This document shows, piece after piece, positions 1 through 64,000 of a stretch of 64,000 nt of DNA. The stretch is from Calditrichota bacterium (GTDB lineage: Bacteria; Calditrichota; Calditrichia; Calditrichales; Calditrichaceae). The notes below the pieces were generated by a model that saw nothing but the letters and a program-made list of their open reading frames with translations, was not told where the DNA came from and did not search any database. The position numbers and the translations under genes were made by a program. Position 1 is the first letter of the stretch. The number at the start of each line of letters is the position of its first letter. Location of the stretch: contig JAJRSO010000012.1 in assembly GCA_024278755.1 (NCBI GenBank), forward strand, positions 62,001 through 126,000, in the 5' to 3' direction.

Positions 1-899
1 GTTTTACGTCCCAAATGACCGGCACGCACCAGTTTCCTCAGCAAAGGGCAGGGACGATATTTTGCGTCTCCCAATTCGCGAAAGAGTGTTTCCATCCAGG
101 CCATTAACTCATCAAGACCGATAATATCGGCCATGGCCAGAGGCCCCCTGGAAAAATTGTAACCCAGTTTCATGGCGGTATCGATATGATCGGCTGTGGC
201 AACGCCTTCCATTAAAATATGGATGGCTTCGTTAATCATGGGCACGATAACCCGCGTTGTTATATAACCGGGATATTCGAACACCTCAACCGCCGTTTTA
301 TCCAGCGTTTCGGCAAAGGTGCGGATAAATGCATAGGTTTCGTCGGAGGTTTTTAACCCGCGCACAATTTCGACCAGCGGAATTTTGGGAACGGGATTCA
401 GAAAATGCATGCCGATTATTTTTTCCTGCCGACCGGTTACCGAAGCCACTTCCGTTATACTCAGGGCGGAAGTATTGGTAATAAAAATAGTATCCGGATC
501 GCAGATTTTATCGATTTTTTCAAAGAGCTGTTGTTTCAGCAAAATATTTTCGGTAATGGATTCGATTACCAAATCGCCATACACCGCATCTTTGATTTTA
601 CTGGAGATTTGTATTCTCCCGAGGATAGCGCGTTTTTCACTGTCGGTCATGGTCCAGCGGGCAATCTCGTCATCAATACTTCGTTCCAAAGCATTTACAC
701 TCTCTTTCGCCCGTGTATCGCTGCGTTCGATTAGCAGCACTTCCATCCCTTTTGATGCAACCAACTGACAGATGCCCTGCCCCATGGTACCGGCGCCAAA
801 CACGACTACACGTTTAATGGCATCCATCTGATCGCCGCCGCCCAAATCGGTTTGGCCCAGGATTTTTATATCCATGACGTCTTTTGTCTTCTCTGCCAT
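1..899 (-). CDS. 3-hydroxybutyryl-CoA dehydrogenase, 3' end beyond window
   Basis: NAD-dependent oxidation of 3-hydroxyacyl-CoA (3-hydroxybutyryl-CoA to acetoacetyl-CoA) in the cytoplasm. The translated frame has a 24-residue lead followed by a Rossmann GAGTMGQGI motif. The catalytic region IIGMHFLNPVP and the C-terminal domain GYNFSRGPLAMADIIGLDEL are both typical of the family. The start at 899 follows AAGGAG; the reading frame is still open at position 1, so the C-terminus is missing. A fatty-acid beta-oxidation or butyrate-type role cannot be separated from this piece. The downstream neighbours are outside the window; upstream lies ndk. Confidence 0.9.
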   Translation of the reverse strand, partial: MAEKTKDVMDIKILGQTDLGGGDQMDAIKRVVVFGAGTMGQGICQLVASKGMEVLLIERSDTRAKESVNALERSIDDEIARWTMTDSEKRAILGRIQISSKIKDAVYGDLVIESITENILLKQQLFEKIDKICDPDTIFITNTSALSITEVASVTGRQEKIIGMHFLNPVPKIPLVEIVRGLKTSDETYAFIRTFAETLDKTAVEVFEYPGYITTRVIVPMINEAIHILMEGVATADHIDTAMKLGYNFSRGPLAMADIIGLDELMAWMETLFRELGDAKYRPCPLLRKLVRAGHLGRK

Positions 900-985
900 T
901 CCTGAAGCTCCTTACCCGGATTAACCGGAACAAATAGCATATCCACTTTCGGCGGCAATTACCCCCGAAAGCGGAAATCGGTTAT

Positions 986-1408
986 TTACATATTGTCAAT
1001 TAGTTCCCGTGACGAAAAGAAGAACGATAATTCGATAGCTGCATTTTCATTGGAATCCGACGCATGGATAATATTGCGTCCCTTGCTTTCGGCATACAAT
1101 TTACGAACGGTTCCCTCTTCCGCTTCCGCAGGATCGGTAGCGCCGATTACTTTGCGTAATTCGGCAACGGCATTTTCACGTTCTAACGCGATGGGAACAA
1201 TTCTGCTTTCCGTCATAAAGTCTACTAGTTCGGCATAAAACGGGCGGTCTTTATGAACCGCGTAGAATTCACCGGCGGTCTGTTTTGTTAATTTCACCAT
1301 TTTCATACCAACGATTTTAAAACCGGCGTCAAGCAAATGCTGTAACACATGGCCAATTTTATTATTCTGTACACAGTCCGGTTTTAAGATTGCTAATGTT
1401 CTATCCAT
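986..1408 (-). CDS. ndk: nucleoside diphosphate kinase
   Basis: Transfers the gamma phosphate of ATP to nucleoside diphosphates through a phospho-histidine. The protein (140 aa from the chosen start) begins [11 protein letters not shown] and contains the active-site histidine in NIIHASDS, where most family members have NxxHGSDS. The start at 1408 is chosen because GGGAG lies about 10 nt upstream; an in-frame ATG seven codons earlier overlaps the end of sucD and lacks a ribosome site. It directly follows sucC-sucD, which fits with succinyl-CoA ligase supplying or using GTP/ATP, and is probably co-transcribed. Confidence 0.95.
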
Positions 1409-1430
1409 TAAAAAAATACTCCCTGTCATT

Positions 1431-2303
1431 TTATTTTAAAACTTTTTCAATTGTCTCGCCAATTTCGGCGGGGCTGTTACATACGTGAATACCGGCGTCG
1501 CGCAGGGCAGCCATTTTCTCGGCGGCTGTTCCTTTACCCCCGCTGATGATAGCGCCTGCGTGGCCCATCCGTCGTCCCGGAGGCGCGGTCTGCCCGGCAA
1601 TAAAGCTGACCACCGGTTTTTTGAAATTTTCTTTTATCCAGGCCGCAGCTTCTTCCTCTGCCGTACCGCCGATTTCACCAATCATCACAACCGCATGGGT
1701 ATCGTCATCTTCATTGAACAGCTTTAAAGCATCAATAAATTTGGTGCCAATCACCGGATCGCCACCGATGCCGATACAGGTAGACTGGCCGATATTACGG
1801 CTGCTCAGCTGGCCCACCGCTTCGTAGGTCAGCGTACCGGAACGACTGATCACGCCTACGTGCCCCTGCTGATGGATAAAACCGGGCATAATGCCCATTT
1901 TACCGATTCCCGGCGAAATAACGCCCGGGCAGTTAGGCCCGACAAGATGCGTGTCTTTATCTTTGATATATTCGTAAACATGCACCATATCCATGGCCGG
2001 AATGCCTTCTGTGATACAAATAATTAATCCCAGTCCGGCGTCTGCGGCTTCCATAATTGCATCGGCGGCAAAGGGCGGCGGAACAAAAATCACAGAGGCA
2101 TTGGCTCCTGTTTTTTCCACCGCTTCGGCCACGGTATTAAACACCGGCACCGTTCCGTTAAAGGTCTGTCCGCCTTTTCCCGGTGTTACACCGGCAACCA
2201 GGTTTGTGTTATATTCCATCATCTGGCGGGCATGGAAAGAGCCTTCGGAGCCCGTAATGCCCTGCACAAGTACTTTTGTATTTTCAGTTAAAAGGATACT
2301 CAT
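1431..2303 (-). CDS. sucD: succinyl-CoA ligase (ADP/GDP-forming), alpha subunit
   Basis: Forms succinate and NTP from succinyl-CoA with SucC. The protein has the CoA-binding Rossmann start [16 protein letters not shown], the segment [11 protein letters not shown], and the phospho-histidine region [18 protein letters not shown]. About 290 aa is the normal length. The ATG at 2303 has GGGAG six bases upstream; a TTG two codons earlier is possible but less likely. It lies 15 nt downstream of sucC and 22 nt before the ndk start, so the three form one operon. Confidence 0.96.
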
Positions 2304-2318
2304 TTTCAACTCCCAAGC

Positions 2319-3482
2319 TTAATTTTGTAAAACGCCAACAACTTTTTCAGCTGCATCTTTTAAATCGACGGCAACTGTAAAATCCATTCCCGATGCTTCC
2401 AGTAATTCGGCAGCCTCTTCGGCATTGGTACCGGCCAGCCGGACGACAATCGGAACATTGACCTCGATTGAGTTTACGGCGTCAATAACACCCTGTGCAA
2501 CCCGGTCACAACGGACAATACCGCCGAAGATGTTAATGAGTATCGCTTTTACATTGGGATCGGCCAGGATGATTTCGAAGCCGTTGCGCACGGTTTCGGC
2601 GCTGGCGCTTCCGCCCACATCTAAAAAGTTGGCCGGTTCGCCGCCGGTTAGTTTAATAATATCCATCGTCGCCATGGCCAGTCCGGCGCCATTGACCATA
2701 CACCCCACATTGCCGTCCAGCTTAATATAATTCAGATCATATTTCGACGCTTCCAGTTCCAGCGGTTCTTCTTCATCCAAATCCCGCAGCTCTAATAAAT
2801 TTTTATGGCGGTAGAGCGCGCTATCGTCAAAATTAATTTTAGCGTCCAGAGCCAGCACATCGCCCTGCTTGGTGACCACAAGCGGATTGATTTCGGCAAT
2901 GGAACAGTCGTTGGCCATAAAGGCTTTGTACAACGACAAAATAAATTTAACCGCGCTGGAAACCTGTTTTCCTTCTAAGCCGAGACCAAAAGCCAGCTGA
3001 CGCGCCTGAAAGGCCTGCAACCCCACCTTGGGATCGACCCAGACTTTTAAAATTTTTTCCGGGGTTTCGGCAGCTACTTTTTCAATTTCCATGCCGCCTT
3101 CGGTGCTGGCCATCATGGCAAAACGGGAATTCCCGCGATCCAGCACCATCCCGAGATAGAGTTCACGGTCGATATCCATGCCCTGTTCGATGAGCAGTTT
3201 TTTTACTTCCTTACCTTCGGGACCGGTTTGGTGTGTAACCAGGTTCATGCCCAAAATTTGTTGAGCATATTCTTTTAATTCGGCAGGATTTTTAGCAATT
3301 TTTACACCACCGCCTTTACCACGTCCGCCGGCATGAATTTGTGCCTTTATAACCGCGATTTCGGTAGGTAGCTTTTTGGCCGCTTCCACAGCTTCTTCCA
3401 CGGAAAAGGCAACAAAACCTTCCGGTACAGGCACATTGTATTTTCGTAAAATTTCTTTGGCCTGATATTCATGAATTTTCAT
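2319..3482 (-). CDS. sucC: succinyl-CoA ligase, beta subunit
   Basis: Nucleotide-binding subunit of succinyl-CoA synthetase in the TCA cycle. It opens with [19 protein letters not shown], has the ATP-grasp segment [15 protein letters not shown] and the C-terminal loop [16 protein letters not shown]. Of two adjacent ATG codons the second (3482) gives the conserved MKIHEYQ start and better spacing from AGGAG. First gene of the sucC-sucD-ndk operon, with a clear sigma-70-type promoter about 50 nt upstream. Confidence 0.96.
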
Positions 3483-3532
3483 CATCCAACTCCTAAAATA
3501 GTTCGATTCTTCAGGTTAACTAAACAGACTGG

Positions 3533-3561
3533 AATATACAGATTTATACGGAATATGTAAA
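3533..3561 (-). promoter_or_regulatory. sigma-70-type promoter of sucC-sucD-ndk
   Basis: On the minus strand there is TTTACA, a 17-bp spacer, then TATATT, each one mismatch from the consensus hexamers. Transcription would start near 3525 and give a leader of about 40 nt before the sucC start. Confidence 0.65.
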
Positions 3562-4141
3562 TAAAAAGACCGCCTGTTTTATAGAACATTATTGTATAAT
3601 AGATTTTGCGAACCGATACTCCAAAGCGGTTTTGTCATTCCCTTGAAAACGGATATTGCCGTTTCTAATTAAACAGCAAAGATCGCAAAGTTTTACCGGA
3701 AAACACTAAAAATAGGACACATTTCCTTATTCGTTCTTTTTGATTATTTTTTAGTGCGTTCTCTGCGTTTAGTTCTTCATTTTATTGCCGCCTGAAAAAC
3801 CGAAATCCAAATGTTATTTATCTGGTTCCCCGCCTGGGCGGCTGTTGCCGTTTCTTTTTTTGCCAGGGATGAACACTGATTTTTACGAATTACCCCCCTT
3901 CCGCGTTTATTATTTCGTTTGTTTAAATGTAATCGCGTTAATTTGCGCGTTTTCGCGATTTATTTTTCTTTTTGCAACACCCTGCTGGACGGGAATGATT
4001 CATTTGCCGTATTTCAGGTCTTTTCCCTAACAATGCAAATTATAGGGAAATACAATCCGGCGGATTGTGTTACGGACTTATTTTCTGTGTTCGCAATCTA
4101 TAGATTGTATTACGATAACTCATCATTATAATTCAAAATTA
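3562..4141. other. 580-bp intergenic stretch with decayed repeat phrases
   Basis: No credible gene. The stretch holds AT-rich text with phrases such as AGTGCGTTCTCTGCGTTTAG (around 3752) and GATGAACACTGATTTTTACG (around 3869). These recur in similar form in the other large gaps of this window (near 11600, 25830 and 26060). Short open frames here on the plus strand have no ribosome site and look like chance. Confidence 0.5.
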
Positions 4142-5086
4142 TTACTTCGTTATGGTTGTACCCTCGTTTCCGGCCAGCGCGGCAGCGGTTTTTTCGATGG
4201 AAGTAATTATCACTTTTTCACCGCCGGATTCAATAAAAGCAATGGCCGCTTCTATTTTCGGGCCCATGGACCCGGCCGGAAATTCACCGTCTTCCATATA
4301 TTTTTTAGCCTGTGCAACGGTAAGTCTGTCCAAATCCTTTTGCTGCGGAGTTCCAAAATGCACAGCTACTTTATCCACGCCGGTTACAATTACCAGCACC
4401 GAGGCCTCGATCTCACGGGCTAAAACAGCGGAGGTGCGGTCTTTATCGATAACGCCGTCCACACCTTCGAGCCAGCCTCGCGGATCCACATACACGGGAA
4501 TTCCGCCGCCGCCGCCGGCAACCACTACAATTCCCCGCTCCACCATCTGCCGGATAATATCATTTTCGTAAATACTGAGAGGAATGGGCGAAGACACCAC
4601 CCGCCGGTATTTATTATGGCGATCTTCTTTCATGGTCCAACCGCGGGATTCCACCAGTTCGTCAACTTCTTCTTTTTTGAAAAAGGGGCCGATAAACTTG
4701 GAAGGGTTCTGAATGGACGGATCATCCTTATCCACCAGCACCTGGGTTAAAATAGTCATTACTTTGCGCTCCACTCCGGCGTCGTGCATCATATTGCGTA
4801 AAGACTGCTGGATCATATATCCCATTCCACCTTCCAAATCGGCTACGACAATTCCTAATGGTAGCGGCGGCACCAGATGCCGACTCTCTTCGACCCGGAT
4901 TAAGGCATTTCCCACCTGCGGTCCATTGCCGTGGGTAATCACCATATCATAGCCTTCATCCAATAACGGGATCAGGCTGGATAAACTATTGCGGGTATTT
5001 TTAAACTGCTGAGCAATATTCCCTTCTTCAAACTCACGGGTAATGGCATTGCCTCCAAGAGCAACCACAATTGTTTTATTTTTCAT
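4142..5086 (-). CDS. arcC: carbamate kinase
   Basis: Reversible phosphoryl transfer between carbamoyl phosphate and ADP, giving ATP in fermentative arginine, citrulline or purine breakdown. Family motifs are VALGGNAI at the N-terminus, THGNGPQVGN, VVAGGGGGIPV around the middle, DKDRTSAVLA and the C-terminal GSMGPKIEAAI. About 314 aa is the usual length. The start at 5086 is supported by GGAG six bases upstream. It is the last gene of a likely rocA-type/COG2403/arcC operon. No carbamoyltransferase is visible nearby, so the source of carbamoyl phosphate is unknown. A hairpin with a T tract lies just upstream of its ribosome site. Confidence 0.95.
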   Translation of the reverse strand: MKNKTIVVALGGNAITREFEEGNIAQQFKNTRNSLSSLIPLLDEGYDMVITHGNGPQVGNALIRVEESRHLVPPLPLGIVVADLEGGMGYMIQQSLRNMMHDAGVERKVMTILTQVLVDKDDPSIQNPSKFIGPFFKKEEVDELVESRGWTMKEDRHNKYRRVVSSPIPLSIYENDIIRQMVERGIVVVAGGGGGIPVYVDPRGWLEGVDGVIDKDRTSAVLAREIEASVLVIVTGVDKVAVHFGTPQQKDLDRLTVAQAKKYMEDGEFPAGSMGPKIEAAIAFIESGGEKVIITSIEKTAAALAGNEGTTITK

Positions 5087-5107
5087 TCTTCTCTCCATAA
5101 AACAAAA

Positions 5108-5139
5108 ATGAGTTCCCGCCTTTACAAACGGGAACTCAT
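5108..5139 (-). terminator. hairpin with T tract between the COG2403 gene and arcC
   Basis: Perfect 11-bp arms ATGAGTTCCCG / CGGGAACTCAT with a 10-nt loop. On the minus strand they are followed immediately by TTTTTGTTTT, which runs into the arcC ribosome site. This is an intrinsic-terminator shape placed inside an apparent operon, so it may attenuate arcC relative to the genes before it. Confidence 0.6.
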
Positions 5140-5159
5140 CTCTTTACAACAGTGTTTCT

Positions 5160-6470
5160 TTAGAATTTAGCTAAAACATCTTCCAAATCCGGATGGCCGA
5201 TTTCCTGCAAGTCGTAGGTTACGCGCAGAGCCGGTTTGTTGATATTAATGAGTTTGCGTAAATCAATGGGCGTACCGATAACAACGATGTCACAATCTGT
5301 TTTATTGATTGTCTCTTCGAGGTCTTTTACCTGCTGATCGCCATAGCCCATTGCCGGCAGCAGCGTACCGATACCGGGATATTTTTCAAATGTTTCAGTG
5401 ATGGTACCAACGGTAAAGGGACGCGGATCAACCAGTTCGGCCGCGCCAAATTTTTCAGCGGCAACCACCCCGGCGCCGTATTCCATTTCGCCATGGGTCA
5501 GCGTAGGTCCGTCTTCCACAACCAGAACCCGTTTGCCTTTAATCGCTTCGTAGTTTTCCACCGAAATTGGCGAAGCGCCGTCAATAATAACAGCATTCGG
5601 ATTGGCCGCCATAATATTTTCGCGCACCATCAATACATCTTCGGAATCGGCGGAATCAATTTTATTGATTACAACCGCGTCCGAAGCGCGCAAATTTGCT
5701 TCGCCGGGATAATAGTACAATTCATCACCGGGGCGATGGGGGTCGGCCACCGTAATCAAGAGATCGGTCTTGTAAAAAGAGAGGTCATTATTTCCGCCGT
5801 CCCATAAAATCACATCGGCTTCTTTTTCCGCTTCCCGCAGAATAGCTTCGTAATCCACGCCGGAATAAATAATGGTGCCGGTTACGATATGCGGCTCGTA
5901 CTCTTCCCGTTCTTCGATGGTACATTTGTGTTTATCGAGATCGGACAGTTCGGCGAAGCGCTGTACTTTTTGTTCGGCCAGGTTTCCGTAGGGCATGGGG
6001 TGGCGAATGGCCACTACTTTTTTACCCTTATCCTGTAAAATCTTTGCAACCCGGCGCGTGGTCTGGCTTTTTCCGCATCCGGTACGCACGGCACAAATTC
6101 CGATAAGCGGTTTGGTGCTTTTAATCTGCGTTCTTTTAGTGCCCATCAAACGAAAATCAGCGCCGGCGGCGTTCACCATCGCCGAACGGCTCATAACGTA
6201 ATCGTATGGTAAATCACTGTATGAAAAGATCACTTCATCAATATCATATTTTTCAATCAGGCTTAACAGCTCCTCTTCGGGATAAATTTTAATGCCATCC
6301 GGATAGAGCTTGCCGGCCAGTTCCGCCGGATATAGACGATCGTCAATATCGGGAATCTGTGTAGCGGTAAACGCTTTCACATCGTATTGTTCGTTATCCC
6401 GGAAATAGGTATTAAAATTATGAAAATCGCGTCCTGCGGCGCCCATAATAAGTACGTTTGTTCGTTTCAT
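5160..6470 (-). CDS. COG2403-type predicted GTPase, cyclic 2,3-diphosphoglycerate synthetase-like
   Basis: A 436-aa cytoplasmic protein. Residues 1-110 form a Rossmann-like domain (NVLIMGAAGRDFHNFN). A P-loop TGCGKSQ lies at residues 130-136, followed by a mostly nucleotide-binding domain with DGGNNDLSF and VINKIDSAD. These features match the COG2403 family, which is often labelled cyclic 2,3-diphosphoglycerate synthetase after the archaeal enzyme; the reaction here is not established. It sits between pyrroline-5-carboxylate dehydrogenase and carbamate kinase, and association with carbamate kinase is recurrent for this family, so a role in amino-acid or purine nitrogen catabolism is inferred. 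The start follows GAGGAG. Confidence 0.75.
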   Translation of the reverse strand: MKRTNVLIMGAAGRDFHNFNTYFRDNEQYDVKAFTATQIPDIDDRLYPAELAGKLYPDGIKIYPEEELLSLIEKYDIDEVIFSYSDLPYDYVMSRSAMVNAAGADFRLMGTKRTQIKSTKPLIGICAVRTGCGKSQTTRRVAKILQDKGKKVVAIRHPMPYGNLAEQKVQRFAELSDLDKHKCTIEEREEYEPHIVTGTIIYSGVDYEAILREAEKEADVILWDGGNNDLSFYKTDLLITVADPHRPGDELYYYPGEANLRASDAVVINKIDSADSEDVLMVRENIMAANPNAVIIDGASPISVENYEAIKGKRVLVVEDGPTLTHGEMEYGAGVVAAEKFGAAELVDPRPFTVGTITETFEKYPGIGTLLPAMGYGDQQVKDLEETINKTDCDIVVIGTPIDLRKLININKPALRVTYDLQEIGHPDLEDVLAKF

Positions 6471-6528
6471 TCTCGTCTCCTCGTTAATATGTTTGCATTC
6501 ATTCAGTTCAGTCGGAATACCAGGGCTC

Positions 6529-8160
6529 CTATTTCTCGCCCATAAACGGGTAGGTCCAGTCCTCGGGCGGAACCATGGTTTCTTTAATCGTGCGCGCGGT
6601 CATCCAGCGTAAAATATTCATGGCGCTGCCCGCTTTATCATTGGTTCCGGACGCTCTTCCGCCGCCGAAAGGCTGCTGCCCAACCACCGCGCCGGTGGGT
6701 TTATCATTCAGATAAAAATTCCCCGCCGTGTTGCGCAAACGATCCGACATTTTTACCAGCATCTGGCGGTCCTGCGCCCAGATGGCCCCGGTAAGCGCGT
6801 AGATGGAGGTCGTGTCGCATAATTCCAGCGTTTCATCTAACCGGTCATCATCATAAACAAAGATGGTCATCACCGGGCCAAAAATTTCTTCGCGCATGGT
6901 GATAAATTTCGGATTCGTGGTCACAATCGTGGTCGGCTCAATAAAAAACCCTTTCGATTCATCATAGTTTCCTCCGGTCAGAAACTCCGCTTCATCCGAT
7001 TCCTCGGCCATTTTGATATAGGATGTAATGCTTTCGTAAGCGGCTTTGTCGATAACGGCGCCCATAAAGTTAGTAAAATCGGTCACGTCGCCCATTTTGA
7101 TTTTAGCCACTTCTGCCGTATAAATTTCTTTGAATTCAGCCCAGATGGATTTTGGAATATACATTCGGGAGGCAGCGGAGCATTTTTGCCCCTGGTATTC
7201 AAAAGCGCCGCGCAGCGCAGCCACAGCCAGCGCCTTAACATTAGCGGAATTATGCGCAAATATAAAATCTTTTCCGCCGGTTTCCCCCACGATGCGCGGA
7301 TAGTACTTCATCTTCGAAATATTGTCGCCAACGGTTTTCCACATATTCTGGAAAACAGCCGTGGAACCGGTAAAATGAATTCCGGCCAGATGTTCGCTGG
7401 CCATTACCGGATTGCCGACCTGTCCGCCGCTGCCGGGTACAAAATTAACCACGCCGTCCGGAAGACCGGCTTCTTTAAATAACTGCATCAAATAGTAACC
7501 GGATAAAACGGAACTCGACGCCGGTTTCCACAGGGACACATTGCCCACCATGGCCGGAGCGGTTGGCAGGTTACCTGCAATGGAGGTGAAATTAAACGGC
7601 GTTACCGCAAAAACAAATCCCTCGAGCGGACGATATTCGGAACGGTTCCACATGCCCGGAGGAGAATAGGGTTGCTCTTTCATCAGATCAGCCATATAAC
7701 TTACATTAAAACGCCAGAAATCACAGAGTTCGGCCACGGCGTCAATTTCGGCCTGAAAGGCCGTTTTTGACTGCCCCAGCATGGTGGCCGCATTTAAGGT
7801 GCTGCGCCAGGGGCCGGCCAGCAAATCGGCCATTTTCAGGAAAATTGCCGCACGCTGCTCCCAAGGCATTTCTGCCCAGGCCGTACGCGCTTCCAATGCC
7901 GCCTGAATGGCCAAATCGACTTCCTCTTTCCCGGCCTTATGGTAGGTTCCCAAAAGAAGGTCACGGTTATGCGGGGCGCGAATTTCAACCATTCGTCCGG
8001 TTTTTATCTCTTTACCGCCGATAATGAGGGGTATTTCCACCTGACCGTTTTGCATTTCGACCAGTTTTTCTTTTAATTCCGCACGTTCCTTACTACCCGG
8101 AGCATAGTTTAGGATGGGTTCATTGTAGGGTTCGGGAACTTTGAAAAATGCGTTTGACAT
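6529..8160 (-). CDS. L-glutamate gamma-semialdehyde (1-pyrroline-5-carboxylate) dehydrogenase
   Basis: Oxidises glutamate semialdehyde to glutamate with NAD, the last step of proline and arginine breakdown. The 543-aa protein is a full aldehyde dehydrogenase with the catalytic Glu in GETGGKD (residue 293), catalytic Cys in GQKCSAASR (residue 327), NAD-site FTGSTAVF and the C-terminal QQPFGGGRASGTNDKAG. The length and insert pattern resemble the eukaryotic ALDH4A1-type enzyme rather than the PutA domain. AGGAG precedes the ATG and a sigma-70-like promoter lies upstream. First gene of an operon with the COG2403 protein and arcC. Confidence 0.92.
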   Translation of the reverse strand: MSNAFFKVPEPYNEPILNYAPGSKERAELKEKLVEMQNGQVEIPLIIGGKEIKTGRMVEIRAPHNRDLLLGTYHKAGKEEVDLAIQAALEARTAWAEMPWEQRAAIFLKMADLLAGPWRSTLNAATMLGQSKTAFQAEIDAVAELCDFWRFNVSYMADLMKEQPYSPPGMWNRSEYRPLEGFVFAVTPFNFTSIAGNLPTAPAMVGNVSLWKPASSSVLSGYYLMQLFKEAGLPDGVVNFVPGSGGQVGNPVMASEHLAGIHFTGSTAVFQNMWKTVGDNISKMKYYPRIVGETGGKDFIFAHNSANVKALAVAALRGAFEYQGQKCSAASRMYIPKSIWAEFKEIYTAEVAKIKMGDVTDFTNFMGAVIDKAAYESITSYIKMAEESDEAEFLTGGNYDESKGFFIEPTTIVTTNPKFITMREEIFGPVMTIFVYDDDRLDETLELCDTTSIYALTGAIWAQDRQMLVKMSDRLRNTAGNFYLNDKPTGAVVGQQPFGGGRASGTNDKAGSAMNILRWMTARTIKETMVPPEDWTYPFMGEK

Positions 8161-8215
8161 ACGACACTCTCCTGTTTTTTATATTTAAATTTCACAATCG
8201 ACTTATCAACACCGG

Positions 8216-8245
8216 AATATAAGGCTGTAAAGCAGGAAAAATCAA
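8216..8245 (-). promoter_or_regulatory. sigma-70-type promoter of the P5C dehydrogenase operon
   Basis: Minus strand TTGATT, 18-bp spacer, TATATT (or 17 bp to an overlapping TTATAT). The predicted start lies roughly 50 nt upstream of the gene start at 8160. Confidence 0.5.
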
Positions 8246-8304
8246 CCCGGAACACGCTTTTTTTTAGTCTTATTATTGATTGTTTTTTAACGGTTTAAAA
8301 GCCG

Positions 8305-8342
8305 TATTGTATATATGCAGCGAAGCTCATTTTTATACAATA
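8305..8342 (-). terminator. inverted repeat after the lamin-tail gene
   Basis: Nine-bp arms TATTGTATA / TATACAATA enclosing 20 nt, starting 3 nt past the stop of the upstream gene. There is no T tract right after it. It may be an RNA 3'-end structure rather than a classical terminator. Confidence 0.35.
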
Positions 8343-8345
8343 TTT

Positions 8346-10082
8346 TTACATCCGCGCGGCTAAAACGACGGTTTTTTTATACTCCTCGTATATACCGCTG
8401 CGATCATCCAAAACCTGAACCAGAAGAATATAAATGCCCATCCGCAAGCGCTGCCCGGCGTCATTTTTTCCGTCCCAAACCGCCGAATAGGAAGAGCCGG
8501 CAAAAACATTTCCGCGAATGGTTCGCACATTGTGTCCGTTAATATCAAAAATCCGGATACGCAGACGGCCGGAATGCAGTGGGGATTTCAGTCGAATGAT
8601 CGTGTGATCTTCAAAACCGTCGCCATCGGGTGAAAAGGGGTCGGGATTGCAGAAAACTTTTAAATCGCTGTTCATTGCAATTGAAGTGAAAAGCGCGTTT
8701 TGCTTTGCCGGTGACGCCCCTTCCGGCGCGGTGCAGGGCCCCCAATTTTCTGACCGGCGGCAGTCCAATAGCGGATTAATGCGTTCCAGCGACGGCAGGC
8801 GCCACTCCTCGCCCTCGAGCCAATCGTTTTTATAGGGCACCTGTTCCACCCAGCCGCCGCCGGGATTGAGCAGGCACAGCACATCGCCGCTGTTATTTAA
8901 TGTTGGAAATCCTTTTATCGGAATCAACAGTGAATCCGGAATGGTATAAAACCCATCCAGCCCGCTATCGGCGGCAAACACTTTGTACTGCCCCGGGAAC
9001 AGATACACCATCGAATCGAGCCTGCAGGTATCTTTTGTATCCGCAATTTCCCAGCCGAAAAGATTTAACGCCTTGCCGCCATAATTATACAGTTCAATCC
9101 ATTCCGGTTCGTCTTCGGCCGTCAGAAATTTTATTTCATTTAGAACAACCGTTTCTTCATTTTCATATACAACAAGGTTTAGGAACGCCTTGTTGTTCAA
9201 CTCATTTCCATCGCTTTGTGATTCGATTGTCGCTGTAATCTGATAGATGCCAGCCTGGCCCGGAAACCAGTTGAACTCAAATAATATCATATCGTCGGGC
9301 GACAGATTTATTTTTTCGGTTTTAAGAGCTACCAGTTTTTCGGGCTTTCCTGTACTCGGTTCATGGCATAAATCCGCAAACAAACGCACACAAACAGAAT
9401 CGTCGAATACTCCTATGCCGCAGTTTTTAACCGGGATGCTAAAATGAACGGTATTATCCGTTTTAATCATTAGAGAAGGATGATATTCAATGGTTTTTTG
9501 CGACACACCCAAATCATATTCCCAGGGAGTTACTGAATTGCGGAATCCGGGCGTCCCGCCTAAAGTCAACCCGTCCGCCCAATTATCTGCATCATTTCCG
9601 TTTTCCAATATAATTTTTTCATCGGAATAGCCCTCTTTGTTGCCGATAGAATAACGATAGCTCTGAACCGTATCGCCCGCACTGTTCATCAGCAGCAGAG
9701 TTTCCGCTTTGGAATTACTCAGTCCGTTTGAGCCGAACGAATTATTATCGATTGTAATGATTAAAGCGCTATCTGGAATCACATCGTCATAGCGGGAAGA
9801 ATTTGCGAAATAGCTGCCGTCGAGAATCACGGCAAACCGGCGCGGAGCGAGCAGCATCCCGAATCCGGCGCTTACCAACAGGTCTGTTCCACTGCTGTCA
9901 CTGAACGTCCAGCCGCTTAAATCAACCGCTTCATTTTCAGACAGATTAAACAACTCGATGTATTCGTCCTGGTAGTCTGCGCCCTGCACATTGTACATCA
10001 CTTCACTGAAAACCAGTTGTGCCGAAATAATAAAAGGAAATAAAAAAATACTTAAACAAAATTTATTTAGATAGCTTATCAT
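8346..10082 (-). CDS. secreted lamin-tail-domain protein with C-terminal FlgD-like/sorting domain
   Basis: Begins with a signal peptide (ISYLNKFCLSIFLFPFIISA). Two lamin-tail-domain-like segments follow, one early (SEVMYN...DEYIELFNL...DLSGWTFSD) and one central (NEIKFLTA...EWIELYNYGG...LFGWEIADT), separated by a CARDB/Ig-like stretch. The C-terminal 100 residues (NPDPFSPDGDGFEDHTIIR...IFDINGHNVRTI...VWDGKNDAG) match the FlgD-Ig/T9SS-associated fold. It is probably exported and anchored at the surface; its substrate is unknown. The start overlaps the end of the preceding flavoprotein gene by 20 nt; an in-frame GTG at 10091 is an alternative start. Confidence 0.8.
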   Translation of the reverse strand: MISYLNKFCLSIFLFPFIISAQLVFSEVMYNVQGADYQDEYIELFNLSENEAVDLSGWTFSDSSGTDLLVSAGFGMLLAPRRFAVILDGSYFANSSRYDDVIPDSALIITIDNNSFGSNGLSNSKAETLLLMNSAGDTVQSYRYSIGNKEGYSDEKIILENGNDADNWADGLTLGGTPGFRNSVTPWEYDLGVSQKTIEYHPSLMIKTDNTVHFSIPVKNCGIGVFDDSVCVRLFADLCHEPSTGKPEKLVALKTEKINLSPDDMILFEFNWFPGQAGIYQITATIESQSDGNELNNKAFLNLVVYENEETVVLNEIKFLTAEDEPEWIELYNYGGKALNLFGWEIADTKDTCRLDSMVYLFPGQYKVFAADSGLDGFYTIPDSLLIPIKGFPTLNNSGDVLCLLNPGGGWVEQVPYKNDWLEGEEWRLPSLERINPLLDCRRSENWGPCTAPEGASPAKQNALFTSIAMNSDLKVFCNPDPFSPDGDGFEDHTIIRLKSPLHSGRLRIRIFDINGHNVRTIRGNVFAGSSYSAVWDGKNDAGQRLRMGIYILLVQVLDDRSGIYEEYKKTVVLAARM

Positions 10083-11352
10083 CCCGGGCACCGCCCTTTA
10101 GATTGAACAATAAACGAAAATAGAACGAGGGAGAACGCAGCCTGGCGCGCATATCCACATCGTTAAACATGGACGAAAAGGTTTCTTGCAAACGACTGTT
10201 GTTGTGCACACGATTGATAACAAAATTGAACAGCCAGGGAAGACGCACCAAGCGCTGAATATTATAACTTATCTGCAATTCCGACCAGAGATCGTCATAG
10301 AGCAGGCGATCGTACTGTTTTAAGGCGGCAGCGGAAAAATCATTGTTTTCTACCGCTTTTTTTAAAACGTTTGCCGCAAACTTTCCGCTGAGAATGGCAT
10401 TGCCAATTCCCTCCCCCGTGAACGGATCGATTAAAGCGGCCGCGTCACCGGTGAGCAGAAAGCGTTCGCCGGACAGAGCGCGTTTAACGCTGCCCAACGG
10501 CAGACGCCAGCCGTCTATGGAGCTGACGGGTCTGGCATTTTTAAATCGTCGGGCCAAAGCGGGATTTGTTTTTAAGGCCTTCTGAAACAGGGTTTTTAAA
10601 TGAATATTTTTATTTTTGATATCTTTACGCAATACGCCAATCCCCACGTTGGCCCGATTATTGGGAAGCGGGAAAATCCATAAATACCCGGGAAGGGCTT
10701 CCGGGATAAAATGCAGCTCGATAAAATTTTGCGGATGCATTTCACTGACATTTTCGTAGTACATGCGCAATCCGGCAAAAAGATGCTGCGACTGAATCTT
10801 CTGCCGGGCCAGTTTACGCGCGGTAAGAGAAGCGGTGCCACCGGCCCCGACAACCACCTTTGCAAAACAGTTTAATAACTTACCCTGCTTTTTCAGTTTT
10901 AAGGTCACTCCGCCGGACCGTTGTTCGACCTGTAATATCTCTGTTTCATGTTGGAAATTGGTAAAGCGCGGATCGATTTGCTTTAAAAAGAAATCGTCAA
11001 AATCCACCCGACGAGAGGTAAATCCCGGCGCATGTTTCAGATCGCGCATATCCTTTTTAAAGGGCAGTTCGATTCCTTTTCCGTTGGGTGCGATAAACGT
11101 GACTCCCCAGCTTGGTAAAAAACGTTCCGGTGCGGCGCTCATCTGTTCCACCAGTACCGGGTTTAATTCATTAAACAAACCGATGGTTTTTCCACTGAGT
11201 CCGTCGCCGCAGACCTTGTCCCGCGGGAACCGGGCTTTATCAAACAGGATATGCGGCATTCCTTCTTTGGCGAGAAATAACGCCGTACTCACCCCCGCAG
11301 GGCCTGCGCCAATAATGGCGATATCGGTTTTTAGATCGTATTTTTTCGGCAT
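10063..11352 (-). CDS. geranylgeranyl reductase family FAD-dependent oxidoreductase
   Basis: A 429-aa flavoprotein with the N-terminal FAD motif DIAIIGAGPAGVSTALFLAKEG, the PRDKVCGDGLSG segment and the second FAD motif LLTGDAAALIDPFTGEGIGNA. This is the pattern of the geranylgeranyl reductase/ChlP family, which saturates isoprenoid chains of menaquinones, lipids or pigments. The substrate cannot be read from sequence. The ribosome site is weak. Its 3' end overlaps the start of the lamin-tail gene, suggesting co-transcription. Confidence 0.85.
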   Translation of the reverse strand: MPKKYDLKTDIAIIGAGPAGVSTALFLAKEGMPHILFDKARFPRDKVCGDGLSGKTIGLFNELNPVLVEQMSAAPERFLPSWGVTFIAPNGKGIELPFKKDMRDLKHAPGFTSRRVDFDDFFLKQIDPRFTNFQHETEILQVEQRSGGVTLKLKKQGKLLNCFAKVVVGAGGTASLTARKLARQKIQSQHLFAGLRMYYENVSEMHPQNFIELHFIPEALPGYLWIFPLPNNRANVGIGVLRKDIKNKNIHLKTLFQKALKTNPALARRFKNARPVSSIDGWRLPLGSVKRALSGERFLLTGDAAALIDPFTGEGIGNAILSGKFAANVLKKAVENNDFSAAALKQYDRLLYDDLWSELQISYNIQRLVRLPWLFNFVINRVHNNSRLQETFSSMFNDVDMRARLRSPSFYFRLLFNLKGGARDDKLSK

Positions 11353-11752
11353 TTGATTTTTTTAATTATAACTGACTTTTTTACCACAGAAGACAGCGAG
11401 ATTGATTTTATTTTCTATTCCTTTAATCAGGCACCATAATTTAATTTACATTGGAATAAAAATCAGCAGAATTTATTTTTATTTCTACTTTTTTTGTTCC
11501 ATGCCGTCCGTATGAATAAGAGCAGGCCCGTCAAAGAAAAAGCCGTTCATTTCACGAATGCGCGCGCATGTTTTTAATCTGGCATAAAAAAAGCAATCGC
11601 TCTATCCATAAATCCACGTAAATTCGTGGCATTTTATTTAAACTTTGTTACGACATAGTACCTTTTTTCTGTATTTTCAGGAGTTTATTTTCATTTATTC
11701 TTCCTTCGTGAAACTCTGTGCAGGAAAACAAACCACAAATTTATCCACCCGG
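11353..11752. other. 400-bp intergenic stretch with dispersed repeat phrases
   Basis: No gene seen. It is AT-rich and contains a 36-bp element at 11595-11630 that recurs at 26050-26085, plus phrases like ACCACAGAAGACAGCGAG (near 11383) and CTTCGTGAAACTCTGTGC (near 11704). Confidence 0.5.
11595..11630. repeat. 36-bp dispersed hairpin element, copy 1
   Basis: Aligns without gaps to 26050-26085 with 28 of 36 identical bases. The core folds as CCACG, 6 nt, CGTGG. All eight differences from copy 2 are transitions. Confidence 0.6.
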
Positions 11753-12643
11753 CTAACTACGCGGATGATAGGTTTTGTATTCCTGTTGTAAAAAGCTGCG
11801 ATCCAGATGCGTATAAATCTGGGTGGTGCTAATATCCACATGTCCCAGCATTTCCTGCACGGCCCGCAGATCCGCGCCGTTTTCCAGCAGATGTGTGGCA
11901 AACGAATGACGAAAGGTATGCGGATGCACTTCTTTTTTTATTTCCGCTTTTTTTAGAGCTTTATTTAAAATCTTCCAGAAACCCATGCGCGACATGGCGG
12001 TTCCACGCACGCTTAAAAACAAAACGCCATTCGATTTGTTTTGTTTGTCAAGTACGGGACGCGCCTCATCGAGATACCGTTGAATCCATTTTAAAGCAGA
12101 GGCTGAAACCGGCACCAGCCGTTCTTTGCTACCCTTTCCGAAAATACGTAAAATTTGATGCTCAAAATAAATATTAGCCAATAACAGGTTAAGCAGTTCC
12201 GATATTCGCAATCCGGAAGCATAAATGGTTTCGAACATCGCCCGGTTTCGTATTCCCAATGATTTCGAAACATCGGTCAAATCCATTATTTTTTTTATTT
12301 CTTCGTAGGTTAAAACAACGGGAAGTTTCCGGGATAATTTCGGCCGCTCCAGATTTTGCGTGGGATCGTTCTCCGTTATTTTTTCGCTGTTTAAAAAACG
12401 GTAAAAACCGCGAATGGACGAAATATTTCGTGCAAGAGTACCGGAAGAGAATCCTAATTCCGTTAATAGCTGAACAAAGCGGTGCGCTTGTTTCGGTTCT
12501 ACATCCGCAGGTGAATTTGCACCATTACGTTTAACATAGCCTAAAAAGCGTTTAATATCATGCGTATAAGCTTCAACAGAATGGCTGGAAAGGTTGAGTT
12601 CGAAAATAAGATAACTTTTATATTGACGAAGAATTTCGTCCAT
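11753..12643 (-). CDS. xerD: tyrosine recombinase, XerC/XerD type
   Basis: A 296-aa site-specific recombinase, the usual size for chromosome-dimer resolution enzymes. It has an N-terminal SAM-like core-binding domain and a C-terminal catalytic domain with Arg in GLRISELLNL, the HTFRHSFATHLLENGADLR box, the second His region EMLGHVDISTTQIYTH and the tyrosine. Its ATG shares one base with the stop of the preceding 148-aa gene, so they are translationally coupled. XerC versus XerD cannot be decided; no dif site was identified in the window. Confidence 0.92.
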   Translation of the reverse strand: MDEILRQYKSYLIFELNLSSHSVEAYTHDIKRFLGYVKRNGANSPADVEPKQAHRFVQLLTELGFSSGTLARNISSIRGFYRFLNSEKITENDPTQNLERPKLSRKLPVVLTYEEIKKIMDLTDVSKSLGIRNRAMFETIYASGLRISELLNLLLANIYFEHQILRIFGKGSKERLVPVSASALKWIQRYLDEARPVLDKQNKSNGVLFLSVRGTAMSRMGFWKILNKALKKAEIKKEVHPHTFRHSFATHLLENGADLRAVQEMLGHVDISTTQIYTHLDRSFLQQEYKTYHPRS

Positions 12644-13089
12644 TAGTCCGATTTCTTCTTTTCTAACAGGGGTTCGGCCAGAGAAAGCGCGATTCCGGAA
12701 AGCATAACCTCCGGCGCTAGTGTTTCAAAATCACCGGAAAGCAATCCGGCGTCTACATTGGTAAATGTGGAACAAGCAGCCTGTTTTTCGATCACGATTC
12801 CGGAAAGACGCCCTTCATATTCCCCAAAGAAGGTCACTTCTCCTAAAATTTCACTGGCAACGAAACCGGTACAAAAATGGAGCTGAATATGGGCGCCTGC
12901 TGTAAAAACCGAAATTAAATTTCCTTTTTTTTCGCCAATTTGAATATCCGGATAAATTTCTATACTGAGTTTTCGCCCTTCTTCCGAATTAAGCAATACC
13001 GCGCGGAACTGCCGCTCTCTCTTTGCAAATTTAGTTTCCAGAACCATTTCAATTTCGCGGAAACTTTTTTCAGAAAAGTGAAAATTCAT
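12643..13089 (-). CDS. uncharacterised 148-aa protein coupled to xerD
   Basis: I do not recognise the family. The product is soluble, with no signal peptide or membrane segment. It begins MNFHFSEKSFREIEMVLE and has a mixed alpha/beta pattern with several glycines. It ends in a hydrophobic helix-like segment and a KKK tail. The start has GGAGTCTATT before the ATG. It overlaps xerD by one base. A role in recombination is possible from position only. Confidence 0.7.
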   Translation of the reverse strand: MNFHFSEKSFREIEMVLETKFAKRERQFRAVLLNSEEGRKLSIEIYPDIQIGEKKGNLISVFTAGAHIQLHFCTGFVASEILGEVTFFGEYEGRLSGIVIEKQAACSTFTNVDAGLLSGDFETLAPEVMLSGIALSLAEPLLEKKKSD

Positions 13090-13198
13090 AATAGACTCCG
13101 TTTTTCAAATTCCCATATAAATACGGGTTTATTCAGCTGAAGTTGTCAGAAAGAAGAGAAGTTAGCAAATTTGATTTAAAGCGTCAAATGAAATGAAT

Positions 13199-13627
13199 TT
13201 AAACTTTGGGAAGACGGTTCATAACCGTTATGATTTTTGCTGGATTTTCGGCCTTTCGGCTGGCCTCTTTTAGATAATGCTTAGATTTTTTTACATTACA
13301 ATACAGGTATAACATGGCAAGAGTCTCTAGGTATTCCAGCGATTTTTCACCCTCCTGCGATTTATGCTCCCATTCCGGAATCAATTCATTACAAGGGCAA
13401 TCGTCATAATAAATATCGGTATCGATTATAATATTCGGATTTTTTTCGATCAGCTCATAAAACAGGCTAAAGGCCTGTTCGATCCGCCCGGTTTGGATAA
13501 AACAAAGAATTAGTTTTTTCTTTATTTTATCCCCTTCCGGATTTTGAATCAGCGCTTCCTTTAAATAAGGAATGGCCTTATCGAACTGACGGGCTAAAAA
13601 ATATCTATTTCCAAGCATTTCGGACAT
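13199..13627 (-). CDS. small tetratricopeptide-repeat protein under a sigma-54 promoter
   Basis: A 142-aa protein made of about three helical hairpins of TPR type (GNRYFLARQFDKAIPYLKEAL, then LILCFIQTGRIEQAFSLFYELI, then a later helix pair near the C-terminus). An insert carries YYDDCPCNELIPEWEH with a CxC. There is no signal peptide. GAGG lies just before the ATG at 13627. A sigma-54 promoter lies within 40 nt upstream, with palindromic activator sites further up. The gene lies immediately downstream of a sigma-54 activator gene, which probably controls it. The binding partner is unknown. Confidence 0.8.
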   Translation of the reverse strand: MSEMLGNRYFLARQFDKAIPYLKEALIQNPEGDKIKKKLILCFIQTGRIEQAFSLFYELIEKNPNIIIDTDIYYDDCPCNELIPEWEHKSQEGEKSLEYLETLAMLYLYCNVKKSKHYLKEASRKAENPAKIITVMNRLPKV

Positions 13628-13649
13628 TGGTTACCTCGGCCACTTTATT

Positions 13650-13666
13650 TGCAAAGTATATGCCAA
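13650..13666 (-). promoter_or_regulatory. sigma-54 promoter of the TPR gene
   Basis: Minus strand TTGGCATATACTTTGCA matches the YTGGCACGN4TTGCW consensus at every position except CG, with GG and GC exactly 10 nt apart. Transcription would begin about 12 nt downstream, giving a very short leader that still includes GAGG. Confidence 0.75.
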
Positions 13667-13716
13667 AGAAAGAGGCATTTATTGGCGCATGCATCCAATA
13701 CAGCAATTCAACACAT

Positions 13717-13734
13717 TGTTTCAAAATCGAAACA
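13717..13734. promoter_or_regulatory. palindromic upstream activator site TGTTTC-N6-GAAACA
   Basis: A perfect 18-bp inverted repeat centred about 85 bp upstream of the predicted sigma-54 start of the TPR gene, the usual distance for an enhancer-binding protein. The same motif recurs beside the activator's own promoter. Confidence 0.6.
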
Positions 13735-13785
13735 GTATTATAGATAAACGTTTAAAAATATGTAAGATATGGTTTAGAAACAAAT

Positions 13786-13801
13786 TGTTTAAACTGAAAC
13801 A
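13786..13801. promoter_or_regulatory. second, imperfect activator site upstream of the TPR gene
   Basis: TGTTT-N6-AAACA, overlapped on its left by a related GAAACA-N3-TGTTT arrangement (from 13777), about 155 bp upstream of the predicted start. It resembles the perfect palindrome at 13717 but is degenerate. Confidence 0.45.
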
Positions 13802-13807
13802 AAAATA

Positions 13808-15142
13808 TTACTCTTTAATAAATCCGTACGCTTTGAGCCTGCGCCATAGGGTGGTGCGCCCGATGCCCATTTCCGCAGCCACACGCGAACGGTTCCACTG
13901 GTGTTTTTGCAGCAGATTTTTTAGCAATAAATATTCGTCCGGCTGCATTGGCATATTATCTTCGGGAAGTCTATCGGTACATTTAATCCCGGCGCGGATA
14001 TTTAGCGGCAGCTTGGAAGCATGGATAATCGTATCCTTACTGCGGGCAAAGGCATATTCAATGGCATTTTCCAGCTCGCGCACATTGCCCGGCCACTGAT
14101 ACCCGAGAAGATAGTCCATCGCTTCATCATCGACTTCGGTAATCTTTTTTCCGGAAATGAGGGCGTATTTTTTAATAAAATGCTGTACAAGATGCGGAAT
14201 ATCGCTACGGCGGTGACGTAACGGCGGAATCTCAATAGGGATCACATTCAAACGGTAAAACAGGTCCTCCCGCATACGGCCTTCGCGCATTTCCACACTT
14301 ACATCCTTATTGGTTGCCGCAATGACGCGTACATCCACTTTACGCGTAATGGATTCACCCACACGCTCAAAGGTACCCTCCTGCACGACCCGCAAGAGCT
14401 GAACCTGCATTTGCAGGGGCATCTCTGCCGCTTCATCTAAGAATATTGTGCCGCCGTCGGCCATCTCGAAACGGCCGATACGGTCTTTAACCGCATCGGT
14501 AAAGGCGCCTTTCACATGCCCGAACAACTCACTGGCCAATAACTGCGGCGGGAATACGGAACAGTTTATTTTTACAAACGGCTTGTCTTTACGGCTGCTA
14601 ATCTGCTGAATGGCGTCGGCAATCATCTCTTTGCCGGTTCCCGATTCTCCGGTTATCATTACGCTGGAATGTGAATCGGCCACTTCTTCGATGAGAGTAT
14701 AGATTTCGAGCATGGATTTATGACGCCCAATAACTCCGTGAAAACTGGAAGCAGTCACTAAGTTTTTCTGAATTGTTTCGAGATGCGACATATCCCGAAA
14801 TGTAACAACGCCCCAAATGGGTTTGTCTTCTGCGTCTTTAAGAACGCTGGCATTAATTTTAACCGGCAGCCGACGGCCTTTTTTGGTTACGATAACGCTT
14901 TCCAGATCGTAGGCGGAAGCGCCGTTTTCCAGCACTCGTTCGATGGGACATTCGCCAAAACAGCGTTTGGATTTAAATACATTTTTGCAAAAATCCCCCA
15001 CAACCTCTTCTTTTTTAACGCCAAACATCTGTTCGCCGGCACGATTAAGACTATTGATGCGAAAATCTTTGTCCACGGTAAAAAGACCTTCTCCGAGAGA
15101 GTCCAGTATAACTTCCGTTAGTTTTCCGTTAGTTAGTTTCAT
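13808..15142 (-). CDS. PAS-AAA+-Fis sigma-54-dependent activator
   Basis: A 444-aa enhancer-binding protein. Residues 10-120 form a PAS domain with three cysteines (Cys52, Cys61, Cys65; the segment KRCFGEC). The AAA+ domain follows with Walker A GESGTGKE (165-172), a sigma-54 contact loop GAFTDA in place of GAFTGA, and Walker B in GGTIFLDEA. The C-terminus is a Fis-type helix-turn-helix (RSRVAAEMGIGRTTLWRRL). There is no receiver domain, so activity is probably gated by the PAS domain, perhaps by redox or metal through the cysteines (inference). GTTTC/GAAAC palindromes flank its own promoter and lie upstream of the adjacent TPR gene, its likely target. Confidence 0.93.
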   Translation of the reverse strand: MKLTNGKLTEVILDSLGEGLFTVDKDFRINSLNRAGEQMFGVKKEEVVGDFCKNVFKSKRCFGECPIERVLENGASAYDLESVIVTKKGRRLPVKINASVLKDAEDKPIWGVVTFRDMSHLETIQKNLVTASSFHGVIGRHKSMLEIYTLIEEVADSHSSVMITGESGTGKEMIADAIQQISSRKDKPFVKINCSVFPPQLLASELFGHVKGAFTDAVKDRIGRFEMADGGTIFLDEAAEMPLQMQVQLLRVVQEGTFERVGESITRKVDVRVIAATNKDVSVEMREGRMREDLFYRLNVIPIEIPPLRHRRSDIPHLVQHFIKKYALISGKKITEVDDEAMDYLLGYQWPGNVRELENAIEYAFARSKDTIIHASKLPLNIRAGIKCTDRLPEDNMPMQPDEYLLLKNLLQKHQWNRSRVAAEMGIGRTTLWRRLKAYGFIKE

Positions 15143-15151
15143 ACACCGCCC

Positions 15152-15168
15152 GTTTCACTAAATGAAAC
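15152..15168. promoter_or_regulatory. palindromic operator GTTTCA-N5-TGAAAC upstream of the activator gene
   Basis: A perfect 17-bp inverted repeat between the predicted transcription start and the activator start codon. It is related to the site at 13717 and suggests autoregulation. Confidence 0.5.
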
Positions 15169-15183
15169 ATTTTTGAACTATTC

Positions 15184-15201
15184 TGTTTCAGAATGTAAAC
15201 A
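15184..15201. promoter_or_regulatory. operator TGTTTC-N6-TAAACA overlapping the activator's -10
   Basis: 18-bp inverted repeat with one mismatch, the same architecture as 13717-13734. It covers the predicted -10 hexamer at 15192-15197, a position expected to repress. Confidence 0.5.
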
Positions 15202-15220
15202 TTTGCTTTGTTTGTATCAA
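15192..15220 (-). promoter_or_regulatory. sigma-70-type promoter of the PAS activator gene
   Basis: Minus strand TTGATA, 17-bp spacer, TACATT. The start would be near 15185, about 43 nt before the gene. Confidence 0.5.
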
Positions 15221-15468
15221 GCGGATTATTAAAAAGGTCTTCGAATGCAGACAGAAGAAATAATGGATAGCAAGCTGTTGTAAAAAGAAATTTCAGCTAC
15301 CAAGAGCACCGAGTCCACAAAAAAAATCTATAAACTCAAGTATCCAATTCTCTGGCCCTTTTAGTTTACGCATATCCGCATAAACCTGCGGCGGAAAAGA
15401 ATCCGCAACCGTCCGATAATCGAACAGAGATTGATTTTTTTGGGAATAAACGGCAGAATGGTAAAGAC
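15221..15468. other. 250-bp gap between the NtrC-type gene and the PAS activator promoter
   Basis: No supported gene. One minus-strand frame stays open for nearly 60 codons from about 15468 to a TGA at 15293. It has only one ATG (15373), which would give 26 residues, and no ribosome site. It may be chance or a decayed gene end. A weak GCGGA/TCCGC hairpin lies near 15392-15407. Confidence 0.4.
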
Positions 15469-16824
15469 TTATTTATCTTCTTCTTCGAACTGGTGCAGTT
15501 TGTTGCGCAGGGTGCGCACGGTAATGCCCAGTAATTCGGCCGCTTTGGTTTTATGGTTGTGGGTCTCTTTAAGCGCCGAAAAGATCATCCGCTTTTCCAT
15601 TTCGGCCAGCGGCACCAGTGGCGTATTTTCCTCTTCGCCAGATACATCTTTCGGTTGATTCATTTCTAACACGACATGTTTATCAAGAATTACTTCATCT
15701 CTGGCCGAATAGAGAACCGCCCTTTCGATAAGGTTTTCGAGCTGGCGAATATTGCCAGGCCAGTGATAGGCGGTTAACCGTTGCATCGTTTCCGGAAGCA
15801 ATTCTTTTTTTTCAACCTTGTATTTTTCAGAAAAAACGGTTAAAAAATGCTCGATGAGCATCGGCAGGTCGTCCTTCCGCTCACGTAGCGGCGGTACGGT
15901 AAGGGGAAACACATTGAGCCGGAAGAAGAGGTCTTCGCGGAATTTGGATTCTCGTATAAGTTTTTCCACATCCCGGTTTGAGGAGGCGATAACGCGTACA
16001 TCGATGGGAATTTCAACCGTACTGCCCACACGGGTTACACGCATTTCCTGAATGACACGCAGTAGTTTTGCCTGCATGGAATAGGGGATTTCGGTAATTT
16101 CATCCAACAGCAACGTGCCGCCGTCACATTCTTCAAAAATCCCTTTTTGTGCTTTATAGGCGCCGCTAAAGGCTCCTTTTTCATGGCCAAAGAGTGTACT
16201 TTCGAACAGGGTTTCGGGAACTGCGGCACAATTTATTTTAAGAAACGGTTTCCCTGCCCGGCTACTGTTATCGTGTACCGCTTCTACGGTAAGCTCTTTT
16301 CCGGTGCCGCTTTCACCGCGAATAAAAACAGGGGCGTCGCTTTTGGCGACAATTTCAATATTGTAAATCAGTTCTTTCATGCCGGAACTGGAACCGATAA
16401 GCCTGGCTTGCAATTGATGATTCATCAGTCGCTGCTTTAGATTTTTATTTTCTTCTTTAAGAGATGAAAATTCAAAATAATGGGCCACCCTCGATTCGAT
16501 TTGGGCAATGGAAAACGGCTTTGTAATAAAATCATACGCGCCTGTTTTCATGGCATCCACGGCCGTTTCGATGGTACCATAGGCAGAAATCAAAAAGAAA
16601 CCGATATCCGGATACCTCTTTTTCGCTTCTTTAAGCAATTCATTCCCTTTAATGCCAGGCATCATTAAATCGGATATAATCAGATCAAACGATTCTGTAT
16701 TTAATATTTCCAGCGCCTGCTGCCCGGATTCTGCCACTTGCACTTCATATCCGGAGGAGGTAAGCGTTTCCTGCATTACAAGGCGTAAATGTTCATCATC
16801 GTCCACAACGAGAATTCGTCTCAT
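15469..16824 (-). CDS. NtrC-family sigma-54-dependent response regulator
   Basis: A 451-aa regulator: receiver domain at residues 1-120 with the phosphoacceptor in SDLMMPG (Asp52) and the conserved Lys in FITKPF; AAA+ domain with Walker A GESGTGKE and contact loop GAFSGA; and a C-terminal Fis helix (KTKAAELLGITVRTLRNKL). It is the last gene of the cheY operon, which begins with a sigma-54 promoter, so it may activate its own operon or flagellar genes, as FlgR/FleR do elsewhere. The ATG follows AGGT. The cognate kinase could be one of the hybrid kinases nearby, but this is not shown. Confidence 0.94.
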   Translation of the reverse strand: MRRILVVDDDEHLRLVMQETLTSSGYEVQVAESGQQALEILNTESFDLIISDLMMPGIKGNELLKEAKKRYPDIGFFLISAYGTIETAVDAMKTGAYDFITKPFSIAQIESRVAHYFEFSSLKEENKNLKQRLMNHQLQARLIGSSSGMKELIYNIEIVAKSDAPVFIRGESGTGKELTVEAVHDNSSRAGKPFLKINCAAVPETLFESTLFGHEKGAFSGAYKAQKGIFEECDGGTLLLDEITEIPYSMQAKLLRVIQEMRVTRVGSTVEIPIDVRVIASSNRDVEKLIRESKFREDLFFRLNVFPLTVPPLRERKDDLPMLIEHFLTVFSEKYKVEKKELLPETMQRLTAYHWPGNIRQLENLIERAVLYSARDEVILDKHVVLEMNQPKDVSGEEENTPLVPLAEMEKRMIFSALKETHNHKTKAAELLGITVRTLRNKLHQFEEEDK

Positions 16825-16908
16825 ATTGTACCTATTTGTAGGAGTCTTTCGGTTTCGTTTATCTTCGGCAGGATTTGATACAAATTTAATTACTTTTTAT
16901 GTGGCCGG

Positions 16909-17490
16909 CTAAGAAGCGGTACCCTTTTGCCGGGCATATGAATTAAGCGCATCGGCATTTTTAATTTGCTTGGATCGGTTTTTTTCTTTGGAACCGAGTA
17001 CGATTCCGGCTTCTTCGGGACGAATCTGGTTTAAAAGATTTGTAAGACGCTCAACCTCTCCCTCCAGTTCGGTAATACGTTCGCGATACTGCAGGTTTTC
17101 CGCTTTAAGCTGAATTTCTTTTTGGGCGCGCTCCGTTAAAGAAACAACCTGATCGATGCGAAACGGCTTAATCATATAATGAAACGAATAGGCGCGCATC
17201 GCTTCTACGGCAAATTTAATATTATGATAGCCGGTCATTATCACAACAACAAGCGCATCGTCTTTTTTTCGTAATTCCTGACCCAGTTCGATTCCGGTCA
17301 TATAATTCCATCCTAAGTCCAAATCCAACAGGGCAAAATCCAGATAGCGGTGTTCCACCATTTTGAGTGCATCATCGGGATTGGAGGCGGCGATTACTTC
17401 GAACTTTTCCGCAGTGAGACCATCGTAGATCATTTCCAAAACATTGGGATCGTCATCCACTAATAGAATTGTCTTTTTCTGGTCGCTCAC
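16909..17490 (-). CDS. response regulator with receiver domain and C-terminal coiled coil
   Basis: A 193-aa protein. Residues 5-125 are a receiver (ILLVDDDPNVLEM, phosphoacceptor in LLDLDLG, Lys in MIKPFR). A predicted coiled coil (ITELEGEVERLTNLLNQI) and a basic, low-complexity tail follow. There is no DNA-binding domain. It starts with GTG at 17490 behind GGAAGAATAAC and overlaps or abuts the GAF gene stop. Probably a signalling adaptor in the chemotaxis/motility operon. Confidence 0.88.
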   Translation of the reverse strand: MSDQKKTILLVDDDPNVLEMIYDGLTAEKFEVIAASNPDDALKMVEHRYLDFALLDLDLGWNYMTGIELGQELRKKDDALVVVIMTGYHNIKFAVEAMRAYSFHYMIKPFRIDQVVSLTERAQKEIQLKAENLQYRERITELEGEVERLTNLLNQIRPEEAGIVLGSKEKNRSKQIKNADALNSYARQKGTAS

Positions 17491-17491
17491 G

Positions 17492-18460
17492 TTATTCTTC
17501 CATTAAATATATTTCTTCAAATAGTTTCATCCATAAACTACGGATGATATCGATAGCATTATCTCCAGATTGCGGATAACTGATACAGGTATATTTTAGT
17601 GTTAGCAGCGGAAGTGTTTCATCCAGTTTACAAATAGCATTCAGGCGGTTCTTCAATTCGCCTGCGAGGGTTTCCGCTTCAAATAGTCCGGCGCCGCTGT
17701 AAATAAAAAAAGCCGTATCGGCTGTTAACCAGATAAGATCGCCCTTGTCTGCAAGAACCTTATGGAATTCATGTTGGTAGTTTTTAACCGCATCTTCGAA
17801 GAGTAACGAATCGGTTAAGCTTTCACGGAAGACCAGTCGAAAAACGGAAAACGAGATGGGATTAAGCACCAGGCGGGCTTCATACACCCGGTCTTTAATT
17901 ATTTTACTGATAATATTTTCGAACGTATTAGAGGCCTTTTTAACCGGATCGAAGGTAAATAAAACGGGGCCTATTAATGTGCTAAACATGCTCAGGATTT
18001 GTTCGTCTTCCGGGGACAAAAAAGAGTGCGGCGAATCGCTCCCCAAAATAACAAACCCGATTAGTTTTTCGTGATAGCGCACCGGAAAGAAAAGTAGTTG
18101 TTGCAGTTGCGGGTCTGTGGCAATATTTTTTTCACCGATCTTTATATTCTGATTCAGAATTCGTACCAGAGTTTTTCCATCGCTGCTAAGTGTTTTTCCA
18201 TTTATCTGCTCAGTGGGAACAATTCTAAATGTATCACATAACGCATCGCTAAAACCACGTTTTCCGATAATACGATACTGCTCAAAAATATCATCCAATA
18301 CGGCAACACCGATATTTTTTAGTTTAAAGTATTCTGCGATTGTATCTAAAATCATATCCATTGCCAGTGATAAATCGTTTACCTGGTATAAAATGGATAC
18401 GATTTCGTAAAGCATTACACTGCGCTCGTTAACTTGTTTATTTAATTGTTTTAAACTCAT
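17492..18460 (-). CDS. GAF-domain protein with degenerate cyclase-like C-terminus
   Basis: A 322-aa cytoplasmic protein. The N-terminal 20-170 region has GAF character (AMDMILDTIAEYFKLKNIGVAVLDD, then QQLLFFPVRYHEKLIGFVILG). The C-terminal half (SFSVFRLVFRE...LIWLTADTAFFIY...AETLAGELKNRLNAI) has the secondary-structure rhythm of a GGDEF-like domain. The GG(D/E)EF signature is absent, so it should not make c-di-GMP. It lies between the FapA-like gene and a receiver gene. It may sense a small ligand, but none is indicated. Confidence 0.75.
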   Translation of the reverse strand: MSLKQLNKQVNERSVMLYEIVSILYQVNDLSLAMDMILDTIAEYFKLKNIGVAVLDDIFEQYRIIGKRGFSDALCDTFRIVPTEQINGKTLSSDGKTLVRILNQNIKIGEKNIATDPQLQQLLFFPVRYHEKLIGFVILGSDSPHSFLSPEDEQILSMFSTLIGPVLFTFDPVKKASNTFENIISKIIKDRVYEARLVLNPISFSVFRLVFRESLTDSLLFEDAVKNYQHEFHKVLADKGDLIWLTADTAFFIYSGAGLFEAETLAGELKNRLNAICKLDETLPLLTLKYTCISYPQSGDNAIDIIRSLWMKLFEEIYLMEE

Positions 18461-18493
18461 GGTGTTTATTTCTTTTTTAGATAACCCGTTATT

Positions 18494-19912
18494 TTAATGA
18501 GAGGGAATGTAAATATCGTATTCACGATTTTCCATATCCAGTAAAGATTCGATAATAATCTCCCGCTTAAACCGGAATAGTTTTACTCCGTTTAAGGGCG
18601 CATCACATTGGTAGCCTACTCCGCTGATATCGATACTTACATTTTTATGTAGGGTTTTATGTACAACGATTTCCCTGGTAATTCTGGCCTGAGACGCGTT
18701 TTTCTGCAGGATTAATTCTTCACTGTTCAGAACCTCTATCTTTTTACGGACACGAGGTATCTCTTTTTTAATAAAATTTAGTTCCACAATCTTATCTGCC
18801 GATAAACCGTTCAGCCTTTCTTCGAGTACTTTTAAGAAGGATTTTCGTTTACTTAAACTGGATAAACGAATGGTGAGCTCCGAACGTTTACGACTGAGTT
18901 CCCACAAAGCATTTTGCGATTCATTTTCACCTTGTGTACGAATATGCAGTTCTGTGGGAGTCCCCCGGTCCGAACCGGCTTCGTTGATAATAATTCCTTT
19001 TTCGGCAGTAATGTTGCCGCCCCGGATCATACCTTCATTTTGTGAAACATTCACAACACCGCCGGCCGTCACACTGCTGTTTATAACATACCGCTGTACA
19101 ATAACATCTTTCCGAACGCCAATTACCGCATCCTGGATAAACCCGCACTTTAAATTTCCGCCGGCTAAAATTTTAGCTCTCCCCTTTCCAAGAACGCCAA
19201 AGTTAACGGTAACATCACCCTGGTGAGAGTACACTTTAGCCGCTTCCACATTACCGCCGATATAAATAGAGTCGCGTGCTTCCACCCAAAATCCGGAGAG
19301 AACATCGCCTTCGATTACAACCGGCCCGTCAAATTTAATATTGCCGGTCGCATAGCTGACATTTCCTTTAACATGATAAATTTTATCGACCTGAATCAGA
19401 TCGTTTTCAATAAATGCGCTGCCGCTTATATCGGCATACAGTGTGGAAGCGTCTTCAGAGAGACTCGTATTCCGGCCACTGGGCAAATCAATATCTTTTC
19501 CAAAAGAGGAAACCGGTTCTCCAAAAACCGATTTTCCGTCGGTGCCCGCCTGGGCAAAGGTTTTAACCGCCAATACCTGCCGGGCCTGTACGCTTTCCGA
19601 AAGATTCGTACGTTTAAAATCGACCCTGTCGGTACCGGGAATTTTAAAGGCTTCGTTTTCATTCAGTTTAATTTTCCATTCGATGGACGCATCTTTTCCG
19701 TATACAGGAGTAATCCCCCTGGCAATAAGGATTTTACGAACAGGTTCTTTTTTGTCGGTAATTTCTTTCAGCAGGGATGTATTTAATCCGAAAGAGATTT
19801 TTTTTTGGGCCATTAAATCCAACACTTCCTGATAGGAAGGGAAATCGGATTTATCGGCCTGAATGGTTAGATATGCTTCAACTTTATCATCGGAAAAATC
19901 AATTCGTATCAC
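18494..19912 (-). CDS. FapA (DUF342) family polymer-forming protein
   Basis: A 472-aa protein. An N-terminal FapA-type domain comes first, then a right-handed beta-helix region with repeated short strands (VKGNVSYATGNIKFDGPVVIEGDVLSG, then VEARDSIYIGGNVEAAKV), then a long coiled coil (SELTIRLSSLSKRKSFLKVLEERL) and a small C-terminal beta domain. FapA-like proteins are found in flagellar and chemotaxis loci of many phyla; their function is poorly known. It starts with GTG at 19912. A second paralogue lies at 21632-23095, on the other side of cheY. Confidence 0.85.
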   Translation of the reverse strand: MIRIDFSDDKVEAYLTIQADKSDFPSYQEVLDLMAQKKISFGLNTSLLKEITDKKEPVRKILIARGITPVYGKDASIEWKIKLNENEAFKIPGTDRVDFKRTNLSESVQARQVLAVKTFAQAGTDGKSVFGEPVSSFGKDIDLPSGRNTSLSEDASTLYADISGSAFIENDLIQVDKIYHVKGNVSYATGNIKFDGPVVIEGDVLSGFWVEARDSIYIGGNVEAAKVYSHQGDVTVNFGVLGKGRAKILAGGNLKCGFIQDAVIGVRKDVIVQRYVINSSVTAGGVVNVSQNEGMIRGGNITAEKGIIINEAGSDRGTPTELHIRTQGENESQNALWELSRKRSELTIRLSSLSKRKSFLKVLEERLNGLSADKIVELNFIKKEIPRVRKKIEVLNSEELILQKNASQARITREIVVHKTLHKNVSIDISGVGYQCDAPLNGVKLFRFKREIIIESLLDMENREYDIYIPSH

Positions 19913-19932
19913 GGTTATTTATCTCGATTAAA

Positions 19933-20220
19933 TCAACTGGCAACGCGGGCAGCATTCGGCTCATATTCAAATAGAATTTTGGCAACTTCACCGCAGGAAC
20001 ATTCGTATACAAAACCGATAATTTCGTCTCCTTCGATAAGGGGGAAAATATTGCCATCGTGTTTATGCATACTTTGGGAAACATTGGTATTAATTTTACA
20101 GGGTTGTCCGTATTCAATTCGATCGTTTTTTATTACCGAAGGAAGAGGCGTCTTTTTAGGAATCTGTTTGAAGATACTTCCGCCTGCATCGCTTACAAAA
20201 TCATTTGTCTGTTCTGCCAT
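19933..20220 (-). CDS. uncharacterised 95-aa protein with a CxC motif
   Basis: No family recognised. It is small and soluble. Its C-terminal half (IIGFVYECSCGEVAKILFEYEP) carries CSCG, and the middle holds a PCKINTNVSQSMHKHDGNIFP stretch with Cys and two His. This gives several possible metal ligands. GAGG precedes the ATG. It lies between cheZ and the FapA-like gene in one operon, so a chemotaxis/motility link is inferred from position only. Confidence 0.7.
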   Translation of the reverse strand: MAEQTNDFVSDAGGSIFKQIPKKTPLPSVIKNDRIEYGQPCKINTNVSQSMHKHDGNIFPLIEGDEIIGFVYECSCGEVAKILFEYEPNAARVAS

Positions 20221-20234
20221 TGTTCCATACCTCT

Positions 20235-20870
20235 TTATTTAAAAAATTTATCGATGGCATCCTGCGAAATTCCGCCATGATGCATTTTATCTTCTGTCTT
20301 TTCATTGAACTCTTGTCTCTTTGACGCATTCTTTTCTTCCACTTCATTTTCCAGGGCTTCCACTACATCTTTTCCCAGAACACTCTTTTCTTTAAGTTTT
20401 AACGAAGATTGAAAGAAAGAGATAAATTTTTCATAGATGGCTTCGAGAATACGGTTTACATGCTCAAGTTGTTGAGTCGTAATATCCTGGAACTGAAAAG
20501 CAAAAATTATCTCGCCCGCCTCCGAAGAGATTTCATCCACCTTGGCTAAACTCTCTTCACTTGCGCCTTCATCCTTTAAGCGTCCGCTCAAAGAATCTAA
20601 CTGTTCGCTTATGGTATCCAGTCTGTCCATTACATCATGAGCGGCCATTTCGGTGGCTTTGGAAACGCTGTTGATGTTCTGGGACGCCGTAGGTATTTTT
20701 GAACTGCTGTCTTTCATAAAAGAATTCACTTCGAGCATAAGAGGAATAATTTCTTTTACAAACAAAAACAAATCGCTAATTAATGGAAAAATTTCATCAC
20801 TCAAACGCAACGACTGATGCATTTCTTCAATTTTATTCAGCACATCATCAATATTTTTAATCTCAACCAT
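20235..20870 (-). CDS. cheZ: CheZ-type CheY-P phosphatase
   Basis: A 211-aa, almost fully helical protein. It carries the CheZ catalytic signature FQFQDITTQQLEHV (Asp and Gln spaced as D143/Q147 of the enterobacterial protein). After a charged linker it ends in a short CheY-binding helix (ISQDAIDKFF). CheZ hydrolyses phospho-CheY at or near the motor. It sits 15 nt downstream of cheY. CheZ was first known from proteobacteria, and remote members occur elsewhere; the active-site match makes this assignment firm. Confidence 0.88.
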   Translation of the reverse strand: MVEIKNIDDVLNKIEEMHQSLRLSDEIFPLISDLFLFVKEIIPLMLEVNSFMKDSSSKIPTASQNINSVSKATEMAAHDVMDRLDTISEQLDSLSGRLKDEGASEESLAKVDEISSEAGEIIFAFQFQDITTQQLEHVNRILEAIYEKFISFFQSSLKLKEKSVLGKDVVEALENEVEEKNASKRQEFNEKTEDKMHHGGISQDAIDKFFK

Positions 20871-20885
20871 GATTGTTCCCTTTAA

Positions 20886-21260
20886 TCAAACAGCAAAAAT
20901 TTCTATCATTTTTTTCTTTAATAATTCGGGCGTGAAGGGTTTTACCATATACCCGTTTACGCCGCTTTTAATCGCCGTCATAACATCATCTTCCATGCCT
21001 CGGGTGGTAATCATCAAAATGGGAACCGTTTTATATTTTTCCATTTTACGGATATGTTCCACCAGTTCCTGGCCATTCATTTCCGGCATATTCCAGTCGG
21101 TAAGAATCAAGTCAAACTCTTCCTTCTGAATTTTTTCCAAAGCATCCACACCGTTTTCCGCTTCGGTTGCATCTTTAATACCCAGTTTTTTTAAAGAATT
21201 GGCAATAATCCTGCGCATTGTTGGGGAATCTTCAACAAAAAGTATTTTTTTATCTTCCAT
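20886..21260 (-). CDS. cheY: chemotaxis response regulator CheY
   Basis: A single receiver domain (124 aa from the chosen start) with acidic pocket FVEDS, phosphoacceptor in LTDWNMPEMNG, Thr in MITTRG and Lys in MVKPF. It binds the flagellar switch when phosphorylated. The start at 21260 has AGGAG at good spacing; an ATG ten codons upstream lacks one. First gene of the cheY-cheZ-95 aa-FapA-GAF-receiver-NtrC operon, preceded by a sigma-54 promoter. Confidence 0.94.
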   Translation of the reverse strand: MEDKKILFVEDSPTMRRIIANSLKKLGIKDATEAENGVDALEKIQKEEFDLILTDWNMPEMNGQELVEHIRKMEKYKTVPILMITTRGMEDDVMTAIKSGVNGYMVKPFTPELLKKKMIEIFAV

Positions 21261-21631
21261 AAACCTGCTCCTGACAGACTTTTCGAACATTAAAAGTTTA
21301 TTTGTATTCCACTATACATATCGGTTGTTTTTCGTAATACTTCAGGACTTTTTGCAAGAAATATGCCATTTAAAAGTAACCGACGAAAGGTGTTTCATAC
21401 GGATTCTGACAGGACAGAACAAAAACAGCCTGTTTAAATAAATGTATAATATGAAACATTTTTTCGGATACAAGGAAAATTTTTCCGCTTGGCTCAAATA
21501 AACAACTCCACCGTAGGTTAAAGACACCGATTGAACGGTGCAATGGAATATCCGGAATGGTTAGAATCTTTAGCACAATCCAAGAAAACAGATCGGGATG
21601 GCTTACAAACGGGTACCGTATTTACCATCTA
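21261..21631. other. 370-bp leader and promoter region of the cheY operon
   Basis: No gene. It contains the sigma-54 promoter at 21353-21369. Further upstream are TGTTTC near 21389 and GAAACA near 21453, half-site forms of the palindrome seen at 13717. The gap separates cheY from the end of the second FapA-like gene. Confidence 0.45.
21353..21369 (-). promoter_or_regulatory. sigma-54 promoter of the cheY operon
   Basis: Minus strand ATGGCATATTTCTTGCA, with GG and GC 10 nt apart. It fits the sigma-54 consensus with the same TGGCATA core as the promoter at 13650. The start would be near 21342, about 80 nt before cheY. Confidence 0.75.
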
Positions 21632-23095
21632 TCAATAGCTTTTCAGTTTTTCAATGCGCAACTTTCCACTGTTTTCTTCTACCCAAATTCGAACGCGGTT
21701 TAGATCTTCCTTTATTTGCCGCGTCTCATTTGCCGCAAAAATAACAGTTCCGGCAGACAACGTACCGGTTACGATGAGTTCTACAGGCATCCGCTCTCTG
21801 GATTGTTTTTCAAAAAAAGAGATACGCATTCTGTCCTGAGCAACAAGGTCCGCTTGTTTTTCGTACTTTTCGATACGTTCTTTTAAAAGCGTAACTCCGT
21901 TTACCATACTGGTAAAATAACGGTTTAATATCACATCGCCGGGAATCATTCGGGGTGAAATCCGTTTGAGTTTTGTCAATTGAATAAGGGAGGCGGATTT
22001 GTCACTAAGCAGTTTTTCTTTTAGAAAGGTAATGTCCGCTTCCATATCCTGAATCCGTTTTACATGTTGCGTGTATTTACTGTACAGGTCTTTGCTTATC
22101 GCATCATCGATAAAATATGAACCGAGATAGATACGGCTGGAATCGCTTATATCGTGCGCATATATTTTATTTCCCGCCCTTACTTCCGACGCTCTTATCT
22201 GTGGCGCCGCTGCCGAGTGCAGGCACTGAACATTACTGTTCTCAATCACCGTTTCCGAAATGACGTATTTTCCCGCCCGGATGGTATAATTTCGAACCGC
22301 CCGTGTAAACACCGATTGTCCGGCCTGAGCTACAGAGATATCCATTTTTCGCGGATTATCGAATCCCAGCCGGCATTGAATATTACCGCTGGCCTCTATT
22401 TTAGAAGAACGAATCATTCCCTGTACAAGTATATTTGAAACGGTTTCCACATCCGATTCACTACGGATATCGGCTTCGACTTTCAGCGCTGATTCGTAAA
22501 ATATCCGGCCATGGGCTTTACCGGTGCTTTTAACCGAAGAAAGCGGATATACCGTCACCTCACCCATTGCGCTACGGCATGCGCATCCGTCAATCTCCGA
22601 GATAAGAGATGTTCCGTCTCTGTGCAGTTTTGTATTCTCAGCAGAAAGAAACGGAGAAGGATGGGTTTTTAATGCTTTGAGAATCTTTGACTTCCCGTCC
22701 GGATATTTCATTACCGTCTGCGGCGGTATGACCGTTTTAACAATGGTTTGCCCTTTTGATACAGGCTGAAGAAGATCCATCGGTTCGAAGACGCCGCTTT
22801 GCACCGCTTTAATTAAGGTTTCCGGAAGAATTTTCTTTTCAAATAAAAAGGCGACTTCTCCGGGGTCCTGTTCCGTATATCCTTCGGCCAGCGGTAGTTC
22901 GCCTGTTTCTCCGCTTTGCAACATGGAAATACAATGGTCTATGTATCCGCCTGTTATTCCGGCCCGCCTGAGTCCTTTTAACAATTCCGGTTTATATGTT
23001 TTTTCACCCCTGTATTCACCGCAAACCAATTTTCCGCCCATTAAAAAATGTAACTTAAGGGTTCCATTTTTTAACTCCACTGTATTAGTGCGCAT
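21632..23095 (-). CDS. second FapA (DUF342) family protein
   Basis: A 487-aa paralogue of the 18494-19912 product. It has an N-terminal region with a KGQTIVKTVIPPQ segment, a beta-helix core (MIRSSKIEASGNIQCRL), a coiled coil (KRIQDMEADITFLKEKLL) and a beta-rich tail. The beta-helix carries several cysteines (CACRS, NVQCLHS). Its ATG at 23095 overlaps the end of the pseudo-receiver gene by 11 nt, so they are coupled. Function is unknown; placement suggests a motility or polarity role. Confidence 0.8.
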   Translation of the reverse strand: MRTNTVELKNGTLKLHFLMGGKLVCGEYRGEKTYKPELLKGLRRAGITGGYIDHCISMLQSGETGELPLAEGYTEQDPGEVAFLFEKKILPETLIKAVQSGVFEPMDLLQPVSKGQTIVKTVIPPQTVMKYPDGKSKILKALKTHPSPFLSAENTKLHRDGTSLISEIDGCACRSAMGEVTVYPLSSVKSTGKAHGRIFYESALKVEADIRSESDVETVSNILVQGMIRSSKIEASGNIQCRLGFDNPRKMDISVAQAGQSVFTRAVRNYTIRAGKYVISETVIENSNVQCLHSAAAPQIRASEVRAGNKIYAHDISDSSRIYLGSYFIDDAISKDLYSKYTQHVKRIQDMEADITFLKEKLLSDKSASLIQLTKLKRISPRMIPGDVILNRYFTSMVNGVTLLKERIEKYEKQADLVAQDRMRISFFEKQSRERMPVELIVTGTLSAGTVIFAANETRQIKEDLNRVRIWVEENSGKLRIEKLKSY

Positions 23096-23576
23096 CGGGG
23101 GCCTGCTTATTTAGTATAATCTTTAATGTTCTCAACCATTCGGTTATCTCTTTATCCATCTTCTTAAATTCCTGTAACCGGGCATAGTAATCGGTATTTT
23201 TATCGGCTATTTCTGTAATATTTATAACTTTGCTCAGATAAGTAAAAACTTCATTTAGCGGCAGCGGTTTTTTTATATGACCAAAATATGGAAATGCTTT
23301 AGCTTCTACAAAACGGGGATCGTATGTGCGGGAATATAAAAATACGATGGGAACGGATTCCTTTTCTCCCTGTTGAAAGGATTCGAATAATTTATCAATA
23401 TGAACACTCCGCATTTCCACATTCGCAAAAACCATTAGTAGCTCTTTCGGATTAAGCGATTTAGCTCGAGATGGCCAGTTATGTACGACAACGGTTTCAA
23501 TCCCCAAAGCCGCACAAAACATGGTTAAAGCGTTAACCGTATTAAACTCTCTGTCAATAACCAATATCTTTTTCAT
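23085..23576 (-). CDS. degenerate receiver-domain protein
   Basis: About 163 aa from the chosen start. It has receiver-like secondary structure (KKILVIDREFNTVNAL at the start, HIKKPLPLNEVF with the conserved Lys-Pro). The phosphoacceptor strand reads LLMVFANVEM, with Asn where Asp is expected, so it is probably not phosphorylated. A C-terminal helix follows. An ATG 16 codons upstream (23624) is possible, but the domain starts at 23576. It is coupled to the second FapA gene by an 11-nt overlap. Confidence 0.75.
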   Translation of the reverse strand: MKKILVIDREFNTVNALTMFCAALGIETVVVHNWPSRAKSLNPKELLMVFANVEMRSVHIDKLFESFQQGEKESVPIVFLYSRTYDPRFVEAKAFPYFGHIKKPLPLNEVFTYLSKVINITEIADKNTDYYARLQEFKKMDKEITEWLRTLKIILNKQAPDAH

Positions 23577-23762
23577 ACTTTCTTTCTGCTTCGGTATATT
23601 GCAGTCGTCGGCAGAGATTGCCAATTATTAAGCAAAATTAATGGAACAGGCTGCCTTTCTTTGCAATTTCCGATAGATTAGCGTAAACTTCACGGGAGAA
23701 TAATCGAATAAATTCTGCAAAAAAAGTGGTACGAAATATATAAACGGAGTTGTCGGCCAAAC

Positions 23763-25601
23763 ATGCAAAATGCACTTTTAACGATTTTGGAGCTCAGCGG
23801 CGATTGTATCATTCGGATTGATACTAAGAACAAGGTAAAACAGATTTCCGGGAATAACCGTTTTTCTAAAAACATCTCCATTGTTTCCGACGTTGTTTTT
23901 TATGATCAACTCCCCCCTGCGCTATCGGATCTGTTTAAAGAAAAAAACACTTCCAAAGGCAAACTTACCTTTTCCCTGCAAATAAAAGAATCGGCCTCGC
24001 CGGTTTTTTTTGACGCATATTTTGTTCCCGGCCGCGCCGAAAGCCTGATACTAATCCGCGAATCTGCCGACAAATCCAATCTGGAAATGGCCTTTCAACG
24101 TAGTGAAGCCAAATTTCGAATGGTGCTGGAAACAGCTGCTCAGGGAATCTTACTAATAAATATTCATGGACAGATTACCCTGGTTAATACAAAAGTCGGG
24201 CAACTTTTCGGATACAGCCGAGAGGAATTACTGGAAAGTCCCGTCGATATGCTGCTTCCGCTTATTTATCGGGACATGCATTCGCGCTACCGAAGTAATT
24301 ACCTTACAAATCCCGGCATACGGAAAATGGCCGAGGGAAAAGACATTTTGGGAAGAAAAAAAGACGGCACTGAGTTTCCCGTTGAAGTGCACCTGACATC
24401 CATAGAGATGTTCGACGGACTCAATGTAATTGCTTTTATAACCGATATTTCCGAACAGAAGAAACTTCAGAATAAGATCAGACGAATGGAAAAACTGGAA
24501 GCTGTCGGGCAACTTGCCGGCGGAATTGCGCATGATTTTAACAATGTATTAGCCGGTGTTATCGGTTTAACGGAATTAGCTCTACGAAAACTGCCGGAAG
24601 ACTCCGAAGCCCGGAAAAACCTGAATATGGTAATAGAAAAATCGCAGGGGGCCGCTCAGTTAGTAAAACAACTGCTTGCTTTTAGCCGGCAGCAGGTACT
24701 TAGTCCCAAACCGTTAAATTTAAACCTGATTATTAAAAACAGCCAAAAGCTCCTGCAGCGTTATCTCGGGGAAGATATTCATATAACCTTAAAACTAAGT
24801 GCCTGCTTAAAACGAATCAATGCCGATCCTTCCGCCTTGGATCAGATTATCACTAATTTATGTATCAATGCCCGCGATGCCATGCCGGACGGCGGAGACC
24901 TAACCATCTCCACTGAGAATGTAGATATTACTAACGAAAACGTTTCTCTCGAAAAGATTCCTCCGCAAATCGATTTTGTTAAACTTACCGTTTCCGATAG
25001 TGGAATTGGGATGCGCCGAGAAGTGCAAAAGCATATTTTTGAACCTTTTTTCAGCACAAAAGAATTTGGGCAGGGTACGGGTTTGGGATTGGCTACGGTT
25101 TACGGACTCGTTGAACAACACGATGGCGTAACGCAGTTTTTCAGCAATCCCGGCGAAGGCACATCCTTCTCTTTATATTTTCCGGCCATCCAAAAAGAGA
25201 CCATGGCCAAACGCTCTGTTTCCGACTCCTCTCCTGTCCGGGGCGGCAGCGAGTCCGTTTTGATTATTGATGACGAAAAGGATATCATTCATACCGCGGC
25301 CGAAACACTGCGGCATCACGGGTATACAGTTTTTACGGCGGAAAACGGCGTAGAAGGCCTGACCGTATTTGAGAAAAATAAGGATACGATTGATCTGGTT
25401 ATTTCGGATGTTATAATGCCAAAAATGGGCGGCGTCGAATTAAAAATGTTGATCCAAAATATAAATCCCGATATCCGGTTTATCCATATTAGCGCCTTTT
25501 CCAATAAAGCCGATCCTGATTTTTCCTATTTACAAAAACCTTTTCTGGCAAAACAACTGCTCAGAACTGTACGCGAGGTTTTAGACGCCGGGCCGGAATA
25601 A
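23763..25601 (+). CDS. hybrid histidine kinase PAS-HisKA-HATPase-REC
   Basis: A 612-aa soluble kinase. It has an N-terminal PAS-like segment, a canonical PAS at about 120-235 (ILLINIHGQITLVNTKVGQLFGYSREEL), the H-box LAGGIAHDFNNVLAGVIG, N-box and G-boxes (NLCINARDAMPDGG, GTGLGLATVYGL) and a C-terminal receiver (VISDVIMPKMGG). One of only two plus-strand genes. It is divergent from the pseudo-receiver/FapA pair and convergent with the HDOD gene. There is no transmembrane segment. GGAG lies 13 nt before the ATG. Likely input to the motility regulators, but the partner is not shown. Confidence 0.93.
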   Translation: MQNALLTILELSGDCIIRIDTKNKVKQISGNNRFSKNISIVSDVVFYDQLPPALSDLFKEKNTSKGKLTFSLQIKESASPVFFDAYFVPGRAESLILIRESADKSNLEMAFQRSEAKFRMVLETAAQGILLINIHGQITLVNTKVGQLFGYSREELLESPVDMLLPLIYRDMHSRYRSNYLTNPGIRKMAEGKDILGRKKDGTEFPVEVHLTSIEMFDGLNVIAFITDISEQKKLQNKIRRMEKLEAVGQLAGGIAHDFNNVLAGVIGLTELALRKLPEDSEARKNLNMVIEKSQGAAQLVKQLLAFSRQQVLSPKPLNLNLIIKNSQKLLQRYLGEDIHITLKLSACLKRINADPSALDQIITNLCINARDAMPDGGDLTISTENVDITNENVSLEKIPPQIDFVKLTVSDSGIGMRREVQKHIFEPFFSTKEFGQGTGLGLATVYGLVEQHDGVTQFFSNPGEGTSFSLYFPAIQKETMAKRSVSDSSPVRGGSESVLIIDDEKDIIHTAAETLRHHGYTVFTAENGVEGLTVFEKNKDTIDLVISDVIMPKMGGVELKMLIQNINPDIRFIHISAFSNKADPDFSYLQKPFLAKQLLRTVREVLDAGPE

Positions 25602-26049
25602 CGATCATCGGTTTAAAGCAGACGTTTATTGATTAAAACGGCTCTATGCGAATCGTCTTTGTAAGCTCGAGTGGAGCGTGAAAAACCACAACCGTTTACC
25701 ACCATGCCAGAAGCAGACAGTCCGAACCAATACCCATTTAAAATGCCCACCGATTTTTTTGTATTCTTTTAATATTTTTTGCCGACTTTAATTTTTGAGT
25801 CCAGTCTAAAAAGGCATAGCCACTGATTTCCACAGGAAGACACGGATTGTTTTTATTAAAATTACATTGAATAGATTCGTGGAATTCGTGGTTTTTATAG
25901 TGAACTCATTTTTTTAAAAGTACGACATAGTTGTTTCAAATCTGTTTTTAATCAGGCCTTGAAAGATTTTGGTCATTACATTTTTGCACTATAAAAGCCG
26001 CTGGCTTTACGAATGAAGGTGAATCTTTCTAATCTTGTATTAAAAGAAT

Positions 26050-26085
26050 AATCGTCCTATCCGTAAGTCCGTGTAAATCCGCGGC
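26050..26085. repeat. 36-bp dispersed hairpin element, copy 2
   Basis: Counterpart of 11595-11630. Its core stem is CCGTG, 6 nt, CGCGG, so it keeps pairing with one compensatory A-T to G-C change and one G-T wobble relative to copy 1. Confidence 0.6.
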
Positions 26086-26119
26086 TAAAAAAGAAACGGC
26101 TTACAAGCAAGTAGATATC

Positions 26120-26342
26120 ATTAGTGTCCGGTTAAAAAATAACAAGTGTCTGGAGATTCTGTAATTCCAGGAAATTAAGGGAAATACGAATTAACAGGAC
26201 TCGATTCGGAACCCACCCCCATCCCCCTCCCTTGAAGCGTCAAGAGAGGGGACGAGTCCCGTGAAATCGGGGCTCGGGGGAGAGTTTTTAAAATAATCTC
26301 TTTAACAGAGCAAATTTTCTAAATTAAACCGGACACTATTGA
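26120..26342. mobile_element. MITE-like element, 12-bp terminal inverted repeats, 9-bp target duplication
   Basis: Terminal inverted repeats TAGTGTCCGGTT (26122-26133) and AACCGGACACTA (26327-26338) are perfect over 12 bp. GTAGATATC flanks both sides as a direct repeat (26111-26119 and 26343-26351). The interior, about 190 bp, has C-rich and G-rich hairpins and no open frame. The end sequence and 9-bp duplication resemble IS4-group elements, so a transposase elsewhere in the genome probably moved it. Confidence 0.75.
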
Positions 26343-26504
26343 GTAGATATCTTGATTAATTGGGACCGCTCTGATTTTATCTCTATTTTAAACTGGCGCC
26401 TAACAGTTTCGTTTTTACCTATTTGGGGCCGCAAAATTTTCGCGAAGAACACGCATTATTATGCCGTCCCGTGTGAAGTAAGAAATATGTAACAATGACA
26501 TAGT

Positions 26505-27611
26505 TTATTTATTAAGCTGCAATGCGAGTTTCTGAACGAGGATATTACTATGTTTTAGTTCTTCTTGCAGGCGTTTAATTTCATGCCTGTATTTTTTATT
26601 CTGAATGCGTCCCTCAAAGTACATGCGATAAAGGTTTCTTTTCTTATAAGCGCTTTGAAGAATTTCTTCTTCAGCCTCTTCCAGAATTCTTCTGTACGAA
26701 GCCAGATCTTTTTCTTCTTTCTCCTCAACAAAACCGGAATCCAGCACAAGGTGCGGAAGCGACGATAGGATATCATTAGCCGTACTTTGTTCGCATTCCA
26801 CCAGCGCATTTAGCTGCTTTTTAAACAGCGCAATTGTCTGTGCCTTATTCCAGCCCCAGTAAATATCGGCAGCCAATCCTCCGAGATAAGCCGATTTTAT
26901 CAACCGTTTTGCTTCGGCCGGGATATTTAGTCTCATCGCCTTTTCCACACCGTTTTTATATTCAACGGAAGCGCGTAACACGACAGGAAGTTCCCAGCGT
27001 TTTGCGATAAAGGCGCCTATCTTAATATGGTTGGTTCCCAAAAGAGCGTCTTCCACATCAACGATTTCCAGAGCAAATTTTTGCGCGGTTTGAATTAATC
27101 CCGCATATTTTTCCGGCAGATAACGTATTAGGATAAACATGCCCAAATTTTGTAATAAACCGGATAAAAAGACATCCGGATGCGCTTTATTTCCTTCGAT
27201 CTGCGAAATAAAATCCGCAGCAATAGCGGCGGTAATGGAACGTTTGAATAAGTTTTCGTATTCCTTTGCCTGTTTTTTGGGAAAAATATCTAATAGTGAA
27301 AGGGTTATGGCTACATTACGGACCGCAAGTACGCCGAGGATGGAAACTGCCTGCTGGATATCTTTTACATTTGATGAGAATCCATAGTAGGCCGAATTTA
27401 CAATTTTTAAAAAACGCAGCGAAAGAGCGGCGTCGCCCGAAACAACCCGGCTGATTTCTTTTATTGAAATATCCGGATCGAATGTAAGCTGTAAAATCTT
27501 TTGCGTAACAAGAGGAAGAGAGGGCAGATCGTCTGCTTCTAAAATTATTCGTTCGATAGTGGCATTAGAATTACTGTTATTACCCGCCTGTGGAATCGAT
27601 TCATTTCTCAT
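26505..27611 (-). CDS. HDOD-domain signalling protein
   Basis: A 368-aa cytoplasmic protein. Residues about 20-230 form an HDOD domain (LPSLPLVTQKILQLTFDPDISIKEISRVV, then AALSLRFLKIVNSAYYG, then QAVSILGVLAVRNVAI). The HD-hydrolase metal residues are missing, as is normal for HDOD. A helical tail ends in a predicted coiled coil (YRHEIKRLQEELKHSNILVQKLAL). HDOD proteins act as regulators of motility and signalling. The start overlaps the preceding hybrid kinase by 11 nt, so the two are coupled. Confidence 0.9.
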   Translation of the reverse strand: MRNESIPQAGNNSNSNATIERIILEADDLPSLPLVTQKILQLTFDPDISIKEISRVVSGDAALSLRFLKIVNSAYYGFSSNVKDIQQAVSILGVLAVRNVAITLSLLDIFPKKQAKEYENLFKRSITAAIAADFISQIEGNKAHPDVFLSGLLQNLGMFILIRYLPEKYAGLIQTAQKFALEIVDVEDALLGTNHIKIGAFIAKRWELPVVLRASVEYKNGVEKAMRLNIPAEAKRLIKSAYLGGLAADIYWGWNKAQTIALFKKQLNALVECEQSTANDILSSLPHLVLDSGFVEEKEEKDLASYRRILEEAEEEILQSAYKKRNLYRMYFEGRIQNKKYRHEIKRLQEELKHSNILVQKLALQLNK

Positions 27612-29436
27612 CCAACACTTCTTTTACTTTCTGAATAAGCGCTTTAGGTGAAAACGGTTTTTGAATATATGCCATTCCCGGCTCCAGCACTCCGTGTTTA
27701 ATAATGGCATCGTCTGTATAGCCGGACATGTATAATGCGGTAATATTAGGATATGCTTCGTAGAGTGTTTCAATCATTTTACGGCCACTCATTTCCGGCA
27801 TAATTACATCGGTAAGAACAAGATCAATTTTATCTTTATTTGATGAAAATACTTCTATGGCCTGTTTTCCATTTGCAGCTTCCAGTATTGTATACCCGCT
27901 GGAACGCAATGTATCACAAACCAATTCACGCACCATAAATTCGTCTTCAACAACTAAAATGGTTTCGCTTCCTTGCAAATCTTCGATGGCAGTCTCCGGT
28001 TTATCTTTTTTCTTCATTTTACTTTTTACCATTGGCAAATATATTTTAAACGTCGACCCTTTTCCCGGTTCGGAATAAACCCAAAGATGGCCACCGCTCT
28101 GCTTCACGATTCCGTATACCGTTGCCAGGCCAAGCCCGGTACCTTTAGATTTTTCTTTCGTCGTAAAAAACGGTTCAAACACCCGCTCTTTTGTCTCGCT
28201 GTCCATTCCCACACCATTGTCCGAGATAGCCAGCATCACATACATTCCTTTTCGTATTCCGCTGTGGTGGCGTTCGTATAAAGCGGCATCGAGCGATACG
28301 GCTTTTGTTTCGATTGTCAGCAATCCTCCGTCCGGCATGGCGTCGCGGGCATTTACGGCCAGATTCATTAAGACCTGTTCCATCTGTCCGCGGTCGGCTT
28401 TAATGGAGCCGATATCAGGGCTTAATACAGTGGTCAGTTCAATATCTTCTCCGATAAGACGCTTAAGCATCACACTCATTTCACTAACAAGCATATTCAC
28501 ATCTATCGTTTTGGGCTGCAATATCTGACGACGGCTAAAAGCCAGTAATTGGCTGGTAAGCGAAGTCGCCCGGTCGGCTGCTTTTTTAATCTGGCGAACA
28601 AAACTATAGGACGCATCATTTTCACTTATATTGGAAAACAGCAATTCCGTGTAGCCTTCAATTACAGTAAGCAGATTATTAAAATCATGCGCAATACCGC
28701 CGGCCAACTGACCAATCGCTTCCATTTTCTGCGACTGCCTTAGCTGATCTTCAAGCAGTTTTTTCTCTGTAATATCGCGGGCAACCCCAACGATTACAAT
28801 GGGAACGCCGTCGTCACCCAAAACGGGAGAGGTACGAATATAAATTGAAAACTGCTCCCCACCTTTACGGGCAGCGGTAATTTCGCCTTCCCAGCTTCCT
28901 TTTAGTGTTTTTTCGATTATCGGTTTAAATATCTGACGCGGATTCTGAGAAGGATGGAATTTATTGATCGACTGGCCAATCAATTCTTCTTTGGGGTACC
29001 CGTATGTCTTAACAAAACTTTCATTTACAAAAATGATATTACCGCTTAAATCAAAAACACTTAAGCTCTCACTTACATTACGCAACGCATGGCTAAGCAT
29101 GCTCAGCTCAATTTCCAGCCGTTTCTGAACCGTTGTATCAACGGCAGAACACAGAATAGCTTCTTTTCCATTCCATATACCCCGTTTTACTTTGGAGCGG
29201 GATGAGATATAACGCTGGTCTTTGCGTACTAACGGCAATTCAAAATCAACCGCTTTTGTAGCGGATAAACCGGCAATAATTTCTTCTATAAATGGTTTTT
29301 GATTGACTGGATAGAGATCGAATATGGTAAAGTTTTTAAATTCTTTTTCGGAATATCCTAGTAAGGCGGAAGAGTCGGAAGAAGCAAAAACAATAGCGCC
29401 GGATAGAGAAAAAACAAAGAAACAGCCCTCTTTCAT
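27601..29436 (-). CDS. hybrid histidine kinase PAS-PAS-HisKA-HATPase-REC, N-terminus possibly frameshifted
   Basis: A 611-aa kinase: a first PAS (FSLSGAIVFASSDSSALLGYSE), a second PAS near 110-230, the H-box LAGGIAHDFNNLLTVIEG, ATP-binding boxes NLAVNARDAMPDGG and GTGLGLATVYGIV, and a C-terminal receiver (VLTDVIMPEMSG). The ATG at 29436 has no ribosome site and falls inside the first PAS. The same frame is open upstream, without a start, to about 29548. A better ATG at 29567, behind AGGAAAG, is joined to it only by a one-base shift in an A7 run (29543-29549). It follows the flagellar cluster and is coupled to the HDOD gene. Confidence 0.9.
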   Translation of the reverse strand: MKEGCFFVFSLSGAIVFASSDSSALLGYSEKEFKNFTIFDLYPVNQKPFIEEIIAGLSATKAVDFELPLVRKDQRYISSRSKVKRGIWNGKEAILCSAVDTTVQKRLEIELSMLSHALRNVSESLSVFDLSGNIIFVNESFVKTYGYPKEELIGQSINKFHPSQNPRQIFKPIIEKTLKGSWEGEITAARKGGEQFSIYIRTSPVLGDDGVPIVIVGVARDITEKKLLEDQLRQSQKMEAIGQLAGGIAHDFNNLLTVIEGYTELLFSNISENDASYSFVRQIKKAADRATSLTSQLLAFSRRQILQPKTIDVNMLVSEMSVMLKRLIGEDIELTTVLSPDIGSIKADRGQMEQVLMNLAVNARDAMPDGGLLTIETKAVSLDAALYERHHSGIRKGMYVMLAISDNGVGMDSETKERVFEPFFTTKEKSKGTGLGLATVYGIVKQSGGHLWVYSEPGKGSTFKIYLPMVKSKMKKKDKPETAIEDLQGSETILVVEDEFMVRELVCDTLRSSGYTILEAANGKQAIEVFSSNKDKIDLVLTDVIMPEMSGRKMIETLYEAYPNITALYMSGYTDDAIIKHGVLEPGMAYIQKPFSPKALIQKVKEVLDEK

Positions 29437-29542
29437 TGCAAGAACGGACTGAAAATTTTGTTGTTCGTTAGCCTGTTTCCCGGTCGATTCCGGTCTTTTT
29501 GGGTCTGCCGGTATGTTACTGATTTCCGTTGCGGGAGACAGA

Positions 29543-29549
29543 TTTTTTT
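29543..29549 (-). other. A7 homopolymer at a probable frame junction
   Basis: On the minus strand, ATG at 29567 reads MAEIAFKK and then leaves the kinase frame at this A7 run. An eighth A would continue as KKNLSPATEIS and on into the PAS domain. This may be a sequencing or assembly slip, a phase-variable tract, or transcriptional slippage. Confidence 0.5.
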
Positions 29550-29596
29550 AAACGCTATTTCTGCCATTCGGACTTTCTTTCCTGAATACTAACAGC

Positions 29597-29941
29597 CTAA
29601 TAATTTGGTAATGCTATTAGCTTATCGACAACTTTATCGATAACTTCAGGATCGAAATAATAATTGGAAGCAATTTTCTCCTTTATGGCATCAATCTCTC
29701 CCTGGGAAATAGTGTCAGCCTGCTTTACCTCTTCCGTGTATTCTGCGGCTTGCATTTTCAATGTTAACAATTCGCGTCCTACTGAGGAAATTTCGGCTTT
29801 ATCGGCGGAGGCGGATGGCTTTTTAATTCCGGCAGCTTTTTCATCTTTGCCTTCTCCGGAACCGGTCTTCCTGACCGTTCTGCTGTTTCCGGATTTGTTA
29901 AGCTCCGGCGGCATCCCTAAGATATTATTTATGGATCCCAT
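29597..29941 (-). CDS. FlgM-like anti-sigma-28 protein, second copy
   Basis: A 114-aa protein with a disordered, Lys/Ser-rich N-terminal half. The C-terminal helical half contains ADKAEISSVGRELLTLK and ends INDKV-type text (EIDAIKEKIASNYYFDPEVIDKVVDKLIALPNY). That layout fits FlgM, which holds the flagellar sigma factor until the hook is complete. It is paralogous to 30078-30443 over the C-terminal half. GGAG precedes the ATG. Assignment rests on pattern and flagellar context. Confidence 0.65.
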   Translation of the reverse strand: MGSINNILGMPPELNKSGNSRTVRKTGSGEGKDEKAAGIKKPSASADKAEISSVGRELLTLKMQAAEYTEEVKQADTISQGEIDAIKEKIASNYYFDPEVIDKVVDKLIALPNY

Positions 29942-30077
29942 TTTTCACTCCGTTTCCTTTAAGTTCCTTCTCTGCTATATTGGTCGTGGGATGGATAGAT
30001 TACTTAAATAAATTAAAGAAAAAAAGCGCTGTTTCTTTGTGAATTAAGATAATAAGGAAGGATAGGTGGCTGTTTTA

Positions 30078-30443
30078 TCAGGTGTTAAAGGGCGAGTTTA
30101 AAAAATTGGGCAGGTCTGTTAATTTGTCCACAATTTTATCAATCACGTCATCAGTAACAAAATATTTATTTTCTATTTTTTGTTTAAGCCGTTCAATATC
30201 GTTTTCCGAAAGAGATTCGCCCTGTTTCACTTCATCAAGATAGCGTTTCGCATCCCTGCGCAAGCTTAACAAATTACGGGCCGATTCGGAGATTTGGGCC
30301 TGGTCTTTACGACTTACTTCTGTTTTCGCAATTTTGCCGGTGGCCTGGTCATATTTTTTGGCGGTCGTCTTTTTTAATTCTTCATTACGGTTAATTTTAC
30401 CGTTTGACGCCTGAATGGGTAAAAAATCATTGATACCGGCCAT
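30078..30443 (-). CDS. FlgM-like anti-sigma-28 protein, first copy
   Basis: A 121-aa protein. A basic N-terminal half is followed by SRKDQAQISESARNLLSLRRDAKRYLDEVKQ and a FlgM-like end (NDIERLKQKIENKY, then VIDKIVDKLTDLP). It shares the order and many residues of the next gene's C-terminal half, so the pair arose by duplication. It sits 5 nt after the putative chaperone gene, in the flagellin-to-anti-sigma cluster. AGGAG lies 7 nt before the ATG. Confidence 0.65.
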   Translation of the reverse strand: MAGINDFLPIQASNGKINRNEELKKTTAKKYDQATGKIAKTEVSRKDQAQISESARNLLSLRRDAKRYLDEVKQGESLSENDIERLKQKIENKYFVTDDVIDKIVDKLTDLPNFLNSPFNT

Positions 30444-30448
30444 AACAT

Positions 30449-30895
30449 CTACTCCTGAACAATATCCAGTGTTCTGGATGTTTGTCCTTTTTTGCCCATC
30501 TGTTTTCTGGTATATGCCGCTTCACCGGCAACTTCCGAATGTTCCTGTGCAATTTTCAGTTTACGCTGCTGCATATTTTCATAAATCCGTTCATCAATTT
30601 TTACCAACTTTTCAGCTGTTTTTGATATTTTTTTTATAATTTCTTCTGAAGCCGCATCTTCACCTTTTTTATTAATGGTTTTACGACGTTCTTCGAGCTG
30701 TTGAATTTTATCGATCCATTCCTGTCGGTATTTAACCATATCGGCTAATACGGATACCGGCAATGTGTTTATTTGTCTTACAAATTTCTGCGAAAATTGC
30801 AGGACGGCTGTGAAATATTCCAGCTCTTTATTTAAAATTTCCTGCAATTGGCTCGTATTGTTCGAAACAGTTTGAAACAATTTATCCGACCTCAT
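30449..30895 (-). CDS. putative FlgN/FliT-type flagellar chaperone
   Basis: About 148 aa, nearly all helical, with heptad-like segments (LQEILNKELEYFTAVLQFSQ, then YRQEWIDKIQQLEERRKTI). Size, helix content and position between flaG and the FlgM-like genes fit a FlgN or FliT export chaperone, but no signature residue proves it. The ATG at 30895 overlaps the flaG end by 14 nt; a TTG one codon earlier is also possible. Confidence 0.5.
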   Translation of the reverse strand: MRSDKLFQTVSNNTSQLQEILNKELEYFTAVLQFSQKFVRQINTLPVSVLADMVKYRQEWIDKIQQLEERRKTINKKGEDAASEEIIKKISKTAEKLVKIDERIYENMQQRKLKIAQEHSEVAGEAAYTRKQMGKKGQTSRTLDIVQE

Positions 30896-31259
30896 CAAAA
30901 ATTATTCCGGCAATTTCTTCCATTTTCCGGTTTAGTTCCAAGATTTCTTTTGCCGGTATCTGACGGATAACCTTTCCGGTATCCTTATCCGTTACAATAA
31001 TTGTCACTTCATCATTATCAGAATTCACCGCAAACCCGACTTTTGTGCTAAATTTTTCAACATAGTCATTCATTTTATGAACGGCTGACTCTACCATTTT
31101 GGCAGAAGGTTCTTCACTGCTTTTTTCTTTTTCTTGCTTAACGTTTGGCTCAACACTTTTCCGGTTCAAACGTTCTTCTTCCATTTTAGTATTTGTTGAA
31201 GAACGAACCGGGGCCATTCGGACTGCTTCCGTTGCAGTCTGGATTCTTATCTCTTCCAT
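30882..31259 (-). CDS. flaG: FlaG family protein
   Basis: A 125-aa protein with a charged N-terminal half. The conserved FlaG domain (VGFAVNSDNDEVTIIVTDKDTGKVIRQIPAKEILELNRKMEEIAGIIFDEVG) fills the C-terminal half. FlaG influences flagellar filament length in several bacteria. GGAGG precedes the ATG. It lies between fliD and the putative chaperone gene. Confidence 0.88.
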   Translation of the reverse strand: MEEIRIQTATEAVRMAPVRSSTNTKMEEERLNRKSVEPNVKQEKEKSSEEPSAKMVESAVHKMNDYVEKFSTKVGFAVNSDNDEVTIIVTDKDTGKVIRQIPAKEILELNRKMEEIAGIIFDEVG

Positions 31260-31289
31260 GATTTACCTCCTCTTATTCATTCTTCCTTC

Positions 31290-32756
31290 CTAACTAAGGA
31301 AAGAATTAAAAAACTGCTGCTGTGCCTGAATTTGATACATGGTTTGCTGCAATGACGTGAACTGATCAAAGTACTGTTTTTCCTTTTTGTCCAGAACTTC
31401 ATCCATATAAGCAATCCGATCATTCATGCTGGTGATTTGGGAATCGACCTGTTGCTTACTCGTGTTAATAGTCCCGCCGGCTGATACAAATTTATCAATA
31501 TAATCCAGCAGTTTATTGGCAATTCCTTCATCCGTATTAAAAAGGTCCGACACATACAAAGCATTGTTTTCAAGCGCTGCCGTAAATTTATCGGCGTCTT
31601 TTACGGATAAAGTTCCATCTTCATCTGCTTCGATTCCGATATTATATAATAAAGTATAATCAGACGATGTTGTACCCGAAATACTCGCACCGACAATCCC
31701 CCGAAAATCACTGATAATCGAGCCATAAACGGTATCGTTTGTCAGTGCCCCACGCTCGTGCGTGACACTGTTTGTTTTTGTATTTTCCCGTAAAAATTTT
31801 ATTGCACTATTGTATTTTTCGATGAATGCATCCACTTCTCCGCGCACGGCCGTTACATCACTCTGAATGGTTATGGTTTCCGTATCGACAAATGTATCCA
31901 GAAGTTTCAGTGTAACACCATCCAGGGCGTCATCCACAACATTTGCATCCCTGTAAAAAGTAAGCCCGTCCATTGTAAATTTGGAATTCAATTCACTATC
32001 CGTACGGCTGGTACCGACATTGGTGATATAGCCGCCGGACGTTCCGGATGACTGCGTAGAGGCATTTATATTTAATGTATCCAGTAAAGCGCTGCTACCA
32101 AATTCCATATGGTAAGTATAGCCGGTTTGCTCGCTGCTGAGCACTAAACGCGATTTTCCAATTTCTTCATTAACAACCGATGAATGAATCACTTCGTCAC
32201 CGTCAATGAGCTCATCCGAAACAGCCTGGGACATAGCCGATGATATGGCATCTGAAATTCCGTCCAATATTTCCGCATCTGTTCCGCTAAATACCGATGC
32301 GGCAACGGTAACATCAATTTGTACCCGATTATCTGGATCCTCGTCGGTGGGATGTCCGACACTAATGGAAAAGGTTTGGTCGGTTGTAAATGCGCCAAAA
32401 CTGGAACCGGCATCATCAAATTGGTTGGACACACGGGTATCGGCTTTTGCCAGACGCTCGATGGAAATGGAATGGTTGCCGGAAACAGCCGAACCCTGAG
32501 CCGTAATATCCACTTTGGCCGTATCACTTGAAGAAGATGTTTTTGCAAAAAATGGATTAGTTATCGTATCTGTAAGGTAAGATAGTTTAGTTTTCAATGC
32601 TGAGAGAACGGAATCCAATTCGGAAAAAACTTTTTTCCTGTCATTCAGGGCTTCTTTCTGGCTAATCAGTTTATTGCGCGGAATCTGTTCCAGTTGCATA
32701 TACTGATCGATCAGCTGATAAATTGAACCTTGTGAATTTATGGCTGAATAATCCAT
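31290..32756 (-). CDS. fliD: flagellar filament cap protein FliD
   Basis: A 488-aa capping protein that guides flagellin polymerisation at the filament tip. It has the FliD N-terminal helix (YQLIDQYMQLEQIPRNKLISQKEAL), a central beta domain (VSGNHSISIERLAKADTRVSN) and the C-terminal helical domain (LLDYIDKFVSAGGTINTSKQQVDSQITSMNDRI, then QQQFFNSFLS). Length is normal. GAGG stands before the ATG, and the gene starts 13 nt after fliS. Confidence 0.93.
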   Translation of the reverse strand: MDYSAINSQGSIYQLIDQYMQLEQIPRNKLISQKEALNDRKKVFSELDSVLSALKTKLSYLTDTITNPFFAKTSSSSDTAKVDITAQGSAVSGNHSISIERLAKADTRVSNQFDDAGSSFGAFTTDQTFSISVGHPTDEDPDNRVQIDVTVAASVFSGTDAEILDGISDAISSAMSQAVSDELIDGDEVIHSSVVNEEIGKSRLVLSSEQTGYTYHMEFGSSALLDTLNINASTQSSGTSGGYITNVGTSRTDSELNSKFTMDGLTFYRDANVVDDALDGVTLKLLDTFVDTETITIQSDVTAVRGEVDAFIEKYNSAIKFLRENTKTNSVTHERGALTNDTVYGSIISDFRGIVGASISGTTSSDYTLLYNIGIEADEDGTLSVKDADKFTAALENNALYVSDLFNTDEGIANKLLDYIDKFVSAGGTINTSKQQVDSQITSMNDRIAYMDEVLDKKEKQYFDQFTSLQQTMYQIQAQQQFFNSFLS

Positions 32757-32769
32757 ACGAACCTCTTAT

Positions 32770-33093
32770 TCAATGAACTCCAAAAGCATTTGACCACGTT
32801 ACCTTAAGTTCGGTGAAAATGGAGCCGGCTTGAGAAAATTTGTGATTGTTGATTAAATAGTTCAGATGACGGTAAATATTAAAAAATGTTTCCGATATTT
32901 TCTTTGCTTCTGCCGCATCAAAATTAAGGCTGTTAATCAGAGTTTGAACAGCCCTGCGCGCTTTTACACTGTTTTCCTGTTTGCAGGCAACTGCACCAAA
33001 ATCATAAACATAAGCAATCAGCTGTTCCGGACTGGCGGTTAAAACCTTCTGTGTGAGATATGGATTTGTTTTAGTATTTTGCTGCTGTAACAT
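32770..33093 (-). CDS. fliS: flagellin export chaperone FliS
   Basis: A 107-aa helical protein with the FliS pattern NPYLTQKVLTASPEQLIAYVYDFG and a four-helix bundle ending IFTELKVTW. It prevents flagellin from polymerising in the cytoplasm. GGAG lies 7 nt before the ATG. It is placed directly after flagellin, beyond a hairpin. Confidence 0.9.
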   Translation of the reverse strand: MLQQQNTKTNPYLTQKVLTASPEQLIAYVYDFGAVACKQENSVKARRAVQTLINSLNFDAAEAKKISETFFNIYRHLNYLINNHKFSQAGSIFTELKVTWSNAFGVH

Positions 33094-33117
33094 TTGATAA
33101 CTCCTTTTTATAGGAAA

Positions 33118-33138
33118 GGCGGGAACCGGGTTCCCGCC
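33118..33138 (-). terminator. hairpin between flagellin and fliS
   Basis: Perfect 9-bp GC-rich arms GGCGGGAAC / GTTCCCGCC with a 3-nt loop, 25 nt past the flagellin stop. The following T tract is short (TTTCC). It probably limits read-through and stabilises the flagellin mRNA end. Confidence 0.55.
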
Positions 33139-33162
33139 TGTTTATCTACTGCATGAGTCTGT

Positions 33163-33990
33163 TTATCTGAACAGTGACAGTATCTGTTGTGGCGCGCTGT
33201 TTGCCTGGCTTAATGACGAGAGCGATGTTTGCTGTAAGATTTGAAGTTTCATCACTTCCATCTGCTCCTTGGCAAAATCGGCGTCCTCAATGGTACTTCG
33301 TACCGCCTCCGTATTGGTAACCGAGTTCTCGAGGTTCGCCTGTTTCGACTGCAAACGTACTTTGTATTCGCCCACATCTTTCAGACGGTCGGACAATGTG
33401 TCAATCGCGGTGCTGATGGTAGTCATAGCCGCATTGGCGCTGGCCTGTGAGGAAAGATCGATGCTATTAATACCGAGGGCGGCAGAATCGGCATCGCCGA
33501 GAGCTACTGATAATGTTTCACCGGCTTGTTCACCGGTCTGGAATGTCGTGTCACTGTACGTACCGTCAATTAATGAAGTGCTGTTAAATGTGGTCATATT
33601 TACGATTTCATCCACTTCCGTAATCAAGGCCGTAACCTGGTCATCAATGGCCTGGCGCTGGGTGCCGTTTAAACTACCGTCGGCAGCCTGAGTGGCTTTT
33701 TCTTTTGCTGTCTGCAGAATGTCCATGATGTTAGAGTATCCGCCTTCGGCAACATCCAGAATGTTCTGCGCATTACTTACGTTGGAAAGCGCCTGGTCTA
33801 AACCGCGGCGACGGCTTTCCAGACCTCTGGCTAACATATAACCGGCCGGATCTTCTACCGGACTGTTAATACGTTTACCTGTTGAAAGTCGCAGCTGATG
33901 TGTTGCGATCTTGTCACTGATTTTACTCAGTGTGCTGATGTTCTGCATCGCCGGTACGTTTGCGGCAATCCTTGATAAATCTGCTCCCAT
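33163..33990 (-). CDS. fliC: flagellin
   Basis: A 275-aa short flagellin with conserved D0/D1 termini: an N-terminal LSRIAANVPAMQNISTL, then RLSTGKRINSPVEDPAGYMLARGL, and a C-terminal ENSVTNTEAVRSTIEDADFAKE ending ILSLFR. A minimal central domain remains, so the filament surface is probably simple. AAGGAGG precedes the ATG. A possible sigma-28 promoter lies upstream. First gene of the late flagellar cluster. Confidence 0.95.
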   Translation of the reverse strand: MGADLSRIAANVPAMQNISTLSKISDKIATHQLRLSTGKRINSPVEDPAGYMLARGLESRRRGLDQALSNVSNAQNILDVAEGGYSNIMDILQTAKEKATQAADGSLNGTQRQAIDDQVTALITEVDEIVNMTTFNSTSLIDGTYSDTTFQTGEQAGETLSVALGDADSAALGINSIDLSSQASANAAMTTISTAIDTLSDRLKDVGEYKVRLQSKQANLENSVTNTEAVRSTIEDADFAKEQMEVMKLQILQQTSLSSLSQANSAPQQILSLFR

Positions 33991-34072
33991 TTGGAACCTC
34001 CTTATTGTGATTTTGACTTTCGTCCTGGAAACTTCAGTTCCTGTTTCCTTTTAATTATCTGTTCTACTTACT

Positions 34073-34099
34073 ATGTCGGAGGGAGCAAACGGGATATTA
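34073..34099 (-). promoter_or_regulatory. possible sigma-28 flagellin promoter
   Basis: Minus strand TAAT, 15 bp, TCCGACAT, a partial match to TAAA-N15-GCCGATAA, about 85 nt before the flagellin start. The presence of FlgM-like genes supports sigma-28 control, but the match is weak. Confidence 0.35.
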
Positions 34100-34184
34100 A
34101 ATTAAATATCCTTTTTTTTATAATCCGGATAATCTAAAAAAGAAATATGCGGGACCGTTTGGAAATAAATAATAAAAAAACCTG

Positions 34185-35900
34185 TCAGCCCTTGAAAGGC
34201 GGGAGTTTACGATAATCTTTTCCTAAAAGAATAATAATGGCGCCGGAAGAGGACTGGTCAGAATCCGTCCATTCATAGGATACATTTAACAATTTTTCCA
34301 GTTCCAGTATCTGTTTTTGTTTAGGCTGACTGCCGATGAGCTTTGTTTTAGGCACTTTCCAGAAGAAACGGCCGTTTAGTATATAGTTATCGGTTTTATC
34401 AACCCTAAACTCTTTTGCCGTTAGATAAGCCGCTAATTGTTTTGCTATTCCTTTGATTCCCGCTCCATTTAAGATAACTATATGCAGCTGGGAAAAAGAG
34501 GCAATGGCCGGTTCCTTTTTAACATTCAGTAATAATGAATCCTCAGGGAAATAGAACAAACCGTCATTAAGAACGGAAGTAGCTTCCTGAAACCGCCCTT
34601 CTTTAATGGCCGATTGCGCCTGACGATAAAAATTGTATTTTATTTGGTCAATCCGGCTAATTGACAAAGAATCACCGGGACTTAATTTTAGCACTTTCCG
34701 GTAAAGCTCAAGGGCATTATTTCCCGGCGGCGATACAAAGAGGCGCATTTTAAACTTTGTATCGGCCTCCTGACGAAAAGCGGAAATAATTTTCTGCTTA
34801 AAGAGAACCTGCTCCGATTCTGTCTGCTGATTTTCTACGGTACCTAGATGTTCCAGAAAAGCGGGTAGTTTGTAAACCAGCAATAGAGCCAAAAATACAA
34901 CAATAATACTCCCGGTCATATATTTTAATGTGGGATTTAATGAAAAAAACCGAAAACGCCATTTTGTTTTTCTCTTTTTCTTTTTCTCTTTCTTCTCATC
35001 CGAAGGAATTGTTGTTTTTAATTCAGGTACGGAAGCGGGTTGTATTTTTCTTGGAGGCGCCGGCGTATGAATTTTTTCCAGCGCTGCTTTCATTTCAGCG
35101 CATTGCTGAAAACGATCCAGCGGATCTTTTGCCAACGCTTTTATGATAATTGCATTTAATTCCGGCTTGATATGAGAAACGGGCCGCGGTTTTTCCTGCA
35201 GGATCTGATGGTAAACGTCTCCGCTGAAAAAAGGCGGCTTGCCACCGAGCAAGTCGTACATGATTGCTGCCAGTGAATAAATATCCGAAGCGATGGAAAT
35301 CTGTTTGCCCAACAATTGTTCCGGCGACATATACAATACGGTGGTTTGAGGAATGGTGTCCCAAACGAGGCTGGTAGACTCCCGTAACGTTTCGGAAATG
35401 CCGACGTCAATTAATTTTACTTTTCCGTCGGGTGTCAGTACGACATTTTGTGGTTTCAGATCCCGATGTATTACATTATTATTATGAGCATATTCCAAGG
35501 CTTCCAGAATCTGAATAGCCAGCCATTTAACGCTATTTTCCGATAGACGATTTTCTTCGGATGTTACTTTTTTTTGACGAAGATTTTTACCTTTTACGTA
35601 TTCCAGCTCAAAATAGTGATACCGGCCTGTAGAGTGAAATTCATATAAACGGGCAATATGGGGATGGTTTAGCCAGCGGATAAGTTTTGCCTCGTCACGG
35701 ATATTGGCCATTGCTTCCGCGTCATTGGAAATGGAGTCCGGCACAAAAAGCAGTATTTTTTTCTCATTGCTTTGCTGGTCAAATACCAGATAGGCAATTC
35801 CAAAACTACGTTTCACCGGATTGCTGATAATCTCGAACCGCTCATCAATTATTTGTCCGCTGCCAAACCGCATCAAATGTTCGTCATAAAAGTTTTTCAT
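34185..35900 (-). CDS. degenerate Ser/Thr kinase-like membrane protein with LytR_C domain
   Basis: A 571-aa protein. Residues 20-285 have a eukaryotic-type kinase fold with catalytic loop VIHRDLKPQNVVL, APE-like YMSPEQLL and SDIYSLAAIMYDLLGG. However, the glycine loop reads NPVKRSFG, the beta-3 lysine of VAIK is replaced (KILLFVPD) and DFG is DVG. A transmembrane helix follows near 330-350 (YMTGSIIVVFLALLLVY), then a TPR-like stretch. The C-terminal LytR_C domain (LHIVILNGAGIKGIAKQLAAYL) would be outside the cytoplasm. It may be a pseudokinase that links the cell envelope to cytoplasmic partners. It lies between flagellin and selB. Confidence 0.85.
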   Translation of the reverse strand: MKNFYDEHLMRFGSGQIIDERFEIISNPVKRSFGIAYLVFDQQSNEKKILLFVPDSISNDAEAMANIRDEAKLIRWLNHPHIARLYEFHSTGRYHYFELEYVKGKNLRQKKVTSEENRLSENSVKWLAIQILEALEYAHNNNVIHRDLKPQNVVLTPDGKVKLIDVGISETLRESTSLVWDTIPQTTVLYMSPEQLLGKQISIASDIYSLAAIMYDLLGGKPPFFSGDVYHQILQEKPRPVSHIKPELNAIIIKALAKDPLDRFQQCAEMKAALEKIHTPAPPRKIQPASVPELKTTIPSDEKKEKKKKRKTKWRFRFFSLNPTLKYMTGSIIVVFLALLLVYKLPAFLEHLGTVENQQTESEQVLFKQKIISAFRQEADTKFKMRLFVSPPGNNALELYRKVLKLSPGDSLSISRIDQIKYNFYRQAQSAIKEGRFQEATSVLNDGLFYFPEDSLLLNVKKEPAIASFSQLHIVILNGAGIKGIAKQLAAYLTAKEFRVDKTDNYILNGRFFWKVPKTKLIGSQPKQKQILELEKLLNVSYEWTDSDQSSSGAIIILLGKDYRKLPPFKG

Positions 35901-36037
35901 AGTCCTGCTGTACTAAGCTGTATTGTCTTCAAAGTATAAATTATAATTTATATTATCAAGAACCGTCCAATTTTAGATCGTTTAGACTGCATAGACTGCG
36001 TCAATACACTCCAAATATTTCAAACACTCTAAGTACT

Positions 36038-37948
36038 TTATAGTTTATTTCCCCTAAAGCGCAGGTCCCCTTCCCGGGCAGTGTAGCCTTCGCGGTCAGA
36101 ATATTCCAGCAGCGGAATAATATATTTCCGGCTGCTCCCGGTAAAACGACGTACTTCGGCAATATCAAGTTCTTTTTGTTTTTCAAATTGTGCTTTTAAA
36201 AATACCAGAAATTCCGTAAAAACAGTCGTGTGCAGGTAGTAAACACCACCGATGGAAAGGAGGCTGTTCGCGCGAATTAAATCCTGAATCAATCCGTTCA
36301 GTTCATTTTTAGAAATTTCCAATTCTACTGCAAACTGAACTATATCCGGCGGAGCAAAACGTTGTTCTTTATAATGACGTTCAATTTTTTCTTTCAGTTC
36401 CAGCATCTTTTCTTTATGCTGTACAGAAGAAGGCATATACAAAAGCCCGTCATAAAAAAGTCTACCCGAATTGACGGCTTTCTGAAGCACATATTTTACA
36501 ACCTGTTCCGAAATGGTTTCCGCTACGAACAGATTTTGTATTTCCTGGAAATTATAGCCTTTCAGCGCTTCGCCGTCTGCCGCAGCCTGCTCAATCTTTC
36601 GCACAATCATTTCTACCATCTTTTCTGCGTTCGTTACCAGCAGATATTTCTTGGTTTTCGCTAAATCTAACGAAGCGAGGATTTTTTGTTTTGCTAATTT
36701 ATTCAGAATTTGCTCCACCTTCCCGGTTTCTTCAAAAAACAAAGCGGCGATTCTTTTCGCAGACCATATGCCATATTCCGAATGCTTTAACAACAACTTA
36801 ATTTTGTCAGACAGAGAACCTTCTTTCAAAACCCCAAAATAGGTCTGCCAATCATCGTGCTTACGCTTTAATTTCGGCGGGTTAATCTGTAAAACGCCGC
36901 CCCCTGCCGTAGTAACCGCCGGTGAATAGCTGCGTAACAGAATCGCATCACCGGGCGCCGCCGCACAAGGTTCGGAAAGCTTTAAATGAATATGATAATT
37001 TTTTTCGGCCTCGAGATACGAGTCTTCCTCGAACCAGTTTATTTTCCCTTTAATCTCCGCAGCGCCGAGATGCACCCGTATTTCGGCCAATCGTTTCATT
37101 TTAAACTTAAATAACGCGGTTGTTTTAACGACGGCAAAGAGTTCTGTGCAGGATTCCAACGTTCCCGGCTTCACCAATACCTGTCCCCGGTGCAATTGCT
37201 GTTTATTAATACCGGATAAATTAATTGCCGCCCGCTGTCCCGTAACAATATGTGACGTTTCCTTTTGATGCACCTCCAGCCCGCGTACTTTTGTTTCTAT
37301 TTTTTCCGGTAACACCTGCAAACGGCTCTCTATGGCAAGATCAGAAGACAGTACGGTTCCGGTGACAACGGCGCCAAAACCTTTGGCCGAAAAGCTGCGG
37401 TCAATGTTCAAACGGAATGGACGGGTACTTTTCTTTTCCGGAAGCGTCTCTATCATTTCTATAATGGTTTGACGCAATTTTTCGATACCGGAGCCATTGA
37501 CTGACGAAACCGCAAGAAGCGGAACATCCTCAAATCCATTGGTATGCAGAAAACCTTGTACTTCATCCTGTACCAAGTCCAGCCAGTCCGGCTCAACCAA
37601 ATCAATTTTATTCAATACGGCAATTCCGCGCCGCACATTGAAGAACTTAAGAATCTCCAGATGTTCGCGGGTTTGCGGCATAATCCCGTCATCGGCGGCA
37701 ATGACCAGGATGAATAAATCCACCATACTGACACCGGCCGCCATATTACGGATAAATTTATCATGCCCGGGGACGTCAATAATGGTAACGGTATCTTTCC
37801 AGTAAGCAAATCCCAGATCAATGGTAATACCGCGTTCTTTTTCCTGGGGCAGTTGGTCTGTTTCAATTCCCGTTAACGCCCGGATAAGCGCTGTCTTGCC
37901 GTGATCGATATGGCCGGCCATTCCGATAATGGTGTGTTGTTTGTGCAT
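36038..37948 (-). CDS. selB: selenocysteine-specific elongation factor SelB
   Basis: About 636 aa. Delivers Sec-tRNA to UGA codons that carry a SECIS hairpin. The GTPase domain has GHIDHGKTALIRAL, DVPGHDKFI and NKIDL. EF-Tu-like domains 2 and 3 follow, and then a C-terminal winged-helix array ending with the SelB WH4 segment FTGSSRKYIIPLLEY. The start at 37948 has GGAG before it and follows the peptidase gene by 11 nt; an upstream in-frame start would overlap that gene. selA is present 25 kb away at 62629. No tRNA-Sec gene or in-frame UGA selenoprotein was identified in the window. Confidence 0.96.
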   Translation of the reverse strand: MHKQHTIIGMAGHIDHGKTALIRALTGIETDQLPQEKERGITIDLGFAYWKDTVTIIDVPGHDKFIRNMAAGVSMVDLFILVIAADDGIMPQTREHLEILKFFNVRRGIAVLNKIDLVEPDWLDLVQDEVQGFLHTNGFEDVPLLAVSSVNGSGIEKLRQTIIEMIETLPEKKSTRPFRLNIDRSFSAKGFGAVVTGTVLSSDLAIESRLQVLPEKIETKVRGLEVHQKETSHIVTGQRAAINLSGINKQQLHRGQVLVKPGTLESCTELFAVVKTTALFKFKMKRLAEIRVHLGAAEIKGKINWFEEDSYLEAEKNYHIHLKLSEPCAAAPGDAILLRSYSPAVTTAGGGVLQINPPKLKRKHDDWQTYFGVLKEGSLSDKIKLLLKHSEYGIWSAKRIAALFFEETGKVEQILNKLAKQKILASLDLAKTKKYLLVTNAEKMVEMIVRKIEQAAADGEALKGYNFQEIQNLFVAETISEQVVKYVLQKAVNSGRLFYDGLLYMPSSVQHKEKMLELKEKIERHYKEQRFAPPDIVQFAVELEISKNELNGLIQDLIRANSLLSIGGVYYLHTTVFTEFLVFLKAQFEKQKELDIAEVRRFTGSSRKYIIPLLEYSDREGYTAREGDLRFRGNKL

Positions 37949-37959
37949 TTCTGCTCCGT

Positions 37960-38571
37960 TTAGAACATCGCGTCCCATGGCGCCAGCATAACCGGCTTCT
38001 GCTTAAGAATATTTTTTATTTTTTGTGAGACATATTTCTTCCGAACCACCAGACGGAACATATAAGCCTCAAACCATTCATCGGTCATAATCAGGTAGCC
38101 TTCGTGGCCGGCTTTGGCGCCCCAGCTATTTTCCAGCAGCCATTTCGAAATTTTTCCGAAAGCGGTAGTATCGATTCCCATCAATGCCATTCCATGCGAT
38201 GAGCCGCTGTCGAAGGTCAAAATACGCTCTTTTTTATTCATATTAAACGACACACCGAATACCGCAGCATAATCATATTGGTTCAAGGCCAGAATACCTT
38301 CGTCTTTATTTAACTGCTTGCCCACATCGCAGGAAAAATACATCGGATCGTCCGCTAAAATGGATTTCTTGGCAAATTGTTTGATTTCGGTCGAGGGTAT
38401 ATTTACAAAGGTCCAGTTGTGCCCGTCGTAGCGGTTCCGGTCGTATTTAATTTCATATAATTTATAGTATTCTTTGGACGGATCGTCCATCAGTTGGATA
38501 TAGTCCTGAAGCGTCCCTTCGACAAATGCGGCATAAAAAGTAAGAGGCGTGTATTCTTTAAGCATGCTCAA
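37960..38571 (-). pseudogene. pepC: aminopeptidase C (PepC/bleomycin hydrolase type), C-terminal part after in-frame TAG
   Basis: Same reading frame as 38587-39339, separated only by a TAG at 38587-38589 and five further codons (DKDGN). This part contains the catalytic His in GSSHGMALMGI and the Asn in LLENSWG. It ends MLAPWDAMF, typical of C1B peptidases. The apparent start is a TTG in the middle of the fold, so independent function is unlikely. It is intact enough to indicate a recent nonsense change, suppression of the amber codon, or a sequence error. Confidence 0.85.
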
Positions 38572-38586
38572 GTTTCCGTCTTTGTC

Positions 38587-39339
38587 CTAATAGCGCCAGG
38601 AAAAGGTTTTGGGCGGCGGTCCGAGACTAATCACCAAAATCCGGTATATTTCGGCCAGCATTCTTAGTTTTTCTTTGCGCAGGGTTTTTAGTTTTTTGCC
38701 TCTGGCCGAAAGGCTACGCAGCTTTAATCCGTGCTCACGGAGTTTGCGTTTCAGAATCCGCTGCATAAGACGGGTATTCTCACTGTTAAATGATTCGGCC
38801 ATGGCTTCTTTCGGGACTAAACCGTATTTGCCCACCAAATCGGTCATCATATTCCAAACCCCGCCATCACCGATGGGATTTTTAAACAGCCATTCCACTT
38901 CCCTATCCTTTAGCGGCTTCTTGCGACTGTCGATCACCGCTTCTAAAAAAAGGTTAGCCTTTTCAAACTGATCCCAGAAATATAGATAATTTTCCGAAAA
39001 CTCAAATGATTTTAAATGATATTTTTGAATGATCCGCGGACGAATGGTATTAAGCGCGGTAAACAACCAGCAGCGACCGGAAGATTTTTGATTGGTAATG
39101 CCTTTGGTTTTAATTCTATGTGCAAAATGAAAATCCAAGCCCTGAACGGCCTCCCGGTTAAAGGCCAGTTTATTTATGGCATTCCCCGATACGGCATGCA
39201 TCATTGCCCTGGTGTAGGTATCCATTTTTACGGACTTTTGGATTTGATTTAACTGCTCGATCGTAATGGCGCCGGGTTTATCTTTGGCTGTCAATAAACC
39301 GATGGTAATGATGAGTATGAATAGTATTTGTTTCCACAT
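38587..39339 (-). pseudogene. pepC: secreted aminopeptidase C, N-terminal part ending at in-frame TAG
   Basis: A 250-aa segment with signal peptide (MWKQILFILIITIGLLTA) and the C1B active-site Cys in GRCWLFTALNTIR, then SENYLYFWDQFEKAN. It ends KTFSWRY followed by TAG, at a point where family members read on (WxYxDKDG). Joined with the downstream part it gives about 459 codons, the usual length. A perfect GGAGG precedes the ATG. The stop is amber, not opal, so selenocysteine does not explain it. Confidence 0.85.
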
Positions 39340-39435
39340 AAAATATCCTCCATAATAAAATGTAAAAGATACGGAAAAAAAGAATACATAGAAACAATTA
39401 CAGAACAGATTTTTAAAGGAAAGAAAAAAGAGGGG

Positions 39436-39975
39436 CTAAAGCGGGTTCCATTCTTCTTTTAGCATACCCATCACATAAAAATCGCTGTAATGATTATTAT
39501 GAAACATCGCCTGGCGCAGGGTCCCTTCCACCTGGAAACCGGCTTTTTTATAGGAATGAACCGCTGCTTTATTTTCCACACTTACATGCAGTTGAATGCG
39601 GTTTAAATTTAACGTCCCAAAGGCATAATCGGTCATCATCCGTGTGGTTTCGCTGCCGTATCCTTTGGACCAGTTTTCTTTTTCGGCTATGGCAATATAA
39701 AAAATCGCCATACGGCCAACCCAGTCGATGCGTAAAAACGAAGTGATTCCTATCGGCTTATCCGGTTCACGCGTTGCAATTGTAAACTGTATCGTATTGG
39801 AATCGGCCGCGCGTTTCCGAAGCACGGCGCGTTGCTCTTCCAATCCCGTAGGGAGAGCATAATAAAGTGTCTGACGAGGCTCAGGATGATTTTCGGAAAG
39901 GGCTACGATAGTTTCATCACCCTCTTCGACAGCCCGCAGATAGATTTTTTTTCCTATTAAAAAAGGATTGTGCAT
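39436..39975 (-). CDS. GNAT acetyltransferase, RimJ/RimL type
   Basis: A 179-aa protein with GNAT features: a first strand KIYLRAVEEGDETIV, the acetyl-CoA loop ENWSKGYGSETTRMM, LNRIQLHVSVENKAAVHSYKKAGF and a C-terminal EGTLRQAMFHNNHYSDFYVMGML. It resembles N-terminal or small-molecule acetyltransferases of the RimJ/RimL/SpeG group; the substrate is unknown. No clear ribosome site. It lies 4 nt after the lipoprotein gene and is probably the last gene of the pilus operon transcript. Confidence 0.88.
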   Translation of the reverse strand: MHNPFLIGKKIYLRAVEEGDETIVALSENHPEPRQTLYYALPTGLEEQRAVLRKRAADSNTIQFTIATREPDKPIGITSFLRIDWVGRMAIFYIAIAEKENWSKGYGSETTRMMTDYAFGTLNLNRIQLHVSVENKAAVHSYKKAGFQVEGTLRQAMFHNNHYSDFYVMGMLKEEWNPL

Positions 39976-39979
39976 AATT

Positions 39980-41386
39980 TTAATTCGATTTTGTGCCTAA
40001 GAGACTGCTGGAACGATAGCCGTTTCCGTCGCTTGGCGGAGTCACTTTGATATTAATGTAAACCTGCGGAGCATCCAGGCTGTCACCGGGCGCCCAGGTA
40101 AAGCTAAAATCTGTCGTACCGGCTCCTTTGGCCTGGGTATCGTTTAAGCGCACACTCACATCGCCAAACAGATTACCGTCCGTCGCTTCCACACTGATTT
40201 GTGTTCCGCCGACCAGGGGATAACCGTAAATATCTGCAACGGAGTAGTCGAATTGTACGGGCGTATTTGAATCATTGTAAGTAAAGCCCGTAGGCGCTAC
40301 ACCGATTGGCGCGGTAATGTCGGTCAGCAAAAGATACGTTTCCGTTTCAATCGTATTTTGTGCCAGAGTATCGCTGTAAGTTTCGGCTTTGATATTGGCA
40401 AACGGGTTGGTGAGCGGATTGGGCGGCAGAGGAGAAGCGCTCATAAATTCTACGGTTGCTCTTCCCATTTCGTCGGTTACTGCCGAGCCTTCTACAATTC
40501 CGTAATCCGAATAAAAATAAACCGCTGTGCCAGGTGCGACGGGATTGCTAAACTTATCGCCCACAAAAGCCGTAACCGCATCCAGCAAACCATAATGGAC
40601 CCGACCGGCAATGTTAATCTTATTCAGAGCAACGCTAAAATGTTCCGCATCGGGCAGACCGCCGTAAATGGCTACCCGTATGGGTAATGCCCTTACCGTT
40701 TCACCATTTATTTCAAACCTGGCTTCAAGCTGAACGGCGCCGGCCAGAATTCCGCTGTTTAAAAAGGTATACGCATATCCGTCCTGTGTTTCCATCGATT
40801 CAGGGAAGAGATATTCTCCGCCGTCGGGTCCGTTTAGAATGGAAAAATGAACGGTTACTTTATGCGTATCATCCACCGGAACACCCTTTGCATCGGTCAC
40901 CAAAAAATTAATGGCGGCCGTTTCCGTTAATCCGGAACTTTGGATATATACATGGTTAACCGGTTTTCCCGCCACCTCAATATGGGCGGCATCATCACTT
41001 GCACTAAGCGTGTCAATGGGAATGATCACCGTATCCGACTGTTGTTTATGCAGGGTGATATCCGGTACGAGCACCGTTTCGCCCTTACGTGCAATGGCGG
41101 TAATTTCCTTCGGATCGAATCCTACTTTTCCGGCGGCAATCACCATTTCCTGCTCGTCGGCGTCCGGTTCGATTGTTAATTGATAGGCTCCCGCCGCATC
41201 GGTAACCGCCTGTGCATATACCGTTTTCGAATAGACTAGCGCCCCCTCTATCGGTATCACCTGGGTGTTTTCATCAATATAAAAAACCTTGCCCGAAAGA
41301 ACCGCTTCATTAGAAACCTGATTTGTTTCGCATGAAAACAGAAGAGCCAACACAAACAGGCCGGATATATAGACTACTTTTTTCAC
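39980..41386 (-). CDS. lipoprotein with carboxypeptidase-regulatory-like and Ig-like domains
   Basis: A 468-aa lipoprotein with signal and lipobox ALLFSC (Cys19 expected acylated). Residues 28-110 form a carboxypeptidase-regulatory-like beta domain (LSGKVFYIDEN, then AAGAYQLTI). Two or three Ig-like/Big_1-type domains follow (INFLVTDAKGVPVDDTHKVTVHF; GTAVYFYSDYGIVEGSAVTDEMGRATVEF; FDYSVADIYGYPLVGGTQISVE). It starts with GTG at 41386 behind GGAGGAAAC. Position after pilT suggests a surface or pilus-associated role. Confidence 0.85.
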   Translation of the reverse strand: MKKVVYISGLFVLALLFSCETNQVSNEAVLSGKVFYIDENTQVIPIEGALVYSKTVYAQAVTDAAGAYQLTIEPDADEQEMVIAAGKVGFDPKEITAIARKGETVLVPDITLHKQQSDTVIIPIDTLSASDDAAHIEVAGKPVNHVYIQSSGLTETAAINFLVTDAKGVPVDDTHKVTVHFSILNGPDGGEYLFPESMETQDGYAYTFLNSGILAGAVQLEARFEINGETVRALPIRVAIYGGLPDAEHFSVALNKINIAGRVHYGLLDAVTAFVGDKFSNPVAPGTAVYFYSDYGIVEGSAVTDEMGRATVEFMSASPLPPNPLTNPFANIKAETYSDTLAQNTIETETYLLLTDITAPIGVAPTGFTYNDSNTPVQFDYSVADIYGYPLVGGTQISVEATDGNLFGDVSVRLNDTQAKGAGTTDFSFTWAPGDSLDAPQVYINIKVTPPSDGNGYRSSSLLGTKSN

Positions 41387-41400
41387 GTTTCCTCCAATAC

Positions 41401-42429
41401 TTATAATAGATCAATCGAGGCCATTTCCGGAGAGATTAGATTATTCTGCAGCAATTCATTCAGACTTTTCTGAAATGAACGCATTCCATAATCGGTCCCG
41501 GTTTGAATGACAGAATCGAGTTGAAATGTTTTACCTTCACGGATAAGATTGCGGGCCGCGTCCGTCGCCGCCAGAATTTCCAGCAGCGCAATGCGGTCTT
41601 TATGCATGGACATGGGGAGCAGGCGCTGAGCAATTACCGCAACGAGGCTGCTGGCAACAACCGTACGAATCTGCTGTTGCTGCTCGGACGGAAAGACATT
41701 GATAATTCGGTCTACCGTTTCGGCCGCGGAATTGGTATGCAGGGTCGATAAAACAAGGTGTCCTGTCTCTGCCGCGTGCAGAGCATTGGTAATGGTTTCC
41801 AAATCCCGCATTTCACCGACCAGAATCACATCCGGATCTTCCCTTAAACAACTGCGTAGTGCGGTGGCAAACGATTCGGTATGCGGGCCGACCTCCCTCT
41901 GATGAATCATGCTTAATTGTGGTTCGTGCAGATATTCAATGGGATCTTCGATGGTGATAATATGCTCTCTGCGCGAATAGTTGATTTCATTAATCATGGC
42001 CGCCAGAGTCGTGGATTTTCCGGAGCCGGTTGGGCCGGTCAGTAAAACAAGCCCTTTTTTCTTGCGTACAAAATCCTTTAAAATCGAGGGCATGCGCAGC
42101 TCATCAAGTGTGCGTATCTGCTGGGGAATCAGCCGGAAGGCGGCGCTTAAGCCATGCAGATGTTTATATACATTCACACGAAATCGTGAGACGCCCGGCA
42201 TATTAACGGCAAAATCAAGTTCCTGATTCGTTTTTAACATTTCATGCTGCGTACTGTCCAGATGGCCAAGTAAAAAGTTTTTTAACTCTTCGGTAGTCAC
42301 CGGATGGGTATCCACTTTTTTTAATTCCCCCACAATTCTCAAAACAGGCGGCATACCGGTTGTAAAATGGACGTCCGATGCATTATTTTTTGCAGCAAAG
42401 CGTAGCGTATCTTCAGAAAAATTACTCAC
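41401..42429 (-). CDS. pilT: type IV pilus retraction ATPase PilT
   Basis: A 342-aa hexameric ATPase that depolymerises the pilus. It has Walker A GPTGSGKSTTL, an Asp box (IEDPIEYLH), Walker B DPDVILVGEMRD and a His box TGHLVLSTLHTNSAAETVDR. It starts with GTG one base after the secretin stop. Its presence marks the locus as a retractable type IV pilus rather than type II secretion. Confidence 0.93.
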   Translation of the reverse strand: MSNFSEDTLRFAAKNNASDVHFTTGMPPVLRIVGELKKVDTHPVTTEELKNFLLGHLDSTQHEMLKTNQELDFAVNMPGVSRFRVNVYKHLHGLSAAFRLIPQQIRTLDELRMPSILKDFVRKKKGLVLLTGPTGSGKSTTLAAMINEINYSRREHIITIEDPIEYLHEPQLSMIHQREVGPHTESFATALRSCLREDPDVILVGEMRDLETITNALHAAETGHLVLSTLHTNSAAETVDRIINVFPSEQQQQIRTVVASSLVAVIAQRLLPMSMHKDRIALLEILAATDAARNLIREGKTFQLDSVIQTGTDYGMRSFQKSLNELLQNNLISPEMASIDLL

Positions 42430-42430
42430 C

Positions 42431-43750
42431 TTATTTCACATTCCTTTTCATTTTTCCGGGATCAAATATTTTGGTTGTTATAAAAATAATCAGGTCGCTT
42501 TTTTCGACCTTCATATCCGTATGTTTAAAAAGATACCCTAAAATCGGAATATCGCCCAGCAACCAGACCTTACTTACATTTTCGGTTTTTGTCTCTTTTA
42601 TCAGTCCGCCGATCACCAGGGTTTCGCCGTCTTTTACAATAACCGTTGACTGCACTTCTCTTTTGGACGTAATCGGCTGCGGCGCATCGGGTGTGCCCGT
42701 ATAGCCAATGATCTCCTCCAGAATTGGATGGACATCCAGCGTAATATCCCCATTGTTTCCGATATGTGGCGTTACTTCGAGGGTCATGTTTACTTCTTTT
42801 TCCTTATAAGAAATCAAATCGCCCGAAATACCGCGGGAGACTTCCGGCACAGGAATGGACTGCCCGATGCGGATTAAGGCTTTTTTATTATCCAGCGTCG
42901 TTACCGATGGTTTGGAAACAAGGCGGGAGTTGGCGTCCTGGGCTAAAATATCCAGCGTTGCTCTTAAACCCTCAAGAGTCAAGACACCAAGATTTAAGTT
43001 GTTTACAGAATTGGGCAGTTCGTACCAGGCCGATAATATTGTTGGCGCCTGTCCCCCGCCGCCGGACTGGTTGGTTTTGGTAATGGGGGCGGAGGTTTCC
43101 GCACCCATAGTTTTTACGGTCACGCTCGTCGGCAGATCCAAACCGACCCGTTTTTCATCACGTATCATTTTTTCGACCAGACGAACCTCAATCTGTAACG
43201 TTTGAACCGGAACATCCATTTTTTTGATCACTTCATCCATACGCTGTATATTTTCCCAGAAATCGGTAACCACCAGAATATGCGAACGATTCAGCTTTTC
43301 ATTTTCTTCTTTTTCCGAAAGCAAGGCTTCAATTTTCCCCTTTGCCGAGAGCATGGGAATCAGCGAGTTTTTTAAACTGTACCCATCGATATACTTCAGA
43401 TTAAAAACCCGTGTTTCCAACTCGCCGTTTACATCCATTTTTAAAGGTTTTACAAACAGGACATCGTTGCCTATAATGTAGTGATAACCCTGAGACTTAA
43501 GAATTGCATTCAGCGCACTGCCAAGCTCCACATTGGTAAGCTGAATGGTTACTCTTCCGGAGGCGTCTCCTCCGACAATAATATTTAGATTGTATTGGTT
43601 GGACAAAACCCGGATTATTCGTTCCAGCGGTGTATTGACAAAATTGGTCGATACTTTTTGTTTTAAAACTTTAGAAATATCCAGGGAAAAGGCGGCGGTC
43701 TGCAAGATTAAAAGCAAACCAAGAACCGGTAAAAACGTTTTCTTTATCAT
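42431..43750 (-). CDS. pilQ: type IV pilus secretin PilQ (short form)
   Basis: A 439-aa outer-membrane secretin with signal peptide (MIKKTFLPVLGLLLILQTA). It has an STN domain (FVNTPLERIIRVLSNQYNLNIIVG) and N-domains. The secretin core holds VPEVSRG, then a beta-lip region, and VIVKDGETLVIGGLI to the C-terminus. It is much shorter than proteobacterial PilQ because the AMIN domains are absent. GGAG precedes the ATG. It follows the PilP-like gene. Confidence 0.93.
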   Translation of the reverse strand: MIKKTFLPVLGLLLILQTAAFSLDISKVLKQKVSTNFVNTPLERIIRVLSNQYNLNIIVGGDASGRVTIQLTNVELGSALNAILKSQGYHYIIGNDVLFVKPLKMDVNGELETRVFNLKYIDGYSLKNSLIPMLSAKGKIEALLSEKEENEKLNRSHILVVTDFWENIQRMDEVIKKMDVPVQTLQIEVRLVEKMIRDEKRVGLDLPTSVTVKTMGAETSAPITKTNQSGGGGQAPTILSAWYELPNSVNNLNLGVLTLEGLRATLDILAQDANSRLVSKPSVTTLDNKKALIRIGQSIPVPEVSRGISGDLISYKEKEVNMTLEVTPHIGNNGDITLDVHPILEEIIGYTGTPDAPQPITSKREVQSTVIVKDGETLVIGGLIKETKTENVSKVWLLGDIPILGYLFKHTDMKVEKSDLIIFITTKIFDPGKMKRNVK

Positions 43751-43760
43751 CAGGAACTCC

Positions 43761-44219
43761 TCAATATGTATCCAGCTTTAACACTATCTTGTTTTTTCCG
43801 TCGCTAAGCGTTACCTGCTTTTTTTCAATTTTCTGTAGTGTGTAACCGGAGATAATATCTCCAATTTTGACAACTTTATCGTTTATCAGAGCAACAGAAT
43901 TATTATCTTTCATACTGACCGCATAAAGGAATAGCTTTATTTTTCTTTTCTGCACACTCCTTTTAACCGTTTTTTTCCGTTCCACTTTTTTATAAAACGG
44001 ATTGCGTCCCCATTTTTCCAGATATTTCTGTCTATTCTGTTCTGGCTGTTCTGCCGTTTTATTCTTATCTTTTTCGTTGTTTTTATTACGAACAACCGTT
44101 TTTTTTCCACTGTAAAAACCGGCATACGTATCCCAGTTGGAAACCACATCATATACAAAGTATATTAATACAAAACCTAAAAGGATAAGTAGTCTTTTTT
44201 GGCTTTTTGTAAGTTCCAT
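43761..44219 (-). CDS. PilP-like inner-membrane protein
   Basis: About 152 aa. A single N-terminal transmembrane helix (RLLILLGFVLIYFVYDVV), a charged linker and a small C-terminal beta domain (ALINDKVVKIGDIISGYTLQKIEKKQVTLSDG) of the GspC/PilP homology-region type, which contacts the secretin. It is placed between PilO and PilQ as in other pilus operons. The ATG at 44219 follows GAGG. Confidence 0.75.
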   Translation of the reverse strand: MELTKSQKRLLILLGFVLIYFVYDVVSNWDTYAGFYSGKKTVVRNKNNEKDKNKTAEQPEQNRQKYLEKWGRNPFYKKVERKKTVKRSVQKRKIKLFLYAVSMKDNNSVALINDKVVKIGDIISGYTLQKIEKKQVTLSDGKNKIVLKLDTY

Positions 44220-44230
44220 CAAATCCTCTT

Positions 44231-44773
44231 CTATTCATTCCAAGTGTAAAGAGACGCAGTAAAGGTTGTAACCAGTTCATTCCCGTCAGGCTCCACCCGT
44301 TCAATGTTTATTTCTTCCGGGATCAGGTAAAACGGAAGTTTGTACCAGTCTTCCATAAATTTTCCGGCATCGAGATAGTCTCCGTAAACCGAAATTTCGA
44401 TTGGCAGCGAAACAATTTTATCATTGGGATCGGTGGCAAAATAGGTTGCCAGCGCGGGCGAGAAATCCATCAGTTTTAAATTATATTCACCGGCAAATTT
44501 TTTAAGTTTATGGGTCACATCCGACAATTCATTTTTGCTAACAAAACGGGTGCGTTCCTGGATTAACCGCTTTTGATCTTCTTCGTATTTTTTTTGAATA
44601 TTTGTATAATCGGCCTGGGCATGACGCGCGTTTTGCAGTTTTGCTTTAACGATGGCCATTTCCTGGTTAATCTTTTTCAGTTCACTGGTATTGGCATAAT
44701 CAATGAAAATATACCAGGATACAAAGATGATGACGACCAGCGATAAAAGCCCGATAAAAAGTTTACGTTCCAA
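44231..44773 (-). CDS. pilO: type IV pilus alignment protein PilO
   Basis: A 180-aa protein with an N-terminal membrane helix (LFIGLLSLVVIIFVSWYIFID), a coiled coil (LKKINQEMAIVKAKLQNARHAQ) and a ferredoxin-like C-terminal domain (LPIEISVYGDYLDAGKFMEDWYKLP). It starts with TTG at 44773, supported by GAGG 7 nt upstream. It forms the alignment subcomplex with PilN and PilP. Confidence 0.88.
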   Translation of the reverse strand: MERKLFIGLLSLVVIIFVSWYIFIDYANTSELKKINQEMAIVKAKLQNARHAQADYTNIQKKYEEDQKRLIQERTRFVSKNELSDVTHKLKKFAGEYNLKLMDFSPALATYFATDPNDKIVSLPIEISVYGDYLDAGKFMEDWYKLPFYLIPEEINIERVEPDGNELVTTFTASLYTWNE

Positions 44774-44791
44774 AATGAATCCTCATTAAAA

Positions 44792-46642
44792 CTATAAAAA
44801 TACACGTATCCCGAAGCGGGTTATCTTCTTCTCCGGATCTTTTAATTTATTTAGCAGTTCGATATGCTTAAAATATTTTAAATCGATCAGATGATTTACA
44901 AAATTAATCAGCGTAACATCGGCCATCAGCGGGTCGATTGTAATAATTCCGTTTATGTCCAATTGATATTTATACTCATTTTTAAATTTCTTTTTATCCG
45001 TCCCCGTATTAATCTGAATAAAATTCAGTTTGTCAAGCCGAATGGTGGGCGGTACTTCATTACTGAACAGGCGTAAAATATCCACGACCGGAGGGCGCTG
45101 CTGGATATAGCTTTTTAGTTCATTATTCTTTTTATTGACGTCGCCAATGAGTTGCTGGATTTCGCGATATTTCCCCTCCACCGGGTTTAACGCTTCATAT
45201 TCCTGATGATAACTGCGAATCAAAGCCTTCTTTTGCGCAATCAGTTTATACTGCCCATTCCATAAAAAGCCTAATACAACGAGTAAAAGCGCTAATAACG
45301 TACTTAATCCCATATTCAGTTTTTTAAACAGGAATTTTGTTTTATACTGCTGCGGTAAAATATTGGCAGCATTGGAATCCTGCAAAGTCGTACCAAGGGT
45401 TGAAAAGTATTCGCCAAATTCGATGGTGCGGTTGGGACGATCTTCAAACTGCGGGGTTAGAATAAATAGAGGAATATTAAGCCGGGATTTTAAATAGGGC
45501 AACAGGCTCTCTTTACGAATACCATAGCCGGTAACAAAAATTCGCTCGATATACTGCTGTACATTTTTCCCCTGAAAAAAGGCCAACGAACGTAAAATTT
45601 CGGAAAAGAAGGTATGCAGCACAGGGTTCTGTTTGTTCTTAAGATCTTTTATTCTGCTCAATAAACGGCTACGAACTTCGTCCGGCTTATCGGCCGAAAG
45701 GTCTTCGTTTACGCCTTTATTTCCGGCTCTGATCTCGTTGGTATCTGTGGGGTTGGAATGAATGGTGACTTCCAGATTACGCGAACCGATACTGACATTT
45801 CGGATAAATTCCACATCGCCGTTCTTGATGAAACACATCTGCGTTAGATCGTAACCAATGTCTATCAATAAATCTCTTCCCGGTCGGAATATCATACGCC
45901 GGTAAGCGGCCTGAATAGCGGAAGGCCTTGGAATAATACTGGATAATTCAATTCCTGCATTCTCAAACACCCGTAAATAGCTGGTTACAACCTCTTCCGG
46001 GGCGGCAAGTACCGAGATTCTTAGTTTTTCCAGCACTTCGTCTTCAAAGGTCTCGATAATTTCATAGGTCCAAATGGTCTTTTCATCGAAATTCTGCAAA
46101 TCATTTTCGTTCTTATGAAAAATGGCCTGTTTCAAATCGGCTTCTTTTTTCATTTTCGGAAAAACAACATGGCGGGAACTGATTTCCGGGCTAAAAATAC
46201 TGGCATGTGTTTCCATGCCTTTTTTATATACTTTCGATTTAACATTTTCCAGAGCAATCTGCAACGCTTTACTGCGGTCTTTCTCTTCCGAGGGAAATTG
46301 CTGATAGCCCCAGTCCAGAACCTGAACTTCCGTTTTGGTCTTTTTAACCAACACATAGCGTACTTTATCGGCATCGATATCCAGGCCCAAACTTTTACGA
46401 GCGCTTAGCTTTTGAATAAACGGCATATCCGTATAAAACTGGTCGTTAAGATAGAGCCGTGCCGGCGCGGATTTTTCGGGCGCCGCATTTACTTTCTTCC
46501 CGGAAACAGATTTTTTGAAAGACCCGGAAGACTCCTGTTTTATTTTTTTTGTCTTTGGCTTATTTGTTTTAGGAGCCAAGTCTCTTTCAGGAGCTACAGT
46601 CTTTTTCGAATTTTCAGAAGTTTCGCGTTTCATCTCTGCCAT
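44792..46642 (-). CDS. PilM-PilN fusion protein
   Basis: A 616-aa protein joining two usually separate pilus parts. After a basic, low-complexity first 70 residues comes an actin-like PilM domain (GLDIDADKVRYVLVKK, then RDLLIDIGYDLTQMCFIKNGDVEFIRNVSIGS, then RIFVTGYGIRKESLLPYL). A transmembrane helix near residue 450 (GLSTLLALLLVVLGFLW) leads into a PilN coiled coil and ferredoxin-like domain. The fusion fixes 1:1 stoichiometry of the cytoplasmic ring and alignment complex. There is no clear ribosome site at 46642. Confidence 0.88.
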   Translation of the reverse strand: MAEMKRETSENSKKTVAPERDLAPKTNKPKTKKIKQESSGSFKKSVSGKKVNAAPEKSAPARLYLNDQFYTDMPFIQKLSARKSLGLDIDADKVRYVLVKKTKTEVQVLDWGYQQFPSEEKDRSKALQIALENVKSKVYKKGMETHASIFSPEISSRHVVFPKMKKEADLKQAIFHKNENDLQNFDEKTIWTYEIIETFEDEVLEKLRISVLAAPEEVVTSYLRVFENAGIELSSIIPRPSAIQAAYRRMIFRPGRDLLIDIGYDLTQMCFIKNGDVEFIRNVSIGSRNLEVTIHSNPTDTNEIRAGNKGVNEDLSADKPDEVRSRLLSRIKDLKNKQNPVLHTFFSEILRSLAFFQGKNVQQYIERIFVTGYGIRKESLLPYLKSRLNIPLFILTPQFEDRPNRTIEFGEYFSTLGTTLQDSNAANILPQQYKTKFLFKKLNMGLSTLLALLLVVLGFLWNGQYKLIAQKKALIRSYHQEYEALNPVEGKYREIQQLIGDVNKKNNELKSYIQQRPPVVDILRLFSNEVPPTIRLDKLNFIQINTGTDKKKFKNEYKYQLDINGIITIDPLMADVTLINFVNHLIDLKYFKHIELLNKLKDPEKKITRFGIRVFL

Positions 46643-46676
46643 ATCGTTAAATTAAGATTCCGTTAAAGTAAAACCG

Positions 46677-47621
46677 TTAATGTTGTCTGTTCCAGCGGCT
46701 ATTAAAAACAACCAGCGGACCGCCGTTAACCGAGTGTTGCATAAACCCGTTAATACGTGTTCTATTATAATGAACCAGTGTGTTTTTAAGTATTCCCCAA
46801 AAATAACTTCTTCCGGATACGTTTCCATTGACAATCAGGCCTCCGTCAATGTAGTATAAGCGCCAACTTCCTAATGCACTAAAGGAACCAGGATTCGGTT
46901 GATAAAAAAGGCCATTGTAAAAGGAAAGCAGAGTCGAATTCAGCGTAATATTTCTTCCGGCCACAAAGGTGCCGATTACGCCTGAAAGAAAAATAAAGTT
47001 ATAGTTATTAATTAATAAATCATTTTCAACAAAGGCAAGATCGTTTACAAATGTAAAAGGCGAGTTAATCGTTAAATTCCCCGGGAAATAATGCAGGGGT
47101 CTGGCGCGCTCACGTAACTCTTCTAATTCAAATTTAGGCATATGGGTAGCATGGCTTTTTTTCCCTAAGCCGCCGCCGCTAACCCTTACATTACTGATAC
47201 TACCTGTGCTGTAAATAGCATAATTGGAAACATCAATATAGTTAATTCCTTTGGTAACTGTTTGCGAAAAATTTGCTGTTCGCCCGATTGATGTTATAAC
47301 CAGGCTATCCTGCCCGATAAGGGAAAGTGTTATTTCCGCTTCGGTTCCCCCGCCGGCTTGCATGGTTTCGTTGTAACCATGCAAGCCGCCAAGACTGGCA
47401 TTTGCCACCGCATATTCCATAACGCCCCGTAGTGCATATTCAACACCCGATTCCGCCGCATAAAGGGCTCGCGGACGGGCAAGATTAACGCTTTGCATCT
47501 TATAATCGGCAATAACCATGGTGGTAATGGCAGCGCCCATTATGCCCAGAAACAGGATAAAAAAGAGAATATTCAGCAGCATCATACCGCGTTCGTCTTT
47601 TATCGGTTTAATTGCGAACAT
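46677..47621 (-). CDS. PilX-like minor pilin
   Basis: A 314-aa protein. The N-terminus KDERGMMLLNILFFILFLGIMGA is a PilX_N-type hydrophobic helix. There is no standard GFTLIE, so processing by PilD is uncertain. The remainder is beta-rich and glycine-rich with no recognised domain. The coding region contains a perfect 14-bp stem-loop at 47354-47388. It overlaps the next prepilin gene upstream by 14 nt. Confidence 0.75.
   Translation of the reverse strand: MFAIKPIKDERGMMLLNILFFILFLGIMGAAITTMVIADYKMQSVNLARPRALYAAESGVEYALRGVMEYAVANASLGGLHGYNETMQAGGGTEAEITLSLIGQDSLVITSIGRTANFSQTVTKGINYIDVSNYAIYSTGSISNVRVSGGGLGKKSHATHMPKFELEELRERARPLHYFPGNLTINSPFTFVNDLAFVENDLLINNYNFIFLSGVIGTFVAGRNITLNSTLLSFYNGLFYQPNPGSFSALGSWRLYYIDGGLIVNGNVSGRSYFWGILKNTLVHYNRTRINGFMQHSVNGGPLVVFNSRWNRQH
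47354..47388. repeat. 14-bp perfect stem-loop within the PilX-like coding sequence
   Basis: Arms CGGCTTGCATGGTT / AACCATGCAAGCCG around a 7-nt loop, all inside the open frame (encoding around LHGYNETMQ). Such a long perfect hairpin is unlikely by chance within a coding region. Confidence 0.6.
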
Positions 47622-48117
47622 AAAACTGCTCCGTTAATCTGAAGTTGTCGGAATCGACCGTCCTGCTTAAATCCACTTCGATAAATTTTATATCGGTTTT
47701 TGTCGCTGTGGGCGATAAATTTGAATCCAGGAAACGAAAGGGCGCCACCGATAACTGGTCCACCAAATCCCTCCAGGTTCCTGAATTTATTTTTTTCTGG
47801 AGCACCCCGGAAGCGTTTCTGCGGTAATAAATTGTATTATGGCTAAGGGTCTGAAATGTCAAATTATCTGTTTTAGCGCCGCCAGCGGAAACGGCAATGA
47901 GTAATTCCGGTTTTATCATCTGGCAATCGTTTTTTAACTGCTGCATGGCTTTGCGCACGTCCCAGCGCTGGATAGTATTGGAATTGACCATGTTAAATGT
48001 ATTGGCATTAAGCGCAATCACACCGTATCCGACCAGCGTTAAAATTCCCATGATAACAATGGATACTGTCAACTCCATCAGGGTAAAACCGGCTTCTCTG
48101 TTTTGCGCTGCCATCAT
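47608..48117 (-). CDS. minor prepilin, PilW/GspJ-like
   Basis: A 169-aa protein with prepilin leader and class III signal EAGFTLMELTVSIVIMGI (cleavage expected before Phe). The soluble domain resembles a GspJ/PilW pseudopilin by size. It is probably part of the tip complex that primes pilus assembly. Tandem ATG codons; the first is 4 nt after the previous stop. Confidence 0.85.
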   Translation of the reverse strand: MMAAQNREAGFTLMELTVSIVIMGILTLVGYGVIALNANTFNMVNSNTIQRWDVRKAMQQLKNDCQMIKPELLIAVSAGGAKTDNLTFQTLSHNTIYYRRNASGVLQKKINSGTWRDLVDQLSVAPFRFLDSNLSPTATKTDIKFIEVDLSRTVDSDNFRLTEQFYVRN

Positions 48118-48120
48118 ACA

Positions 48121-48558
48121 TCATTCCATATAATATTTTGTAAGACGTACGTTTAGTGTATAACTGTTGCTAATGCGTGGATTTGTAACGGCAACCGCTA
48201 CTTCCCATGCGTTCAGGGCGGCATTCCCCCAATTAGTAATCGCTGTCACGGTAACGGTGCGATGATAATCATCGGCTAAGCTTTCATCTACTTCAAATTG
48301 GGTTGGATCCTGGTACCATGTCCAGTCGGTTTCTTTTTTTGCAATAATCTCTTCCATCTTATTTTGTGCCAAAGCGGCCATCTGGTCCAAAACGGCGCCG
48401 TCCGATGCCTTGGCAGACAACGAAGCGTACAAAGAAAAAATAGCCGGTAAAGCGACCCCGATGATCACGATGGCTACAATAAGCTCAATAAGCGTAAAAC
48501 CCTGTTCAGTCGCAATAAATATGTTTCGTTTTGTTACGGCTTTCATCGCTTTTTCCAT
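48121..48558 (-). CDS. minor prepilin, PilV/GspI-like
   Basis: A 145-aa prepilin with signal EQGFTLIELIVAIVIIGVAL. The later ALAQNKMEEIIAKKE and VTAITNWGNAALNAWEVAVAV segments resemble PilV/GspI proteins. A second ATG four codons in has a better-spaced GGA and may be the true start. Confidence 0.83.
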   Translation of the reverse strand: MEKAMKAVTKRNIFIATEQGFTLIELIVAIVIIGVALPAIFSLYASLSAKASDGAVLDQMAALAQNKMEEIIAKKETDWTWYQDPTQFEVDESLADDYHRTVTVTAITNWGNAALNAWEVAVAVTNPRISNSYTLNVRLTKYYME

Positions 48559-48582
48559 TTATAAACCGACTTGTTTTAACTT

Positions 48583-48945
48583 TTAGCGCACGAGCAGTAT
48601 CCCGTTTACAACGCTAACCGCGTAATCCATTCCATTCTGCTTGACAGGCGTATTTCCATCCGAAAAGAAAGAATTCGAATTGCCATTGTACTGATTTACC
48701 GCATCTGCAAGGGTATAGGTAATGTCGTCCGTTACATGTTCAGTAAAATACAGGAGAATTGCCGCTTCTACTGCTTTTCTGTTTTCCGTATCAGCCGAGT
48801 TTTTAACAGACACCGTTAAGTCCAGATATTTCGGAATCGCAATGAGTGCAATAATACCCAATATTACAATAACAACAACTAATTCGATTAATGTAAAGCC
48901 ATTTTCATCTGTTTTGTTTATATTTCCATAAACGGCTATTTTCAT
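48583..48945 (-). CDS. type IV pilin, second copy
   Basis: A 120-aa prepilin with signal ENGFTLIELVVVIVILGII. It is a close paralogue of 49035-49376, sharing the SDGNTP motif and the ending pattern VVNGILLVR. The extra N-terminal nine residues suggest divergence. It lies downstream of the major pilin terminator, so it is probably expressed at a lower level. Confidence 0.88.
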   Translation of the reverse strand: MKIAVYGNINKTDENGFTLIELVVVIVILGIIALIAIPKYLDLTVSVKNSADTENRKAVEAAILLYFTEHVTDDITYTLADAVNQYNGNSNSFFSDGNTPVKQNGMDYAVSVVNGILLVR

Positions 48946-48998
48946 TATTTATCCGGATTTGGGAATAAATAAAATGGGCCAAACCTAATCTCAAAACA

Positions 48999-49020
48999 AG
49001 CGGCGCCCGAAGACGCCGCT
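48999..49020 (-). terminator. hairpin after the first pilin gene
   Basis: Arms AGCGGCG / CGCCGCT with an 8-nt loop, 15 nt past the pilin stop, followed on the minus strand by TTGTTTT. It fits a partial terminator that sets high pilin relative to downstream genes. Confidence 0.6.
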
Positions 49021-49034
49021 CATTTTGACTAAAT

Positions 49035-49376
49035 TCAATTGACGACAAGGGCGCCACCTACCACACTAACCGAGAAATCCGTTCCATCCGATTTGGTCGG
49101 TGTATTTCCGTCCGAAAAGAAGGCGTCCGAATCGGTATTGTATTGATCAACCGCATCGGACAACGTATAGGTATTGTCACTGGCTACCTGCTGGGCAAAA
49201 TACATCATAACAGCCGCTTCAATTGCACGCTGGTTTGCAGTATCGGCAGCATCGTTTGCGCTGGATGTTAAATCCATATACTTGGGTACCGCAATGGCTG
49301 CCAAAATACCAAGAATTACGATGACAACTACCAGTTCAATCAACGTAAAACCTTTTTCATTCCTGTACATCTTCAT
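49035..49376 (-). CDS. major type IV pilin
   Basis: A 113-aa prepilin with signal EKGFTLIELVVVIVILGILAAIAVPKYMDL and a compact C-terminal domain (FFSDGNTPTKSDGTDFSVSVVGGALVVN). It is short for a major pilin. AGGAGG precedes the ATG and a terminator-like hairpin follows the gene, so it is probably the most abundant pilus subunit. Between PilC and the second pilin. Confidence 0.9.
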   Translation of the reverse strand: MKMYRNEKGFTLIELVVVIVILGILAAIAVPKYMDLTSSANDAADTANQRAIEAAVMMYFAQQVASDNTYTLSDAVDQYNTDSDAFFSDGNTPTKSDGTDFSVSVVGGALVVN

Positions 49377-49410
49377 TGTTTCCTCCTGTTGTGTGTTTGG
49401 TTGGTAACTA

Positions 49411-50610
49411 TTACATCATATCCATCATGTCCCACATGGGCATAAACATAGCCAGAGCCAAAAGAAGAATCATTCCTCCCATGATAACCGTAACGATCGG
49501 CTCTATCAGCGAAGTCATATTTGCAACCGTATCCGACACTTCCCGATTATAATATTCCGAGACACTATACAGCATTTCATCCAGACTTCCCGATTTCTCT
49601 CCGATTGAAATCATTTCTATTAGCAAAGAAGTAAAATAAGGGCTTTGCGCAATGGAGTCCGCGATTTTTTCTCCTTTACTTATTTTGTCGGCGACTATGC
49701 CCAATTCTTTATTATAAACCGTATTATCCATCGTCTGCTGCATAATTTCGAAAGCCCGGGTGATATTAATGCCGGTTTTGTTCATTGTATAAAATAATTT
49801 TGCGAAACGCGAAACATTCACTTTTTTAATAAACTCTCCCATTATAGGAAGTTTTAATAATAAATAATCCAGCTTGTATTTCCCCTGTGGCGTACGGACA
49901 GCCAGCACAACCGCCGTAATCAGGGCAGCAATCAGTACAAGCATCAGCAAACCGTAGTCGGTAAACAAATAGTACATACCCATTAATATTTTAGTCGGTA
50001 AAGGCAGTTCATTACCGGTGGATTGAAACATCGGAATAAAGTTCGGAATTACGGTTGTCGTAAAGACGACGAAAGCGCCGATAATCCCGATAAATACAAA
50101 CATGGGATACCGGAAGGCTTTCTTTACATCTTTGCGCATTTGACTGTCACTGGCCATAAAATCATGCACGTACAACAGTGTTTCTTCCAGAGTTCCGCTT
50201 ATTTCGCCAATCCTGACAGAATTAATATAAATGGATGGGAACACTTTAGGGAATTGCGATAAAGCATCAGAAAACTTACTGCCACCTTCAATATCGGTTT
50301 GGATGGATTCGATAATCGTTTTAAATCCTTCGTCCGGCGTTTGTTCTTTTAAGGCACGTAAACTGGCGATTATGGGAACGCCGGCTTTAAGCAACGTGTA
50401 AAGCTGCTTGGTAAAGTGCAATACAATGTTTTCTTTAACCGTTAATTTAAATTGATCTGTTTTTTTCCCGGACTTCACTTCCTGAACGGATATAACCACC
50501 ATTTTCATATCCTGAAGCTGACGCTTTACATCTTTTACATCCGGCGCCATCAGCACACTTTCGATGGTGGTTCCTTCGGGGTTGATCGCTTTATATTTAA
50601 AGTTGGGCAT
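49411..50610 (-). CDS. pilC: type IV pilus platform protein PilC
   Basis: A 399-aa GspF-family membrane protein with two GspF domains (KAGVPIIASLRALKEQTPDEGFK; NKTGINITRAFEIMQQTMDN) and three transmembrane helices. It is the inner-membrane platform of the assembly motor. AGGT precedes the ATG. Confidence 0.94.
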   Translation of the reverse strand: MPNFKYKAINPEGTTIESVLMAPDVKDVKRQLQDMKMVVISVQEVKSGKKTDQFKLTVKENIVLHFTKQLYTLLKAGVPIIASLRALKEQTPDEGFKTIIESIQTDIEGGSKFSDALSQFPKVFPSIYINSVRIGEISGTLEETLLYVHDFMASDSQMRKDVKKAFRYPMFVFIGIIGAFVVFTTTVIPNFIPMFQSTGNELPLPTKILMGMYYLFTDYGLLMLVLIAALITAVVLAVRTPQGKYKLDYLLLKLPIMGEFIKKVNVSRFAKLFYTMNKTGINITRAFEIMQQTMDNTVYNKELGIVADKISKGEKIADSIAQSPYFTSLLIEMISIGEKSGSLDEMLYSVSEYYNREVSDTVANMTSLIEPIVTVIMGGMILLLALAMFMPMWDMMDMM

Positions 50611-50622
50611 TGCTCTACCTAT

Positions 50623-51393
50623 TTACGTTAGCAACGAAATATAAAAATCAAATAGTTCTTTTTGCCATAGTACCAGAAAAAAGACGCCCAGAGAAAAAAA
50701 GGGGCCCATCGGTATATAATTATTTATCGGTTGTTTTTTTAATAGTTTTAATAAAATAAAATACAGAGCCGCAAAAACATAACCGGCATAAAGACTCACC
50801 AATACCAATTTCCAGCCCAGCAATAACCCCAGCACTGCGGCAAATTTAACGTCCCCCATTCCCATGCTTTCCTTTTTAAAATACCAGCGGCCAAACAAGG
50901 CGAATAACAACAGTAGCCCACCACCGGCCAGAGCGCCCGTCAAGGCCTCGTTCCAGGGAATTATATGCAGCCACCCGTTAAGAGCCACCCCTCCGACTGC
51001 CAGAAAAAGCAGTGTTTTATTTTTAATGAATTGTGTATCCATATCAATAAAAGAGAGTACAAGTAATGTATAGAAGAGAAAAAGATAAAAAATGATTTTG
51101 GGAGAGAATCCAAAATTTAAATACAAAACAACCGAAAGCAGAGCGCTTAACAACTCAATCCCCGGGTAACGCAGTGAAACAGCGGCCCCGCAAAAAGCAC
51201 ATTTCCCTTTTAAAAACAGATATGAAAGAACGGGAATATTATGATAAAATTTAAGGGGAGCATTGCAGTGTGGGCAGTGTGAACCAGGGAAAATAAGAGA
51301 TTCGTTTTTCGGTAAACGGTAAATACAAACATTTAAAAAACTACCGATTACCGTTCCGCCGATGAAAAATATCAACATAATCGGCATTGTCAT
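50623..51393 (-). CDS. pilD: prepilin peptidase PilD
   Basis: A 256-aa polytopic aspartic protease that cleaves and N-methylates prepilins. The N-terminal cytoplasmic loop carries two CxxC pairs (CPHCNAP, CAFCGAA). The catalytic aspartates sit in SFIDMDT and GMGDVKFA. Its ATG overlaps the PilB stop (ATGA). Confidence 0.95.
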   Translation of the reverse strand: MTMPIMLIFFIGGTVIGSFLNVCIYRLPKNESLIFPGSHCPHCNAPLKFYHNIPVLSYLFLKGKCAFCGAAVSLRYPGIELLSALLSVVLYLNFGFSPKIIFYLFLFYTLLVLSFIDMDTQFIKNKTLLFLAVGGVALNGWLHIIPWNEALTGALAGGGLLLLFALFGRWYFKKESMGMGDVKFAAVLGLLLGWKLVLVSLYAGYVFAALYFILLKLLKKQPINNYIPMGPFFSLGVFFLVLWQKELFDFYISLLT

Positions 51394-53099
51394 ATTAATT
51401 TAAAATCCACCGGGTCCACTTCCTCGTGCGCGATGGTCTCCTGCGGCTTTTGTATTGGCATATTTCCTTTGCGTCCCAATACCTTTTTAACTCTGGCAAT
51501 TAGGATTTCCCGCTTTATCGGTTTTGTTAAATAATCATCGCCGCCAAGCTCAAGACTTTTTACCTCACTCTCAGGCGTCTTCATTCCGGTTAAAATTATT
51601 ACCGGGACATTCATCGTTTCCGGCTCGGCCCGTAAATGCTGTAATAATTCATACCCGTCCATTCGGGGCATCATAATATCGAGTAAGATAACATCGGGCG
51701 TTTTCTTTTTAATTTTTTCCAGCGCGTCTACACCGTCCTGTGCCTCTTCCACTTTCCAGTCGGTATATTTTTCCACCATAACCCGTAGCATTTTTCGGGA
51801 AACTTCATAATCTTCCACAATCATAACCCGAATATTTTCTCCTGCCTCTCCACCGCCAAAAACAGGAACTTCCGCTGATTCGGAGGGATGCGGCGAATTT
51901 TCTTGTGACATGGGGGCAGTTTTCTTCTCTTCCTTGTTTTTCGACGAATCGGGATTGATGGTTCTCAAAACTTCATTGTAATCCGTTATTCCCTCTCCTA
52001 GCAACGAAATTGCATTTTCGAAAAGGTTCTGGAATCCATTCTTTTTTGCCAGGTTACGGAGTTCAACCAGAGGGGCGCCGGCATTTATTTTTTCTTTAAT
52101 GGCCATATCCAAAATAAGAATTTCATATATTCCCACCCGTCCTTTGTAACCGGTAAACCCACACTCCTGACACCCCTTCGCTTCATATATTTCACCCGAT
52201 GCCGAGGTCTGATTCATAAAAAATGAAAGTTTTGGATCAACATTTTCTTCTTTCACTTTTACTTTACAATGCGGACATAAACGACGCAGCAAACGCTGAG
52301 CAATGACGGCCTGCAGTGATTCGGTAATCTTAAATTTATCAATCCCCATATCCCGAAGCCGCGAAATGGTGGCGAAGGTGTCGTTGGTATGCAGAGTACT
52401 TAAAACAAGGTGGCCGGTTTGCGCAGCCTGAATGGCAATTTCCGCCGTTTCTCCATCCCGGATTTCGCCCACTAAAATCACATCCGGATCCTGCCGCAGG
52501 AAAGAGCGTAGAGCGCTGGCAAAGGTAACGCCTGCTTTTTTATTTACCTGCACCTGGTTGATGCCATCCATATTATATTCGATGGGATCTTCAATGGTCA
52601 ATATATTGTTTGCGGTAGATTTAATACTGTTAATGGCAGCGTACAATGTGGTACTTTTGCCGGAACCTGTGGGACCTGTTACCAAAACCATACCCTCTTT
52701 AAAATCAAAGCATTTTTTTAACAGCGTATAATTATTTCCGCGGACACCCATTTTTTCGAAGGAGACGGCCGCATTTTTTTTATCTAAAATTCGTATAACT
52801 ATTTTTTCACCGTAATTAGTGGGCAAAACGGAAACACGTAAATCGACATCTCTGTCGTTTACAAAGATCTTTGCCTTGCCATCCTGCGGCTTACGGGTTT
52901 CTGCAATATTGAGATCCGAAATAATCTTTATGCGGCTAACCAGGCTGGGATAAACGGTTTTAGGTACCTGCATTAAATTCCGCAAGACACCGTCAATTCT
53001 GATACGTACATGCGCTATGGTTTCTTCCGGCTCGATGTGAATATCGCTGGCCGAATCGTCTACGGCATCGGCAAAGATCTGGTTTACCAGTTTTACCAC
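51390..53099 (-). CDS. pilB: PilB assembly ATPase domain fused to a C-terminal receiver
   Basis: A 569-aa protein. The GspE/PilB ATPase core starts at VKLVNQIFADAVDDSASDIHIEP, then Walker A GPTGSGKSTT, Walker B DPDVILVGEIRD, TGHLVLSTLHTND and the tetracysteine site (CPHC...CQEC). Around residues 425-555 there is a complete receiver (RVMIVEDYEV, phosphoacceptor in LLDIMMPRMDG, Lys in YLTKPI). The receiver fusion is unusual. The start GTG at 53099 cuts into a conserved APVVKLVN motif; the frame is open upstream only as far as the TAA at 53124-53126, which also ends the N-terminal part. It may therefore be one gene of about 748 codons broken by a nonsense codon. Confidence 0.92.
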   Translation of the reverse strand: MVKLVNQIFADAVDDSASDIHIEPEETIAHVRIRIDGVLRNLMQVPKTVYPSLVSRIKIISDLNIAETRKPQDGKAKIFVNDRDVDLRVSVLPTNYGEKIVIRILDKKNAAVSFEKMGVRGNNYTLLKKCFDFKEGMVLVTGPTGSGKSTTLYAAINSIKSTANNILTIEDPIEYNMDGINQVQVNKKAGVTFASALRSFLRQDPDVILVGEIRDGETAEIAIQAAQTGHLVLSTLHTNDTFATISRLRDMGIDKFKITESLQAVIAQRLLRRLCPHCKVKVKEENVDPKLSFFMNQTSASGEIYEAKGCQECGFTGYKGRVGIYEILILDMAIKEKINAGAPLVELRNLAKKNGFQNLFENAISLLGEGITDYNEVLRTINPDSSKNKEEKKTAPMSQENSPHPSESAEVPVFGGGEAGENIRVMIVEDYEVSRKMLRVMVEKYTDWKVEEAQDGVDALEKIKKKTPDVILLDIMMPRMDGYELLQHLRAEPETMNVPVIILTGMKTPESEVKSLELGGDDYLTKPIKREILIARVKKVLGRKGNMPIQKPQETIAHEEVDPVDFKLI

Positions 53100-53123
53100 A
53101 GGGGCAGGATTTCGTTCTGTTTC

Positions 53124-53636
53124 TTAACGGGATACCCGAACCGTGGAACGCTTTGCACTCTTTCCAACAAGAGAATCAATTAGTTTATCCGGAGAATAAT
53201 AGGCGCTGATGGCCTGTTCAATTTGATTTCTGAAGGCAAAATATGTTTTTACATACTTACCGGTAATATTTTCTATTTCCTGTTCAGCTGTCAGATTAGA
53301 CGGACTAAAACTGGCAACATAAATTTCATTTCCGTTGATTTCGATTGGAACAAACAGGTACTTGCGGCATAAATCTTCGGAGAACATTTTGAGAAGCGCC
53401 GGGTCTATCTCAACCTTATCCAGGTCCACTCGTTTTATTTTCAGAGCGCTTTCCACAAACTCGGCGATATCGTCTGCCGTCAGATATTTATTTTCAACCA
53501 AAACATCAAAAAGATAACGCCTATCAGAAAATCGTTGGGCCAGTTCCTGATATAGCCCCTCGTCGATTATCTGATAATATAACAATGCCTGTGTCAGCCA
53601 GTCATCCTTAAAAATACCTTTAGCGCCATATTTCAT
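53124..53636 (-). CDS. pilB: PilB N-terminal (GspE_N/MshEN) domain, separate from the ATPase by in-frame TAA
   Basis: A 170-aa segment with the N-terminal MshEN-type domain (ALLYYQIIDEGLYQELAQRF; then YLTADDIAEFVESALKIKRVDLDKVEIDP; then VPIEINGNEIYVASFSPSNL). It ends KRSTVRVSR with TAA. Beyond the stop the same frame reads ETERNPAP and continues straight into the ATPase domain. First gene of the pilus operon. Interpreted as the N-domain of one PilB, either split or nonsense-interrupted at the linker. Confidence 0.85.
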   Translation of the reverse strand: MKYGAKGIFKDDWLTQALLYYQIIDEGLYQELAQRFSDRRYLFDVLVENKYLTADDIAEFVESALKIKRVDLDKVEIDPALLKMFSEDLCRKYLFVPIEINGNEIYVASFSPSNLTAEQEIENITGKYVKTYFAFRNQIEQAISAYYSPDKLIDSLVGKSAKRSTVRVSR

Positions 53637-53849
53637 TATGTATTATCACCGTTTGTTTTTCCTGTATAATCGTAGTACAATGACCAAACATTAATCTTTT
53701 TTTAATAAAACCAATTCGGTATAAAGCCCTCAACAACGCCGTTTGCATAAAAAAAGAAATCGTTCCGAAGAATGGAGGAGTATACTGTTTTAAAGAGGAT
53801 TATTTTTATTTAGCTTCTTGCAACTCTGCCTTATAGCTGCATCTTTAGG

Positions 53850-55052
53850 TTATCCGTTTTCCCGCTGAAGGTCTGTCAGCGCATTGGCAATACGCGCAAT
53901 TCCTTCTTTTATTATGGCCATTGAGGTGGAATACGAAATCCGTATAAATCCCTCGGCGCCAAAACCGGAACCGGGCACGACAACCGTTTGCGCGGCGTCC
54001 AAAAGGAAAGCCGCAAAATCTTTTGAATTGTTAATTACCGCTCCCTTATATTTTTTGCCAAAGAAGGCGGAGATATTCGGGAACACATAAAAAGCGCCCT
54101 GAGGAACGGCGCAGGAAAGGTGCGGAAGGTTGTTTAATTTTTTTACAATAAAATCCCGACGGCGTTGAAATTCGACTACCATCTTCTTCATTTCTTCCTG
54201 AGGCCCGTTTAGCGCGGCAATGGCGGCATATTGCGATATGGTGGAAGCCGCAGAGGTGGAATGGCTTTGCAGTTTTGCCGCCGCTTCTATTATTTCCTGC
54301 GGACCGGCGGCATAGCCGATGCGCCAACCGGTCATGGCAAACGCTTTGGATAGGCCGTTAATGATGACCGCCCGTTTTTCTGCGGATGAAACAACTTGCG
54401 CAAAACTGCGAAATTCTATCTGGTCAAAGAGTAATTTTTCATAAATTTCATCGCTAATAATCAAAATATTTGTATCGTGCAGTACATCGGCTAACTGTTG
54501 TAATTGACCTTCCGAATAGGCCGCTCCGGTGGGATTTACCGGATTACAAAAGACAAACGCTTTTGTTTTTGATGAAATTTTACTTTTTAATTGTTGCGCG
54601 GTTATATGGAACCCGTTGGTTTCATGTGCTTCGACAATCACCGGAACGCCTTCGGCAAGACGGACAATTTCGGGATAGGAGCCCCAGTAAGGCGACGGAA
54701 TGATCACCTCGTCCCCTTGTTCGATTACGGACATCATTACATTATAAAAAGCGTGTTTGGCGCCGGATGAAATAAGAATTTGCTGTGGCGAATAGGATAA
54801 ATTGTTTTCCCCTTTCAGTTTTTTACAGACCGCGCGGCGCAACTCAAACATACCGGCATTAGCCGTGTATTTTGTTCGATCCTGCCCCAGCGCATTAATA
54901 GCCGCCTGTTTAATATGTGCCGGTGTGGGAAAATCCGGTTCTCCCACACTAAAATCAACCATATCCTGCCCGGCTTCTTTTAAAGCAATGGCTTTGGCCG
55001 CAAGTTCAACCGTAGGAGAGGTTTGTATTGTTTGTATTCGTTCAGAAATCAT
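53850..55052 (-). CDS. PLP-dependent aminotransferase, aspartate type
   Basis: A 400-aa class I aminotransferase. It shows SVGEPDFPTPAHI, the substrate-cofactor region SGAKHAFYNVM, NPVNPTGAAY, the PLP-lysine motif INGLSKAFAMTGWRIGYAAG and GSGFGAEGFIRISYS. Likely transaminates aspartate or a related amino acid with 2-oxoglutarate. It is probably monocistronic. The similar enzyme at 61011-62228 is a paralogue. Confidence 0.92.
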   Translation of the reverse strand: MISERIQTIQTSPTVELAAKAIALKEAGQDMVDFSVGEPDFPTPAHIKQAAINALGQDRTKYTANAGMFELRRAVCKKLKGENNLSYSPQQILISSGAKHAFYNVMMSVIEQGDEVIIPSPYWGSYPEIVRLAEGVPVIVEAHETNGFHITAQQLKSKISSKTKAFVFCNPVNPTGAAYSEGQLQQLADVLHDTNILIISDEIYEKLLFDQIEFRSFAQVVSSAEKRAVIINGLSKAFAMTGWRIGYAAGPQEIIEAAAKLQSHSTSAASTISQYAAIAALNGPQEEMKKMVVEFQRRRDFIVKKLNNLPHLSCAVPQGAFYVFPNISAFFGKKYKGAVINNSKDFAAFLLDAAQTVVVPGSGFGAEGFIRISYSTSMAIIKEGIARIANALTDLQRENG

Positions 55053-55150
55053 CGGGTGCCGTCTTCAGGTTCAACTAAAGACCTAATTTGTAGTTTACAG
55101 TCAAATAAGTCAATAAAATATCTCCGTGGAAAACCCGCTCTCATCCCGAC

Positions 55151-56557
55151 CTATTTTACAGATAAAGCATCCAGCGAGATGATAAAACAGGTCCCGCCCG
55201 TGGGATTGTCTTGAATACTAATGGCGCCTCCCATGGCGGTGACAATGGATTGAACAAGCGGCAAACCGAGGCCAAACCCCGAAGGTGTTTTACTTTTACC
55301 GTCATCAAAGCGATAAAAGCGTTCAAAGATTTTCTCTTTTTGTTCAGCTGGGATTCCATAGCCCTGGTCGCAAACTTTAATAATCACTTTTTTATGCTCT
55401 AAAAAAGCCGATACCCGTACCGGACGTCCCGTATCCGAGTATTTAAAGGCATTGTTGATTAAATTTTGCATAACCATATAAAAGTATTCTTCATCTCCGC
55501 GTACATAAAGTCCGTTTTGCACTTCAATAAACAGTTCTTTCCGTTGAATTGTTTTATTCATGTTCTGGATAAGTTTCGATACATTTAGAACCGAACGTTC
55601 ATTTTGAATGGCATTGGCCTCCTTTGCCAGAATGAGCAGTGTGCGTACTATTTTAATCATACGATCCGTTTGTTCATACATCACCGTAAAAGTATCGCGG
55701 CAATCGGAATGTTCGTGCTGTTTACGCAGGATATATTCGAGCTCGCTTTTCAGTACGGTTAAAGGCGACATAAGTTGATGGGAAGCATTGTCGGTAAACT
55801 GTGAAATTTGTTCGATGTGTCTTTGTAGCCGATCGAATAAATTATTTAACGTATCCCGCAGGCGGCCTAATTCATCAGTGGGGCTGGCGTCATAATCGAG
55901 GCGCTGGTTAAGCTGCGTTGCCGAGATATTGTTTGCCAGATCTATTATTTTATTAATGGGAGCAAAACCTCTGCGTACCAGTACAAAACTTCCGAGCAAA
56001 ATTAAAATAAAAACAAATGGAAAGCTGAGCAGGTCATAAAAAATAAGATTGGGCATAAACTGAAAAATGTTTGCTTTTTGTGTTGCCAGCTGAATAATTA
56101 CATTCGACGTTTTGTTGTTCTCTTTTAGATAACCATAAATAACGCGTAAGGAGATCTCCCCCACGATAATCGTAGAAAACCTGTCGCGGGATTGCTTATG
56201 GGGAAAATAAAGAGGCAAATCGCCAATATATTTCAGGTTTTCGCTTTGTAGCAAAATCTCCCGGTTTTGATTATACACCTGTAAAAAAAAAGAGCTGGGA
56301 GAAACAACCGTCAGCGCGCGCTCTTTAAATTCTTTTGGGTTTTCGATGACCAGAGAATCACAATCGATACACAAGGCATTTTTTAAATGCTCAATTTCAT
56401 GTATTAGCTGGTTATCCCGTATTCGGGCGGCTTCGTGATTGATTATCAGCAAAAAAACAATATTCAGCGCAAAATACAATCCCGTAATAAAAAGCGTATT
56501 CCAAAACACATTGCGGACTATTGTGCGTGTTAAAACAGGTCTGTTATTCTTCATCAT
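55151..56557 (-). CDS. membrane histidine kinase with HAMP
   Basis: About 468 aa from the chosen start. The first transmembrane helix (LFITGLYFALNIVFLLI) is followed by a periplasmic domain of about 120 residues that contains CIDC. After the second helix (SFPFVFILILLGSFVLV) come HAMP, an H-box (NASHQLMSPLTVLK) and N- and G-boxes (NLINNAFKYSDTG, GFGLGLPLVQSIV). Its start overlaps the end of the response regulator gene; ATG pairs at 56557/56554 are favoured over the long form at 56581. It forms a two-component pair divergent from the octahaem cytochrome gene. Confidence 0.92.
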   Translation of the reverse strand: MMKNNRPVLTRTIVRNVFWNTLFITGLYFALNIVFLLIINHEAARIRDNQLIHEIEHLKNALCIDCDSLVIENPKEFKERALTVVSPSSFFLQVYNQNREILLQSENLKYIGDLPLYFPHKQSRDRFSTIIVGEISLRVIYGYLKENNKTSNVIIQLATQKANIFQFMPNLIFYDLLSFPFVFILILLGSFVLVRRGFAPINKIIDLANNISATQLNQRLDYDASPTDELGRLRDTLNNLFDRLQRHIEQISQFTDNASHQLMSPLTVLKSELEYILRKQHEHSDCRDTFTVMYEQTDRMIKIVRTLLILAKEANAIQNERSVLNVSKLIQNMNKTIQRKELFIEVQNGLYVRGDEEYFYMVMQNLINNAFKYSDTGRPVRVSAFLEHKKVIIKVCDQGYGIPAEQKEKIFERFYRFDDGKSKTPSGFGLGLPLVQSIVTAMGGAISIQDNPTGGTCFIISLDALSVK

Positions 56558-57218
56558 CGATAAAGGAATATCCTTCTCCATAGATTGTTTTGATATAATT
56601 TACGGAACCAAGCGCTTTTAGTTTTTTTCGCAGGTTCTTAATGGTAACTTCAATAAAATTAGTGTCGGGTAAAAAAGTTAGCTTCCACACATCTTCGGAA
56701 AGCTGCTCTTTTCCGATTATTAAATTTCTGTGTTCGACAAAATAGTGTAGCAATTCAAATTCCATTTCCGGCAGTTTTATCCTTTCCTCTCCGTTTTCCA
56801 GCGTGTGGGCAATCAAATCCAGCCGGAATTTACCAAAGGTTAATCTTTTCGATTTCGACCCGCTGCGCCGTACAACCGCCTTTAAACGGGCACAAACCTC
56901 GTCAAATGAAAAAGGTTTTGTTATATAATCATCCGCGCCTACTTCCAGGACTTCTACCTTTTTAGAAATATCGGTAAGGGCTGTTAGCAGAATAATCGGA
57001 ATTTGGTCGCCGTCATTCCGAAGCTGACGGCATACTTCAATTCCGCTACGCTTTGGCATACGCCAATCCAGCAACAGCACATCAAAACTATCCTTCTCAA
57101 TTTCTTCCAGAGCCGCCTCTCCGTCGGATGCGATTACTACAAAATGGCCTTCGCCGGTGAGATTTTTTTTTAAGGAAAGAGCAATCTGGGGGTCATCTTC
57201 AGCTATTAATATTTTCAT
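56544..57218 (-). CDS. OmpR-family response regulator
   Basis: A 224-aa regulator: receiver at 1-115 (ILIAEDDPQIALS, phosphoacceptor in LLLDWRMPKRSG, Lys in YITKPF), and a winged-helix DNA-binding domain at about 130-222 (RLTFGKFRLDL, then NFIEVTIKNLRKKLKALG, then YGEGYSFID). It is transcribed with the histidine kinase and divergent from the cytochrome gene across 200 bp, so the cytochrome is a plausible target. Confidence 0.94.
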   Translation of the reverse strand: MKILIAEDDPQIALSLKKNLTGEGHFVVIASDGEAALEEIEKDSFDVLLLDWRMPKRSGIEVCRQLRNDGDQIPIILLTALTDISKKVEVLEVGADDYITKPFSFDEVCARLKAVVRRSGSKSKRLTFGKFRLDLIAHTLENGEERIKLPEMEFELLHYFVEHRNLIIGKEQLSEDVWKLTFLPDTNFIEVTIKNLRKKLKALGSVNYIKTIYGEGYSFIDDEE

Positions 57219-57420
57219 AATTTTCTCTTTTTTATACTAATTTAATGCTTTTTTAGTAAAAGTCACCTACCGAAATATGAAAAAATTTTCATTATTGTTT
57301 GCTTTTTAGCAGCCGATGGTAGTTGTATATTAGACAAACTTTAATTTGAAATTTAAAAGTAAAACAAAATAATGAAATTCAGCGTTTAAATCATTCATCA
57401 AACTTCTTTGGAGGTATTCT

Positions 57421-58941
57421 ATGCACAAGCTACTACTCATCATTTTAAGTATTTTTCTGCTGTCGGCAATGGCGGTATCGCAAACATTCGTGGGCTCCGA
57501 CGCCTGTGCGACCTGCCACAGCACCAAGTATTCGGACTGGAAAGATTCCGGCCATCCGTATAAATTTTCGGTAATCGAAAATAACCAGCCGCCCGTTTAC
57601 CCGTCCGTTGCAGTTAATTTTGAAGATACCTGGATGACCGATCTTGGTGACGGAAGCCACACCTGGGCAGATATTGCCGGGGTTATCGGAGGATTTGGCT
57701 GGAAAGCACGATTTATAGGAACAGACGGGTATATTATCGGTACTGCCGGAAGTTCATTTTCAGATGCCGGGGGAGGCCATAATCAATTTAATTTTTACGG
57801 GGGCGAAGCGCATGGCTGGGTTGATTACAGCGCATCGAATACAACAAAGAAATACAATTACGGATGCTTCAAATGCCACACCACCGGCGGCGACACGAGC
57901 GGCACATGGTTAAGCGGAGTGGACGGACTGGGTACTTTTTCCGAAGGCGGCATCGGTTGTGAATCCTGCCACGGTCCCGGAAGCGCACATATTGCCGCTC
58001 CGTCAAAAACGAATATCGATAAAGTGTATGAATTTGCTCATCAGGACAACAGCATTGGCGGACTCGATTACGGAGACGGAAGCGTCGTTACACCAGATAC
58101 AGAAGGAAATGATGTAAATTTTCTGTGCGGCACTTGTCATAACCGCAGCTATACATCACCCATTAATTCCAGTGGCGGCTTCATCAAACATCATGAACAG
58201 TGGGATGAGTTTCTTACGACCAAGCACTATAAAAACGGCTTTACCTGTATTACCTGCCACGATCCGCATAAACGCACTATCTGGGACGGAGAAGGTATTA
58301 CCAAAACATGTGAATCCTGCCATTCGGATAAAGCGGCGCAAATCAACCATTCCGGCGCTGCCACCTGTATCGATTGCCATATGCCGTTTGCGGCTAAATC
58401 GGGCACTACCAGAGGAAACAGCGGTTACAAAGGCGATATCCGCTCTCATCTGATGATTATTAATCCGGATACCGCATCTATGTTTACAGCGGACATGAGC
58501 GCCGTAAAAGACGACGCCGAGCGCAAGGCTGCTTTAAGCCCGCGCTATGCCTGCCTTGGTTGTCATAATAATGCTTCGGATGACAATATTCCCGATAAAA
58601 CAATCGCTCAGGTTTCGGCCGCCGCAGTGGATATGCATTCGGGGACAGCCATTGCTCCGGCAGACCTAATCAAACCCTCTTCATTTATCTTAAAACAAAA
58701 TTATCCTAATCCGTTTAATCCCACAACAACGATAGCATTCGAATTGCCTTACAGAACTCAGGTCACCGTTTCGGTGTTCAATCTTGAAGGCAGAACCGTA
58801 GCAACGTTAGTTAACGAGGAACTGGACGCCGGACAGCAGACCGTTCGTTTTAACGCCTCGGATTTACCATCGGGTATGTATTTTTACAAATTGACGACGG
58901 ATAATTTTACATCTATCAAACGGATGATGCTGATTAAATAA
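57421..58941 (+). CDS. exported octahaem cytochrome c with T9SS-type sorting tail
   Basis: A 506-aa protein with signal peptide (LLLIILSIFLLSAMAVSQ). It has eight CxxCH haem motifs: CATCH, CFKCH, CESCH, CGTCH, CITCH, CESCH, CIDCH and CLGCH. The C-terminal 85 residues have the type A sorting/FlgD-like form (NYPNPFNPTTTIAFELP, then LVNEELDAGQQTVRF, then ending MMLIK). It probably carries electrons at or beyond the outer membrane after type IX export. One of only two plus-strand genes. GGAGG precedes the ATG and a strong terminator follows. Confidence 0.95.
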   Translation: MHKLLLIILSIFLLSAMAVSQTFVGSDACATCHSTKYSDWKDSGHPYKFSVIENNQPPVYPSVAVNFEDTWMTDLGDGSHTWADIAGVIGGFGWKARFIGTDGYIIGTAGSSFSDAGGGHNQFNFYGGEAHGWVDYSASNTTKKYNYGCFKCHTTGGDTSGTWLSGVDGLGTFSEGGIGCESCHGPGSAHIAAPSKTNIDKVYEFAHQDNSIGGLDYGDGSVVTPDTEGNDVNFLCGTCHNRSYTSPINSSGGFIKHHEQWDEFLTTKHYKNGFTCITCHDPHKRTIWDGEGITKTCESCHSDKAAQINHSGAATCIDCHMPFAAKSGTTRGNSGYKGDIRSHLMIINPDTASMFTADMSAVKDDAERKAALSPRYACLGCHNNASDDNIPDKTIAQVSAAAVDMHSGTAIAPADLIKPSSFILKQNYPNPFNPTTTIAFELPYRTQVTVSVFNLEGRTVATLVNEELDAGQQTVRFNASDLPSGMYFYKLTTDNFTSIKRMMLIK

Positions 58942-58967
58942 AAGTATTTTTAAAAACCAGCAGAAAC

Positions 58968-58999
58968 AAAAAAGGTCTTGCCGGAGCAAGACCTTTTTT
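58968..58999 (+). terminator. intrinsic terminator of the cytochrome gene
   Basis: A 14-bp perfect stem (AAAAAAGGTCTTGC / GCAAGACCTTTTTT) with loop CGGA, ending in T7, 26 nt past the stop. The sequence is bidirectional in shape. Confidence 0.85.
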
Positions 59000-59130
59000 T
59001 GGCTCTATGTTGATCCGTGTGAGTAAAGGGCCAAAGCTTCGTGTCTGCCTGTAAAGAGTCACCGCATTACATAAATATCAAATGACAGAATATAATTTTT
59101 AATAACCCACCTGTCCCGATACTCGGAACA

Positions 59131-59173
59131 CCCTCCCTGATATCAGGGAGGGAAGGTTCGGCGGCAGCCGAAC
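59131..59173. repeat. REP-like palindromic element
   Basis: A perfect 22-bp palindrome (59131-59152, centre GATATC, arms CCCTCCCTGAT) is followed by a 7-bp hairpin GTTCGGC / GCCGAAC with a 4-nt loop at 59156-59173. A further GGGAGGG at 59175-59181 repeats the arm. Confidence 0.6.
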
Positions 59174-59361
59174 AGGGAGGGTCAAACCCTTTGAAACGCA
59201 ACACAAATGGTATTAACGATGTTTGGGGTCTTGTTTTTTTAAAAATTATTTGTGTTTTGCTATTCGTTTTTTCCACCTGTATCATTTAAAACATTTTTAT
59301 TACCCACACAAAACGACATAGAACCCTTTTTTTAAAAACGATACAAAAAGATTTTCGCATC

Positions 59362-61014
59362 TTATTTTTTGGATAACCTTTTCGGACCGGCGTCTTTTAC
59401 TTCCTGTGCGCTTCCTTTTTCAAACAGTTTAAAATTTTCGATAAAGCGCGAAGCAAGCGCATCGTATTTTTTCCAGTACTCGTCTTTATTGCCCCAGGAA
59501 TTGGATGGTTCCAGCACATCTTTCGGCACTTCGGGACAGGTAAGCGGCACTTCAAATCCGAACAGTTTATCTTTTCGATATTTGACCTTATCCAGCTTTC
59601 CTTCCAGAGCGGCGTTTAACAGATTTCGTGTATGACGGATGCTGATACGTTTGCCCACGCCAAATCCGCCGCCTACCCATCCGGTGTTCACCAGCCAGCA
59701 CTGGGCATTGTGTTTGAGCATACGCTGCTTGAGCATAGCCGCATATTCAAAAGGATGACGCACCATAAACGGCGCGCCAAAACAGGCGCTAAAGGTGATT
59801 TGAGGTTCGATACCCAATCCGATTTCCGTTCCGGCAATTTTAGAAGTATATCCGCTGATAAAATGATACTGGGCCTGTTCGGGATTCAGCTTGGCAATGG
59901 GAGGCATCACACCGGAGGCATCGCAGGTTAAAAAGATGATATTATTGGGATGTGAATGCACATACCCTTCCGCTACGATGTTCGGTATAAAATCCACGGG
60001 ATATGAAGCCCGGGTATTTTCCGTTAACATATCATCGTCCAAATCGATATTGCGGCTAACGGGATCGTACACAACGTTTTCCAGAATGGTTCCGAATTTA
60101 CGAGTGGTCTCATAAATCTGCGGTTCGTGTTCTTCGGATAAACGAATGACCTTGGCATAACAACCGCCTTCAAAATTAAAAACCCCCTCGCTGCTCCAGC
60201 CATGTTCATCATCACCAATGAGCTGTCGGGAAGGATCGGCCGAAAGAGTTGTTTTGCCGGTACCGCTCAAACCGAAGAAAAGCGCCACTTCCCCTTTGTC
60301 GTTTACATTGGCGCTGCAGTGCATGGGCAGTACATCGCGAAAGGTAAGCAAATAATTCAGCACCGTAAAAACAGATTTCTTTATCTCTCCACCGTACAGA
60401 CTGTTACTGATAATTGCCATTCGGTCGGCAAAACTAAGAATGATTCCGGTAGTACTGCGTGTCCCGTCTATTTTAGGGTCCACTTTAAAACCGGGTACGG
60501 CAATAATGGTAAAATCCGGAATAAAGGTTTTCAGTTTTTCCCGATCCGGCGTAGTCAGCAACATATTGCGCGCAAAAAGACTATGCCAGGCCTTTTCGGT
60601 GATTATGCGCACCGGCATCTGATATTCGGGATCGGCGCCGGCATACACATCCTGCACAAAAAGTTCTTCATCCTGACAATAAGCCTGTACACGGGAAAAT
60701 ATTCCGTTGAATTTTTCTGGACTGATGGGCCGGTTGTATTCACCCCACCAGATATGTTTTTCGTTGGTCTCTTCACGGACGACAAATTTATCGGTTGCTG
60801 CGCGGGCGGTATGTTTTCCCGTTTTAACCAATACAGGGCCGCCGTTAACAATTTTGCCCTCATTACGAAATACAATCTCTTCATACAGGGCGGTTTCCGG
60901 TAAATTCCAGAATACACGATCCAGATCGGTTAAGCCCTGGTTTTTTAAACGAAAGTCCGAAGCCAAATCCATTGCTTCGTCGGTGGCCGGTGTTTTAAAT
61001 TCTAAATATTTCAT
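59362..61014 (-). CDS. pckA: ATP-dependent phosphoenolpyruvate carboxykinase
   Basis: A 550-aa enzyme interconverting oxaloacetate plus ATP with phosphoenolpyruvate. Motifs are LSGTGKTTLSAD (Walker A), IGDDEHGWSSEGVFNFEGGCYAK, and the substrate-binding VHSHPNN and FITCDASGVMPP-like text (FLTCDASGVMPPIA). Its ATG overlaps the stop of the upstream aminotransferase (ATGA), so the two are coupled: amino-acid-derived oxaloacetate can feed gluconeogenesis. Confidence 0.96.
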   Translation of the reverse strand: MKYLEFKTPATDEAMDLASDFRLKNQGLTDLDRVFWNLPETALYEEIVFRNEGKIVNGGPVLVKTGKHTARAATDKFVVREETNEKHIWWGEYNRPISPEKFNGIFSRVQAYCQDEELFVQDVYAGADPEYQMPVRIITEKAWHSLFARNMLLTTPDREKLKTFIPDFTIIAVPGFKVDPKIDGTRSTTGIILSFADRMAIISNSLYGGEIKKSVFTVLNYLLTFRDVLPMHCSANVNDKGEVALFFGLSGTGKTTLSADPSRQLIGDDEHGWSSEGVFNFEGGCYAKVIRLSEEHEPQIYETTRKFGTILENVVYDPVSRNIDLDDDMLTENTRASYPVDFIPNIVAEGYVHSHPNNIIFLTCDASGVMPPIAKLNPEQAQYHFISGYTSKIAGTEIGLGIEPQITFSACFGAPFMVRHPFEYAAMLKQRMLKHNAQCWLVNTGWVGGGFGVGKRISIRHTRNLLNAALEGKLDKVKYRKDKLFGFEVPLTCPEVPKDVLEPSNSWGNKDEYWKKYDALASRFIENFKLFEKGSAQEVKDAGPKRLSKK

Positions 61015-62228
61015 GTCCAGTCCCTCACAAGTTTACGATCACCGATATAGAGTTCGTTGGGCGAATTTAGATCCAGCGCCCATTTCATACGTTCAATTCC
61101 TTCGGTGATATCTTTTATGGAACCGCAGTAACTTAAACGCAAATGCCCTTCCATGCCAAACTCTACACCGGGCATGGTGAGTACCTGTACCTTATCAATC
61201 AGGAAATTGGATAGCTTGCTGGAATCTTTCATATAGTTACTGAAATCGGCCAGGCAATAAAACGTACCCTGTGGAACGGTAACATGCACACCTTCGAATG
61301 ATTTAAGATAATCGATCATAATATTACGGTTATTTTCCAACGTCATACGTAAATTTTCAACTCCGGACTGAATTCCGTTCATGGCGCCAACGGCGGCTTT
61401 TTGCAGTAGAATTGACGGGCCGGAGGTCTGGTGCCCCTGAATATTGGTCATCGTTTCAATCAGTTTTTTGCTGGCCACCGCCCAACCTATGCGAAAACCG
61501 GTCATGGCGTACTGTTTAGACACCCCGTTAATGATAATTAATTTCGAATTTTCGGAATGGTCTTTGGCAAATTCATACGCATTTGCCGCTTTGTTGCCTT
61601 CAAAAACCAAGCGGTGATAAATATCGTCCATTATGAGATAGAGATTCTTTTTTTCACAAAATTCCACAACTTCGGCCACAAATTCTTTTGAATAAATCAC
61701 GCCGGATGGATTATTGGGGCTGTTTAAAATAATGGCTTTGGTGTACGGCCAGACCCGCTGTTCAAAATCCTGCAACCGGGGATAAAAGCTGCCGTCTTCA
61801 GGGTATACAGGAATGCCGATTGCGCCGGCCAGTTTGGGCATTTCGGGATAGCTCACCCAGTACGGTGCGGGAAATAAGATTTCTTCCTGAGGATTTAAAA
61901 TAGCCTGCATGGCCACCATCAGGGCTTGCTTTGCGCCACTGGAAATCATTACATTTTCCGGTTGTACTTTACGTCCGTAATACTCTTCGGTATAGCGGAT
62001 GACGGCCTGTTTCATCTCCCGGGTGCCATCGGCAGGCGCATAGCGAATTTCACCGGTATTCAGATGCGCAACCGTCGCCATAATTGCCTCCATAGGCGCT
62101 TTGCTTTTCGGTTCGCCCCCGCCAAGATGGATAACCGGATCTCCTTTTTCCCGTAAAATGGCAAACTTTTCGTTCAATGCCAGCGTTGGAGACGGGCTGA
62201 TTCCTTTTGCAATTTCACTTAAACTCAT
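61011..62228 (-). CDS. PLP-dependent aminotransferase, aspartate/tyrosine type
   Basis: A 405-aa class I aminotransferase with the PLP-lysine motif INGVSKQYAMTGFRIGWAVAS, the segment NSPNNPSGVIYS and FGMEGHLRLSYCGS near the end. It probably yields oxaloacetate from aspartate or deaminates other amino acids. Translationally coupled to pckA. A paralogue of 53850-55052. Confidence 0.92.
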   Translation of the reverse strand: MSLSEIAKGISPSPTLALNEKFAILREKGDPVIHLGGGEPKSKAPMEAIMATVAHLNTGEIRYAPADGTREMKQAVIRYTEEYYGRKVQPENVMISSGAKQALMVAMQAILNPQEEILFPAPYWVSYPEMPKLAGAIGIPVYPEDGSFYPRLQDFEQRVWPYTKAIILNSPNNPSGVIYSKEFVAEVVEFCEKKNLYLIMDDIYHRLVFEGNKAANAYEFAKDHSENSKLIIINGVSKQYAMTGFRIGWAVASKKLIETMTNIQGHQTSGPSILLQKAAVGAMNGIQSGVENLRMTLENNRNIMIDYLKSFEGVHVTVPQGTFYCLADFSNYMKDSSKLSNFLIDKVQVLTMPGVEFGMEGHLRLSYCGSIKDITEGIERMKWALDLNSPNELYIGDRKLVRDWT

Positions 62229-62628
62229 GTGCGTACCCCAGTTTTTGTGGTAATAGTGAAAAGAGCCTCTTTGCTCTCATTTTTCAATAGTAAAGCAAGC
62301 TGAAATATAACAATTTCTCACTTATATTATCAATGGTTTTTTTAATGGTATAAGAATATTTTACTGAAAAACAGAGACCTGGGGCCGGCGGAGGGCCTTT
62401 TATCTTTCACACCGTTTGTAAATATATTTGGGGAACCGGATTTCGGGATCTTTTCGGAGACAGACAGCCTGCTAAACCCGGGTTTTACAAAATATAGGGC
62501 AAGCCACCGCACCGGGAAGGGCCTGTGATTCCGACCGATTCGTTGTGTTACGCTCGGAATACGCGTTGAAGCGGTTAGGCGGTTTGTCTGCTTATTGAAC
62601 AAAAACAAGAAAAGAATAAAACACTTTT
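62229..62628. other. 400-bp gap upstream of the aminotransferase-pckA operon
   Basis: No gene supported. About 62360-62600 is GC-richer than the other gaps and carries GGGCCGGCGGAGGGCC. The start of the region (62229-62350) is AT-rich and probably holds the aminotransferase promoter. No tRNA fold was found. Confidence 0.4.
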
Positions 62629-63999
62629 TCAGGAATCTAAAATGGAAATCAGAGCATGGCTTAATGCTGCTTCTTCTGATTTGCTAACGGCGCGTAAGTC
62701 AAGATGAAATAATTCATTATGAATATAACCCAAAACAGGCGGATTTTGTTGACGTAATAAGCGGGCAATCCGCGCTGCGCTTTTTGATGCAGCCCGTACC
62801 TGAATGGCATACGACGGCAATTCCAAAGACGGATAGGCGCCGCTGCCCACCTGCCCTGAAACGGCGGCAACGGTTAACTGCTTTTGAATTTCCGGCGCAA
62901 GATTTTGAATAAACCGCAGACTGCGTTCTTTTAATGTTTCGGCAGACTGGTTCAGTGCGTCTAAACTATCTAATTCCGTTTCGGTGTACAGGTGCCGGAT
63001 CAACGTTTCCTGCAGGGCGACGGTTATTAGTTTATCAAGACGCAGCGCGCGTAAGAAATGATTTTTAGCGCATTTTTGCACCCATTTCTTCTTGCCGGCA
63101 ATTAATCCGGCCTGCGGGCCGCCCAGTAATTTATCTCCGGAAAAAGAGACCAAATCCACTCCGGCGGCAATGATTTCGGAAACCTGCGGTTCGGGATAGG
63201 CGTCGCCAAACGCATAGCGCTCAAGTGAACCGCTGCCCAGATCATAGATAACCGGTATATTATTCTTATGCGCCAGTTCCACAAGCGCCGCGATTTCCGG
63301 CTTGGTCGTAAAACCCCGTATTTCATAATTGCTGGTATGACAAATTAAGATGGCGCCGGTCTTGCTGCCAATAGCCTCTTCATAATCACGCAAATGTGTT
63401 TTATTGGTAGCGCCGATTTCTTTAAGCTTGCAGCCGCTGGTCTTCATCACTTCCGGCAGGCGGAAGGAACCGCCGATTTCCACCATCTCCCCGCGCGACA
63501 AAATCACCTCTTTGCGGGCGGCCAGGGAATTAAGCATCAGCATCACCGCCGCCGCATTATTATTTACGGCCAGTCCGTCTTCGGCGCCGCTAATTAAATG
63601 TATTAGTTCTGACAGATGATCGTTGCGCTGCCCTCTGCGTCCGCTTTCCAGATTCAGTTCCAGATTGGTATAACGGGCCGATTGCCGCATTTTCCGAATA
63701 ACGTTTTCCGACAGTGGCGCCCGACCCAGATTGGTGTGTAAAACAATCCCTCCGGCATTGATAACCGGTTTTATCGATCCGTTTAATAATTGCCGAAATG
63801 CGTTTTGTAGCTGTTTTGCAAACCCATCGCTAAACGTTTTTTTATCCGTCTTATGCAGGCCGTATTTTTTTGGGTTTTCGCGTAGCTGTTCAATTCTATC
63901 CCGTATAAACAGCGTAAGATATTGCGGACGTACCTCCGGAAAGGCCTTTGTCATTTCTTCTAACAGGATATTTACAGAGGGAATATTTTGCAGCATCAT
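62629..63999 (-). CDS. selA: L-seryl-tRNA(Sec) selenium transferase
   Basis: A PLP enzyme that converts Ser-tRNA(Sec) to Sec-tRNA(Sec). The 456-aa frame has an N-terminal helical domain, INAGGIVLHTNLGRAPL, the region SRGEMVEIGGSFRLPEVM and the PLP-lysine motif SFSGDKLLGGPQAG. It starts one base from the window edge with tandem ATG codons; further upstream sequence is not available, so a longer start is possible. Pairs functionally with selB. Confidence 0.94.
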   Translation of the reverse strand: MMLQNIPSVNILLEEMTKAFPEVRPQYLTLFIRDRIEQLRENPKKYGLHKTDKKTFSDGFAKQLQNAFRQLLNGSIKPVINAGGIVLHTNLGRAPLSENVIRKMRQSARYTNLELNLESGRRGQRNDHLSELIHLISGAEDGLAVNNNAAAVMLMLNSLAARKEVILSRGEMVEIGGSFRLPEVMKTSGCKLKEIGATNKTHLRDYEEAIGSKTGAILICHTSNYEIRGFTTKPEIAALVELAHKNNIPVIYDLGSGSLERYAFGDAYPEPQVSEIIAAGVDLVSFSGDKLLGGPQAGLIAGKKKWVQKCAKNHFLRALRLDKLITVALQETLIRHLYTETELDSLDALNQSAETLKERSLRFIQNLAPEIQKQLTVAAVSGQVGSGAYPSLELPSYAIQVRAASKSAARIARLLRQQNPPVLGYIHNELFHLDLRAVSKSEEAALSHALISILDS

Positions 64000-64000
64000 T

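Follow-up and report, generated by a model that had tools for sequence, protein, structure and literature searches.

Gene content of the locus

The window, i.e. the whole stretch of 64,000 nucleotides that was analysed, belongs to a Calditrichota MAG (G000, a draft of 79 contigs), and the region described here is a segment of a Calditrichota flagellum/chemotaxis cluster. On the minus strand, the genes for a degenerate receiver (pRec) and a diverged FapA protein (FapA1) are followed by a sigma-54-like site and then by cheY, cheZ, the gene for a small CxC protein, a second FapA gene (FapA2) and the genes for a GAF protein, a receiver-coiled-coil protein (RRcc) and an NtrC-type activator. Upstream of pRec lie a divergent histidine kinase gene, then HDOD and hybrid-kinase genes, and farther upstream a FlgM-like gene (recognised by eye), a FlgN-like gene and the genes for FlaG, FliD and flagellin. 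The flagellin gene is adjoined by a gene for a Ser/Thr kinase with a LytR_C-type C-terminal domain (34185-35900, minus strand), and this neighbour relation is kept in genomes G001 and G007. No RNA families were found between 12 and 36 kb of the window.

FapA2 (18494-19912, minus strand; 472 aa) is a canonical FapA protein, with matches to FapA_N (E 1.3e-32, 113 bits) and FapA (E 8.7e-53, 180 bits) far above the curated cut-offs of 27 and 31 bits. FapA1 (21632-23095, minus strand; 487 aa) matches the FapA domain only (PF03961, E 3.6e-15, 56.8 bits against the cut-off of 31). This domain is matched by 15 of 15 homologues, and FapA_N was not matched in the window protein and only weakly in two of the 15 homologues (best E 0.036). 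The FapA1 and FapA2 families nevertheless align over 446 columns including the N-terminus (hhalign, 99.6%), i.e. over the whole length, and FapA1 is therefore regarded as a diverged paralogue rather than as a different protein. The predicted structure of FapA2 (pLDDT 83) comprises beta repeats, two long helices (residues 331-367 and 372-411) and a C-terminal beta part; the model of FapA1 is poor (pLDDT 47, three input sequences) and has a similar layout of secondary structure. A plasmid search with FapA1 gave one weak FapA match and nothing else.

The gene for pRec (23085-23576, minus strand) overlaps the start of FapA1 by 11 nt and codes for 163 aa including a C-terminal extension. Its assignment as a receiver is based on a weak Response_reg match (E 0.0046), on the residues discussed below and on its adjacency to FapA1 in relatives. 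A candidate sigma-28 site upstream of pRec, judged by eye, was too weak to claim. FapA1 and cheY are separated by a gap of 341 nt, in which the sigma-54-like site (TGGCATATTTCTTGCA, 21353-21368, minus strand) is found. CheY (20886-21290, minus strand) was identified by PF00072 (E 1.1e-30), by CheY as best NCBIfam match and by alignment; its catalytic residues are kept, and the relatives suggest that translation starts at the internal Met of MEDKK. CheZ (20235-20870, minus strand; PF04344, E 1.2e-08, 35.5 bits against a cut-off of 30.7) carries the motif QDITTQ, the catalytic pattern QDxTxQ being present in the alignment of 10 relatives, and ends in a peptide of the CheY-binding type (SQDAIDKFFK).

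The CxC protein (19933-20220, minus strand) has 95 aa and an invariant CxCG, and it matched no Pfam or NCBIfam family. In a scan of 84,980 species genomes, which was pattern-based and of limited reach, it was found in Calditrichota only: nine of the ten loci are labelled Calditrichota, Calditrichia, Calditrichales, Calditrichaceae or Calditrichaeota, and the tenth, labelled 'Caldisericaceae', lies on a contig of a genome from the family of the window, so that this label is probably wrong. A plasmid search with CxC gave no match.

The remaining genes of the block code for the GAF protein (17492-18460, minus strand; PF13185, E 5.8e-07), which was also found in relatives and has a conserved C-terminal region of unassigned kind, RRcc (16909-17490, minus strand; PF00072, E 6.7e-20; kept in relatives) and the NtrC-type response regulator, a sigma-54 activator (15469-16824, minus strand; PF00158, E 2.5e-66, with PF00072 and HTH_8) that keeps its position at the end of the conserved block. 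Several relatives, among them family f2 and genome G009, encode a GAF protein with a receiver at its N-terminus (e.g. locus L088, 7282-8682, plus strand), a domain absent from the window protein. The initial annotation had described two FapA proteins, one of them coupled to a receiver without its phospho-Asp, together with cheY, cheZ, a CxC protein and a receiver-coiled-coil protein, and all of these were recovered, RRcc and the GAF protein lying outside the 18494-23576 interval that it covered. Its GAF assignment also stood, and the degenerate cyclase that it placed in the same protein was dropped, as GGDEF gave no match at E<=1 in 10 relatives and a profile search of the PDB listed essentially receivers.

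The site before cheY is an exact match to TGGCAYNNNNYTTGCW, of which the window contains two compared to 0.07 expected. It is common to G000 and G001, and variants (TTGGTATATGAATTGCA or TGGCAY-N5-TTGA) were seen by eye before cheY in G009 and in the g2 genomes. Sigma-54 control of the cheY unit is thus likely, given this site and the NtrC-type activator encoded at the end of the set. The second exact site (TGGCATATACTTTGCA, 13650-13665, minus strand) closely precedes a TPR gene (13199-13627).

Elsewhere in the window, we found a lamin-tail-domain protein with a C-terminal domain of the type IX secretion type (CHU_C; 8346-10091, minus strand) and, directly upstream of selB, a gene for a C1-like (bleomycin-hydrolase-type) peptidase (37960-39339, minus strand) that is broken by an in-frame codon at about 38587-38589. 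As this codon is TAG and not TGA, it is no selenocysteine codon, and a pseudogene, a sequencing error or recoding are the candidate explanations.

Conservation of the gene order and co-occurrence with flagella

Conservation of the neighbourhood in relatives had been set as a test beforehand, and the gene order is kept in many genomes, beyond what is expected by chance. Several relatives show a fuller order than the window. It begins with the genes for flagellin, a FliS-like protein, FliD and FlaG, followed by two small genes, the divergent kinase, pRec and FapA1, continues with cheA, an MCP gene, cheW, further MCP genes, cheR, cheB, cheD, a second cheY and cheX, and ends with cheY, cheZ, CxC, FapA2, GAF, RRcc and NtrC, after which basal-body genes come in some cases. 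In these relatives, cheX was named by Pfam and several other genes by reading translations and by similarity between loci. The block from cheA to cheX is absent from the locus in G000, G001 and G009, i.e. in the genus of the window and one related genus. As the longer form is known both from other genera of the family and from the sister family, the absence is taken as a probable loss in these genomes. The position of FapA1 beside cheY in the window thus follows from the missing block and is secondary. In most relatives with contiguous sequence, pRec and FapA1 head the cheA operon, which parts the pair from cheY, and in families f1 and f2 cheA is the next gene after the pair. Wherever the contig reaches far enough, pRec precedes FapA1.

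G000, G001 and G009, which lack the cheA block here, and G034, whose che operon is on a different contig, retain the pair as well, so that its persistence does not require cheA as a neighbour. FapA1 and CxC are present in G034 and G036 in the absence of a FapA_N protein. In G020 (contig C67, about 56019-57340), an internal stop codon divides FapA2 into two open reading frames, which may reflect decay of this copy or a fault in the assembly. Other CheA genes exist in the genome of the window: the CheA encoded on contig C27 (locus L087, 4463-7732, plus strand) has several CheW-like domains, and its gene lies in a che cluster, with a small STAS-like gene before it, whereas the CheA of contig C35 is very large. 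Contig C27 also bears basal-body genes, at no great distance from this cluster, and a FlhF-like gene (137 bits, below the curated cut-off), and its CheA may be the flagellar CheA of the genus.

We used FliD as a marker of flagella and found it in 22 of the 40 genomes of the class. The search with FapA1 matched 18 of the 40, one of them (G023) only via its FapA2, which leaves 17, and CxC was found in the same 17 and in G023. FapA1 thus occurs in 17/22 FliD-positive and 0/18 FliD-negative genomes (Fisher 3e-7) and agrees with CxC in all 22 FliD-positive genomes (Fisher 4e-5), whereas FapA_N does not track CxC comparably (p 0.21); as these tests ignore shared ancestry and the gains or losses are few, the figures are a guide only. 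G023, which has no FliD match and is 88% complete, carries cheY, cheZ, CxC, FapA2, GAF and RRcc on a short contig. The conserved neighbourhood and the tracking of flagella support a flagellar role. The link to flagella suggested by the initial annotation is thereby borne out, and so is the existence of a conserved set; its centring around cheY and cheZ is not, since the pair of pRec and FapA1 heads the cheA operon in most contiguous relatives and the FapA_N protein is absent from G034 and G036. FapA itself is an already described flagellar protein.

The pRec-FapA1 pair and its possible role

A phosphorylatable receiver requires the phospho-acceptor Asp and an acidic metal-binding pair; in pRec of the window, the Asp is replaced by Asn and the second acid of the pair by Arg. 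Across the family, most members have Asn as phospho-acceptor, one has Ala and those of f2 have Asp; at the second acidic position, all members that cover it have Arg, Lys or Asn. Since four f2 receivers keep the Asp, loss of phosphorylation is not established for all members. Between G000 and G001, both pRec (pN 0.19, pS 0.71) and FapA1 (pN 0.21, pS 0.79) are under purifying selection and change faster than CheY, with synonymous sites near saturation. As the receiver fold is kept while its chemistry decays, and FapA1 is always next to it, pRec would most simply be a binding partner of FapA1. The gene orders upstream of other FapA genes fit this suggestion: in other families of Calditrichota, FapA is immediately preceded by a REC-HisKA-HATPase gene (L096, 8817-10010, minus strand; L095, 4751-5947, plus strand), and in Haliovirga a receiver gene and a gene for an ATP-binding, kinase-like protein precede FapA. 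The REC-HisKA-HATPase pairs resemble our locus in the receiver-bearing gene directly upstream of FapA, but encode a full receiver-kinase there instead of a short degenerate receiver such as pRec.

We favour, with a probability of roughly 0.55, a form of FapA-dependent flagellar assembly or polarity that was elaborated in Calditrichota and in which pRec serves as a phosphorylation-independent adaptor of FapA1. The duplicated proteins FapA1 and FapA2 would support assembly of the flagellum and probably its placement, and pRec, having a receiver fold and most likely no part in phospho-signalling, would act as a constitutive adaptor for the binding or placement of FapA1. The neighbouring NtrC-type activator appears to govern CheY, CheZ, CxC, FapA2, GAF and RRcc as a single unit through sigma-54. 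The FapA proteins might contact CheY or CheZ, and a physical complex or polar scaffold may be formed.

A possible though less probable reading is ordinary co-regulation, i.e. that separate flagellar and chemotaxis genes are held in a superoperon and share no assembly. Clusters of flagellar and che genes are common, the clostridial operon with FapA discussed below being an example, and the adjacency of FapA1 and cheY is secondary in the window. However, no break between pRec and FapA1 was seen, and FapA1 and CxC come and go as a pair; both observations speak for a partnership of some kind between members of the set. Such a partnership could go further than we propose: pRec, FapA1 and CxC might make up a Calditrichota-specific, CheA-independent complex, in which the dead receiver and CxC place a flagellum-siting FapA scaffold that gathers the CheY/CheZ switch and so stand in for the inputs by HubP and EIIA-Glc in Vibrio, a version that we consider doubtful.

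The position directly before cheA in f1 and f2 would also be expected if pRec and FapA1 were head genes of a CheA chemosensory array and, for instance, placed that array. We think this unlikely, as the pair persists without the cheA block in G000, G001 and G009 and with the che operon elsewhere in G034, though other CheA systems could take over in these genomes. The receiver fold, the loss of the catalytic residues and the chemotaxis locus would furthermore suit a mimic or decoy of CheY competing for binding to CheZ or to the motor switch; with 18% identity between pRec and CheY, and with the pRec gene linked to FapA1 and not to cheY in relatives, this is very improbable.

Comparison with known FapA systems

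In Vibrio, FapA has a role in assembling the flagellum at the pole (PMC12918733), to which it is recruited by HubP, and is linked to glucose via EIIA-Glc (PMC12918733, PMC6877527). The Calditrichota proteins share the family name, the domain and the connection to flagellar assembly with those of V. vulnificus and V. cholerae (VCA1085), and a tblastn search with FapA2 retrieves FapA genes of the Vibrio group. Calditrichota differs, however, in having two FapA copies within flagellar/che operons, one of them with a degenerate receiver, whereas FapA lies away from che genes in annotated replicons of the Vibrio group; adjacent VCA numbers had pointed to a linkage of FapA and che in Vibrio, which these replicons do not show. 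EIIA-Glc was found above the cut-off in none of the 40 genomes of the class, and the C-terminal domain of FimV, of the HubP/FimV landmark, was matched in G000 (32.3 bits) and in none of five relatives. As the two partners are not generally detectable, a direct transfer of the mechanism from Vibrio is not warranted.

FapA also belongs to flagellar superoperons around FlgV, where it stands beside sigma-28 and flhF-flhG modules (PMC11607428). The fla/che superoperons of Clostridia and Borrelia with this FlgV module resemble our locus in that FapA stands beside che and flagellar genes. The clostridial operon that we examined, from Acetoanaerobium, comprises flagellar export genes, flhF, flhG, cheB, cheA, cheW, cheC, cheD, a probable sigma-28 gene and FapA, the genes without a similarity match being named by reading. 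The linkage of FapA to che genes is therefore not new in itself, but this operon has a single FapA and lacks cheZ, CxC and pRec. Among proteins with beta-helices, some FapA1 members match MinC_C (best E 2.9e-06) and one matches bactofilin (0.039); the FapA matches are far stronger, and FapA, in contrast to these, has a long coiled-coil hairpin.

The gene set is thus a lineage-specific variant of known flagellar machinery and not a new type of machine. Particular to the Calditrichota locus are the doubled FapA, the partner pRec and the CxC protein, and a literature search, which left out most subscription journals, found no publication describing such an arrangement. FapA accompanies flagella in many bacteria, yet it is poorly understood: sequence searches of the PDB gave no credible chain related to FapA, and a Foldseek search of the PDB with FapA2 gave no match at E<=0.001 (best E 0.79, mostly coiled-coil). 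The two FapA copies in defined operons, the constant pairing of FapA1 with a degenerate receiver and the co-inherited CxC protein offer a handle on the binding and control of FapA.
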